DNA of 45,069 nt from Crenothrix polyspora. Lineage in GTDB: Bacteria; Pseudomonadota; Gammaproteobacteria; Methylococcales; Methylomonadaceae. The stretch's first letter is position 1; every line of letters begins with the position of its first letter. Made by a program: the position numbers and the translations under genes. Positions 1-45,069 of the stretch are shown here, piece by piece. The stretch covers positions 1-45,069 of the forward strand of contig NZ_FUKI01000148.1 in the NCBI RefSeq assembly GCF_900163755.1, read 5' to 3'. The notes beneath the pieces are model-generated. The model was not told where the DNA came from and did no database searches. It saw nothing but the letters and a program-made list of their open reading frames with translations.

Positions 1-81
1 AGCAAGTTCATGCTTCGACAGGCTCAGCACGAACGGTGGTGGCGTTTAAGTTGTTCAAGTTATTTCATGCACGTTCCTAAG
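1..81. repeat. Family A palindromic repeat, copy cut by the window edge
   Basis: These 81 bases are the exact reverse complement of 17372-17452. The full copy there ends in 21-bp inverted repeats, so this copy probably continues beyond the left edge of the window. The core around position 13-38 (cgacaggctcagcacgaacg and flanks) is shared with the 129-bp family B elements. No coding potential is seen. It lies just upstream of the disrupted toxin gene. Confidence 0.9.
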
Positions 82-394
82 CTTGCGCTATATTGCTGGC
101 AAGCCCACCTGAACTGAGCATTTCTATGAACCTTGATTTTTCACCACTGGCAAACGCCATCGGCCAATTGGAAAAAAGCCTTGCTTACGCCACCTCAGAC
201 ATAGCAAATAACGATCATGATTTATTTGAGCAATTCCGTAATTCCGTTATCCAGTGTTTTAAATTTACTTATGAACTGAGCCATAAAATGCTCAAACGCT
301 ATTTGGAGGAAACGGCAGCAAACCCAGAAGAAATTAATTTAAGTACATTTCAAAACATTATTCGCATAGGTAATGAAAAACACTTGTTGCGTTC

Positions 395-400
395 TGACTG
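395..400. repeat. Target-site duplication, left copy (TGACTG)
   Basis: TGACTG immediately precedes the left inverted end of the 244-bp insertion and is repeated at 645-650, immediately after the right end. A 6-bp duplication with perfect flanking symmetry is the direct mark of transposition. Confidence 0.85.
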
Positions 401-644
401 CCGACATTCCGCACCCCTATTCATAATTTTATGATTAAATTTAATTTAATAATTTCAGTATGTTATAAACTTGTCGAATTTTTGGCGTATTTTCAAAGTC
501 ATTTATATCAGCTTATATTTAACAAAAAACAAACGAGAGATGAATTTTTCTTGTTTTAACTCGAAAGTCTAAAATACTAAAATTCATTAAATATCAATAT
601 TTTGCTTAAATGCTGAATTTTTATTTAGGGGTGCGGAATGTCGG
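401..644. mobile_element. 244-bp non-autonomous insertion element (MITE-like) in hepT
   Basis: The element has perfect 19-bp terminal inverted repeats (401-419 and 626-644; end sequence ccgacattccgcacccct). TGACTG is duplicated on both sides. The interior is very AT-rich and has no reading frame that looks like a transposase, so it must be mobilised in trans. A 5-6 bp duplication with ends starting in C would fit the IS1634 group as I remember it, but this assignment is tentative. It interrupts the HEPN toxin gene between codons for D and W. Confidence 0.85.
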
Positions 645-650
645 TGACTG
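645..650. repeat. Target-site duplication, right copy (TGACTG)
   Basis: Second copy of the 6-bp duplication flanking the 401-644 insertion. The interrupted reading frame resumes here. Confidence 0.85.
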
Positions 651-800
651 GACAGTATGGCGAGATTACCGTCATGCGCGTAGCAACAGCAGCCATACCT
701 ATAACGGTAACAAAGCTGAGGCAGTGTATCAGATCGCCGCTGATTTTTTAGCCGAGGCAAGCTATTTGTATCAACGCTTAATCGACAAAAACCAGCCAAC

Positions 801-1139
801 GTGAAGGTAAACAAGCTACCCAAAATTGATCTAGCGCCGCAAGATTGGCAAGAAGTCAACCTCATATTAAAAAACCATATCCCCGAATACACCGTATGGG
901 CATTTGGTTCACGGGTAAAGGGCACAGCTGAAGTTTATTCTGATCTTGATTTAGCTGTCATCACTCAACAACCGTTGTCGATAACCCAAATGGCACGCCT
1001 TCAAGAAGCGCTTGATGAATCTAATTTGTCTATTCGTGTTGATGTGGTTGATTGGGCCACAACCAGCGAGGTGTTTCAGAAAATTATTGCGCAAGATAAA
1101 GTGATTATTCAACAAGCGCAGCAAGCGCAAGCCACATAA
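801..1139 (+). CDS. MNT-type minimal nucleotidyltransferase (HI0073-like antitoxin)
   Basis: A 112-residue protein with the minimal nucleotidyltransferase signature: GSRVKG near residues 36-41, followed by YSDLDLAV carrying the paired metal-binding aspartates. The later VDVVDWATTSE stretch closely resembles Haemophilus HI0073 as I remember it. In characterised HepT/MNT pairs the nucleotidyltransferase neutralises the HEPN toxin by adding AMP to it. The GTG start overlaps the stop of the toxin gene (GTGA), implying translational coupling in the ancestral operon. Its partner is disrupted by the 401-644 insertion, so this is probably an orphan antitoxin. The frame itself looks intact, with no missing motif residue. 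Confidence 0.85.
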   Translation: MKVNKLPKIDLAPQDWQEVNLILKNHIPEYTVWAFGSRVKGTAEVYSDLDLAVITQQPLSITQMARLQEALDESNLSIRVDVVDWATTSEVFQKIIAQDKVIIQQAQQAQAT

Positions 1140-1192
1140 ACCATTAAAAACAATCTAACATTTTTGTTCGGTTATATATACAGAGCATATCA

Positions 1193-1321
1193 TACAGCGT
1201 TTTCACAGCTCAATAGTTACAGCGTAACCGTTCGCACTGAGCTTGTCGAAATGTGCCGTTCATGCTTCGACAAGCTCAGCACGAACGGTGGCTGTAACTG
1301 TCCTAAGTTGAAAACGCTGTA
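1193..1321. repeat. Family B 129-bp TA-flanked palindromic element, copy 1
   Basis: Both ends read TACAGCGTTTTCA inward, and AGTTACAGC recurs at the same subterminal place in both arms. The centre holds the core sequence twice in opposite orientation. It is the reverse complement of 22652-22780 with three differences in 129 positions that I can count. The TA at each end fits insertion at TA, as for IS630/mariner-type MITEs. It fills most of the 312-bp gap between the antitoxin gene and ubiB, and I see no gene in that gap. Confidence 0.9.
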
Positions 1322-1451
1322 GCTCAATTCAGTAAGGTGTAATTCGGCTTGTCTAAGATCGAACACACCAAAATAATGTACACGGTGCTCTAAAAATACC
1401 TTTTACAGCTCACTCTTTTAAATCATCCTGAATCGGCTTGCTACCGTAGGT

Positions 1452-3002
1452 TTACTGAAAAAATATCGCCCCACCCACCACCAAAGCACTGAGTAACATC
1501 GCCCACAATGTCAACTTATGATTACTGTCAATTTGTTGGCGTAATAGTTCCAGTTCTTTATTATGCGCTTCGGCGCGGTGTTGCGCGTTAGCTGCATTAT
1601 CCAGTGCATTAAACAGCAAACCTGGAATTTCCGGAAAATGCTCAGCAAAGTGCGGAAACTGTTTCATGATTTCCGTGATTTTAGCTTTGGGGCCTAAACG
1701 CTCATGAAACCATTTTTCCAGAAACGGTTTGGCGGTTTGCCATAAATCCAACTCAGGATAAAGCTGTCGCCCTAAGCCTTCAATATTCAGCAGCGTTTTT
1801 TGCAGTAACACCAGTTGTGGTTGTACGTGCATATCAAACTGACGCGCGGTCTGGAACAAGCGTAACAGCAATTGCCCGAAGGAAATATCTTTGAGCGGCT
1901 TTTCAAATATCGGCTCACAGACACTGCGGATGGCCGATTCAAATTCTTCTATGCGCGTAGAGCGATGCACCCAGCCAGATTCAACGTGCATTTGCGCCAC
2001 TTTACGGTAATCGCGGTTAAAAAACGCCAAAAAATTTTCAGCCAAATAACGTTGATCTGACAGCGACAATGAGCCGACGATACCGAAATCAATGGCAATG
2101 TATTTACCCGGTAGATCAACAAAAATATTGCCTGGGTGCATGTCGGCATGGAAAAAATTGTCCCGGAACACCTGGGTAAAAAAGATTTCTACCCCGCGTT
2201 CGGCCAGTAATTTAAAATCCGCGCCACCGTCTTTAAGCTGATCTATATTGCCAACGGGTATGCCATGCACCCGCTCCATGACCATGACTTTTTGCCGCGT
2301 TAACGCCCAATGTACTTCGGGGATATACAAAATATCCGAATTCTCAAAGTTGCGGCGTAACTTAGAAGCATTAGCGGCTTCACGGACTAAATCCAGCTCG
2401 CCCAACGTGGTTTTTTCAAATTCAACCACCACATCCATCGCCGATAAACGCCGCGCATCCGACCAAAATTTTTCAGCAAAACGTGCCAGCTCATACAATA
2501 AACCAATGTCGGAACGGATACGTTCTTCAATATTGGGTCGTAACACTTTAACAACAACGTGCTCACCCGTATGCAACACAGCGGCATGGACTTGTGCGAT
2601 GGAAGCCGATGCTAAAGGTTGTGGGTCAAATTCGGCAAAAGCCTCGGCTATCGACATCTCCAAGGCTTTTTCGATGATACTGATAGACACATCGTTAGGA
2701 AACGGCGGTACGCGGTCTTGCAACTTGACCAGTTCATCGGCAATATCCAGCGGTAGCAAATCACGCCGTGTTGATAAAGCCTGGCCAAATTTAACATAAA
2801 TCGGCCCCAGGTCTTCTAAAGTACGACGGATTCTGACTGCGCGTGAATCGGTATTGGCTTTACGCCAGTAATGCGGTGACAGTGCGGCCAGATAGCGAAT
2901 CGGCTTAAATAATGGGGTATTGAAGGCAATTTCATCCAAACCGTGTTGGATTAGAACCCAGTTAATATGAAACAGACGCAGCAATAATTTAGGACGAATC
3001 AC
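1452..3002 (-). CDS. ubiB: Ubiquinone biosynthesis protein UbiB (ABC1/ADCK atypical kinase family)
   Basis: A 516-residue protein of the ABC1/ADCK/UbiB family. It shows the family KxGQ motif (KFGQALSTRRD, residues 71-81), the alanine-rich loop ASASIAQVH in place of a normal glycine loop, and later ADMHPGN and IDFGIVG as catalytic and metal-binding loops. A hydrophobic C-terminal segment (about 498-515) would anchor it in the inner membrane. UbiB is needed for aerobic ubiquinone synthesis, probably as an ATPase that helps lipid intermediates reach the Ubi complex. E. coli UbiB is 546 residues, so the length is usual. It is the last gene of a minus-strand ubiE-ubiJ-ubiB run, the standard gammaproteobacterial order, which supports the name. 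Confidence 0.95.
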   Translation of the reverse strand: MIRPKLLLRLFHINWVLIQHGLDEIAFNTPLFKPIRYLAALSPHYWRKANTDSRAVRIRRTLEDLGPIYVKFGQALSTRRDLLPLDIADELVKLQDRVPPFPNDVSISIIEKALEMSIAEAFAEFDPQPLASASIAQVHAAVLHTGEHVVVKVLRPNIEERIRSDIGLLYELARFAEKFWSDARRLSAMDVVVEFEKTTLGELDLVREAANASKLRRNFENSDILYIPEVHWALTRQKVMVMERVHGIPVGNIDQLKDGGADFKLLAERGVEIFFTQVFRDNFFHADMHPGNIFVDLPGKYIAIDFGIVGSLSLSDQRYLAENFLAFFNRDYRKVAQMHVESGWVHRSTRIEEFESAIRSVCEPIFEKPLKDISFGQLLLRLFQTARQFDMHVQPQLVLLQKTLLNIEGLGRQLYPELDLWQTAKPFLEKWFHERLGPKAKITEIMKQFPHFAEHFPEIPGLLFNALDNAANAQHRAEAHNKELELLRQQIDSNHKLTLWAMLLSALVVGGAIFFQ

Positions 3003-3056
3003 GAGTTACCTTTAGGGTGCAAAAAAATAGTCAGTGCAAGCTGAGATGACAGATAG

Positions 3057-3689
3057 TTACGGTGCAGTGGTGGGCGGCAGACTCAAAAAGGCTTCCAAAC
3101 GTGCCAACCGACTGTGCAATCTATCGGTGCTAGTACGTAGCGCATCAATGTGGCGAAAGAAAATATCCAGCTCAGCACCTGGCGGCAGGTCGCGGGTTTC
3201 TTCTTGCAGAAATTCCGCTGTGTTTAATCGCAGGGTTTCCAGTGTTTCTGTACTCCAGCTTTGGCTAACATGCACCATGTGAGCAATATCATGGGCAATT
3301 TTATCCCCTGCAACACGCGCCAAATGCGCTTCCAGATTAATGTCTAACTTGGCAAATAATTCCTGAAAACGTCGACCGGCGTGCATATCGCCTTCAATTT
3401 TCACTTGGCCAGAAAATACCGTGCGCATGGGATTTTTACTCAAACCCATCAAACCAAACGCCCACAATGAGCCGGTTAACGTGGTATCGGCAGGTTCAGT
3501 CACTTGATCCAGTAATTGGATAGCATCTGCCGAGCAGCACAAATACGCGGTTTCGTTAAACGGCTGTACGGTAATGGCGATGACTTTTCCGGCCAGCGGC
3601 GTTAAGACCGCGTCACGGTTGTCGCCCAGTGCCAAATAGTGGTTTAAAGCCGTTTCCAGTACACTGAATAGCAAGGGTTTAATGGCCAT
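3057..3689 (-). CDS. ubiJ: Ubiquinone biosynthesis accessory factor UbiJ (SCP2 lipid-binding domain)
   Basis: About 210 residues. The N-terminal part (MAIKPLLFSVLETALNHYL) matches the start of UbiJ/SCP2-domain proteins, and the C-terminal half is helical with a leucine and arginine-rich heptad-like stretch (IDALRTSTDRLHSRLARLEAF). UbiJ binds hydrophobic ubiquinone intermediates within the soluble Ubi complex together with UbiK. I chose the ATG at 3689, because an upstream TTG would overlap ubiE by 32 bases and the family begins near MxxKPL. With this start there is a one-base gap after the ubiE stop, so translation is probably coupled. The position between ubiE and ubiB is diagnostic. Confidence 0.88.
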   Translation of the reverse strand: MAIKPLLFSVLETALNHYLALGDNRDAVLTPLAGKVIAITVQPFNETAYLCCSADAIQLLDQVTEPADTTLTGSLWAFGLMGLSKNPMRTVFSGQVKIEGDMHAGRRFQELFAKLDINLEAHLARVAGDKIAHDIAHMVHVSQSWSTETLETLRLNTAEFLQEETRDLPPGAELDIFFRHIDALRTSTDRLHSRLARLEAFLSLPPTTAP

Positions 3690-3690
3690 G

Positions 3691-4437
3691 CTAAATCTTG
3701 TAACCTCGGTGGATGGCGACAATGCCTTGGGTCATATTGTAATATTCACAGCGCTCAAAACCGGCGTTGACCATCATGTTTTTCAGCTCATCTTGCTTGG
3801 GGTGCATGCGAATGGATTCGGCCAGATAACGGTAGCTGTCTTCATCTTTGGCAACAAATTTGCCGATTTTGGGCAGTAATTTGAAGGAATAAAAATCGTA
3901 GACTTTTTCGGTGATTTTGTCGGTCGGGTGGGAAAATTCCAGCACAATCAAACGACCACCGGGTTTTAGCACCCGATACATGGAACGCAAGGCGGCATCT
4001 TTATCGGTAACATTACGCAAACCAAAACCGATACACACGCAATCAAAAGTATTGTCTTCAAACGGCAAGCATTCGGCATTGACTTGCGCGTAACGCACGT
4101 TGCCCACCAAGCCTTTGTCGATCAAACGGTCACGGCCAGTACGCAACATTTGCGCGTTGATGTCTGCCAATACCACTTGGCCATTTTTACCAACCCGTTT
4201 TTCAAACAGTGCAGTTAAATCGCCAGTACCACCGGCCAAATCTAACACGGTTTCATCTTTACGGACATTGCTGAGTTGCACAGCAATACGTTTCCAGATA
4301 CGGTGGATACCAACCGACATCAAATCATTCATAACATCGTAGCTATCAGCGACCGAATCAAATACGCCGCGCACCAGTTTGACTTTGTCTTTGCTGTCAA
4401 CCTGTTTAAAACCGAAATGGGTGGTGTTTGTTGTCAT
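3691..4437 (-). CDS. ubiE: Ubiquinone/menaquinone C-methyltransferase UbiE
   Basis: A 248-residue class I SAM methyltransferase (E. coli UbiE is 251). Residues near the start ([20 protein letters not shown]) and the SAM-binding motif I ([14 protein letters not shown]) are typical of Ubi[21 protein letters not shown] and [12 protein letters not shown] are the family's post-motif signatures. It methylates the quinone ring carbon in ubiquinone synthesis, and in menaquinone synthesis where that pathway exists. It is the first gene of the ubiE-ubiJ-ubiB unit on the minus strand, 8 bases after the DUF971 gene, so the four may be co-transcribed. Confidence 0.95.
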
Positions 4438-4445
4438 GGTTTACC

Positions 4446-4835
4446 TTAGTTTTTTAGGGATTGTTTGCGCGTATAGCCCGCAGCATCCAGTTTATTTAAG
4501 TAGTCTGCCCACAGTGTAGGATATTCTGCGCCTAATTTATAGAGCAAATCCCAGCTATAAATGCCACTGTCATGGCCATCACTAAACGTAGGCGCGATAC
4601 CGTAATTACCGATGGGACGAATTTCGGTAATGGTAACCTGTTCTTTACCGGTTTGCAGCACTTCTTGCCCTGGGCCGTGGCCGACGGCTTCTGCTGATTG
4701 GGTGTAAACGCGCAGGTATTCACAAGGCAACGTGTAGGTGTTGCCATCATCAAAGCTGACTTCCAACAGGTTGGATACCTGGTGTAACTTGATTTCGGTC
4801 GGGAAAGTTTGGATGGGTTTTACAGGTAAGCGCAT
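4446..4835 (-). CDS. DUF971 / gamma-butyrobetaine hydroxylase-like N-terminal domain protein
   Basis: About 129 residues from the ATG at 4835 (MRLPVKPIQTFPTEIKLH). The body contains LLEVSFDDGNTYTLPCEYLRVYTQSAE, then a GIAPTFSDGHDSGIYSWDLLYKLG stretch. This is the recognisable DUF971 fold, a small zinc-binding-like domain also found at the N-terminus of gamma-butyrobetaine hydroxylases. Stand-alone versions are common next to hslVU or ubiE in gammaproteobacteria, and their biochemical role is not established. A longer frame to 4898 exists but would run 19 bases into the Sel1 gene and lacks conserved residues. Eight bases separate it from ubiE. Confidence 0.85.
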   Translation of the reverse strand: MRLPVKPIQTFPTEIKLHQVSNLLEVSFDDGNTYTLPCEYLRVYTQSAEAVGHGPGQEVLQTGKEQVTITEIRPIGNYGIAPTFSDGHDSGIYSWDLLYKLGAEYPTLWADYLNKLDAAGYTRKQSLKN

Positions 4836-4879
4836 AAAAAAGTAGAGGGAGGGTCTTATAAGTGAATGAAAAAAACAGG

Positions 4880-5689
4880 CTAACGTTTTGGTTTCCATGC
4901 CTGGGCTAATTTATGCGCCTTGCTGATTTGCGTGTCGGTCATGGTTGCCTCTACTTGACTCAGGCTGTTTCGAGCCAGTGCATTACCCAATGCGGCAGCA
5001 ATGAAAAACCACATATAGGCAGTCACTTCATCTTGCACTACGCCTTCACCGGCGACATAACAACAGCCTAAGTTATATTGAGCTTCAGGCAGTCCTTGCT
5101 TAGCCGCCTTGCGATACCAGGTAACAGCCTCCGTATTATTTTGGGAGACACCCTGCCCAGCCTTATAGAGTGTACCCAAGTTAAATTGTCCGTACACATT
5201 GCTTTGTTTAGCCGATTTTTTATACCAGTTTATGGCTTCGGCATAATCTTGCGTAGTGCCATTACCCGATTCGTAACACAAGGCCAGATTGCATTGTGCG
5301 GTCGCATTGCCTTGCTTTGCAGCCAGTCTATACCATTTAAACGATTCATTATAATCTTGCGCGACACCGACACCTTCTGAATACAACGCGCCCAGGTTAT
5401 TATGCGCATCAAGGTCGCCTTTTTCTGCTGCCAGACGATACCAATGGATAGCTTGCACGTAGTCTTGTAATACGCCGTTGCCGTGTTCGTAGCACAGGCC
5501 AAGACTGTACTGCGCCAATACATTTCCCTGGTCAGCCGCTTTGCGATACCAATTAACTGCCTCGGTATAATCTTGTGGTACACCCTTGCCATTAGCATAA
5601 TAGTAGCCAAGATTATATTGCGACATATCATGGCCTGTATTAGCTGCCGTGCGATAAAATTTAATGCGTAAGTTTGATACAAATTTCAT
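4880..5689 (-). CDS. Sel1-like repeat protein
   Basis: A 269-residue protein made almost entirely of about six Sel1-like repeats of 36 residues. Each follows the pattern A-x-x-x-L-G-x-x-Y-x-x-G-x-G-V-x-Q-D-Y-x-E-A-x-x-W-Y-x-x-A-A-x-Q-G. The C-terminal unit changes to AYMWFFIAAALGNALARN. Such alpha-alpha solenoids act as protein-protein scaffolds, and the partner cannot be read from sequence. I see no signal peptide, so it is probably cytoplasmic. The C-terminus ends in a basic tail (WKPKR). It stands directly upstream of the DUF971-ubiE run on the same strand, but no functional link to quinone synthesis is evident. Confidence 0.85.
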   Translation of the reverse strand: MKFVSNLRIKFYRTAANTGHDMSQYNLGYYYANGKGVPQDYTEAVNWYRKAADQGNVLAQYSLGLCYEHGNGVLQDYVQAIHWYRLAAEKGDLDAHNNLGALYSEGVGVAQDYNESFKWYRLAAKQGNATAQCNLALCYESGNGTTQDYAEAINWYKKSAKQSNVYGQFNLGTLYKAGQGVSQNNTEAVTWYRKAAKQGLPEAQYNLGCCYVAGEGVVQDEVTAYMWFFIAAALGNALARNSLSQVEATMTDTQISKAHKLAQAWKPKR

Positions 5690-5746
5690 AGGGAATAACG
5701 TTAAGGTATGAGAGGTGTGCCTGCTGTTGGCTACACAATACAGGAT

Positions 5747-6028
5747 TTACAGCACGCCTTCTTCCAAAAGTTGCAGATACATAAATTCTGGCGCTTTTAC
5801 ACCGGCTTGTTTTCTTATCTCAACTAATCTATCAGATTCAAAAAAGGCTTTGGCGTTGGCGATGGATGTCCATTTAGAAAAATGCACGATTTTGTTAGCA
5901 TCGCTGTCAAATTTTAAAACCTGATAACTGAGTTCACCGGCTTCTTTTCTGATGGTTGCAGCAGCATCGAAGACTTTTTTCCAGGCTTCGTAATTTTCTA
6001 CTTCGTGAATGATGAGTACGTGTTGCAT
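5747..6028 (-). CDS. ABM-fold (dimeric alpha/beta barrel) small protein
   Basis: 93 residues with the pattern of antibiotic-biosynthesis-monooxygenase-type dimeric alpha/beta barrels: an N-terminal strand HVLIIHEVENYEAWKKVFD, a central VLKFDSDANKIVHFSKW strand pair, and a helix FFESDRLVEIRKQAG before the last strand. Family members range from small monooxygenases to proteins of unknown role, so no reaction can be assigned. No signal peptide is seen. It lies alone on the minus strand with short non-coding spacers on both sides. Confidence 0.65.
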   Translation of the reverse strand: MQHVLIIHEVENYEAWKKVFDAAATIRKEAGELSYQVLKFDSDANKIVHFSKWTSIANAKAFFESDRLVEIRKQAGVKAPEFMYLQLLEEGVL

Positions 6029-6127
6029 TTTTCCGTGTATTGTTAGGTGGTTTTCTTTAACGTGTTTGCTTTCATAAGCATAATGGATCGGATGTTTGTG
6101 ATACAGAAAAATTCGCCCAATTTCCGT

Positions 6128-6463
6128 TTATCTTTTATGGCATAATTTATAGTCGTTTTTACATTTTTTCTGTGCCATCTTGTCAGGAGTTGGTGTTGCA
6201 AGACAATTGGCTAATACTATCTCGCAAGCTGATGTTTGAGACAGCTGGGTATGGTTCGATATATCTGAATACGGATTTCTGGGACGTACAACAGGTTTTT
6301 GCAAAACGTCTATTTCCTTAGGTACATCATTAATCTGATCTTGGTATTTCATATACTGACCATAAAAATATATTTGTTTTTCAGCGTCGGCTTCCTGATC
6401 GTTTTCTTTAGTGCAGCCTGTTATAAGAATTAAAGCCACAGCAATATAACTTTTAGTATTCAT
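6128..6463 (-). CDS. Small hypothetical lipoprotein
   Basis: A frame of about 111 residues starting MNTKSYIAVALILITGC, a short signal peptide with lipobox ITGC, so export and lipidation are likely. The mature part is polar and charged, with four further cysteines near the C-terminus (CEIVLANC, KKCKNDYKLC) that could form disulfides. The frame stays open upstream to 6574, but that extension is lysine and phenylalanine-rich and would bury the signal peptide, so I prefer the ATG at 6463. I recognise no family. The DNA here is more AT-rich than in the neighbouring genes. Confidence 0.6.
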   Translation of the reverse strand: MNTKSYIAVALILITGCTKENDQEADAEKQIYFYGQYMKYQDQINDVPKEIDVLQKPVVRPRNPYSDISNHTQLSQTSACEIVLANCLATPTPDKMAQKKCKNDYKLCHKR

Positions 6464-6596
6464 TTTAAATTTATTTTTAATGTATGAAAAAATATTGATA
6501 TTCTTTAAAATCGTAATGAAAAGCTTGTCCAGCAAAGACTTTAAAAATCGGAAAAAAATCCCATATATTTTCAAATACTTGAAAAATCATCACCGT

Positions 6597-7091
6597 CTAA
6601 ATCGCTTCCAAGAAACGATCAAATTCTTCAGCTAATCTGGGCAAATGACTAATTAAACGATGGTCGCCATCCAACATCAGCAATTGGCTATGATATTGTT
6701 GACAAAAACGCCACGCATTAGCGGGAGGCACAATATCATCTTGCCAGCCATGTATAACCAAAGTATGTGCCGGTGGCAAAAACGCCTTACACGGATAACC
6801 AGGCAAATAAAACGCCGGTGCTAATAAAAATAAATGCTTGGCACCCAACATTGCCGCCGCTACTGTGGCAACATAAGCCCCCATACTGGAGCCTACCAAT
6901 ACAAGCTTGTCATAGCCGGACAAATCCAGTGCAAGCAACTGCTTTACGCGTATATCAGGGTCGTTACTCGCCGTATAGTCAGGACTAATAACATCATAGC
7001 CGTAACGTTTAGCCACCTGTGCCATTGCCAGAGCTTTTTCGCCCCACGGTATACTGTCTTTGCCATGATTGTAAACCATCAATTTTTTCAT
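6597..7091 (-). CDS. Small alpha/beta hydrolase (predicted serine esterase)
   Basis: 164 residues with a compact alpha/beta hydrolase layout: YNHGKDS near the start, the nucleophile elbow GSSMGAY (about residues 67-73), IHGWQDDIVPP carrying the likely acid, and DGDHRL supplying the histidine. It resembles YqiA/YcfP-like small esterases in size and arrangement. The natural substrate cannot be deduced. It begins 26 bases after the M23 gene stop on the same strand, so the two may share a transcript. No signal peptide is seen. Confidence 0.75.
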   Translation of the reverse strand: MKKLMVYNHGKDSIPWGEKALAMAQVAKRYGYDVISPDYTASNDPDIRVKQLLALDLSGYDKLVLVGSSMGAYVATVAAAMLGAKHLFLLAPAFYLPGYPCKAFLPPAHTLVIHGWQDDIVPPANAWRFCQQYHSQLLMLDGDHRLISHLPRLAEEFDRFLEAI

Positions 7092-7117
7092 GTGTATTTC
7101 CGTTTTTCAATGAATTA

Positions 7118-7957
7118 TTAATGGTGCGCTTTCAGTCGCGGAATGTCTCTGGCAATAAATAACGCGGGGTCAACCTTGGTGTTATTCAGATAAATATTCC
7201 AATGTAAATGCGGCCCCGTCACGCGACCAGTTTTTCCAACCGTACCTAACACATCACCCTGTTTTACTTGCTGTCCTGGTTTAACATGAATATCGGTCAT
7301 ATGAAAATAACCCGAAATAAGCCCTTGACCATGATCCAGAAAAACCGTGTTACCGTTATAGTAAAAATTGCCGGTATCAATAACCCGTGCCACAGCAGGG
7401 GCTTTAATTAGTGTGCCCGCAGAAGCCGCAATATCCAAACCGCCGTGTGGGTCTTTAGGTTGCTTATTAAAAAAGCGTTTTAAACCAAACAAACTACTCA
7501 GCCGACCGTCAACTGGCGCACTAAAATCTGTCTCTACATTCGCCTGCTCTGTCCATGTCGATAGTGCTTTATCGATCACCCCCCGTTCATTACTGATGCG
7601 TTTTTCATCGGCAGGATTAGGATTAACCATGCGCTTATTTTTAAGCTTTAAATACTGTGCCGGATATTTTTTATCGCTGATCTGAAAGCTAATGGGCGTG
7701 TCACCTTTTGAGGTTTTTACGCTAATATTTTGCTGCCCCACTGTGGCATCCAGCGGAATTCCCACTACTGCCAGCCATTTTAGGTCGTGCTGTACCACGA
7801 GTACGCGATGATTTTGGTAAAAGACCTGTGGTAAAGACGTTTTTGTGTCACCCAGTGCAATATGAACGATACCACCCGGTACAGCTAACTGTTCAGGCAA
7901 GGTACCTGCCGTAACGCAAACAGGCACAGACACAAGCAACAACAGGCGTTTAAGCAT
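7118..7957 (-). CDS. Exported M23-family metallopeptidase (peptidoglycan endopeptidase-like)
   Basis: About 279 residues from the ATG at 7957. An AAGGAT ribosome-binding site stands just upstream, and the N-terminus MLKRLLLLVSVPVCVTAGT is a signal peptide. The C-terminal LytM/M23 domain has HGGLDIAASAGT (the H-x3-D zinc ligands), a middle SGYFHM histidine, and GPHLHW (H-x-H). All metal ligands are therefore present, so it could cleave peptide cross-links in the wall. The N-terminal 110 residues form a predicted beta domain like those of other gammaproteobacterial LytM proteins. The frame is open to 8092, but that extension is not needed. The hydrolase gene follows closely. Confidence 0.88.
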   Translation of the reverse strand: MLKRLLLLVSVPVCVTAGTLPEQLAVPGGIVHIALGDTKTSLPQVFYQNHRVLVVQHDLKWLAVVGIPLDATVGQQNISVKTSKGDTPISFQISDKKYPAQYLKLKNKRMVNPNPADEKRISNERGVIDKALSTWTEQANVETDFSAPVDGRLSSLFGLKRFFNKQPKDPHGGLDIAASAGTLIKAPAVARVIDTGNFYYNGNTVFLDHGQGLISGYFHMTDIHVKPGQQVKQGDVLGTVGKTGRVTGPHLHWNIYLNNTKVDPALFIARDIPRLKAHH

Positions 7958-8273
7958 GATTAATATCCTTAATTTGATCAACGTGAAGCACAATTTTAAC
8001 ATTTGCCTATTGTGGCCTGTTCGCTCATACGAATCAACTTTGCAAAGGGATAAAAAATAAATTAGGGGATCACACGAATAACGGAGCAACAAAAGTGTCT
8101 ACAGATGATGTGTGCTAAATGACTGTGTGATGGTCATTTATTACAAAAAAGGTGTTTAAGAAAGTTAAAAATTCGATGCGATAATATTGTTAATAGCATT
8201 CACGCAGCATTCATAAATAATCAGCTAAACTAATCACAACATTTAAATTCTAACTATTATTGCAGGTAACACC

Positions 8274-8669
8274 ATGAAAAAATTAACCAGCAGTGCAATT
8301 TTAATCAGTGGCCTTATTTTATCAGGTTGTGCTAGTCAAACGGGCTGGACACCAACAGTAGACGGCTATAACGATCCGAATGCGTATAACATTAACCGCG
8401 ATATGGCTGAGTGCAAGCAACTTGCAGGTCAATCATCAGGAGGTACTGCAACACAATCTGCTATCGGAGCCGGTGTGGGCGGCTTAGTAGGCGCTGCCGG
8501 TGGTGCTATTGTGGGTGCGTTTACCGGCAATCCTGCTGCGGGTGCTGCAATAGGTGCGGCAGCAGGCGGTTTTGGGGGCGGTACTCAACAGGGCTTTAGT
8601 GCTGAACAAAAATACAAAAATGCTTACAGCAATTGTATGAGTGGTCGTGGCCATCGCGTTGTAAGATAA
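8274..8669 (+). CDS. Glycine-zipper outer-membrane lipoprotein
   Basis: 131 residues. The signal peptide MKKLTSSAILISGLILSGC has a clear lipobox (LSGC). After a polar segment (INRDMAECKQLAG) comes a long glycine-zipper region, about residues 63-105, with repeated GAGVGGLVGAAGGAIVG and GAAIGAAAGG patterns that can insert in or span a membrane. The C-terminus has YSNCMSGRGH, a motif common in YMGG/glycine-zipper lipoproteins. Proteins of this kind are often stress-linked envelope proteins, and the exact role is unknown. The gene is transcribed convergently with the PHP gene, with a hairpin in between. Confidence 0.8.
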   Translation: MKKLTSSAILISGLILSGCASQTGWTPTVDGYNDPNAYNINRDMAECKQLAGQSSGGTATQSAIGAGVGGLVGAAGGAIVGAFTGNPAAGAAIGAAAGGFGGGTQQGFSAEQKYKNAYSNCMSGRGHRVVR

Positions 8670-8684
8670 CACTTTAACGCTGTA

Positions 8685-8712
8685 GTTAGCGACACAAGGA
8701 CGTGTTGCTAAC
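8685..8712. terminator. Hairpin between convergent genes, possible terminator
   Basis: GTTAGCGACAC (8685-8695) pairs with GTGTTGCTAAC (8702-8712) around a short loop, with one wobble. It lies between the stop codons of two convergent genes. The following T-run is weak (agtttta, after a further GCTGT), so termination is plausible rather than certain. Confidence 0.45.
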
Positions 8713-8728
8713 GCTGTAGTTTTATCAG

Positions 8729-9568
8729 TTAATTCAGTAAGTCCCACACGGGTTTAAGCTTATCTGGAAACGGCGCAAGCCGCCCTAACTCCACCCATTG
8801 ATTAGCCGGATTATGAAAATCCGAACCCATAGAGCCTGCTAAATCAAACTGGGTAGCGTAATGAGTCGCAAGCTTGATGTCATCGGCACTCATACGGCTG
8901 ACCACCACCTCAATTGCCTGGCCACCGGCTTCTTTAAAAGTGGCCAGCACCCGTTTCATCCACGCGGCGGTTAATTTATAGCGCAGCGGATGCGCTAATA
9001 CCGCCACCCCACCTGCCGCTGTAATCCAGCTAATGGCTTGCTCCAATTCCGGCCATTCGGTAGCAACAAACGCGGCTTTGCCTTTGCCTAAATACCGGTC
9101 AAAGGCTTCTTGCTGGCTATCAACATGGTGCTGCGAGACCAGGAAATCGGCAAAATGGGTACGGGTAATCATGCCGTCACCGGCTTTTTGTTGCACATAT
9201 TCCAAAGCGCCAGGAATACGTTTTTTGGCCAATTTATCAGCAATTTTAGCAGCACGTTGATCACGGGTTATTTGCATGCTTTCCAATGATGCCAATAACG
9301 CGGGATAGCGGGGATCAATACCCAGCCCGACAATATGAAAACAGTGACTTTTCCAGTTTGCTGATAACTCCATGCCATTGATTAAAGTCATACCAACGCT
9401 ATCCGCGCACAAACGTGCCTCAGCAAGACCTGCCACGGTATCGTGATCAGTTAAAGCCAGCGTAGTCACACCGTGCAGATGGGCGCGTTGCACCACCTCA
9501 GTGGCAGATAAAACACCATCCGATGCTCTGGAATGGCAGTGCAGGTCATAGACCTCAGGGCTAATCAT
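8729..9568 (-). CDS. rnm: PHP-domain phosphoesterase / exonuclease (RNase AM, YciV-like)
   Basis: 279 residues of the PHP superfamily. The metal-binding motifs are YDLHCHSRASDG at the N-terminus, TLALTDHDTVAG next, then MELSAN, and C-terminal AHPLRY and GSDFHNP. This arrangement and length match E. coli YciV (RNase AM, a 5'-3' exoribonuclease that also dephosphorylates nucleoside 3',5'-bisphosphates), as I know the family. The protein should be cytoplasmic. Its ATG overlaps the stop of the ABC exporter gene as ATGA, so the two are translationally coupled. The symbol is by family resemblance, as I could not run a comparison. Confidence 0.75.
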   Translation of the reverse strand: MISPEVYDLHCHSRASDGVLSATEVVQRAHLHGVTTLALTDHDTVAGLAEARLCADSVGMTLINGMELSANWKSHCFHIVGLGIDPRYPALLASLESMQITRDQRAAKIADKLAKKRIPGALEYVQQKAGDGMITRTHFADFLVSQHHVDSQQEAFDRYLGKGKAAFVATEWPELEQAISWITAAGGVAVLAHPLRYKLTAAWMKRVLATFKEAGGQAIEVVVSRMSADDIKLATHYATQFDLAGSMGSDFHNPANQWVELGRLAPFPDKLKPVWDLLN

Positions 9569-11403
9569 TGGTATTCTCCGTACAGTTTTGCATATAGACC
9601 GTTATTTTGGATTAACGCCTCGTGTCGGCCTTGTTCACAGATTCTACCACCTTCAAACACATACACATGATCAGCTTGTTTAACGGCGCTTAAACGGTGC
9701 GCAATAATAATAGTGGTACGGCCTGTTAAAAAATCGTTGAGTGCAACATGAATATTGCGTTCTGTTTCACTGTCCAAAGCAGAGGTGGCTTCGTCTAAAA
9801 TCACCACTTTAGGGTCGGCGACTATCATACGAGCAATAGCCATGCGTTGACGTTGCCCGCCCGATAAGCGCATGCCCTGCCGACCGACAACCGTATCCAA
9901 ACCGGTATCTATGTTTTTAACAACATCGGCCAATTGCGCAATAGCAAGTGCGTGCCAACATTGCTCATCAGTGGCAACGCGTCCTAATGTTAGATTAGCA
10001 CGGATGCTGTCATTAAACAGTATGGGGTGTTGCAGCACGGTAACAACATTTTCTCTGACTACATCAAGCCCTATCTGTTCAATACTCACGCCGTCAAAAT
10101 AAATCTGTCCCTGATCAGGCGGATACAAGCCAATCAAGGTTTGTATTAAAGTGGATTTGCCGCCGCCGCTGGCACCGACCAGAGCAACTTTATCACCAGC
10201 GTTAATGTGCAGGTTTATACCTTTTAGCACCTCATCTTCTCGGTAACTAAAATGCAGATTTTCGACGCGTATCGCCACCGTGGTTTTATATTGAAAGGGA
10301 TTGTGCAAGTGCGGGTACTGCGGCTCTTGGCGCAAAGCCGCCAAGCTGTTAATCCGCGCTAGCGCTGCTTTAGCCCCGTAATAAGCATATTGGATATTTA
10401 AAATCTCCTGCACCGGTGCCATCATAAACCACAAATAACCAAACACCGCCAGCATTTCACCGATGGTAAGGTCGGAATAAAATACCATCAGCATGGCGCA
10501 GGCACGAAAAATATCAAAGCCGAACAGAAAAATCAAAAAACTTAAACGTCCTGCCGCATCGGCTTTCCAGGAAAACGCTGTTGAGGTATCTTTTACCGTC
10601 CAAGCTGATTCAATCAACTGTTGACAATAATGCTGTTCACGGTTGCTGGCGCGGATTTGATGAATAGCTTCTAAAGTTTCGGTTAACGCTTGCTGAAAAA
10701 TCTCATAAGCCGAATTTTCCTTATACTTTAAGTCTTTAACTTTAGAACCCACCACGCGGGTAAAAAATATCACCACCGGATTAAGCAATAAAATAAACAA
10801 GCCTAATTGCCAATGCATCCACAACAATATGATCGCCGTGCCAATAATACTTAGAAAAGCCACCAAAAACTTGCTAACCGTAGAGCCAATAAAATTATCG
10901 AGGGTATCTAAATCTTTAATCAGGTAAGTGATGACCGTACCTGTGCCTAAGCTTTCGTACTCAGCCATAGAAATACGCTGTAAATGCCCAATCAGATTTT
11001 GGCGAATATGAAAAATAATATCTTTGGAAATACAGTAAAACTGCCGCGCCTGAATGATGCCAAAAATGCTGGCTATAATGCGCAAAAACAAACTGACCAA
11101 CAAAGCAACGCCAATATAAACCACCGGCAAACGCCAATCTACCGGTAAAAATAAATCGGTGGCTGTAATTAATTGCCCTGGCTTATGCAGCAACACCTCA
11201 TCAATAAGCAACGGCATTAACAAAGGCACAGGCACACTAACGACAGTGGCCAAAATCGCAATAAAATGCGAGAGGATAATCGCCTTTTTATGTTTCAAAG
11301 CGATGCGAAAAATAGATTCCCAACTGTACGTTAGCGTGCCACTGGGTAGGGGCAATGGCGCTTTATATTTGCCACCTGGTTTCGTGCGATGTTTGTTTTT
11401 CAT
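9565..11403 (-). CDS. ABC exporter with fused permease and ATPase (MsbA-like architecture)
   Basis: A type IV ABC half-transporter of about 612 residues. The N-terminal region holds about six membrane helices (for example IALKHKKAIILSHFIAILA). The C-terminal ATPase has Walker A GASGGGKST (about residue 405-415), the signature LSGGQRQRMAIARM, Walker B VVILDEATSALD and the H-loop IIAHRLSA, all intact. It should act as a homodimer exporting a lipid, peptide or drug, but the substrate is not readable. I took the ATG at 11403, preceded by GAGG, rather than the GTG four codons upstream. It overlaps the PHP gene downstream by 4 bases. Confidence 0.88.
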   Translation of the reverse strand: MKNKHRTKPGGKYKAPLPLPSGTLTYSWESIFRIALKHKKAIILSHFIAILATVVSVPVPLLMPLLIDEVLLHKPGQLITATDLFLPVDWRLPVVYIGVALLVSLFLRIIASIFGIIQARQFYCISKDIIFHIRQNLIGHLQRISMAEYESLGTGTVITYLIKDLDTLDNFIGSTVSKFLVAFLSIIGTAIILLWMHWQLGLFILLLNPVVIFFTRVVGSKVKDLKYKENSAYEIFQQALTETLEAIHQIRASNREQHYCQQLIESAWTVKDTSTAFSWKADAAGRLSFLIFLFGFDIFRACAMLMVFYSDLTIGEMLAVFGYLWFMMAPVQEILNIQYAYYGAKAALARINSLAALRQEPQYPHLHNPFQYKTTVAIRVENLHFSYREDEVLKGINLHINAGDKVALVGASGGGKSTLIQTLIGLYPPDQGQIYFDGVSIEQIGLDVVRENVVTVLQHPILFNDSIRANLTLGRVATDEQCWHALAIAQLADVVKNIDTGLDTVVGRQGMRLSGGQRQRMAIARMIVADPKVVILDEATSALDSETERNIHVALNDFLTGRTTIIIAHRLSAVKQADHVYVFEGGRICEQGRHEALIQNNGLYAKLYGEYQ

Positions 11404-11458
11404 GCTGCCTCGCACTGAATACTACCTGAGGTAGTGTGGGCTATTAAGTCTAAAAAAA

Positions 11459-12343
11459 TTAATCAATAAAACGTTGGGTTAAACCGGCGTATTCGTCAAT
11501 TCTGCGGTCACGTAAATACGGCCATATTTGCCGCACATGTTCTGAACGGGCGCTGTCGAGCGTACAGGTTAACAGTTTTGTCTCTGCGGCATTAGCTTGC
11601 ATGATGATTTCGCCTTGCGGCCCTGCCATAAAACTATTGCCCCAAAACTCGATACCGCTGTCTGAATCCGGCGCTTGCTCAAAACCAACCCGATTACAGG
11701 CAATAACGGGAATACCATTAGCAACTGCGTGCGAACGCTGAATAGTCACCCAGGCATCGAGTTGGCGTTGTTGCTCTTCCTTGCTGTCATTACGATCCCA
11801 ACCGATAGCAGTCGGATAAATCAACAGTTCTGCACCGGCCAAAGCCATCAAGCGCGCACCTTCTGGAAACCATTGATCCCAGCAAATCAATACACCCAGC
11901 TTACCAATAGAAGTTTGAATAGGTTTAAAACCAATATCGCCAGGAGTAAAATAATATTTTTCATAAAAGCCAGGGTCATCAGGGATGTGCATTTTGCGGT
12001 ATTTGCCCGCAATGCTGCCATCCTTGTCAAAAACGACAGCGGTGTTGTGGTACAACCCCGGTGCGCGTTTTTCAAAAATCGTTGAAACGATGACAACACC
12101 GGCGTGTTTAGCCACTTTGGCCAGAATTTCGGTCGTTGGCCCTGGTATGGGCTGCGCTAATTGATAATGCTGATAGTCTTCGTTCTGGCAAAAATACGGC
12201 CCTAAGTGCAATTCCGGCAGCACCACTAAATCGGCTTTATTGGCGGCCGCTTCGTAGATTTGGGCAATGGAAAAATCCAGATTGCTTTGGCGGTCTTTAT
12301 CACACGGCTGTTGTACCGCGCTAACAATTATGGTTGATTTCAT
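11459..12343 (-). CDS. aguB: N-carbamoylputrescine amidase (nitrilase superfamily)
   Basis: About 294 residues of the carbon-nitrogen hydrolase superfamily with the E-K-C triad visible: E44 in PELHLGPYFCQNEDY, K117 in YRKMHIPDDPGFYEKYYF, C154 in GVLICWDQWFPEGARL. The HIPDDPGFYEKYYFTPGD segment is characteristic of AguB, which hydrolyses N-carbamoylputrescine to putrescine, CO2 and ammonia. AguB normally works after agmatine deiminase (AguA), which is not in this window. The frame is open to 12361, and I prefer the ATG at 12343. The spacing to the ABC gene (55 bases) allows co-transcription. Confidence 0.8.
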   Translation of the reverse strand: MKSTIIVSAVQQPCDKDRQSNLDFSIAQIYEAAANKADLVVLPELHLGPYFCQNEDYQHYQLAQPIPGPTTEILAKVAKHAGVVIVSTIFEKRAPGLYHNTAVVFDKDGSIAGKYRKMHIPDDPGFYEKYYFTPGDIGFKPIQTSIGKLGVLICWDQWFPEGARLMALAGAELLIYPTAIGWDRNDSKEEQQRQLDAWVTIQRSHAVANGIPVIACNRVGFEQAPDSDSGIEFWGNSFMAGPQGEIIMQANAAETKLLTCTLDSARSEHVRQIWPYLRDRRIDEYAGLTQRFID

Positions 12344-12412
12344 GGTTAATAACAAAGTCAAGGTTAAGCGTCATTTTATAACGGTTTACTGCGCGATGGC
12401 ATTAATTACTGG

Positions 12413-12448
12413 CCAGACCTGGCAGGTTTAAAAACGTGGCAGGTCTGG
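12413..12448. repeat. Short hairpin repeat related to 43001-43032
   Basis: CCAGACCT (12413-12420) pairs with AGGTCTGG (12441-12448), with a further GGCAGG/GTGGC-like inner part. It lies downstream of pgm on the minus strand, so it could also stop transcription, though no T-run follows. The layout (gacctg, caggttt, aaaa, caggtc) resembles the hairpin at 43001, suggesting a small dispersed repeat family. Confidence 0.5.
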
Positions 12449-12474
12449 ACGGCATTAGTCGCTAAATAGAGATG

Positions 12475-14118
<1,644 letters not shown>

Positions 14119-14184
14119 TTAGTTGTGGTGATAAGTAATGGTGGAATAAAGTACACCAAAACCTTTAACGAGTGTATAGGATTT

Positions 14185-14727
14185 ATGTTACGCATTTTTG
14201 TATTGTTATTTTGTAGTTTTTTTTCTTTTAATAGTTTTGCAGATAATAATATTTGGCTGTTGATAGACACTGCCGCCAGAAAGATTGAAATAAAAAAAGG
14301 TGAACGCACACTCGAAACATTGTATAAAATTGCGATAGGCAGAGGCGGTGCGGGATTTAAAACCCATCGTGGTGATAATATTACCCCAATGGGCAGTTAC
14401 AAAATAGGCTGGATTGGTGAAAAAAGTGCTTTTAGGCGCTTTTTCGGTTTAAGCTACCCTTCTGTCGAAGATGCACAAAAAGCGTTGCGTAAAGGTATTA
14501 TTAATCAATTCACCTACAATCGCATCGCCGATGCGCATTCCTATAACGGCGTGCCACCACAAAACACGCCACTAGGCGGGCAAATCGGTATTCATGGACT
14601 GGGCTCGGCTGATCCACACGTACATGAAATATTCGATTGGACACACGGCTGTATCGCTTTAACAAATGCTCAGATTGATCGCCTCTATGATTGGATTGAT
14701 ACAGGAACCGTGGTAAAGATAAAATAA
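14185..14727 (+). CDS. YkuD-family L,D-transpeptidase
   Basis: About 180 residues from the ATG at 14185, which follows a TAGGA ribosome-binding site and starts a signal peptide (MLRIFVLLFCSFFSFNSFAD). The YkuD catalytic region is complete: IGIHGLGS with the histidine, then the cysteine motif DWTHGCIALTN. PMGSYKIGWI is the typical N-terminal substrate loop. Family members cross-link meso-diaminopimelate residues or attach Lpp to peptidoglycan. Two Lpp-like lipoproteins ending in lysine lie directly downstream on the same strand, so the anchoring role is attractive here, though inferred. The domain is small and lacks an extra LysM module. Confidence 0.88.
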   Translation: MLRIFVLLFCSFFSFNSFADNNIWLLIDTAARKIEIKKGERTLETLYKIAIGRGGAGFKTHRGDNITPMGSYKIGWIGEKSAFRRFFGLSYPSVEDAQKALRKGIINQFTYNRIADAHSYNGVPPQNTPLGGQIGIHGLGSADPHVHEIFDWTHGCIALTNAQIDRLYDWIDTGTVVKIK

Positions 14728-14751
14728 GCTTTATAAAATATAAAAAAACAG

Positions 14752-14760
14752 TGCTATACT
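14752..14760 (+). promoter_or_regulatory. Possible extended -10 promoter for the first Lpp-like gene
   Basis: TGC followed by TATACT (14755-14760) is an extended -10 element. It lies about 48 bases upstream of the ATG at 14809, leaving a short leader with the ribosome-binding site AAGGAAAA. I see no good -35, which extended -10 promoters can lack. This would allow the lipoproteins to be expressed separately from the transpeptidase. Confidence 0.4.
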
Positions 14761-14808
14761 TAATTAAGTATGTCCTTTTGTAAAAAACGTCAGAAATAAG
14801 GAAAACAC

Positions 14809-15066
14809 ATGAAAAAGCTAATAAAATTGTCCCTGATTGGTATGGCTACTAGCTTGGTTGTAGGTTGTGCTACTAATTCAGATATCGAAAACCTACAATC
14901 ACAAATTGATGGCTTAAAAACATCTGTTACTCAAGCGTCTGCTGATGCCTCTAGCGCACAAGCAGCAGCCTCTGAAGCGAAAGATGCGGCTAACCGTGCA
15001 GCGACAGCATCTGAAGAAGCTAATCGCAAATTGGACAGAATGTTTCAAAAAACAATGCAAAAATAA
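14809..15066 (+). CDS. Lpp/OprI-like alanine-zipper lipoprotein, copy 1
   Basis: An 85-residue precursor: signal peptide MKKLIKLSLIGMATSLVVGC with lipobox VVGC (C20), then a helical, alanine-rich mature chain with a heptad pattern (IENLQSQIDGLKTSVTQA, then ASSAQAAASEAKDAANRAA) and a terminal lysine (TMQK). This is the architecture of Braun-type lipoproteins (Lpp, OprI): a trimeric coiled coil anchored in the outer membrane and joined to the cell wall through its last lysine. The AAGGAAAA ribosome-binding site is clear. It is followed by a near-identical paralogue and preceded by an L,D-transpeptidase. Confidence 0.85.
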   Translation: MKKLIKLSLIGMATSLVVGCATNSDIENLQSQIDGLKTSVTQASADASSAQAAASEAKDAANRAATASEEANRKLDRMFQKTMQK

Positions 15067-15116
15067 CCAGCTTCTCCCTTTAATCAAACCCAAATCAAAA
15101 TAGCAAGGAAAAAAAC

Positions 15117-15374
15117 ATGAAAACATTAGTAAAATTATCTATGATCGCTTTAGCTTCTAGTTTAGTTGTTGGTTGTGCCACTAACTCAGATATCGAAAAT
15201 CTGCAATCACAAATTGACGGCTTAAAAACCTCTGTTACTCAAGCGTCTGCTGATGCTTCTAGCGCACAAGCAGCAGCTTCTGAAGCAAAAGATGCCGCTA
15301 ACCGTGCTGCCTCTGCTTCTGAAGAAGCTAACCGTAAATTGGACAAAATGTTCGAACACACAATGCGCAAATAA
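15117..15374 (+). CDS. Lpp/OprI-like alanine-zipper lipoprotein, copy 2
   Basis: The second 85-residue copy. After the lipid-attached C20 it differs from copy 1 at five positions by my count (T/S, R/K, Q/E, K/H, Q/R), nearly all near the C-terminus. The signal peptide carries six more differences. It again ends in lysine (TMRK), as needed for covalent attachment to peptidoglycan. It has its own AAGGAAAA ribosome-binding site, and a strong terminator follows. The close similarity points to recent tandem duplication or gene conversion. Variation is concentrated at the wall-facing end. Confidence 0.85.
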   Translation: MKTLVKLSMIALASSLVVGCATNSDIENLQSQIDGLKTSVTQASADASSAQAAASEAKDAANRAASASEEANRKLDKMFEHTMRK

Positions 15375-15398
15375 AACGCATTAGCTGTTCGCATAACT

Positions 15399-15430
15399 AA
15401 AGCCCAGTTGCTCTGCTCTGGGCTTTTTTA
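15399..15430 (+). terminator. Rho-independent terminator after the Lpp-like genes
   Basis: AAAGCCCAG (15399-15407) pairs with CTGGGCTTT (15418-15426), and the stem runs into TTTTTTA. This is a textbook intrinsic terminator for the lipoprotein transcript. It faces the convergent TauE/SafE gene. Confidence 0.85.
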
Positions 15431-15526
15431 TTGGGCAACTCATCCTAAGTACTTGATAACATTTCTAAACAATTTTAGTATAATCTGGCCTATTACAATT
15501 AGCCCGTTTCTCCAACACAGTAGCTA

Positions 15527-16324
15527 TCAAACAAAATGTAGCAGTAAACCTTTCATAACATCAAAACCGGTATTCAACTGCTTAAGCAACCCTAAATTGG
15601 CTAAACCTAAAGCACTCACCACAACCAAACCACCCCCCAAGCAACGCTTAAACACTAAATCATTACGCATAATAGCTGCATGCGCTTTTAAACCTAACAA
15701 ATGCCCAATGGCCGCCACAGGAATCAAGCTCAGTGCCGCATAAAAATGCAATGTCACCGAAAGTGCAATAAATGTAGTCATTTTAATACTGACTAAAATG
15801 AACCATAGAAAAAATAGAGTATCACGCAGCTTTTCTTTACTGACATGGCGCATGTATACAGCAACCATCAACGGCGCACCAGTCAACGACGTGCCGGCAA
15901 CATAACCCCCTATTATCAGTAACAGCTTATCAACCCACGTATGATGGCTTTCAATACTGCGATTAAATAACCACATAAAACCGTAAAACAAAGTAATTGA
16001 GTAAATAAAGCCATTCAACCATAAAATCGGTAAGTTAATCAGACCAAATACCCCCACAACCGCAGGTGGAATAATATAAACCGATGTCTGGCGCAAATAA
16101 TGCCAATCGACATTATGCAAACGTGTACGTAACGTTAATCCAGAAAAAAACAGCAAATGCACACTGATGATGGGCAACCACAGGCGCGGATCATTTTGCA
16201 CAAATAACAGCAGGGGCAAGCCTAAGGCCGCACCACCAAAGCCAAGCCCCGTACGGACAAAACCGGTCCAAACAAACAAACAAGCAACAACCAGCGTTTG
16301 GTAAAGTGTAAAATCAAGCAACAT
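15527..16324 (-). CDS. TauE/SafE-family sulfite/anion exporter-like membrane protein
   Basis: 265 residues and very hydrophobic, with about seven to eight membrane helices. The N-terminal GFVRTGLGFGGAALGLPLL stretch and a second half with GGYVAGTSLTGAPLMVAVYM form the duplicated glycine-rich motif of TauE/SafE (DUF81) proteins. Members move sulfite, sulfoacetate or other anions, and the substrate here is not evident. The gene ends downstream of the oxidoreductase gene with 37 bases between, same strand, so co-transcription is possible. Confidence 0.8.
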   Translation of the reverse strand: MLLDFTLYQTLVVACLFVWTGFVRTGLGFGGAALGLPLLLFVQNDPRLWLPIISVHLLFFSGLTLRTRLHNVDWHYLRQTSVYIIPPAVVGVFGLINLPILWLNGFIYSITLFYGFMWLFNRSIESHHTWVDKLLLIIGGYVAGTSLTGAPLMVAVYMRHVSKEKLRDTLFFLWFILVSIKMTTFIALSVTLHFYAALSLIPVAAIGHLLGLKAHAAIMRNDLVFKRCLGGGLVVVSALGLANLGLLKQLNTGFDVMKGLLLHFV

Positions 16325-16361
16325 AGTATCGAAACAAATACAGATTTGTCGTCATTCGCTA

Positions 16362-17306
16362 TTAGCTCACGCGGCTTTGGGCTAATAACTCACCTATTTT
16401 TATTGCCGTTGCTAGGGCGCGTCTTCCTGCAATCCCTGATACTAAGGGATTTTCACCCGTCGAAATACAGCTTACAAAATGTTGAATTTCCGCTAACAAC
16501 GCATCACCGCTGTCAAATATCGTCTCTTCGGTTTCAATTTCTAAAATACCCGGAAACATTTCTTTGCTGCCAGTGCGATGCTTGGTTAACACCCGATTTT
16601 GAAAATCGACTGACACATAAGAAGACGGTCGAAATAAGCGCATTTTACGCTCTAACTTCATACTGATACGGCTGGCTGTAACATTAGCAACACAACCATT
16701 TTTAAACAATAATCGCACATTGGCAATATCTGTACCCTTTGTCAGCACCGGTGTGCCACTGGCATCAATACGCGCTATGTCCGAGTCAACCAATGCTAAA
16801 ATAATATCAATATCGTGAATCATTAAATCCAACACCACACTGACATCATTCGCACGCGGATTAAACGGCGCTAAACGATGGGCTTCAATAAACAGCGGTT
16901 TTTCTTCTTGATCTAACCCCAACACAGCCGGATTAAAGCGCTCCAAATGCCCAACCTGTAAAACCAAATGCTTTGCCTGCGCTAAGGCAATCAGCTCATC
17001 GGCTTCTGCAACCGTCACGGTAATTGGTTTTTCAACCAGCACATGCGCACCAGCCATCAAAAAATCTTTGGCAACCTGATAATGCAAGGTAGTGGGCACA
17101 ACAATACTGACCGCATCCACCTTGCCCAGTAACGCATGATAATCTGTCACCGCCATACACCTGTGTTTATCAGCAACCACTTTAGCCGCAACAATATCAA
17201 TATCAACGACAGCAACGAGTTCACACGCCGGTATTAGCGCGTATTTTTCGGCATGAAATTTGCCCAAATAACCGCTGCCAATAACAGCACATTTTAATTT
17301 TTTCAT
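16362..17306 (-). CDS. Gfo/Idh/MocA-family NAD(P)-dependent oxidoreductase, possibly GnnA-like
   Basis: 314 residues. The N-terminal Rossmann motif is CAVIGSGYLGKFHAEKY. The family EKP motif is in HVLVEKPITV. GHLERFNPA and VVLDLMIHDIDIIL carry conserved substrate-binding residues. This pattern reminds me of GnnA, the UDP-GlcNAc 3-dehydrogenase that with the transaminase GnnB makes UDP-GlcNAc3N for lipid A in some bacteria. A GnnB-type transaminase is not in the window, so the specific function is inferred. An LpxA-like acyltransferase lies about 3.5 kb away on the same strand, in keeping with the idea. Confidence 0.7.
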   Translation of the reverse strand: MKKLKCAVIGSGYLGKFHAEKYALIPACELVAVVDIDIVAAKVVADKHRCMAVTDYHALLGKVDAVSIVVPTTLHYQVAKDFLMAGAHVLVEKPITVTVAEADELIALAQAKHLVLQVGHLERFNPAVLGLDQEEKPLFIEAHRLAPFNPRANDVSVVLDLMIHDIDIILALVDSDIARIDASGTPVLTKGTDIANVRLLFKNGCVANVTASRISMKLERKMRLFRPSSYVSVDFQNRVLTKHRTGSKEMFPGILEIETEETIFDSGDALLAEIQHFVSCISTGENPLVSGIAGRRALATAIKIGELLAQSRVS

Positions 17307-17371
17307 GGGATGTAAGAGAATTTGTAAGTATGTCGTTTTTAATTAAACCTTAATAACCAAGCTAATACTGC

Positions 17372-17477
17372 CTTAGGAACGTGCATGAAATAACTTGAAC
17401 AACTTAAACGCCACCACCGTTCGTGCTGAGCCTGTCGAAGCATGAACTTGCTTAAGTTATTTCGTGCGCGTTCCTTA
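17372..17477. repeat. Family A palindromic element, full copy
   Basis: Ends GGAACGTGCATGAAATAACTT (17376-17396) and AAGTTATTTCGTGCGCGTTCC (17454-17474) are inverted repeats with two mismatches in 21. Between them is the core CCGTTCGTGCTGAGCCTGTC and onward, also found in the family B elements. Positions 17372-17452 match 1-81 exactly in reverse. The element fills much of the 245-bp gap between two minus-strand genes. Confidence 0.85.
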
Positions 17478-17551
17478 GTCGACTTATTGTAAATAGTGCC
17501 TGTTGGCACAATAACACACTGCTTTAATTTTTAAGCGCAACCACCGTGACA

Positions 17552-20365
17552 TCAATCCAGAGGCGCTGGCGCACCAATATAAAAACCTTGTACAAAATCA
17601 ATACCAATTTCTTTAAGAATCTCCAAGGCTTCTTCGCTCTCAACCGATTCTGCTACAGTTTTTTTACCATAGGCTTGCGCCACACCCGACAAGGCTTTTA
17701 CAAACACCTTGTCGTCATCGCTTTTATCTATTTTACGAATAAACGAGCCGTCAATTTTGACATAAGCAATCGGGAAGCGATTAAGGTAATACACTGATGA
17801 AAAACCCACGCCAAAATTATCAAACGCAATTAAACAGCCTAATTCATTGATCTGGGCAATTAAGCGATCCGCCGCCGCAAAGTTAGAAACAATCGCAGTT
17901 TCGGCAATTTCAAAAATAATTTTACCTGGATCAACATTACGATCCCGAATGAGCCAAGAAATGTCATCAAAAATAGTCACGTCGTTAAATAAACGCCCCG
18001 ACAAATTGATGGTCAATTTATAATCTTTGCCTTGCTGATTTAACTCCATGTGTTTTTGCACCACTTTTTTCAATACCAGGCGATCTATTCTGCCGGCTAA
18101 ACCCAATTCCTCGGCGTGATTAATAAAATCAGCCGGCATAATCAACTCCCCATCCTCTTTTTGCAAGCGAATCAGGCATTCAAAATGACTTATGACATTG
18201 CTTTTAAGATTGCGTATAGGCTGATAATATAAAATAAATTTATCATTGGCAATCGCGTCTTCAATGATTTCACGCCAGTGCAGCATTAAATTGAGCTTAT
18301 CTTGGTAATCACTGTCAGGCGAAAAAATTCGGTATTGGCCATGCCCTGCGGCCTTGGCTTGATACATAGCACAATCGGCATTTTTAAGTAACTCGCTGGT
18401 GACTAAGCCATGCTCAGGAAAAATCGCCACCCCAATGCTGGCGGTCATTTTATACGTCTTACCAGCAATATAAATATCATGCGCCAACAACACACGATTA
18501 ATTTTCTGCGCCATATGCTCAACACCATTTAAATCGGCATGCGGCATTATTAAGGCAAACTCATCACCACCAACACGCGATAATAAATCGGTCAGGCGCA
18601 TTGCTTCTTTAAGCACCGTGGCAACTTGAGTTAACACCTTATCACCTGCCTCACGGCCTTCGGTATCATTAATCAGCTTAAATTTATCCAGATCCAAATA
18701 AAACAAAGCAATCTGATAACCGTAGCGCTTGGCAGAAGCCAATTCAAGCACAAAATCTTCTTCAAATTTCCGGCGATTACTAAGCCCAGTGACATAGTCG
18801 TAAGTCGCCATTTTCAAAAGTTTTTCTTGGGTAATTTTGCTAACACTGATATCAATACCCAAGGTTAATACCACTGCTTCATCAAGAGAACCATTCACTC
18901 TTACGATGGTATGCGACCACGAAGTTTCTTTTTGCTTACCTGCTTTGGTCATTAAAAAGCCACTTATCTGAAACTGCTCGTCGCCTTGACCCAATCGTAA
19001 CTCATTTAATTTTTTTGAATGCTCACGATCAGTCTCCGGTAAAAAAACGTCAAATACCTTACCAACAATTGACAGTCTATCGGCTTCAAACCCATTAACA
19101 CCGGCCTGATTAATACTCAAAATAATACCGTTTAATTTTTGCGTAACAATAATAACGGGCGCAACTTCAATAAGATGATGAATAAAATCACGTTCTTTGG
19201 CTAAATACTGACTTTTTTCCATCAACTCGCAGGTATTAGCGTGTACAGCTTGCTCAGAGTTTTTCAATTGCTTGACCACAGCTAATAGTGTGTGGTCAAG
19301 ATTGGTCAGCTCGTCATGACCATAACGATTTTTATTACGTGTCAAGCGTTTGCTAAACGCATCATATTGATATTGCTGTAATAATGGAAAAGCCTCGGAT
19401 ACGTTATTTAATCGCCGTAACCAACCGCGCAGTACCCACATAACCAAAGCCAATAACACCGCTAAATCAAACACACCGTACAGCCAAATACGTAATGCCT
19501 CGTCTTGAAGGCGTTTAAAATCTGCACTGATATCGTCTATCAATAAAAAATATGCCGTGTTGGACAGATTTGCAGTATTTTGCTGCTGTACGGGGATTAA
19601 ACTGACATCAAAGAAGCCACCCGACAATGCGATCATTTTGCGACGATTGATAAAGTTGCTAATAGGGTAATGTGTGGCAATAAACTCAAAAACAGGCAAA
19701 TTATTTTCAGATAAATTTTCTGTGGCTACGGCGTAAGGCCAATGGTGATTTTTTGCGTAAACGGCATCAGTATTTGTCATCAGCATAGTCATATCTGAAC
19801 CACTGCCGCGTTTGTAATCAGTGATAATATCAGCAAACGAACGTGCCGTACTCACAACGCCTGCCAGCGCTTGCGTACCGACTGGCGTTATCAGTTGCTG
19901 AAAGCAACTTTTCTTACAATACACCGTCTGTACTGCTGCTGATTTTTCTAATACCTCTTTAATTATCAGGTCTGGCACTGGAATCTGGCTACCCCATGAC
20001 CTTACCGTACTACCTTGTTTATCGAAGAGCGTTATATTGTCTAATTGCCACTCCATTTGCCAAGGCAACCAATTTTTATCTATAACGGACACATTCGGCG
20101 GCTGGTCTTCTACTTTGTGATTTACCGAAGAGCCAACAGAGATAACCACGTCAGTAAAGTGACGCAAGGCTAAAAATGAATCTTCCGTTAAAATTTTAAC
20201 CCGGCTGAGATGACTGCTTTGAATACGCTCTCGTTCAGCGAAAAAGCTATTTTTTGCATTAGCATACAAAGCATAAGAAAAAAAACTGTGCAATATAAAA
20301 AACACACCCCCTACCCACAGTGCCATTTTCCATTTTAAACTAAAAAGTGCTTGGTTCTTTTCCAT
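17552..20365 (-). CDS. Membrane PAS-GGDEF-EAL sensory protein (cyclic-di-GMP metabolism)
   Basis: 937 residues. A first membrane helix lies at about 12-33, a periplasmic sensor region at about 34-285, and a second helix at about 288-312, followed by a coiled linker. A PAS domain spans about 395-515. The GGDEF domain has an intact VGGDEF motif at 599-603. The EAL domain begins at E729, where EAL is replaced by ECL. In the metal-binding motif DDFG the second aspartate is N850 (FDNFGVGFSS). Other EAL residues (INLSG, EIAETA, VKIDGSF, AESVE) remain. The protein may make cyclic-di-GMP, while its EAL domain may be weakened or a regulatory binder. No operon partner is close. Confidence 0.88.
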   Translation of the reverse strand: MEKNQALFSLKWKMALWVGGVFFILHSFFSYALYANAKNSFFAERERIQSSHLSRVKILTEDSFLALRHFTDVVISVGSSVNHKVEDQPPNVSVIDKNWLPWQMEWQLDNITLFDKQGSTVRSWGSQIPVPDLIIKEVLEKSAAVQTVYCKKSCFQQLITPVGTQALAGVVSTARSFADIITDYKRGSGSDMTMLMTNTDAVYAKNHHWPYAVATENLSENNLPVFEFIATHYPISNFINRRKMIALSGGFFDVSLIPVQQQNTANLSNTAYFLLIDDISADFKRLQDEALRIWLYGVFDLAVLLALVMWVLRGWLRRLNNVSEAFPLLQQYQYDAFSKRLTRNKNRYGHDELTNLDHTLLAVVKQLKNSEQAVHANTCELMEKSQYLAKERDFIHHLIEVAPVIIVTQKLNGIILSINQAGVNGFEADRLSIVGKVFDVFLPETDREHSKKLNELRLGQGDEQFQISGFLMTKAGKQKETSWSHTIVRVNGSLDEAVVLTLGIDISVSKITQEKLLKMATYDYVTGLSNRRKFEEDFVLELASAKRYGYQIALFYLDLDKFKLINDTEGREAGDKVLTQVATVLKEAMRLTDLLSRVGGDEFALIMPHADLNGVEHMAQKINRVLLAHDIYIAGKTYKMTASIGVAIFPEHGLVTSELLKNADCAMYQAKAAGHGQYRIFSPDSDYQDKLNLMLHWREIIEDAIANDKFILYYQPIRNLKSNVISHFECLIRLQKEDGELIMPADFINHAEELGLAGRIDRLVLKKVVQKHMELNQQGKDYKLTINLSGRLFNDVTIFDDISWLIRDRNVDPGKIIFEIAETAIVSNFAAADRLIAQINELGCLIAFDNFGVGFSSVYYLNRFPIAYVKIDGSFIRKIDKSDDDKVFVKALSGVAQAYGKKTVAESVESEEALEILKEIGIDFVQGFYIGAPAPLD

Positions 20366-20858
20366 TTATTTAATACTCAAAAAATTGCACGTCACACAAT
20401 TTCCAATCCTTAATCATCCTTTGTTTTATAAAATCGGCCTCGGCTGCTCGTCTAAAAATACACCAGAAACCCACACTAATTTATGACAAAATATAATTCT
20501 CACAAGCAATATCGCCACATTAAATTACCTGTACACGCAGTGCTTAAAACCTAATTTAGCTTTATAGCGGCCACACGAACTTTTCCGGTATGAGACGATT
20601 TGGCGGCGGGGAGTTAAATTATTATTATCCTCCCTGTTCACGTTAGAGAGGCTGTTTTTTTAATGTAATGGTATTGACTGTCTAAATAGTATCTGTTCAC
20701 TTCCCCCTTTGAAAAAGGGGGATTGAGGGGGATTTATTTAAAAAATCTCCCCTAACCCCCCTTTTTCAAAGAGGGGAACTGAATAATTACTCTAAATAGA
20801 GACGCTAACTGACAATTGAACTTACACAATCACGTCACACGGTAATTATACGGCTCTA
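20366..20858. other. Intergenic gap with a long palindrome
   Basis: No gene is seen in this 493-bp stretch. Besides the palindrome at 20701-20778 it holds AT-rich sequence and scattered short repeats such as CTAAATAG (20682-20689 and 20793-20800), which may mark the outer limits of a small repeat element. Confidence 0.6.
20701..20778. repeat. Long inverted repeat of the CCCCCTTTGAAAAAGGGGG type
   Basis: The left arm (20701-20735) and right arm (20743-20778) are inverted copies of about 35 bp with a few mismatches, separated by AT-rich sequence. Each arm itself contains a small hairpin (cccccttt/aaaggggg). Sequences like this are widespread intergenic repeats in many proteobacterial and cyanobacterial genomes. 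Transcribed, it would fold into one strong hairpin. Confidence 0.8.
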
Positions 20859-21647
20859 TTATGCTTGCTCGTGCGCGGCTGCTATAGCAACAAAACCATG
20901 CAAACCCCGCTTTGACTTAACCGCCAGCCAATTTTTTAAATAGTCAAGCTCCGCTGTTTCATCCAAATCATCCAGATTTTTTTTGTCTTTTAACCGCCTA
21001 AAGGCCTGAGACAACACCGCATAACGTGTACCCGTAATACCTGCACGCCGTAAACCTACGGTATTTAATTTATAGTGTCGCGCTGGGCGACCGCCAATTA
21101 ACATAAACGGAATAACATCCATATTAAGCCCTGTTGTGCCCTGCACTATGGCAAATGCGCCCACTCTGCAAAATTGATGCACGACCACAGCACCGCCCAT
21201 AAAAACATTATGACCAATATCAACAAAACCGCCGATAGCCACATTGTTAGCAAAAATAGTTTTGTCACCAATACGGCAATCATGCGCAACATGGCTGTTA
21301 TTCATAAAATAACAATCACTGCCAATACGGGTTTCGCCATGTTCTTTAGAGGCGCGGTGCGCGGTAAAGCCTTCTCTAAACACATTATTATCACCACATA
21401 CCAGCCATGACACAGTTGCTGAATTAAAACTGGTATCTTGCGGTAAACCACCCAGCACCGCATGAGGATGTAAAACATTAGCATTACCCATTTTCACATG
21501 GCTATGCACCACCGCATGAGCGCCCACCGTACAATTATCGCCCAGTATTGCACCCGCTTCGATCACAGCAAACGGCCCTACCGTGGTATTTTTCCCTAGC
21601 GAGACAGCGTCGCCTATATACGCGGTTGGGTGAATGTGCTGTAGCAT
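20859..21647 (-). CDS. LpxA-like acyl-ACP--UDP-sugar acyltransferase
   Basis: 262 residues from the ATG at 21647, exactly the length of E. coli LpxA, and homology begins at this methionine. It is a left-handed beta helix of hexapeptide repeats with the catalytic histidine in SHVAHDC (H122, matching E. coli H125), VVHQFC (H157) and the GLRRAGI tail motif. LpxA adds a hydroxyacyl chain to UDP-GlcNAc in lipid A synthesis. The residue aligned with the E. coli chain-length residue G173 is also glycine (G170). It is not in an lpxD-fabZ-lpxA-lpxB cluster, so it may be a second, specialised copy. It starts 7 bases after xerD. Confidence 0.8.
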   Translation of the reverse strand: MLQHIHPTAYIGDAVSLGKNTTVGPFAVIEAGAILGDNCTVGAHAVVHSHVKMGNANVLHPHAVLGGLPQDTSFNSATVSWLVCGDNNVFREGFTAHRASKEHGETRIGSDCYFMNNSHVAHDCRIGDKTIFANNVAIGGFVDIGHNVFMGGAVVVHQFCRVGAFAIVQGTTGLNMDVIPFMLIGGRPARHYKLNTVGLRRAGITGTRYAVLSQAFRRLKDKKNLDDLDETAELDYLKNWLAVKSKRGLHGFVAIAAAHEQA

Positions 21648-21654
21648 ATTGATT

Positions 21655-22539
21655 CTATCCTCTGGGATGATATTTTGCATGTAATTCTTTTAGACGTTCG
21701 CGGGCGATATGCGTGTAAATTTGTGTGGTGGATAAATTTGAATGCCCAAGCAACAACTGAACAACACGTAAGTCTGCACCATGATTAAGTAAATGCGTTG
21801 CAAACGCGTGTCTTAATGTGTGTGGTGATAAATCTTTCTGGATGTCAGATTTTTTAGCATAGCGTTTGATAATATGCCAGAAGGCTTGGCGTGTCATCGC
21901 AGTCGCACGGTTAGTGACAAACAAATAATCACTTTGTCGGCCATTCAAGAGCGTTTTTCGGGCATTATCGATATAGGTTTCTAACCAACTCATGGCTTCT
22001 TCGCCGATAGGCACTAAACGCTCTTTATCGCTCTTACCGGCAATCCTGACCCAACCTTGATTAAAATTAACCTGCTCAAACTTTAAATTAACCAGCTCCG
22101 ATACCCGCAACCCTGTCGCATACAAAATTTCCAGCATGGTTTTATCACGGTAACCTAGTAAATCACTGATTTCAGGTGCAGACAGTAACAACTCAACGTC
22201 GTATTCAGATAACGCGATCGGCAACGTTTGTACTATCCGAGGAATCTCTATTAGCGCGGTGGGGTCAACGCTGATAAAACTTTCTCTGATGCAATAACCA
22301 TAAAAGCGCCGCAGACTGGACAAAACACGGGCTAATGAGCGCTTACCCACACCTTCATTATGCCGATACGCCATAAAGTGTAAGATATGGGTTTTGTCGA
22401 CTTCCAACAGCTTTCCGCCTGCTAACCAACCTGAATAAATATACAAATCACTGGCATAAGCCGACAAAGTATTTTTGCTTAAGCCCTGTTCTACCCAGAT
22501 TGCATCTAAAAATTGTTTTATTAACTGCTCAGCGTCCAT
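21655..22539 (-). CDS. xerD: Site-specific tyrosine recombinase XerD
   Basis: 294 residues. The N-terminal SAM-like DNA-binding domain (FLDAIWVEQGLSKNTLSAYASDL) is followed by the catalytic domain with all expected residues: arginine in ATGLRVSEL, lysine in AGKSDKERL, HTLRHAF, LLGHSNLSTTQ and the tyrosine in QIYTH. The C-terminus ARERLKELHAKYHPRG is typical of XerD rather than XerC. With XerC it resolves chromosome dimers at dif. The GVGKRSLARVLSSLRRFYGY stretch also fits. The downstream LpxA-like gene starts 7 bases after its stop. No dif site is seen in the window. Confidence 0.9.
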   Translation of the reverse strand: MDAEQLIKQFLDAIWVEQGLSKNTLSAYASDLYIYSGWLAGGKLLEVDKTHILHFMAYRHNEGVGKRSLARVLSSLRRFYGYCIRESFISVDPTALIEIPRIVQTLPIALSEYDVELLLSAPEISDLLGYRDKTMLEILYATGLRVSELVNLKFEQVNFNQGWVRIAGKSDKERLVPIGEEAMSWLETYIDNARKTLLNGRQSDYLFVTNRATAMTRQAFWHIIKRYAKKSDIQKDLSPHTLRHAFATHLLNHGADLRVVQLLLGHSNLSTTQIYTHIARERLKELHAKYHPRG

Positions 22540-22651
22540 ACTTATCGAATGTTAACACGATCAATTGTGTGCGTTTTGTCCATAAAACCCTTTAGTTTTA
22601 ATTATCACTCACATTCTGGTAATTGATTCAATGCGACACATTTAAGCCACA

Positions 22652-22780
22652 TACAGCGTTTTCAACTTAGGACAGTTACAGCCACCGTTCGTGCTGAGCT
22701 TGTCGAAGCACGAACGGCACACTTCGACAAGCTCAGTGCGAACGGTTACGCTGTAACTATTGAACTGTGAAAACGCTGTA
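22652..22780. repeat. Family B 129-bp TA-flanked palindromic element, copy 2
   Basis: The reverse complement of copy 1 (1193-1321), with three differences by eye. Ends are TACAGCGTTTTCA facing inward, and the core appears twice in opposite orientation. The right end (22757-22780) is read by coaX as its last seven codons and stop, so the insertion changed that protein's C-terminus. A third copy begins at 45013. Confidence 0.92.
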
Positions 22781-23488
22781 ACTTAATCCACGTAACACCA
22801 AATTGTCATCCACAATACACGCACACGCTAACTGTTCAGCAATGCGCGCGGCATCACCGCCAGTTAAAATCAGTTGTACAGGAAAAGATTGCAGGGCAAT
22901 AACCCGCTCAATCAAACCACACGCTGCAAACAAAGTACCGCTGTCGATACCCGCCAAAGTATTATTCGACCATCCTGCTATATAATTTTGCTCACTGTAA
23001 GGCAATTGCTGCGTACCTGTTGATAGCGCTTGCTTCATCAGTGTCAAACCAGGACTGATCATACCACCCAGGTGCTGTCCATCAGCGTCTATTAAATCGA
23101 CGGTAATAGCTGTACCACAATCCACTATACAAGCCGCTTGCTGATAAATATTTCGTACCGCAATTAACGCCAGCCAACGATCTACACCTAATTTTTCTGG
23201 CTGAGTATAACCATTACGCACACCACATTGCACGATTTGGGTTTGTGCAACAACAACACAACAAGTAGGCCATAAAAATTTCACCACAGAAACAATAAGC
23301 GCAAGCGTTTGTGGCGCATTAACACAGGAAACAGCAACAATCTGTGGTATGGGTAATACGTGCCATAGCTCAACCAGAACAGTAAAACTCAACTGACTGT
23401 TAAGTACGGCATCGGTTAATACAATACTGCCGTTATCCGACCAAGCCCATTTTAAGCGTGTATTACCACTGTCAATTAATAAACTCAT
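22757..23488 (-). CDS. coaX: Type III pantothenate kinase CoaX
   Basis: 243 residues of the ASKHA-fold CoaX family. The N-terminal phosphate loop is LLIDSGNTRLKWAW. GVDRWLALIAVRN and VDCGTAITVDLID hold the catalytic aspartate and substrate-binding residues. GGMISPGLTLMKQAL and LTGGDAARIAEQL follow. It phosphorylates pantothenate, the first step of coenzyme A synthesis. It overlaps birA by 4 bases, a common birA-coaX pairing. The C-terminus LVLRGLS is followed by YSVFTVQ and a stop encoded inside a family B repeat, so the tail is repeat-derived. I expect the enzyme to remain active because all core motifs are upstream. Confidence 0.92.
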   Translation of the reverse strand: MSLLIDSGNTRLKWAWSDNGSIVLTDAVLNSQLSFTVLVELWHVLPIPQIVAVSCVNAPQTLALIVSVVKFLWPTCCVVVAQTQIVQCGVRNGYTQPEKLGVDRWLALIAVRNIYQQAACIVDCGTAITVDLIDADGQHLGGMISPGLTLMKQALSTGTQQLPYSEQNYIAGWSNNTLAGIDSGTLFAACGLIERVIALQSFPVQLILTGGDAARIAEQLACACIVDDNLVLRGLSYSVFTVQ

Positions 23489-24483
23489 ACCGCCGCATTA
23501 TTAAAACTGACTTCACCGGATGCGTAGCTCTGAATACGACCACCCAGATGCTCTAATAATAATAAACCATTATCATCAATGCCCTGCACAATGCCGTCAA
23601 TAACTTGGTTACCAACAAACAAACGCGCGGCATTGCCTTTTAAAACATCGTATTGTCGCCATTCCTCCAAATACGTTTTAATGCCTGATTGCTCAAAATC
23701 AATAAGCACAGGAATAAGCTCATTTAACAAGCAGGCGGCCAAGGTATTACGACTAATTTTGCGCTGCCCCAGTATTTTGCTTAAATCAGTCCACGGTTGG
23801 TTAATTTTTTCTGCTTCAGAACCAGATAAAAACACATTAAGCCCAACGCCAATAACCGCCGCACACGGCCCTGCGGCTTCGCCAGAAACTTCAATCAAGA
23901 TACCACCGAGTTTTTTGCCTTGATAGCACACATCATTTGGCCACTTAAGGCCAATATCTGGAATTTGCAAATGCTTTAATGCCCTGATTACTGCGACACC
24001 TATTGCCAAACTTAAGCCAGCAATTTCACCAAGACCATTGTGCGGGAATCGCCAAAGTATCGACAAATAAATATTACCGCCAAAAGGCGACACCCAATCA
24101 CGGCCTCGCCTGCCCTTACCGGCTGTCTGATGCTCAGCAAAACAAGCGCTACCTGAAGCCGCACCGTGCAGAGATTTTTGCACTAAATAACTGTTAGTAG
24201 AATCGAGTTGATCGTGAATTTCAAACAACACATGACTGGCGCGGCTAAAGTCATTTAAAGCAGCGCTAATTTTGGCATGGTTTAATAATTCCAAACGTCG
24301 TTCTAAACGATAGCCTCTACCGCTCACGCCAGTATAGTGTAGACCTAGCTCAGCTAAGCCACTGAGTTGTTTCCAGATTGCTGAGCGACTTAAACCCAAC
24401 GCCTCGGCCAATTCTTCACCGGAATGAAACTCACCATCCGCGACTAAAACCAGTAATTTTTTTTGCTTATCGGTAATAGCCAC
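23485..24483 (-). CDS. birA: Bifunctional biotin-protein ligase / biotin operon repressor BirA
   Basis: 332 residues. The N-terminal winged helix (AEALGLSRSAIWKQLSGLAELG) would bind DNA, and the ligase domain has the biotinyl-AMP loop GKGRRGRDWVSPFGGNIYLS. LKWPNDVCYQGKKLGGILIE and GVGLNVFLSG follow, and a C-terminal SH3-like domain ends the protein. It attaches biotin to carrier proteins such as the acetyl-CoA carboxylase subunit, and with its HTH domain can repress biotin genes, none of which are in the window. It overlaps coaX by 4 bases at its 3' end, so they form one operon. Confidence 0.93.
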   Translation of the reverse strand: MAITDKQKKLLVLVADGEFHSGEELAEALGLSRSAIWKQLSGLAELGLHYTGVSGRGYRLERRLELLNHAKISAALNDFSRASHVLFEIHDQLDSTNSYLVQKSLHGAASGSACFAEHQTAGKGRRGRDWVSPFGGNIYLSILWRFPHNGLGEIAGLSLAIGVAVIRALKHLQIPDIGLKWPNDVCYQGKKLGGILIEVSGEAAGPCAAVIGVGLNVFLSGSEAEKINQPWTDLSKILGQRKISRNTLAACLLNELIPVLIDFEQSGIKTYLEEWRQYDVLKGNAARLFVGNQVIDGIVQGIDDNGLLLLEHLGGRIQSYASGEVSFNNAAV

Positions 24484-24597
24484 ACACAGCTCCGGTAAAA
24501 ATCAAATACATACCTACTTTATAGCACAGGATTTGCAAGCCTTTACTAACTCATGACGATATTAACACAAAGCTGAAGGACGGCTACCCGCTTATAT

Positions 24598-24617
24598 CCC
24601 CGTTCTGAACGACGGGG
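24598..24617. other. CCCCGT-hairpin, possible remnant of an IS200/IS605-type end
   Basis: CCCCGT (24598-24603) pairs with ACGGGG (24612-24617), in the context CTTATAT-hairpin-TTTTACG. This arrangement recalls the subterminal hairpins left by IS605/TnpB-type elements. It could also simply be a hairpin with a short T-run on the plus strand, although no plus-strand gene ends here. No transposase is present. Confidence 0.35.
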
Positions 24618-24656
24618 TTTTACGCATTAAATGATAAAGCTTTGATTGTATCGTAA

Positions 24657-25208
24657 TCAATTGGTTTTTTTCGCGGCGTGAGACTTCTCCAAAGACTGAT
24701 TTAAATCTTCTAACTGGCGCTTTAATTGGTCGCCAAAACTTTCCAAACCTTTTTCAATTAACGGCATTTGTTGCTGTAACTGTTCACCAAAACTTTCACC
24801 GATATTTTGTAACTCGTTAACAATACTCTGAAAAGGTAGCATAGAAATATTCATGCGGGTTTGCTGATAATCAACTTTCCAGCCATCATCTTGTTTGAGT
24901 AACGCGGTATTAAATGAAACTTTTTTATCGTTTTGGGTTAATAAGGTAACCACTGTCGCACTGTCGCCATCCAGCGTCATCGCTCCCACTTGCACAGCGG
25001 CGTATTTTCTACCCTGATCTGCCATTAATGATGCTTGGCTGTCTTTGGTTGCTTGGTTTTGAGCTGCGGGTAGATTGCCAGCAATAACCGCCTGCCAAAA
25101 CGCTGCGGCCACTTTATCAGGCGCTGTTTCTACACTTGCCTGGCAAGCCGCCAATAAAAACACCACACCGGCCAGCCTAATCAATGAGATCAGGCTGGTA
25201 ACGCGCAC
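24657..25208 (-). CDS. Putative lipoprotein with NTF2-like/DUF4878-type domain
   Basis: About 183 residues. From a GTG at 25208 the sequence reads as a lipoprotein signal (VRVTSLISLIRLAGVVFLLAAC, lipobox LAAC). The next part, PDKVAAAFWQAVIAGNLPAAQ, then a strand-rich segment, resembles DUF4878-like export or transport-associated folds, an uncertain match. The C-terminal 60 residues are a long charged helix (LQNIGESFGEQLQQQMPLIEKGLES) likely to be coiled coil. The frame is open to 25286, but that would overlap the BI-1 gene by more than 60 bases, so I prefer the later GTG. The start is uncertain. It lies 10 bases after the BI-1 gene. Confidence 0.65.
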   Translation of the reverse strand: MRVTSLISLIRLAGVVFLLAACQASVETAPDKVAAAFWQAVIAGNLPAAQNQATKDSQASLMADQGRKYAAVQVGAMTLDGDSATVVTLLTQNDKKVSFNTALLKQDDGWKVDYQQTRMNISMLPFQSIVNELQNIGESFGEQLQQQMPLIEKGLESFGDQLKRQLEDLNQSLEKSHAAKKTN

Positions 25209-25218
25209 AACCGACGAT

Positions 25219-25887
25219 TTAATCGTCGCCACCAAAAATGCCCAGTATTTGTAACAAGCTAAGGAACAAGTTGTAAATAGAAACATACAAAGACACCGTC
25301 GCTAATATGTAATTGGTTTCGCCGCCGTGAATAATTTCACTGGTTTGAAACAAAATCATGCCCGACATCAGCAAGATAAACATGGCTGAAACAGCCAACG
25401 ATAAACCGGGCACTGAGAACACCATTGCACCAATACCGGCTAAAAATGCCACCAATATACCCACCATCAAAAAACCGCCCATAAAGCTAAAATCTTTACG
25501 GGTAGTGAGTGCATAAGCCGAAAGCCCAACAAAAATAACGCCGGTACCGCCTAACGCAGTCATCACTAATTGATGGCCATTACTAAACGCTTGCACATAC
25601 ATGTTGATAATAGGCCCTAAGGTTAAGCCCATAAAGCCGGTTAAGGCAAAAATAGACACCAATCCCCAAGCGCTATTTCTGAGTTTTGTGGTTAAAAACA
25701 ACAAACCAAAATACATAACCATAGTAATAATCATGCCAGGATGCGGCATATTCATCGTCATGGCAAGACCTGCTGTCATGGCACTGAACAGCAAAGTCAG
25801 TGCCAGCAACAAATAAGTGTTTTTTAACATTTTATTGGTGGCCAGAACCTCTGTATCCGACCGAGTTACTGCTGTATTCGCATTCAT
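25219..25887 (-). CDS. BAX inhibitor-1/YccA-family membrane protein
   Basis: 222 residues from the ATG at 25887, with AAGGAG upstream. There are about seven membrane helices, starting at LKNTYLLLALTLLFSAMTAGLAM. The segments GLTLGPIINMYVQAF and SFMGGFLMVGILVAFLAG and the end HGGETNYILATVSLYVSIYNLFLSLLQILG match the BI-1/YccA (UPF0005) family. E. coli YccA (219 residues) modulates the FtsH protease. The frame is open to 25986, but the extension has no homology. A lipoprotein gene follows closely. Confidence 0.88.
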   Translation of the reverse strand: MNANTAVTRSDTEVLATNKMLKNTYLLLALTLLFSAMTAGLAMTMNMPHPGMIITMVMYFGLLFLTTKLRNSAWGLVSIFALTGFMGLTLGPIINMYVQAFSNGHQLVMTALGGTGVIFVGLSAYALTTRKDFSFMGGFLMVGILVAFLAGIGAMVFSVPGLSLAVSAMFILLMSGMILFQTSEIIHGGETNYILATVSLYVSIYNLFLSLLQILGIFGGDD

Positions 25888-26019
25888 TTTAAACGCACTC
25901 CTTAAGTTAATAACACCGCTAAGACACACATGTTCAGTGCCTACCATAAAAATCAAGGCCTCCAGCACAACACAAGTAAGCCTCAAACAAAGCTAAACTA
26001 TAAATCTGAAAAAAAATTA

Positions 26020-26910
26020 TTACAACCGATTAATTTTATTGACCGGTTTTGTTTTATTAGAACAGCCCGCCATTGCGCTTATAAAGCTATCAAAGGGCGC
26101 TTCATAACGCGGAGTTTTACGTCTGTCATAAGGCGCAAACTCATGCAAATGATCAGGGTAAAGCTGCCAGTATTCATCACCTTCCCTATCGGGTGTATCT
26201 GAACACACAATGAGGGGTTTAATACCAAATGTATCTACAATTTTTTGAAAAGCAGGCAAAAATTTTGTTAAAGTAAAATCCATCTCACTGCCTGACAACA
26301 CAAATGTCTCAAAAAGAATGGCATGTTTTAATAAAAGCTTTAAGTTTGCCAAGTACAAACCTGCTGTTTTAGAGCTGTGCCGTATAATCCAGTCTGAATT
26401 ATCAGCTATATTATCGGCACTTAACTGAGGAAACTCTTGAAGTAATAAATTATGATGAAATTTCACCAGTGATTGCCCCCTGAGCGTTTGGCATTCGCTT
26501 AATGGCCGTCCGTTGCATTCATTAAAATTAATAATGGTACTGTAACGTATTTTTTGGCCACCGTGACGACCGATACCCCCAAAAAAGCCCATTCGCCCTA
26601 ACGCATGCTTGCAATCATTGTCTGCACTGAACTTGTCCTCCTGAAACGTCAAAATAAGCAAGCTTAACTGATGCTTGTCACACAGCGCCACAACACGACG
26701 CATTTCAAAATTAGGCGTAGCAACTTGACGCAACATAATGGCAGTACGAGGCCGATATAAAACCTCAGGCACATCAAAATCAAATAATTCTGAATGCTTT
26801 TGTTTTTGTCTAGCATCCAGCAATTGTATGGCTTCTTCAATAGGTGTATAGATATACTGACGCAGAGCATCATGGTCATGCTGTTGTTCTAAATAATCGG
26901 ATAGGGGCAT
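26020..26910 (-). CDS. Conserved-looking hypothetical protein, 296 residues
   Basis: I do not recognise this protein. It is soluble, without signal peptide or membrane segments. Noticeable features are a central GRMGFFGGIGRHGGQK glycine-rich loop, a strand-helix pattern with LSLLILTFQEDKF and KPLIVCSDTPDREGDEYW that suggests an alpha/beta fold, and a basic tail (NKTKPVNKINRL). The aspartate and glutamate-rich segments could bind metal, but no named motif can be assigned. The frame runs 296 codons with ordinary codon use, so it is a real gene. It starts 39 bases after the small membrane protein gene on the same strand. Confidence 0.6.
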   Translation of the reverse strand: MPLSDYLEQQHDHDALRQYIYTPIEEAIQLLDARQKQKHSELFDFDVPEVLYRPRTAIMLRQVATPNFEMRRVVALCDKHQLSLLILTFQEDKFSADNDCKHALGRMGFFGGIGRHGGQKIRYSTIINFNECNGRPLSECQTLRGQSLVKFHHNLLLQEFPQLSADNIADNSDWIIRHSSKTAGLYLANLKLLLKHAILFETFVLSGSEMDFTLTKFLPAFQKIVDTFGIKPLIVCSDTPDREGDEYWQLYPDHLHEFAPYDRRKTPRYEAPFDSFISAMAGCSNKTKPVNKINRL

Positions 26911-26949
26911 TAATATTCCTAATTTAACAATTCCGAACCGTCCATGATC

Positions 26950-27483
26950 TTACGAAGGATAAAAATACATAATTAAATCTATACGCATACTCAACCACTG
27001 CCACAAGCTGGCGATACCGTTTCCAAGCAGCGCACAAACGCAAATCCAATACCCATTACTGATCAGTACGCTGTACAAAAAGATACGCCAGTCCTGTGCA
27101 GTAAGACCATTAAAACGCCCCTTACGAAAGTAAGCTGTGGTAATAAAGGGATCAGAAAATACACATAAAAAAATAAATACTGCTTTTCGTTTTTTGCTGA
27201 TCCGACAAAATAACCGACCCAGCAAGCTGTTAGGTTGCTTTGCTAAAAAAGCATTCAAAACGCCCGCCCCTACCCAGTCTATTTGCATTTTTTCATAAAA
27301 CCGCAACGTTAAGGCGCACTGAATTAAAGAAAATAACGCCATAACACCGCCGCCCAGCACTACGCCCCAAGTGAAGACGGCATAAACATAAATAACATGA
27401 TCTAACACCCAATTAAAAGCTGCGTACAACAAATGGCCTAAACCAATGCTTGCAAAACGCTTGTAACGACTTTGTAACGTCAT
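26950..27483 (-). CDS. Small integral membrane protein of unknown function
   Basis: 177 residues from the ATG at 27483. There are about four membrane segments: residues around GHLLYAAFNWVLDHVIYVYAV, TWGVVLGGGVMALFSLIQCAL, AVFIFLCVFSDPFITTAYF, and ILFYSV..NGYWICVCALLG near the C-terminus. The short basic loop RISKKRKAV would be cytoplasmic. I do not recognise the family. It precedes the 296-residue unknown on the same strand with a 39-base gap, so the two may be co-transcribed. Confidence 0.6.
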   Translation of the reverse strand: MTLQSRYKRFASIGLGHLLYAAFNWVLDHVIYVYAVFTWGVVLGGGVMALFSLIQCALTLRFYEKMQIDWVGAGVLNAFLAKQPNSLLGRLFCRISKKRKAVFIFLCVFSDPFITTAYFRKGRFNGLTAQDWRIFLYSVLISNGYWICVCALLGNGIASLWQWLSMRIDLIMYFYPS

Positions 27484-27492
27484 CGACAACAA

Positions 27493-27953
27493 AAGTACGC
27501 CTGTACATTAAATAAGAAGACACCCAGACAATGTGGGATTGGAGCGTTTTCGGTAAACATGTTGAACCGTGAGAAGCATATCTGAGCAAACGAATTTTTA
27601 TCAAAAAAGCAGCTTAAATAAACAACCCGCTTTAATTAAAATTCGTTATTTTCAATCTAACTACTTTGTTTTTACGAAAAAAAGTATAGGCTACGCTTTT
27701 ATTTTGTCTAGGTTTTAAACGAGATATTAGCGGCTACAACACATGCCTATGCAAGGTTTTAGCCTAGTACTTTAGTCAATATTGATATGTCGGGTATATT
27801 TTTGACCAGCGTAAAACCTACAAGGTTTTAAAACCTCGTAGGTTTTTGCAACACCCGACAAAATAAATGTGACTGAGTGCCAGACCAATACGTAACTTTT
27901 AATATCGTCTATATTTGTATTTGATTAAGAACTAAATTCAATGTTATTGAACT
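27493..27953. other. 461-bp intergenic gap between divergent transcripts
   Basis: Holds the nested palindrome at 27788-27860 and otherwise AT-rich sequence. No gene is supported. It should contain the promoter of the TonB receptor operon, but I could not pick one with confidence. I saw no riboswitch-like architecture by eye. Confidence 0.6.
27788..27860. repeat. Nested palindrome with an AAAACCTACAAGGTTTT core
   Basis: The outer arms TGTCGGGT (27788-27795) and ACCCGACA (27853-27860) enclose a near-perfect 34-bp palindrome (27813-27846, aaaacctacaaggtttt and its inverted partner, two mismatches). It sits upstream of the TonB receptor operon and could be a repeat element or a regulatory hairpin. 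Confidence 0.7.
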
Positions 27954-30038
27954 ATGCGCAGCACAAACTATTCAGGAAACATATTAGTCCGCTATGCTTG
28001 CTTGCAAATTTTATTCTTTAGTAGCTTACTGAATGGAGGAAAAGCATATTCAGCAGAAGTGGCCGACACACTTTACGATTTACCGCTAGATCAACTGGTC
28101 AATGTCGAAGTAGTCTCCGCTTCGCGCTTTAAACAGAAATCATCCGAAGCCCCCTCAGCGGTTGATGTGGTAACAGCCAAAGACATCCAAAATTACGGCT
28201 GGCGCACGCTGGCAGATGCACTGACCGCCATGCGTGGCCTATATGTCCGCAACGACCGCAATTATTCTTATTTAGGCAATCGAGGCTTCTCCCATACGGG
28301 TGACTATAATTCGCGGGTTTTGTTTATGATAGATGGCCGTCGCATCAATGATGCCATCTTTGATCAAGGTTTTATTGGCGAAGAATTCATGGTTGATATG
28401 AATTTAATAGAACGCATCGAATACCTCCCAGGTTCTGGTTCATCGGTTTACGGTGGCAATGCTTTATTAGGCGTTATTAATGTCATCACCAAACAGGGAA
28501 AAGACTTCAACGGGCTGAAAGTAAGTGGCGAAGTGGGTAGTTTTGATACATACCGAGGTCGTGCCACCTACGGTAAACAGTGGCGTAATGGTACAGACTT
28601 AATAATTAACGGCTCACGTTATTACAGTCATGGCCAAGAGCAGCTGTATTTCTCTGATTTCGACCATAAAAATGGTGGTGTTGATGGCATAGCCCATGAT
28701 ATGGATCACGAAAGAAGCAGCAAGCTATTCGGTAAGCTAAGTTACGGTGATTTTACGCTACGGGGTGGCTACGTAGATCGCTATAAACGTGTCCCTACGG
28801 GCGCTTATGAAACTACTTTTGATGATAATACTTATTTCACCGTAGATCAGCAGGCATATATTGACCTAGATTACATTGCTCAAATTAAAAACGATCTAAA
28901 CCTAGAGCTGCGCGGCTTTCATCACTGGTCAAAATACTATCAATACCAACCAAGCGAACAACAAGGGATAAACACAATTAATTACGATACAGCCAATGCG
29001 CGTTGGTGGGGGGGTGAAATCAAATTAACCGGCACGCAGTTTGCCCACCACAAATGGATTCTCGGCCTAGAAGTACAGAATAATGCTCAGCAACAGCAAC
29101 TTAACTATACTATTTTGCAAAATCCAGTCCCGTACGAAGAATTACTACTATCTGCACACAGCAATGGCTGGCGAACAGGTGTTTATCTACAAGACGAATA
29201 CCATATCACCGACAGTTTATTATTGAATGTGGGTCTGCGCCTAGATCAACATTACATGCTCAAAAATTTGCAACTGAATCCACGTATAGGATTGATTTGG
29301 GATGCTAGCCCCACAATTACCGCCAAATTACTGTACGGCTCAGCTTTTCGTGCCCCCAATGCTTTTGAGCGTTATTACAACATCCCAGTTGAAGAAGCGA
29401 GCTACAAAAGCAACCCTAACAACACGGAAGAGCTTATCAAAAGCTATGAAGCCATTGCAGAATGGCGACCAGGTAACGGCCTGAAATTATTGGGCACAGT
29501 TTTTTACAACAACTTGCAAAATGTGTTGGAGAAAAATATTACTGAAGCTGATATTGGAAAAAAAGACTCAACTTACGGCATGTATAACAACACGGGGCAC
29601 TACCAAACTTATGGTTTTGAACTAGGCGCAGAAAAACGTTGGGATAACGGTCGTCAATTTAAACTAAGTTGGACACACAATTACACCCGTGATGAACAAG
29701 ATGACCAGCCCAGTAATTGGGCGCAAAACTCACCCAAAAATCTAGTTAAGCTACATTACACCGAACCGTTTTTTAATGACACTGTGCGTTTAAGCTTTGA
29801 AGAAATTTTCGTTGATCAACGCCGCACGATAAAAATACCCAACGGCATTGCACCTTCCTACCATCTATTAAATATACATTTATCTTTGTCCAAACCCTTA
29901 CACGGCTTTCAGCCTACGCTTGGCATTTACAACGTACTCGATCAACATTTTGAAGTATTGGGCAGCAACGAGCATAAACAAAACACCTTAGAAATGGACG
30001 GCCGTACCGTACGCTTTCGCCTAGAATATGGATTTTAA
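27954..30038 (+). CDS. TonB-dependent outer-membrane receptor
   Basis: 694 residues. The signal peptide is VRYACLQILFFSSLLNGGKA (cleavage about residue 30). The plug domain includes SEAPSAVDVVTAKDIQNYGW, LADALTAMRGLYVRN, VLFMIDGRRINDAIFDQ and YGGNALLGVINVITK. A beta barrel of alternating aromatic strands follows and ends RLEYGF with a terminal phenylalanine. Ligand unknown. It is the first gene of a four-gene operon, followed by YfiR two bases later, then a CHASE8 kinase and a c-di-GMP regulator. It may therefore serve as the outer-membrane sensor of that system, or an uptake receptor coupled to it. No conserved TonB box is obvious. Confidence 0.88.
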   Translation: MRSTNYSGNILVRYACLQILFFSSLLNGGKAYSAEVADTLYDLPLDQLVNVEVVSASRFKQKSSEAPSAVDVVTAKDIQNYGWRTLADALTAMRGLYVRNDRNYSYLGNRGFSHTGDYNSRVLFMIDGRRINDAIFDQGFIGEEFMVDMNLIERIEYLPGSGSSVYGGNALLGVINVITKQGKDFNGLKVSGEVGSFDTYRGRATYGKQWRNGTDLIINGSRYYSHGQEQLYFSDFDHKNGGVDGIAHDMDHERSSKLFGKLSYGDFTLRGGYVDRYKRVPTGAYETTFDDNTYFTVDQQAYIDLDYIAQIKNDLNLELRGFHHWSKYYQYQPSEQQGINTINYDTANARWWGGEIKLTGTQFAHHKWILGLEVQNNAQQQQLNYTILQNPVPYEELLLSAHSNGWRTGVYLQDEYHITDSLLLNVGLRLDQHYMLKNLQLNPRIGLIWDASPTITAKLLYGSAFRAPNAFERYYNIPVEEASYKSNPNNTEELIKSYEAIAEWRPGNGLKLLGTVFYNNLQNVLEKNITEADIGKKDSTYGMYNNTGHYQTYGFELGAEKRWDNGRQFKLSWTHNYTRDEQDDQPSNWAQNSPKNLVKLHYTEPFFNDTVRLSFEEIFVDQRRTIKIPNGIAPSYHLLNIHLSLSKPLHGFQPTLGIYNVLDQHFEVLGSNEHKQNTLEMDGRTVRFRLEYGF

Positions 30039-30040
30039 CC

Positions 30041-30598
30041 ATGCCATTTTGGGTAGGTGTGCTAGGACTGACATTGTCATTGGGAATAACAATACCTAAA
30101 ACAACGCTCGCCAACCCAAGCAGCAGCGAACAAACGTTAACGGTGGCTTTTCTCTATAATTTTTTAAAATTTTCAGAATGGCCCACGCAAAATACACAAA
30201 ATACACAAAATACACAAAATAACATATTAAACCTCTGTGTTACCGACAATACCGCATTTGAAGCAGAATTAAATGCCATCGATGGCCGCATCGCACAAAA
30301 TAAAATCGTGCGCATCAACCGTATCGAACTAGGCGAAAGCTTAAAAGAATGTCAACTGCTATTTTTACCGCGTGAAGAAAAGCCAATCCGCATTCGGGAA
30401 TGGCTTAAAAATGCCAAGAATACGCCAACACTCACGGTCAGCAATATGGACAATTTTTTAGACATCGGCGGCATGATCGCCTTAATAGACGATGGCACTC
30501 GCTTGCAATTTGAAATTAACCTAACGCAAGTCAAATCTGCTGACCTTAAATTAAGTGCGCAATTACTGCAAATAGCACGCGCAATAAGGGGAAAATAA
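30041..30598 (+). CDS. YfiR-family (DUF4154) periplasmic regulator
   Basis: 185 residues. A hydrophobic N-terminus ([20 protein letters not shown]) suggests export. The YfiR/DUF4154 body includes [23 protein letters not shown] (C66), a stretch ending [13 protein letters not shown] (C104), and [20 protein letters not shown]. In Pseudomonas, YfiR in the periplasm represses the cyclase YfiN, whose sensor region resembles that of the kinase encoded next here. The two cysteines could form a disulfide, as reported for YfiR. An imperfect NTQ repeat (residues 50-60) comes from 9-bp units in the DNA. Adjacent gaps of two bases imply tight co-translation with both neighbours. Confidence 0.85.
30189..30221 (+). 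repeat. 9-bp tandem repeat inside the yfiR-like gene
   Basis: Unit AAAATACAC at 30189-30197, 30198-30206 and 30207-30215, then AAAATA. The unit is a multiple of three, so a change in copy number alters the NTQ stretch without shifting the frame. Such loci can vary between strains by slipped replication. Confidence 0.8.
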
Positions 30599-30600
30599 TC

Positions 30601-33357
30601 ATGCTAAAAGCCATTTTTCAAGATCGCCCTATCGCCCGTAAACTACAAATAATATTACTGGTCAGCATGACCGTATCGCTGGTGGCAGATTTTACACTGC
30701 AAACCATCATTGAAGTTAAAAACACTCTACAAATTGAACAAGAAAAACTAGAGGTCATTGCGCGTTTTACCGCACGTAATTTACACGCGGCGTTATCGTT
30801 TATGGACGATAAAAACGCCCAGCAAATACTCAATTCCTTACAAGAAATCCCCGACATCAGTGGTGCAACTGTCAGCAGTAAAGATGGCCAACAAATAGCC
30901 ATCTTTACTCGTAAAGCACGGGTAGAGCTGCCTGAGTTTTTACGCTGGCGCGAAATACGCGTTAGCCAAGTCGTCGCAATAGACGACGAGCAGCTAGGCA
31001 CACTTAACCTAACTTACGCACTTGGCGCTATCTGGGTTGATTTATGTTTTCACATTGCCAGCTCTGCACTGGCTTTGCTGACAACTTTTTTAGCGGCTTT
31101 ATTTGTCGCTCGCCGCATCACACTTTTCGTCACTCACCCAATTACCGAATTATCTGAAGCCGTGCGTCAAGTTTCGCAGTCTGGCCAGTACACACTGCAA
31201 GTCACTAAACAAAATAACGATGAGGTCGGCACATTGGTCGATGCCTTCAACGCGATGCTCGAACAAATTCACCACCGCGACCAAGAGCTTGCGCGACACC
31301 ATGCCAATCTTGAACAACAAGTTGAATTACGTACTATTGAATTGCGTCATGCAAAAGAAGCTGCCGAAACCGCTAACGCCGCCAAATCACAATTTTTGGC
31401 CAATATGAGTCATGAGATTCGTACTCCCATGAACGGCGTACTGGGCATGGCCGAGTTATTACTTGGCACGTCGTTAACTGAAACGCAACACCGCTTTGCC
31501 GCCACCGTACACCGTTCCGGTGAGTCTTTACTGGCGATTATTAACGATATTCTCGACTTTTCCAAAATTGAAGCCGGTCGTTTCGAACTGGAAAACATCG
31601 ATTTTAACTTGCATAAAACCATTGAAGACGTGGTCGATTTATTTGCCGAACAAGCCCATACCAAAGATTTGGAACTGAGTTACCGCATTGCCCTTGATGT
31701 GCCCGAATGCGTTAAGGGCGATGCGGCACGTATCCGGCAAGTGCTGGGTAATTTACTGGGCAATGCCGTCAAATTTACCGGCTATGGCGAGATCGTGGTC
31801 GATGTCAGCCTCAATGCGAAAGCACCACAGCCCGCAAACGATCATACCGGTGCTTTTTCGATTGACTTTGCAGTACGTGATACCGGCATTGGCATCAGCA
31901 AAGACACTTTGCCGCGCCTATTTCAAGCCTTCTCGCAAGCCGACGGTTCAACCACGCGTAAATACGGCGGCACGGGCTTAGGGCTGGCGATTTCCAAACA
32001 ATTAGTTGAACTGATGGCTGGCAAACTTACGGTAAATACCCGTGTCGGTTATGGCACCACATTTTCATTTAGCCTGCCCTTGCTGTCAGCAACTAATTTG
32101 ACCCTGCAACATTCGCTGCCCGTATCTGAATTATCAGGTTTAAAACTATTGATTGTCGAGGACAATGCCACCAATCTAGATATTGTACAAAGCCACGGGC
32201 ATTCTTGGGGTATGGCTGTCGATGCCGTGCCTAGCGCTTTATCGGCACTGGATTTACTCAGAAAACCGTTCGACCATCAAAAGCCTTACGATCTGATCAT
32301 TATCGACATGAAAATGTCCGGTATGAATGGACTGGAATTAGGCCGACTCATTAAAACCGACCCATTACTGGCACAAATACCGCTAGTGATGATGACTTCG
32401 ACTTTGTTTAAAGGCGAGGCAGCTGAAGCCAAGAATATTGGTTTCGCCGCCTATCTTATCAAACCAATACGTAAGAGCGATCTTTACCACTGCTTAAGAA
32501 ATGCCTTAGTAGCTAGCAGTCAACTGCCAGTTACCGACACAAACCCTGAAATACACAGCACGTCCACAGCTATTTCTGCACGTATCTTACTGGCCGAAGA
32601 CAATCCTGTTAATCAAGAAGTAGCGCAATACATGCTGCGTGGCTTTGGTTGTACAGTAGACATTGCTCATAACGGCACGGAAGCCCTGCTTGCCGTTGAA
32701 CAAAAAAATTATGACCTGGTACTAATGGATTGCATGATGCCAGAAATGGATGGCTATAGCGCCACCGCAGAAATTCGGCGCAGACAACTGGCAGGTCAAC
32801 TTGCGCATTTTCCTATTATTGCTTTAACTGCTAACGCTATTGAAGGTGACCGTGAAAAATGCCTAATCGCCGGTATGGATGATTACTTAGCAAAGCCATT
32901 CAAAGCACAATCGTTACTGCGCGTAATTAAATCCTGGTTACCTGCTAGCTTAATAACGCACACCAACAGCGCACCAATACCCGTACAAATCGACGCTGAA
33001 CCATCAACCGAAGCGCTGCTGGATATTGCCACGCTCGAAAGCATCAGCGCCTTAGATACCAGCGGTAGCAATGATTTACTCAAACGCATACTTTCAATGT
33101 ATATAGACAATGCCAGCACACTGCTGCAATCTTTGGAACAGGCATGGACAGACGGCAACTTAGACGCTATTCGCGCCGCCTCGCACACACTTAAATCCAG
33201 CAGCGGTCAAATCGGTGCGTTTGGTTTAGCTGAACTGTGCCGCGATGTAGAAAATGAATCCAGAAATCAACGCTACGATATCTCCGGCCAACCATTAACA
33301 CGCATAAAACAAGAATTTATTAACACCCGTACAGCATTAACCGCTTACATTGCCTAA
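30601..33357 (+). CDS. Hybrid histidine kinase, CHASE8-HAMP-HisKA-HATPase-REC-REC-Hpt
   Basis: 918 residues. A first membrane helix is at about 16-34, a periplasmic CHASE8-like region at about 35-135 ([34 protein letters not shown]), a second helix at about 140-170 and a HAMP linker at about 170-225. The kinase core has H271 ([12 protein letters not shown]) and the ATP-binding lid [10 protein letters not shown]. Two receiver domains follow with D569 ([10 protein letters not shown]) and D710 ([12 protein letters not shown]). A C-terminal Hpt domain carries H862 (SHTLKSS). All phosphotransfer residues are present, so the chain H-D-H-D is complete with the next gene's REC. It starts two bases after the YfiR gene. 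Confidence 0.92.
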
Positions 33358-33369
33358 TTAAGGATAGCC

Positions 33370-35109
33370 ATGCAAGACCAAACGCATCTACTGATTATTG
33401 ATGATGATGCCATGATTCGACTTTTGGTCGTCAGGGCGCTGCAAGCGGTCGGACTTCAGTCTATTGAGGCGGGTAGTGGTGAAGAAGGCTTAAGGATGCT
33501 TGCACAACACGGCGCCAGCGCTATTTTACTGGATGTGGTGATGCCCAACGGCATGGATGGGTTTGACACCTGCGCCGCACTGCGGCAGCTACCCGATGGC
33601 CAGCACATACCGGTATTAATGATGACCGGCCTAGAAGACCTGGATTCAATTAATCGGGCTTTTGAAGCCGGTGCCACTGACTTTATTACTAAACCTGTCA
33701 ATATTGCGCTACTCGGCCATCGGGTACGCTATATGTTAAGAGCCAGCCACACTACCCGACGTTTATTAGAAAGTGAGCAACGCCTACACCATATGGCTTA
33801 CTTTGATAATTTGACTAATTTACCCAATCGTCAATTTTTTCGTGAACATTTGCACATTATGATCGCCCTGGCAAAAAGACAGGAGCGCAAACTGGCGGTT
33901 TTGTTTTTAGATCTGGATGGTTTCAAACGTATCAACGATACCTTAGGTCATCATGTTGGCGATTTGGTACTACAAGAAACCGGCAAACGCCTGCAAAAAA
34001 GCTTACGTGCCAGCGATTTATTAATGCGTCCTGGCAAAGACGAAATTTCTCTGGCACGCTTGGGTGGCGATGAATTCACCGTATTGTTATCGACTATAGA
34101 GCGTAATGAAGATGCGGCCACTGTTGCTGAACGTATCCGTCTCAATCTGATGCGGCCGTTTATTTTTGAAGATCAAGAATTGTACATGGCTACCAGTATT
34201 GGCATTGCTATTTTTCCTGATGACGGAACTGAAGAAGAAGCCTTGCTAAAAAATGCGGACTTGGCGATGTATCATGCTAAACGCGGCGGCGGTAATCGGT
34301 ATCAGTATTTTTCCACTAATATGACCGAGTTGGCGTTACGCCGTCTTAGCTTAGAAAATAATTTGCACAGAGCCATTGAACGCAACGAACTTGCACTGCA
34401 TTATCAGCCCATACTGAATATCAAAACCGGAAAATTTTCGGGTGTCGAAGCTCTATTACGCTGGAACAGTGAAGAATTAGGCTGTATTTCACCTGCTGAA
34501 TTTATTCCTTTGGCCGAAGAAACCGGTATCATCATCAGTATCGGCGAATGGGTGTTGCGTCAGGCCTGTATTCAGGCAGTTAGCTGGTTAAAGCAAGGTA
34601 TATCACTTACGCACATGGCCGTTAATGTATCGAGCATACAGTTTTTAAACAAAGGTTTCTCCACGCTGGTCGCCAGCATATTGGCAGAAACCCAGCTCAA
34701 TCCACAACTATTAGAGCTGGAATTAACCGAAAGCACCTTAATTTTTGATGAAGGCGCTATTTTAATTATTTTACAATCACTGAACGCACTGGGTATTAAG
34801 CTGGCAATAGATGATTTTGGCACAGGGTATTCCAGCTTAAGTCGCCTTAAAAATTTCCCTATTAATCGCTTAAAAATCGACCAGAGCTTTGTCAGAGATA
34901 TAGAAGAAGGCGCAGAAAACGCCGCTATTGTAGTGGCCATTATTGCAATGGCAGAAAGTATGAAAATGAACGTTACTGCGGAAGGTGTTGAAACAGCCGC
35001 GCAGCTGAATTTTTTAAAAGATAAACGCTGTCATGAAATACAGGGCTATCTACTGAGTAGACCACTGCCTGCAACAAAAGCAGAAATCTTTCTTAAAAAC
35101 CAGTCATAA
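33370..35109 (+). CDS. Response regulator with REC-GGDEF-EAL domains
   Basis: 579 residues. The receiver domain has the phosphoacceptor D55 (LLDVVMPNGMDG) and conserved lysine in ITKPVN. The GGDEF motif is intact at 232-236 (LGGDEFTVLL). The EAL motif is intact at E360 (VEALLRW), with IDDFGTGYSSL, LKIDQSFV and AEGVET. RASD (213-216), a candidate inhibitory RxxD site, is 15 residues before GGDEF, whereas it is normally about 5 residues before, so feedback inhibition may differ. It can probably both make and degrade c-di-GMP, with the phosphorylation state setting the balance. It lies 12 bases after the hybrid kinase and likely receives phosphate from H862 of that kinase. Confidence 0.92.
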   Translation: MQDQTHLLIIDDDAMIRLLVVRALQAVGLQSIEAGSGEEGLRMLAQHGASAILLDVVMPNGMDGFDTCAALRQLPDGQHIPVLMMTGLEDLDSINRAFEAGATDFITKPVNIALLGHRVRYMLRASHTTRRLLESEQRLHHMAYFDNLTNLPNRQFFREHLHIMIALAKRQERKLAVLFLDLDGFKRINDTLGHHVGDLVLQETGKRLQKSLRASDLLMRPGKDEISLARLGGDEFTVLLSTIERNEDAATVAERIRLNLMRPFIFEDQELYMATSIGIAIFPDDGTEEEALLKNADLAMYHAKRGGGNRYQYFSTNMTELALRRLSLENNLHRAIERNELALHYQPILNIKTGKFSGVEALLRWNSEELGCISPAEFIPLAEETGIIISIGEWVLRQACIQAVSWLKQGISLTHMAVNVSSIQFLNKGFSTLVASILAETQLNPQLLELELTESTLIFDEGAILIILQSLNALGIKLAIDDFGTGYSSLSRLKNFPINRLKIDQSFVRDIEEGAENAAIVVAIIAMAESMKMNVTAEGVETAAQLNFLKDKRCHEIQGYLLSRPLPATKAEIFLKNQS

Positions 35110-35247
35110 CTTATGGCTACCAACTGAAACTGAGACAAAATATAACGTGAATTAACTGTTTTGACTACCCGATTAAAACGGGACACAGTGTAAAATTTAA
35201 CCTGAAACGATTGTGCGTTAAGTGCTTAACCCATAAAAACAAGCCAA

Positions 35248-35281
35248 TTTCCCAGTGGCTCACGCATAAACCACTGGGAAA
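35248..35281. terminator. Hairpin overlapping the 3' end of the small gene
   Basis: TTTCCCAGTGG (35248-35258) pairs perfectly with CCACTGGGAAA (35271-35281). It spans the stop codon (35260-35262) of the 55-residue minus-strand gene. No convincing T-run follows directly on either strand, so it may be a processing or stability element rather than a plain terminator. Confidence 0.5.
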
Positions 35282-35427
35282 TCCTCCTGCTTTCCTTGTC
35301 TGCCTTTGCGGCTGTATTTGCTTTTGTCGGCGAACACATGCGCCTTCACAAACAGGTGCGCGTATTTCGCCACCGGATTTTGCCGCGCTAGCTCTTCCAT
35401 TTTGTTCATATTTCTACGTTTTTTCAT
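35260..35427 (-). CDS. Small basic protein, 55 residues, too short for routine gene calling
   Basis: The frame opens at ATG 35427, preceded by AGGGTAAG, and encodes MKKRRNMNKMEELARQ, then NPVAKYAHLFVKAHVFADKS, then KYSRKGRQGKQEDFPVVYA and a stop at 35260. The composition (lysine and arginine-rich, with NPVAKYAH and VFxDKSKYxRK motifs) matches small basic proteins I remember from other gammaproteobacteria, of unknown function (DUF7230-like). It lies between the response-regulator gene and mnmG on the opposite strand. A plus-strand frame across the same bases has no comparable features. Confidence 0.7.
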   Translation of the reverse strand: MKKRRNMNKMEELARQNPVAKYAHLFVKAHVFADKSKYSRKGRQGKQEDFPVVYA

Positions 35428-35488
35428 GACTTACCCTTTATAATATGCTGAAAAGTGATTGTAACAACCCTTAGAGTATATAACGTCC

Positions 35489-37360
35489 GTGAAATTCAAA
35501 AAAGATTTTGATGTGATTGTGGTCGGTGGTGGCCATGCCGGTACCGAAGCCGCCTTGGCAGCGGCGCGCAGCGGTGCCAACACCTTGTTGCTGAGCCAAA
35601 ATATAGAGACGCTAGGTCAAATGAGCTGCAATCCGGCCATCGGTGGTATCGGCAAAGGTCATCTGGTTAAAGAGATAGACGCGCTAGGCGGCATTATGGC
35701 CAAAGCGATTGATTTGGGCGGTATCCAGTTCCGTACCCTCAATGCCAGCAAAGGCCCTGCGGTACGCGCCACCCGCGCCCAGGCGGATCGCAAGCTGTAC
35801 AAACAGGCCGTCCTGCACACACTGGAAAACCAACCCAAGCTGTCGCTGTTCCAACAAACCGTTGCTGATTTGATCGTTGAAGACGGCAAAGTGGTGGGCG
35901 TAAAAACCCAGATGGGGCTGGATTTTAGGGCGCGTGCCGTGGTACTCACCACCGGCACTTTTTTGGCCGGTAAAATCCACATCGGCCTGCAAAACTACAG
36001 CGGTGGCCGTGCCGGTGATCCAGCCTCTGTTGCTTTAGCAGAGCGGTTGCGCGAACTGCCGTTCCGTATCGACCGTTTAAAAACCGGCACACCGCCGCGC
36101 ATCAATGGCAAGACCATCAACTTCAGCAAACTGGCTGAACAGCACGGCGATACACCCAGGCCGGTGTTTTCGTTCATGGGCAACCGTGGCCAGCACCCAC
36201 GGCAAGTGCCTTGCCATATTACCCGCACCAACGAACGCACGCACGATATTATCCGTGCAGGATTGGATCGGTCACCGCTGTATTCCGGTGTGATAGAAGG
36301 CATAGGCCCGCGTTATTGCCCGTCGATTGAAGACAAGGTGGTGCGCTTTGCCGACCGTAACACCCACCAGATTTTTGTTGAACCCGAAGGTTTGGATACC
36401 CACGAAATCTACCCGAACGGCATTTCCACCAGCTTGCCGTTTGATGTGCAATACGAATTTGTGCGCTCGATGGAAGGCTTTGAAAATGCCGAAATCATTC
36501 GCCCAGGTTATGCGATTGAGTACGATTTTTTCGACCCGCGTGATTTAAAAATGTCGCTGGAAACCAAACACATGGATGGGCTGTTTTTTGCTGGCCAAAT
36601 CAGCGGCACAACCGGCTACGAAGAAGCCGCCGCGCAAGGTTTAATCGCCGGTTTAAATGCCGCCCGTTTAACGCAAGGTCTGGAAAGCTGGTGTCCGCGC
36701 CGCGATGAGGCCTATATCGGCGTGATGATAGACGACCTGATTACCTGCGGTACCCAGGAGCCGTACCGCATGTTCACCAGCCGCGCCGAATACAGGTTGA
36801 TCTTGCGTGAAGACAACGCCGATTTGCGCCTAACTCCCAAAGGCCGTGAGCTCGGTTTGGTGGATGATGAACGTTGGCAAGCGTTTGAAACCAAGCGTGA
36901 TGCCGTTACCGAGTTACAGGAAACCTTAAAGAAAAAATGGGTCAGGACGGAAAGCCCACAAGCCGAACGGGTGGCTGAACTGTGGGGCACGCCGCTGCTA
37001 AAAGAAGCCAACTTAATGGATTTATTGCGCCGCCCCGAAATTGATATGGCGCAGCTATTGGAATTTCTGGACGGCGGTGAGCTGATTGATGAGCAAGTCG
37101 GCGAGCAGGTGGAAATTCAGGCCAAGTACGCGGGTTATATTGTCAGGCAGCAATCGGATATTGATAAGGTGCTGCGTTACGATCATTTGCGCTTGCCAGA
37201 AACCCTGGATTACCAAGGCGTTTCAGGCTTATCCAATGAAATCAGCCAAAAACTGAGCGCACAACGCCCTGAAACCTTGGGTCAAGCCTCACGCATTCCA
37301 GGCATGACACCGGCGGCGGTATCGTTATTACTGGTGTATTTAAAGAAGAAAAGCGCGTGA
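35489..37360 (+). CDS. mnmG: tRNA uridine-5-carboxymethylaminomethyl(34) synthesis enzyme MnmG (GidA)
   Basis: 623 residues. FAD-binding motif [20 protein letters not shown], then [42 protein letters not shown] and [20 protein letters not shown], all MnmG signatures. With MnmE it modifies U34 in several tRNAs. It starts at GTG 35489. It is the first gene of the mnmG-rsmG-parA-parB block. Compared with its neighbours the coding sequence looks more GC-rich, perhaps reflecting selection on a highly conserved gene. Confidence 0.95.
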
Positions 37361-38001
37361 TGGAACGGTGCAGGGACATTTTAACGGCAGGACTTGAAGC
37401 CTTGTCGCTCACACTGACAGACGCGCAAGTTGAGCAACTGTTAGCTTTCATCAAACTGCTGGCCAAATGGAATAAGGCCTATAACCTGACGGCCATTCGC
37501 AAGCTGGAAGACATGGTGTCGCTGCATTTGTTAGATAGCCTAGCAATATTGCCGCACATCCACGGCCAGCGGGTGATTGATATTGGCACGGGCGCGGGCT
37601 TGCCCGGCATTCCGCTGGCGATCTGCTTGCCCGACCTGCAATTTGTGCTACTGGACAGCAACGCTAAAAAAACGCGCTTTGTACAACAGGCTATACTGGA
37701 ACTGAAATTAAACAACACCCGTGTGCATCACAGCCGTGTGGAAGATTATCAGCCAGAACTGGGTTTTGATACAGTTACCACCCGCGCTTTTGCCAGTTTG
37801 CCGGTTATCATCGATTTAACCAGGCATTTACTGGCTGAAAACGGCGTTGTGTTGGCGATGAAAGGCCAGCAGTTGGCTGAGGAATTGGCATACATAACAC
37901 AAACCACAACGCTGATTCCGATTCATGTTCCAGGTGTTGAGGCGGAGCGGTATCTGGTGCGCATACAATCAACAAAAAACGAGGAACGCATAAGTGGCTA
38001 A
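37360..38001 (+). CDS. rsmG: 16S rRNA (guanine527-N7)-methyltransferase RsmG (GidB)
   Basis: About 213 residues with the SAM-binding motif VIDIGTGAGLPGIPLAI, preceded by WNKAYNLTAIRKLEDMVSLHLLDSL and followed by LLDSNAKKTRFVQQAI, both typical of RsmG. It methylates G527 of 16S rRNA. The ATG overlaps the mnmG stop as TGATG. A GTG one codon upstream is also possible. Its stop overlaps the parA start by 8 bases. Translational coupling through the whole block is likely. Confidence 0.93.
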   Translation: MERCRDILTAGLEALSLTLTDAQVEQLLAFIKLLAKWNKAYNLTAIRKLEDMVSLHLLDSLAILPHIHGQRVIDIGTGAGLPGIPLAICLPDLQFVLLDSNAKKTRFVQQAILELKLNNTRVHHSRVEDYQPELGFDTVTTRAFASLPVIIDLTRHLLAENGVVLAMKGQQLAEELAYITQTTTLIPIHVPGVEAERYLVRIQSTKNEERISG

Positions 38002-38773
38002 AATAATTGCCGTCAGTAATCAAAAAGGTGGCGTGGGTAAAACCACCACCTGTGTCAATCTGGCTGCCGCATTGGCCGCAGCTAAACGCCGTGTGTTATT
38101 GGTCGATCTTGATCCGCAAGGCAATGCGGCGATGGGCTGTGGTGTCGATAAGCAGGAAATTCGCCATTCCAGCTACGATTTATTAATGGAACAAGACAGC
38201 GTACCGGCATCGGAAACTGTGATTGTTTTGCCAACACTGGGCTTTTCGGTGATTGCCGGTAATGCTGATTTAACCGCTGCGGAAGTTAATTTAATGCACG
38301 CTGAGCGCAAGGAATCACGTCTCGCCGATGCCTTGTTGCCCATCAAAGCCGATTATGATTATATTTTAATTGACTGTCCACCGTCACTGAACATGTTGAC
38401 CTTAAACGCAATGGTGGCGGCCAACAGCCTGCTTATCCCCATGCAGTGCGAATATTACGCGCTGGAAGGCATTTCGTCTTTAATGGGCACCTTGAAAAAT
38501 ATTCAGGAAACCGTCAATCCCGAACTATATTTAGAGGGTATTGTCCGCACCATGTACGACGACAGAAATCGCCTGACCAAAGATGTATCTGAGCAATTGC
38601 TCCGCTACTTTGGCGACAAGGTGTTCAGGGCTTGTGTACCAAGAAACATACGCGTCGCCGAAGCGCCCAGCCACGGTTTACCGGTGTTAAACTATGACAA
38701 GTCGTCGCGTGGCTCTATCGCTTATGTTGCCTTGGCCAATGAATTAATTAACAACGAGAAATCTAAAAAATAG
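37994..38773 (+). CDS. parA: Chromosome partitioning ATPase ParA (Soj)
   Basis: 259 residues. Deviant Walker A motif SNQKGGVGKTTTCVNLAAALA, then LLVDLDPQGNAAMGCG, IDCPPSLNMLTLNAM and VRTMYDDRNRLTKDV, the pattern of chromosomal ParA/Soj proteins. It drives segregation of the ParB-parS complex. The GTG start at 37994 overlaps rsmG. It is followed after one base by the mini-ParB gene, then parB. Confidence 0.93.
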   Translation: MAKIIAVSNQKGGVGKTTTCVNLAAALAAAKRRVLLVDLDPQGNAAMGCGVDKQEIRHSSYDLLMEQDSVPASETVIVLPTLGFSVIAGNADLTAAEVNLMHAERKESRLADALLPIKADYDYILIDCPPSLNMLTLNAMVAANSLLIPMQCEYYALEGISSLMGTLKNIQETVNPELYLEGIVRTMYDDRNRLTKDVSEQLLRYFGDKVFRACVPRNIRVAEAPSHGLPVLNYDKSSRGSIAYVALANELINNEKSKK

Positions 38774-38774
38774 T

Positions 38775-39041
38775 ATGGTATTAGCAAAACGAGGATTAGG
38801 GCGTGGTTTGGAAGCCCTGTTGGTGGAAATGCCAGTGATGGCAGAGAAAGCGTTACACAGCCATGACTTAGAGTCATCGCATAACAATCAACATAACCCG
38901 TTTGTGGTGGCCGATTTGCCACATACGCAGAAATTATCAGAGCATAAACAACCGTTAAGCCGTGTATTGCTGGGCGAAGCCGAGGCTTTAAAGGCTTTGT
39001 TGGGCGATTTAGAAGCCATCCTTCAGCGCCGTAGCTTATAA
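38775..39041 (+). CDS. Mini-ParB: 88-residue protein with only the ParB N-terminal motif
   Basis: The first 20 residues (MVLAKRGLGRGLEALLVEMP) closely parallel the N-terminus of the full ParB downstream (MTAIKRGLGRGLDALMGDIS). In ParB this basic GRGL segment is what stimulates ParA ATPase. The remaining 68 residues have no GERR CTPase motif, no HTH and no dimerisation domain. Instead there is a histidine and asparagine-rich linker (SHDLESSHNNQHNP) and a leucine-rich helix (LLGEAEALKALLGDLEAIL). The ATG is one base after the parA stop, so it is strongly coupled to parA. It could be a ParA regulator or a degenerate duplicate. No known family is named for it. Confidence 0.7.
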   Translation: MVLAKRGLGRGLEALLVEMPVMAEKALHSHDLESSHNNQHNPFVVADLPHTQKLSEHKQPLSRVLLGEAEALKALLGDLEAILQRRSL

Positions 39042-39168
39042 TACCAACAGTATTATAAAAATCACCCGCAGCTTTTACAGCTGTTATAAAATCTATACCC
39101 TTCATGTCCGGCTGGCTCGGATTATCTACAACGGGTTACGGCCCTAATCACTACGTATACACAGACAA

Positions 39169-40023
39169 ATGACGGCAATAAAACGTGGCTTGGGTCGAGG
39201 ATTGGATGCCTTAATGGGCGATATTTCGGCGAAACCGGATAAAAACCCCTTACAGACGTTACCGATAGAATATTTGCAACGTGGTAAATATCAGCCGCGC
39301 AAAGATATGAATCCAGAAAAACTCCAGGAATTAACCGATTCCATAAAAGCGCAAGGCGTTATTCAACCGATTGTGGTGCGCAGTATTGGCGCGGATAAAT
39401 ACGAAATCATCGCCGGAGAGCGGCGTTGGCGTGCGGCACAATTGGCCGGTTTGCAGGACATTCCGGTGGTTATCAGGGAGATTGATGACCGTTCGGCGAT
39501 GGCGATTGCGCTGATTGAGAACATTCAGCGCGAAGATCTTAATCCTCTGGAAGAAGCATCTGCTTTAAGACGTTTACTGGATGAGTTTACTATGACCCAC
39601 CAGCAAATTGCTGATGCGGTCGGTAAGTCACGCACCACAGTCACCAATTTGTTGCGACTGATAGATTTACACCCCGATGTTAAAATATTGCTGGTCAATG
39701 GTCAGTTGGAAATGGGGCATGCCAGAGCATTATTGTCTTTGGATGATGTTAAGCAAGTAACGATTGCCAATAAAATCGTTAAAGACGGCTTAACCGTGCG
39801 TGATACGGAACGCCTGGTGAAAGAAAGTCAGATAGCAACGATGCCTGTTAAACGCAAAACTATTGACAACGATACCTTGCGCCTGCAGCAAGATTTAACC
39901 GCGCATCTTGGCGCTAAAGTGATTATCGATCATAAAGATAATGGTAAAGGTAAGCTGGTGATTGCTTATTCTAGCTTGGAAGAGCTGGATGGGATTATTG
40001 AGACGATTAAGCGGAATGGATGA
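39169..40023 (+). CDS. parB: Chromosome partitioning protein ParB (Spo0J)
   Basis: 284 residues. N-terminal ParA-stimulating motif KRGLGRGLDALMG, the CTP-binding region with GERRWRAAQLAGL and ENIQREDLNPLEEA, the parS-binding helix-turn-helix (IADAVGKSRTTVTNLLRLID), and a C-terminal dimerisation region. ParB loads on parS sites and slides along DNA with CTP. The length is usual for a chromosomal ParB. It lies 127 bases after the mini-ParB gene. No parS palindrome is visible in the window. Confidence 0.93.
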   Translation: MTAIKRGLGRGLDALMGDISAKPDKNPLQTLPIEYLQRGKYQPRKDMNPEKLQELTDSIKAQGVIQPIVVRSIGADKYEIIAGERRWRAAQLAGLQDIPVVIREIDDRSAMAIALIENIQREDLNPLEEASALRRLLDEFTMTHQQIADAVGKSRTTVTNLLRLIDLHPDVKILLVNGQLEMGHARALLSLDDVKQVTIANKIVKDGLTVRDTERLVKESQIATMPVKRKTIDNDTLRLQQDLTAHLGAKVIIDHKDNGKGKLVIAYSSLEELDGIIETIKRNG

Positions 40024-40976
40024 TTCACTACCAAAACCTTTAGATTTACTACAGCTGCAAAAAAGGCTTAGCTGAAAATAAATATTCCCACTATCCCTGG
40101 ATAAAATTGACGACGTAACTGTTCAAGCGGACGCAAGACAAGCAATGGCAATCTTTTGTTACTTACAGGTGAATACCTATCGGCCAGTGAAGCTAAACCG
40201 AAGCCGCCTTTTGCACAGCGACAGACCTAACCCACCGGCTTATGGCAACCACAGTGAAATCTGCAAACACATTGGGATGGGTTAACCATCTTTGTTACCA
40301 ACCCAGCAGTAGCCATGAACAATAACTTGGCTAAACGCACTATCCGTGGTGCTATCCTGGGACGCAATAATTACTTTGGTTCCGATGCAATTTGGAGTGC
40401 CGAGTTAGCCGCACACAGCTCTTCTCCCTCTTTACCACCCTACAACAATGGAGGATCAACCGACAGCGATGGCTTTATGAATATCTGACAATGTACGCCC
40501 AAAACCATTGCAAACCGCCAGATGAACTGACGGATTCCGTTCCCTGGTTTATATCTGATGGGCGACGTGCAGCATTGTCCCATTTGTTGGGGAGCTGTGG
40601 AAGGGGGAAATATTTACACGGAACAACCGATAACTGCATGTATCTTTTCAAGATTAATGCCGCGCATTGGGTCTTGACACCATGCACTATATCCCCTATC
40701 CTTAGCTTCAGCCATGACCTGATTAACGATCGACTTTGTCATGCTGCAAAAAAATCGCCATGCGCAAGCAGCTAGAAATATTTTAAGGTAATTCAACGTA
40801 TTTTTAGAATTGCAACAACAACCATTGCCAAACAGGTCTGGCAATAACAATAACTGAAAACACCCTGCGTTTTAACGTGTTTTTAATGTAATAACAAAAC
40901 CGATTGGCAATGGGATTCACTAGCCCGAATTGCTTTTTTGAGTTGTCGTTTTTTTACACTACCTTAGGAAAATCTT
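40024..40976. other. 953-bp gap with decayed transposon sequence
   Basis: Contains an IS66-type transposase fragment (see 40249-40600). Of the rest, 40140-40240 shows another short frame (AMAIFCYLQVNTYRPVK and onward) that may belong to the same element. After 40600 there is AT-rich sequence with a small hairpin near 40827 (ttgcca and tggcaa). No intact gene is supported. Confidence 0.6.
40249..40600 (+). pseudogene. IS66-family transposase (TnpC) C-terminal fragment, frameshifted
   Basis: In one frame the sequence from about 40261 reads LQTHWDGLTIFVTNPAVAM, then NNNLAKRTIRGAILGRNNY, then FGSDAIWSAELAA. This is the IS66 DDE-region pattern, normally NNxAERxxRxxxxGRKNY. After about 40415 homology continues in a different frame: LFSLFTTLQQWRINRQRWL and onward to PPDELTDSVPWFIS. 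There is therefore a frameshift near 40411-40420, and the N-terminal part of the transposase is missing. It is a dead remnant, lying between parB and the OmpA gene. Confidence 0.8.
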
Positions 40977-42032
40977 ATGATCAAAAAACATATACTTGTA
41001 CTTGCTTCTTTAGCAAGCCTTGGCGGTCTGTTGCCAGTGGCACATGCCGACGAAGGATTCGCCGATAACCGTTGGTATATAGCGCCTTTTGGCTCTTATG
41101 TAAAACCAGGTGGTGACAGAGACGCACATAATCCAGGTTATGGCGCAGGCATGGGTATTGGTAAAATACTCAATGAACACATGAACATTGAATTAAGAGG
41201 TTTTTATAACGGTTTTGATGATGATCGTGCTGGCCGTACTGGACAATGGGATCTTGCTGGCGGCACAGCTGATTTACAATACTACTTCTTCCGCAGTAAA
41301 TTTTCACCTTATGCCGTATTAGCGGCAGGTGCTATGAATAGCTACGTGGGTGGTAATAGTGGTGTTGGTATTATCGGTGAAGCAGGCTTAGGTTTTACTT
41401 ACGAATTAAATGATAACTTCCTGATTCGCAGCGATGTACGTTACCGTTACAACAACAATCTTAACGCACATTTATTAAACCAAGGTACCGACGAATTCCA
41501 CGACATGACAGTGAACGTTGGCTTTGTAGTTCCATTCGGCCCAAAACCTGGCGCACCGGTTGCAGAAATCCCTGTAGCGCCGCCAACTGATTGCTCTACA
41601 TTAGACACTGATTCAGACGGCGTAAATGATTGTTTAGATACATGCCCAGGCACTATCTCTGGTAGCCAGGTTGATGCACAAGGCTGTCCTATCAAACTGG
41701 AAATCAAAGGCGTAAATTTCAAATATGACTCGGCAGAATTAACTTCTGAAGCAATGGTTATTTTAGACGGCGTTGCAGAAAGCTTGATTAACTTCCCACA
41801 AAAGAATGATATTGAAGTGGCCGGCCATACCAGCAGCGAAGGCTCAAACAGACATAACACCCGTTTGTCACAACGTCGCTCACAATCTGTTGCCGATTAC
41901 TTAAGCCAAAAAGGTGTTACTAACCGATTAACCGCACGCGGTTATGGTGAAGACCAACCGATTGCTGACAATAATACAGAAGAAGGCAGAATGCAAAACC
42001 GTCGTGTTGAATTGGTGTGGAGCGGTAATTAA
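40977..42032 (+). CDS. OmpA/OprF-family outer-membrane protein
   Basis: 351 residues. Signal peptide MIKKHILVLASLASLGGLLPVAHA (cleavage after AHA). An eight-stranded beta-barrel domain (FADNRWYIAPFGSYVKPGG and aromatic-rich strands) reaches about residue 185. A thrombospondin type 3-like linker follows (DTDSDGVNDCLDTCPGT). The C-terminal OmpA domain binds peptidoglycan through NDIEVAGHTSSEGS, LSQRRSQSVADYL and GEDQPIADNNTEEGRMQNRRVEL. It links outer membrane to wall. The ribosome-binding site TAGGAAAA is clear. A strong terminator follows. Confidence 0.92.
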   Translation: MIKKHILVLASLASLGGLLPVAHADEGFADNRWYIAPFGSYVKPGGDRDAHNPGYGAGMGIGKILNEHMNIELRGFYNGFDDDRAGRTGQWDLAGGTADLQYYFFRSKFSPYAVLAAGAMNSYVGGNSGVGIIGEAGLGFTYELNDNFLIRSDVRYRYNNNLNAHLLNQGTDEFHDMTVNVGFVVPFGPKPGAPVAEIPVAPPTDCSTLDTDSDGVNDCLDTCPGTISGSQVDAQGCPIKLEIKGVNFKYDSAELTSEAMVILDGVAESLINFPQKNDIEVAGHTSSEGSNRHNTRLSQRRSQSVADYLSQKGVTNRLTARGYGEDQPIADNNTEEGRMQNRRVELVWSGN

Positions 42033-42081
42033 TAACGCCCCAGTCAACACTAACGTAATTACGCGTTAGACACAGCTTATT

Positions 42082-42112
42082 CGAAACCCAGTTTTTACTG
42101 GGTTTCGTTTTT
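42082..42112 (+). terminator. Rho-independent terminator of the OmpA-family gene
   Basis: CGAAACCCAGT (42082-42092) pairs with ACTGGGTTTCG (42097-42107), followed by TTTTTA. A strong stem with a small loop directly after the OmpA-family gene. Confidence 0.9.
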
Positions 42113-42213
42113 ATGGCTCTTTGCTTCTGTAATACACCGTCTCAAGGCTATCAAATGGCATCAGCCCTCTTTACTAAGCCCTGTCTTTTTACCTTCAAAA
42201 AACCTTAATCACT

Positions 42214-42981
42214 ATGCCTGTATCCCGTATTATTCTTGAAGAAATTATTCGCGAAGCTGGCGATATTGCTTTAGCACAGTTTAAAAACCTAAAAAATTTA
42301 CAGATCACTCAAAAAAGTCCGCGCGATTTTGTTACCGAAGCCGATATTGCTGTCGAACAATTTTTAAAAGACAAACTCAGCACACATTACCCACAATTTG
42401 GCTTTTGGGGTGAAGAAAGCGGGCAAAGCGCAGATCAGCTATCACGCTGGGTTGTTGACCCTATTGACGGCACGCATTCTTTTACCAAAGGCCAATATTT
42501 CTGGGGTATCAGCGTTGCCTTAGAAATTAATCAGCAACTGATTTTTGGCGCAGTCTACGCACCCGCCTTAGATGACTATTACTACGCCGAAAAAGGCAAG
42601 GGCGCATGGAAAAACGGCCAGAGCATCACCGTGTCTTCAGAAACGGATCTCGCCAATGCCATGATTGCAACCGGATTTGCTTGCTTACGCGCAGACTTAA
42701 AAGATAATAATCTACAACGCTTTTGCAGAATTGCACAAAAAACCACAGGCCATCGACGCTTTGGTTCTGCGGCACTGGACTTATGCTTTGTTGCTGATGG
42801 GCAAGTTGATGCTTTTTGGGAGCAAGCCTTAAATTTGTACGACATTGCCGCAGGTGCGTTGATCGCACAAGAAGCGGGCGCTAGCGTCACCGATTTTGCG
42901 GGCAATCCCGGTGTTTTTCCTGAGCATATTTTAGTTACTAATGGAAAAATACTCAGCCAAATACTGCCGCTCATGTATTAA
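42214..42981 (+). CDS. Inositol-monophosphatase-family phosphatase, histidinol-phosphatase-like
   Basis: 255 residues with the family metal-binding motifs: ESG in WGEESGQS, WVVDPIDGTHSFTKG as the signature DPIDGT, and NLYDIAAGALIAQEAGA near the C-terminus. The HisN-type subgroup hydrolyses histidinol phosphate, while SuhB-type enzymes act on inositol or other sugar phosphates. No histidine genes are nearby, so substrate choice is open. A hairpin terminator lies downstream. Confidence 0.85.
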   Translation: MPVSRIILEEIIREAGDIALAQFKNLKNLQITQKSPRDFVTEADIAVEQFLKDKLSTHYPQFGFWGEESGQSADQLSRWVVDPIDGTHSFTKGQYFWGISVALEINQQLIFGAVYAPALDDYYYAEKGKGAWKNGQSITVSSETDLANAMIATGFACLRADLKDNNLQRFCRIAQKTTGHRRFGSAALDLCFVADGQVDAFWEQALNLYDIAAGALIAQEAGASVTDFAGNPGVFPEHILVTNGKILSQILPLMY

Positions 42982-42999
42982 TATGATTTTTTGGCCGTA

Positions 43000-43039
43000 A
43001 AGACCTGTCAGGCTTTTAAAATTAACAGGTCTCTTTTTA
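43000..43039. terminator. Hairpin terminator between convergent genes, repeat-related
   Basis: AGACCTGT (43001-43008) pairs with ACAGGTCT (43025-43032), followed on the plus strand by CTTTTTAT. It can terminate the phosphatase transcript. On the minus strand the hairpin is likewise present for the opposite gene. Its layout resembles the 12413-12448 hairpin. Confidence 0.7.
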
Positions 43040-43065
43040 TATTAACCGCAATTACATTACTGTAT

Positions 43066-44640
43066 TTACTTCACGATTGTTGATACCGAAACATAATTAT
43101 TAGCCGGTATCGTATCCACAGGCGCACCGCTCACTGTGATTTGCTGGCTAAAATCTTGGCTATCTGCGGTCACAGCAACGCGCACAGTCACTTGCTTTTT
43201 AGCGGCAAGCCCGCCTAAATGACACACTGTTGCCACGGACGAAAGACTGCAACTGCCTTGGCTGGGTTTAAAATTAATCGCTTTAATGTCTGAAACTAAA
43301 TGCAGTAAAACCACATCATCCACGGTATTTTTACCGTTATTAGTGAGAGTATACAAGTAATCGCCATTAGCCTTAGGCTTTAGGGTATCGACTTTTTGCG
43401 TCACCGCAATGCTTAAATTAGCATTACGAGAGGTATCGATCAAGCGATCACGCACAAATATATCAGCTTGATTATTGGTATCGTTAGTCACTAAGTTAGT
43501 CGCCTTGGATGCAAACGCAACATGGCGACCATCCGCACTAACACTCATATTTTCACTGTCGTTATTAGCCTGCGTGCCATTAGTTGCGGTACTTATACGC
43601 TCTGTTTTATGGGTAAGCCGATCATGAATGAACACATCATTCATTTTATTGCTATCGCCTGCAACCAAATTAGACGCATCAGATATAAATGTGACATAGC
43701 GACCATCGGCACTTAATTGAAAAGGAAACATCAATGCATTAACGCTATTACTGTTACTTTGCGCACCATTAGAAGCAACATTAACGCGTTCGGTTTTATG
43801 CAGTAACCGATCGTGTACAAAAATATCAGGTTTAGCATTGCTATCGCCGGCAACTAAATTAGATGCACTCGACACAAATGCGACATAACGACCTTCGGCA
43901 CTGATACTGGCTCTAAACCCTGCACCTGAATTAGCTTGTGCGCCTGTTGATGATACACTCACCCGTTCCGTTTTCAATGTCTGCCGGTCATGAACAAAGA
44001 TATCCCATGTTCTATTAGTGTCTTCTTTTACTGGATCGGGTGCATCTGCAATAAATACCACATACCGCGCATCGGCACTGAGCGCAAGATTAATACCTGG
44101 TATTGCCAATTTAACTTGCTCTGTTTTGTGGCTCAGGCGGTCATGAATAAAAATACCATCACCATCAAACGAAATATACCGAGCATCCGCACTCATATAA
44201 ATGCCACCACGGGCATTATTAATAACCTGCTGCGTTTTACGTAGACGGCGATCATAAATAAAAAACACAGTCTGTTTGGTTGCGTCTTTAGCCGAATTAT
44301 CAATAACAGAAAACCCAACATAACGCCCATTTGGACTCAGACTCACATCGGAAACCGCTTGCGCTACCAAGCCGCTTGCTACCGATTCTGTTTTGGTTGT
44401 TGTTCGATCATGCGCCCAGATATCAAAAATAGCCGTAGTATTATCTAAGCGAATGCCAGACAAAAACACCACTTTTTGACCATCTGCACTGATAACAGGT
44501 AGGCTGCTTTCAGTGTTGTGTTGTATGCCAACAGAAGACACACTAACCCGCGACGTTTGACCCGCAAAAACAGGGTTGCTAAGTCCGCAAAATAAAAGTG
44601 CGCTGCAATAAAAAAATGTACGTGGCATAGTAGATAACAT
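43066..44640 (-). CDS. Exported beta-propeller (PD40/TolB-like) protein with C-terminal DUF11-like domain
   Basis: 524 residues. The ATG at 44640 has AAGGA at suitable spacing, and the N-terminus (FFYCSALLFCGLSNPVFA) is a signal peptide. About six to seven repeats of the pattern SADGRYVAFVSxASNLVAGDSNxxxDIFVHDRxxxKTERV form a beta propeller, like the PD40 repeats of TolB. Residues from about 405 (NLSIAVTQKVDTLKPKANG) form a DUF11-like beta sandwich with two cysteines (GSCSLSSVATVCHLGG). It probably acts in the periplasm or on the surface. Ligand unknown. Confidence 0.82.
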   Translation of the reverse strand: MLSTMPRTFFYCSALLFCGLSNPVFAGQTSRVSVSSVGIQHNTESSLPVISADGQKVVFLSGIRLDNTTAIFDIWAHDRTTTKTESVASGLVAQAVSDVSLSPNGRYVGFSVIDNSAKDATKQTVFFIYDRRLRKTQQVINNARGGIYMSADARYISFDGDGIFIHDRLSHKTEQVKLAIPGINLALSADARYVVFIADAPDPVKEDTNRTWDIFVHDRQTLKTERVSVSSTGAQANSGAGFRASISAEGRYVAFVSSASNLVAGDSNAKPDIFVHDRLLHKTERVNVASNGAQSNSNSVNALMFPFQLSADGRYVTFISDASNLVAGDSNKMNDVFIHDRLTHKTERISTATNGTQANNDSENMSVSADGRHVAFASKATNLVTNDTNNQADIFVRDRLIDTSRNANLSIAVTQKVDTLKPKANGDYLYTLTNNGKNTVDDVVLLHLVSDIKAINFKPSQGSCSLSSVATVCHLGGLAAKKQVTVRVAVTADSQDFSQQITVSGAPVDTIPANNYVSVSTIVK

Positions 44641-45012
44641 AAGTATTCCTTTATAACAAGATTAGTTGAAAAGTCAGTTTGCAGGCAATACCTATTACAC
44701 CCAAACAGGGCTATTAAAGTGATTTCTAATTATGAATCGACCAAAAAGATTGGCCACGACAAACACAAAATATAAAGCCATTTTTGGTGTTTTTACGCCT
44801 TTCGTAAATAAATGACGTTTTATTTGGGATATTCTTTCGCGGAAATCATTTAAGTGTATAAATAACTTATGCTGATGTACAACAGCAATTTTAGCTGTAC
44901 TAACTGTGCTGGCCGACTTTTGTGAAGTTCAAAACGAGAAGCGTTAAGAATAATTGGTAAACCTGAGACTTATCGTACCAAAAATACATGCAAATTGCAC
45001 TGCGGCTTTACA
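44641..45012. other. Non-coding stretch before the last repeat
   Basis: No gene longer than a few dozen codons is supported here. The stretch is AT-rich with no obvious motif, and the region ends in the family B element at 45013. Confidence 0.6.
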
Positions 45013-45069
45013 TACAGCGTTTTCAACTTAGGACAGTTACAGCCACCGTTCGTGCTGAGCTTGTCGAAG
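45013..45069. repeat. Family B element, copy 3, cut by the window end
   Basis: The last 57 bases match 22652-22708 exactly as read, starting TACAGCGTTTTCAACTTAGG. The window stops inside the element, so its right half is not seen. Confidence 0.92.

Follow-up and report, generated by a model that had tools for sequence, protein, structure and literature searches.

Between parA and parB of Crenothrix polyspora, in the window (the whole 45,069-nt stretch of DNA that was analysed), lies a gene for an 88-aa protein, mini-ParB, which is almost certainly a real protein gene derived from parB. Relatives at the same position in several genera, together with strong purifying selection, place mini-ParB beyond chance. 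In the best explanation, to which we give a probability of about 0.5, mini-ParB is a small ParA partner protein that came from an old parB duplication and would serve as a paired-peptide activator of ParA. Its peptide has been split from the ParB clamp and is under selection about as strong as that on ParA. The carriers are a group of methanotrophs, in which mini-ParB may be an inbuilt regulator of the ParA motor for chromosome segregation.

Locus and domain architecture

By ORF reading, the gene occupies 38775..39041 on the + strand, with an ATG start one base past the parA stop (38773), as the original prediction had placed an 88-codon gene; parB starts at 39169 (Table 1). The spacer between mini-ParB and parB shows 82% mean column identity in three genomes of the genus, and it is conserved despite a mini-ParB dS of about 0.5-1.0 in that genus. 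Judged from its sequence, it is probably the promoter or leader of parB. The spacer also contains TGTTATAAAAT, and a 6-pair hairpin can be drawn in it, one pair of which is altered on both sides (three sequences only). Within the 45-kb window around parAB, the parS-like site TGTTTCACGTGAAACA has no match at up to 2 mismatches. On the 3' side of parB, at about 40315-40488, there is a short ORF that we take to resemble the end of an IS66-type transposase; it has stops in the frame examined.

Table 1. Features of the parA-parB region, with window positions
Feature	Position	Strand	Evidence
parA (ParA ATPase, 259 aa, GTG start)	37994..38773	+	Pfam AAA_31, 8e-62
mini-ParB gene, 88 aa, ATG start	38775..39041	+	ORF; relatives at the same position; dN/dS
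ParA-binding peptide, residues 5-17 (KRGLGRGLEALLV), central Arg = residue 10	38787..38825	+	motif columns in 46 loci; dN/dS
Linker, residues 18-53, variable and probably disordered, replacing the ParB CTPase core	38826..38933	+	AlphaFold2 pLDDT <60; dN/dS; length variation
C-terminal helix, residues 54-88, homologous to ParB alpha3-alpha4	38934..39038	+	hhalign; HMM; AlphaFold2
Spacer mini-ParB/parB, 127 nt	39042..39168	+	kept in three genomes of the genus
parB, 284 aa, with all its domains	39169..40023	+	ORF; Pfam

In the ParB of the window, Pfam finds ParB_N, HTH_ParB and ParB_C. In the 88-aa mini-ParB, no Pfam family was found at E values up to 10 (the CTPase ParB_N, HTH, ParB_C and ParB/Srx ParBC families are all missing) and no NCBIfam family at E values up to 1, and a search of solved structures returned a chance match only (E 0.61). 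The ParA-binding peptide is present, reading KRGLGRGLEALL in mini-ParB and KRGLGRGLDALM in its counterpart in the ParB of the window, so that the predicted ParA-stimulating N-terminus without CTPase, HTH or dimer domains is indeed what the gene encodes. By domain content, mini-ParB is thus placed outside the ParB family, whose three defining domains it does not have, yet by sequence descent it belongs to that family's line. Since the CTPase, HTH and C-terminal dimerisation domains are absent, a clamp on parS is not expected of mini-ParB.

The AlphaFold2 monomer of mini-ParB has a mean pLDDT of 64.9 and a pTM of 0.33, and it consists of a short low-confidence helix at residues 10-17, a low-confidence linker and one helix at residues 54-87. 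Along this last helix, the mean pLDDT is 90, 96 and 86 over residues 61-70, 71-80 and 81-88, respectively; over residues 51-60, it is approximately 57. Residues 54-87 are accordingly predicted by the model to form one continuous amphipathic helix. A heptad shuffle test on the C-terminal helix gave p<0.05 in only 26 of 45 related sequences, and the hydrophobic face is broader than that of a plain two-stranded coiled coil. By alignment and AlphaFold2, a charged N-terminal peptide precedes a separate region in mini-ParB, as in the partner proteins of ParA/MinD ATPases.

Conservation and selection

A search with the mini-ParB sequence alone matched 7 of 61 genomes, its own included, and all seven loci have the order parA - mini - parB with open frames. 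The profile of these seven has matches in 202 of the 237 family genomes; many of these pick up no more than ParB's N-terminus, in frames of around 290 aa, and the parA-parB junctions were therefore fetched and judged. Carriers number approximately 110 of the 237 family genomes, seven of them through orphan copies, by a hand count among the matches listed, mostly by match alone (frames of up to 165 aa, plus eight genomes found at parA-parB junctions). Of 105 loci that have both parA and parB, 46 carry an intact mini gene between the two; the 105 are a biased sample and give no prevalence, because some were fetched on the strength of a mini match and others by way of ParB, in 80 genomes for which no strong mini had been listed. 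From 115 loci, five duplicates (L008, L009, L011, L012 and L035), four loci without ParB (L104-L107) and one without ParA (L099) were left out; loci L116-L125 stand outside the 105, and L024 was kept although its ParB reading is only 82 aa. The same gene order was also found in genomes G018, G006 and G202.

Beyond the family, 1 of 74 genomes of the order (311 less 237) matched at E ≤1e-6. In a class sample of 369 genomes and a phylum sample of 398 genomes (G000 included in both), no short-frame relative appeared among the matches listed; apart from the gene of the window, these are frames of at least 201 aa, which are ParBs. No match was found in the plasmids searched. Four candidates from Polaromonas/Rhodoferax (L138, L139, L141 and L143), from a scan listing 18 of 595 stretches, were rejected as full-length ParBs of 310-318 aa.

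On a tree of ParA and ParB, all 46 mini loci fall on one side (46 with and 11 without among 57 loci), and none of the 48 loci on the other side carries a mini; the tree is a quick, midpoint-rooted one, and the branch parting the two sides has an SH-aLRT value of 71. At least six gains or losses are needed, three of them forced by starred branches, and six changes would fit one gain followed by several losses. In all 59 census loci without a mini, the parA-parB gap is at most 61 nt, so no broken remnant is seen there. In the 46 carriers, the mini starts with ATG throughout; it overlaps the end of parA in 31 (by ATGA in 24), and its stop overlaps the start of parB by 4 nt in 10, which is the pattern of a translationally coupled operon. 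The mini proteins of relatives range from 63 to 160 aa.

Selection was estimated on 16 within-genus pairs, hand-picked and kept disjoint after an all-pairs run whose pooled dN/dS was 0.254, from pairs that are not independent; in that run, L029/L031 gave 1.67 on 7 changes and L056/L066 gave 0.31. The latter pair and others were excluded so that the 16 stay disjoint. ATG starts were used for dN/dS, start positions and spacing, which matters for L042, L044 and L110 and gives 0.043 for the first 17 codons, earlier 0.047. The dN/dS of the mini is below 1 in all 16 pairs and 0.241 (0.196-0.294) for the whole gene. It is 0.043 (0.017-0.069) over the first 17 codons, which hold the peptide, 0.340 (0.269-0.410) in the middle, and 0.153 (0.090-0.245) over the last 26 codons, which hold the helix. 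The neighbouring genes have values of 0.048 (ParA) and 0.068 (ParB), and the constraint on the mini peptide is about that of ParA.

The motif LG[R/K]GL, which also served as the rule for detecting minis in the 105-locus census, is present in all 46 mini loci, and its central residue is Arg in 45 and Lys in one. The residue after the motif is Glu in 45 of 46 minis versus Asp in 45 of 46 neighbouring ParBs; this difference has lasted and argues against a recent gene conversion. The ParB peptide reads GLNRGL, not GLGRGL, in L117, L025, L026, L030, L041, L042, L044 and L113 (genera g14, g15 and g17); the mini has N as well in g17 (L117), and the minis of g14 and g15 keep G. In G018, mini and ParB alike have GLNRGL. 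Covariation of the mini and ParB peptides was considered and dropped, with ParB N against mini G in 7 of the 46 loci.

These results bear directly on what the original prediction had expected of a real gene, namely an open frame, the same short gene between parA and parB in related genomes, and constraint in its substitution rates. The intact counterparts in 46 of 105 loci and the dN/dS values below 1 bear it out on all three points; non-conservation is ruled out, and the frames of close relatives are unbroken.

Another finding is that mini genes also occur far from parAB. Short free-standing copies were found in seven g11 genomes, G166 being the seventh, and among the carriers are Methylomonas fluvii EbB and Methylomonas sp. 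LW13; G288, a genome of another family, also has one. These orphan minis keep the peptide RGLGRGLEALL, or RALGRGLEALL in L105, and the parA-parB junctions of the eight orphan carriers have no room for a mini. The neighbours differ between g11 and G288: those in g11 include what we take to be rnfB-like and metG-like genes, and the copy of G288 sits behind a presumably rapZ-like gene. The orphan copies, we infer, arose by transfer or relocation, and the persistence of the mini without its operon suggests that mini-ParB can act in trans. As a separate observation, L119:124-3063 holds a CRISPR-like array with repeats of about 29 nt, mostly every 61 nt, which ends approximately 350 nt before the orphan mini-ParB of that g11 genome; repeat-like translations as in L119 also occur in L105, L107 and L118.

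Origin from parB

By comparing alignments of 27 minis and 10 ParBs with hhalign, the origin of the gene may be traced (probability 99.2, E 1.3e-19). On the ParB side, the match takes in the N-terminus and the last part of the CTPase domain, as far as residue 142, and skips the core in between. An HMM made from the C-terminal columns of the minis alone matches ParBs with a best E value of 1.8e-12. With the C-terminal half of the window mini-ParB by itself, BLAST finds no significant match to ParB (best E 0.22); the homology of this half to ParB rests on the family profile.

An intermediate form is found in L110 (genus g12), where the mini is 147 aa long, shares 60.9% identity with its own ParB over 138 columns, still matches ParB_N at 2e-25 and has GESRW at the position of GERRW in ParB. 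It is the least eroded relative seen; the minis of L108, L111, L142 and L132 (Methylobacter marinus A45, a cultured carrier and the same strain as L109) are more eroded. When the L110 mini is compared with ParBs, its own ParB ranks 19th of 104 and is no nearer than the ParBs of other genera, so the duplication looks old. Taken together, the alignments and these stepwise forms point to an old parB copy, situated between parA and parB, that came to end after alpha4 and has lost its CTPase core in steps. The series of forms, from a 147-aa protein in which ParB_N is still recognisable down to one of 63 aa, shows how a multidomain CTPase can be reduced to a peptide and a helix. The original prediction had raised a degenerate duplicate of the 5' end of parB as the simple alternative; the origin was rightly named (E 1.3e-19 and the 147-aa intermediate), but the decay was not, given a dN/dS of 0.24.

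The C-terminal helix is part of this inheritance. Residues 98-142 of the window ParB align with the 6t1f chain (Caulobacter crescentus ParB) approximately 8 positions later. The C. crescentus protein (PMC8367383, in part) has an N-terminal core at residues 44-121 and a DNA-binding domain at residues 161-221, with alpha3-alpha4 between them, and when its clamp is closed with nucleotide bound, alpha3 of one subunit is packed against alpha4' of its partner. If the 6t1f chain and residue numbers agree, ParB residues 98-142 would lie largely within the alpha3-alpha4 stretch. The helix that had been credited to mini-ParB as its own amphipathic element is therefore predicted by AlphaFold2 at residues 54-87, but it is not its own, being homologous to alpha3-alpha4 of ParB. 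On the other hand, the helix has changed since: at the aligned ParB turn, Leu stands in 27 of 27 minis of alignment A2 (MAFFT), versus Pro in 70, Ala in 26, Ser in 4 and Val in 4 of the 104 ParBs (of 105 in the census) in which the turn was read, with no Leu among them. Counts of Leu65 and Glu68 based on an anchor are partly circular because the anchor pattern required L..E, and the MAFFT alignment was used instead.

Possible roles and known systems

It is likely that mini-ParB works by binding ParA. A main role as a self-associating activator of ParA is somewhat less than an even bet. In this mechanism, the C-terminal helix would self-associate, as suggested by the exchange of alpha3 and alpha4 between ParB subunits, and two ParA-binding peptides would thereby be paired without CTP, parS or DNA. 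Mini-ParB would then bind ParA dimers and stimulate ATP hydrolysis away from partition complexes. Finally, mini-ParB would carry no DNA and would determine how large the nucleoid-bound pool of ParA is and how fast it turns over. Portions of PMC12462528 describe the corresponding steps in Myxococcus xanthus: the N-terminal peptide of ParB is required for ParA binding; the R13A variant binds ParA moderately less and nearly loses ATPase stimulation; and closed ParB clamps, in which the peptides are juxtaposed, stimulate ParA far more than open ones. By motif, the central Arg of the minis appears to correspond to R13, and its retention (45 of 46, with one Lys) favours an activator over a pure competitor.

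More tentatively, mini-ParB may be a natural activator independent of parS and CTP, resembling an "always closed" end of ParB whose two peptides are brought together by a fused alpha3-alpha4 helix, with ParA turned off both at partition complexes and over the bulk nucleoid; it would also be a portable module, a reading drawn from the solitary copies in other genomes. The authors of PMC12462528 argue that the preference for closed clamps minimises futile activation of ParA by free ParB, and a free activator is at odds with this argument. If mini-ParB does activate ParA, the closed-clamp rule needs an exception, and ParA turnover gains a second control; if it does not, mini-ParB would be a natural competitor or adaptor.

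As an adaptor, mini-ParB would hold ParA with its peptide and, with its helix, bind another cargo or a landmark at the pole, the envelope or a scaffold, giving one ParA two clients, as PadC does. In partner proteins of ParA/MinD ATPases, a charged stretch at the N-terminus goes together with a remainder that binds cargo (PMC10241942, in part), PadC is an adaptor related to ParB that also binds ParA (PMC5703909, in part), and the helix is conserved (dN/dS 0.15). However, no cargo suggests itself, the helix goes back to helices exchanged between ParB's own subunits, and the usual neighbourhood is the parAB operon, the orphan neighbours differing between g11 and G288; we regard an adaptor as unlikely. 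A competitor, which would occupy ParB's place on ParA while stimulating it inefficiently and so lower the effective contact between ParB and ParA, is more doubtful still. It would suit a protein that has ParB's peptide with the lasting Glu for Asp difference and, by Pfam, no DNA-binding domain, but 45 of 46 minis retain the Arg linked to stimulation, and against clustered ParB clamps a lone peptide is likely to compete weakly.

The helix could instead pair with that of full-length ParB and tune the closure of the clamp, given its homology to the stretch that ParB subunits exchange at their gate (PMC8367383, in part). This is quite improbable, because the helix is derived, with Leu in 27 of 27 A2 minis versus 0 of 104 ParBs at the aligned site, and because the orphans keep a ParA peptide that this role alone would not need. 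There is hardly any chance that the gene is a decaying parB duplicate or a translational spacer without protein function. Mini-ParB is indeed a parB duplicate, its middle evolves faster, and it is missing in some lineages (on the carrier side of the tree, from 11 of 57 loci), but the dN/dS is 0.24 overall and 0.04 and 0.15 at the two ends, no remnant is seen in the 59 mini-less loci with their gaps of at most 61 nt, and orphan copies persist outside parAB. The decay reading is contradicted by these observations, and bare decay of a parB copy is ruled out by dN/dS and by conservation in relatives.

No report of such a mini-ParB gene was found among the papers listed in searches of the open-licence literature of PubMed Central. 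Compared with chromosomal ParB (Spo0J), mini-ParB shares the N-terminal ParA-binding peptide, alpha3-alpha4, the parA operon and a clear line of descent; unlike it, by Pfam and NCBIfam, it has no CTPase, HTH or C-terminal dimerisation domain. The experiments with peptide 1-20 of M. xanthus ParB and with ParB-delta21, as described in portions of PMC12462528, probe ParA by way of a similar peptide, but their tools are laboratory reagents, and mini-ParB is a natural gene. PadC of M. xanthus is also ParB-related and binds ParA outside the partition complex; in contrast, it is the ParBC domain of PadC that ParA binds, and PadC binds bactofilins (PMC5703909, in part), whereas mini-ParB lacks a ParBC domain and has retained the peptide. 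In layout, mini-ParB resembles the partners of ParA/MinD ATPases (ParB, MinE, McdB, PomX and PomY), in which, according to portions of PMC10241942, a charged N-terminal stretch is followed by a cargo region. PomX and PomY of Myxococcus are described as two activators of one ATPase. By analogy, mini-ParB may work like these partner proteins; unlike them, as known here from sequence, it is a cut-down copy of the ParB of the same system and stands beside the full one.
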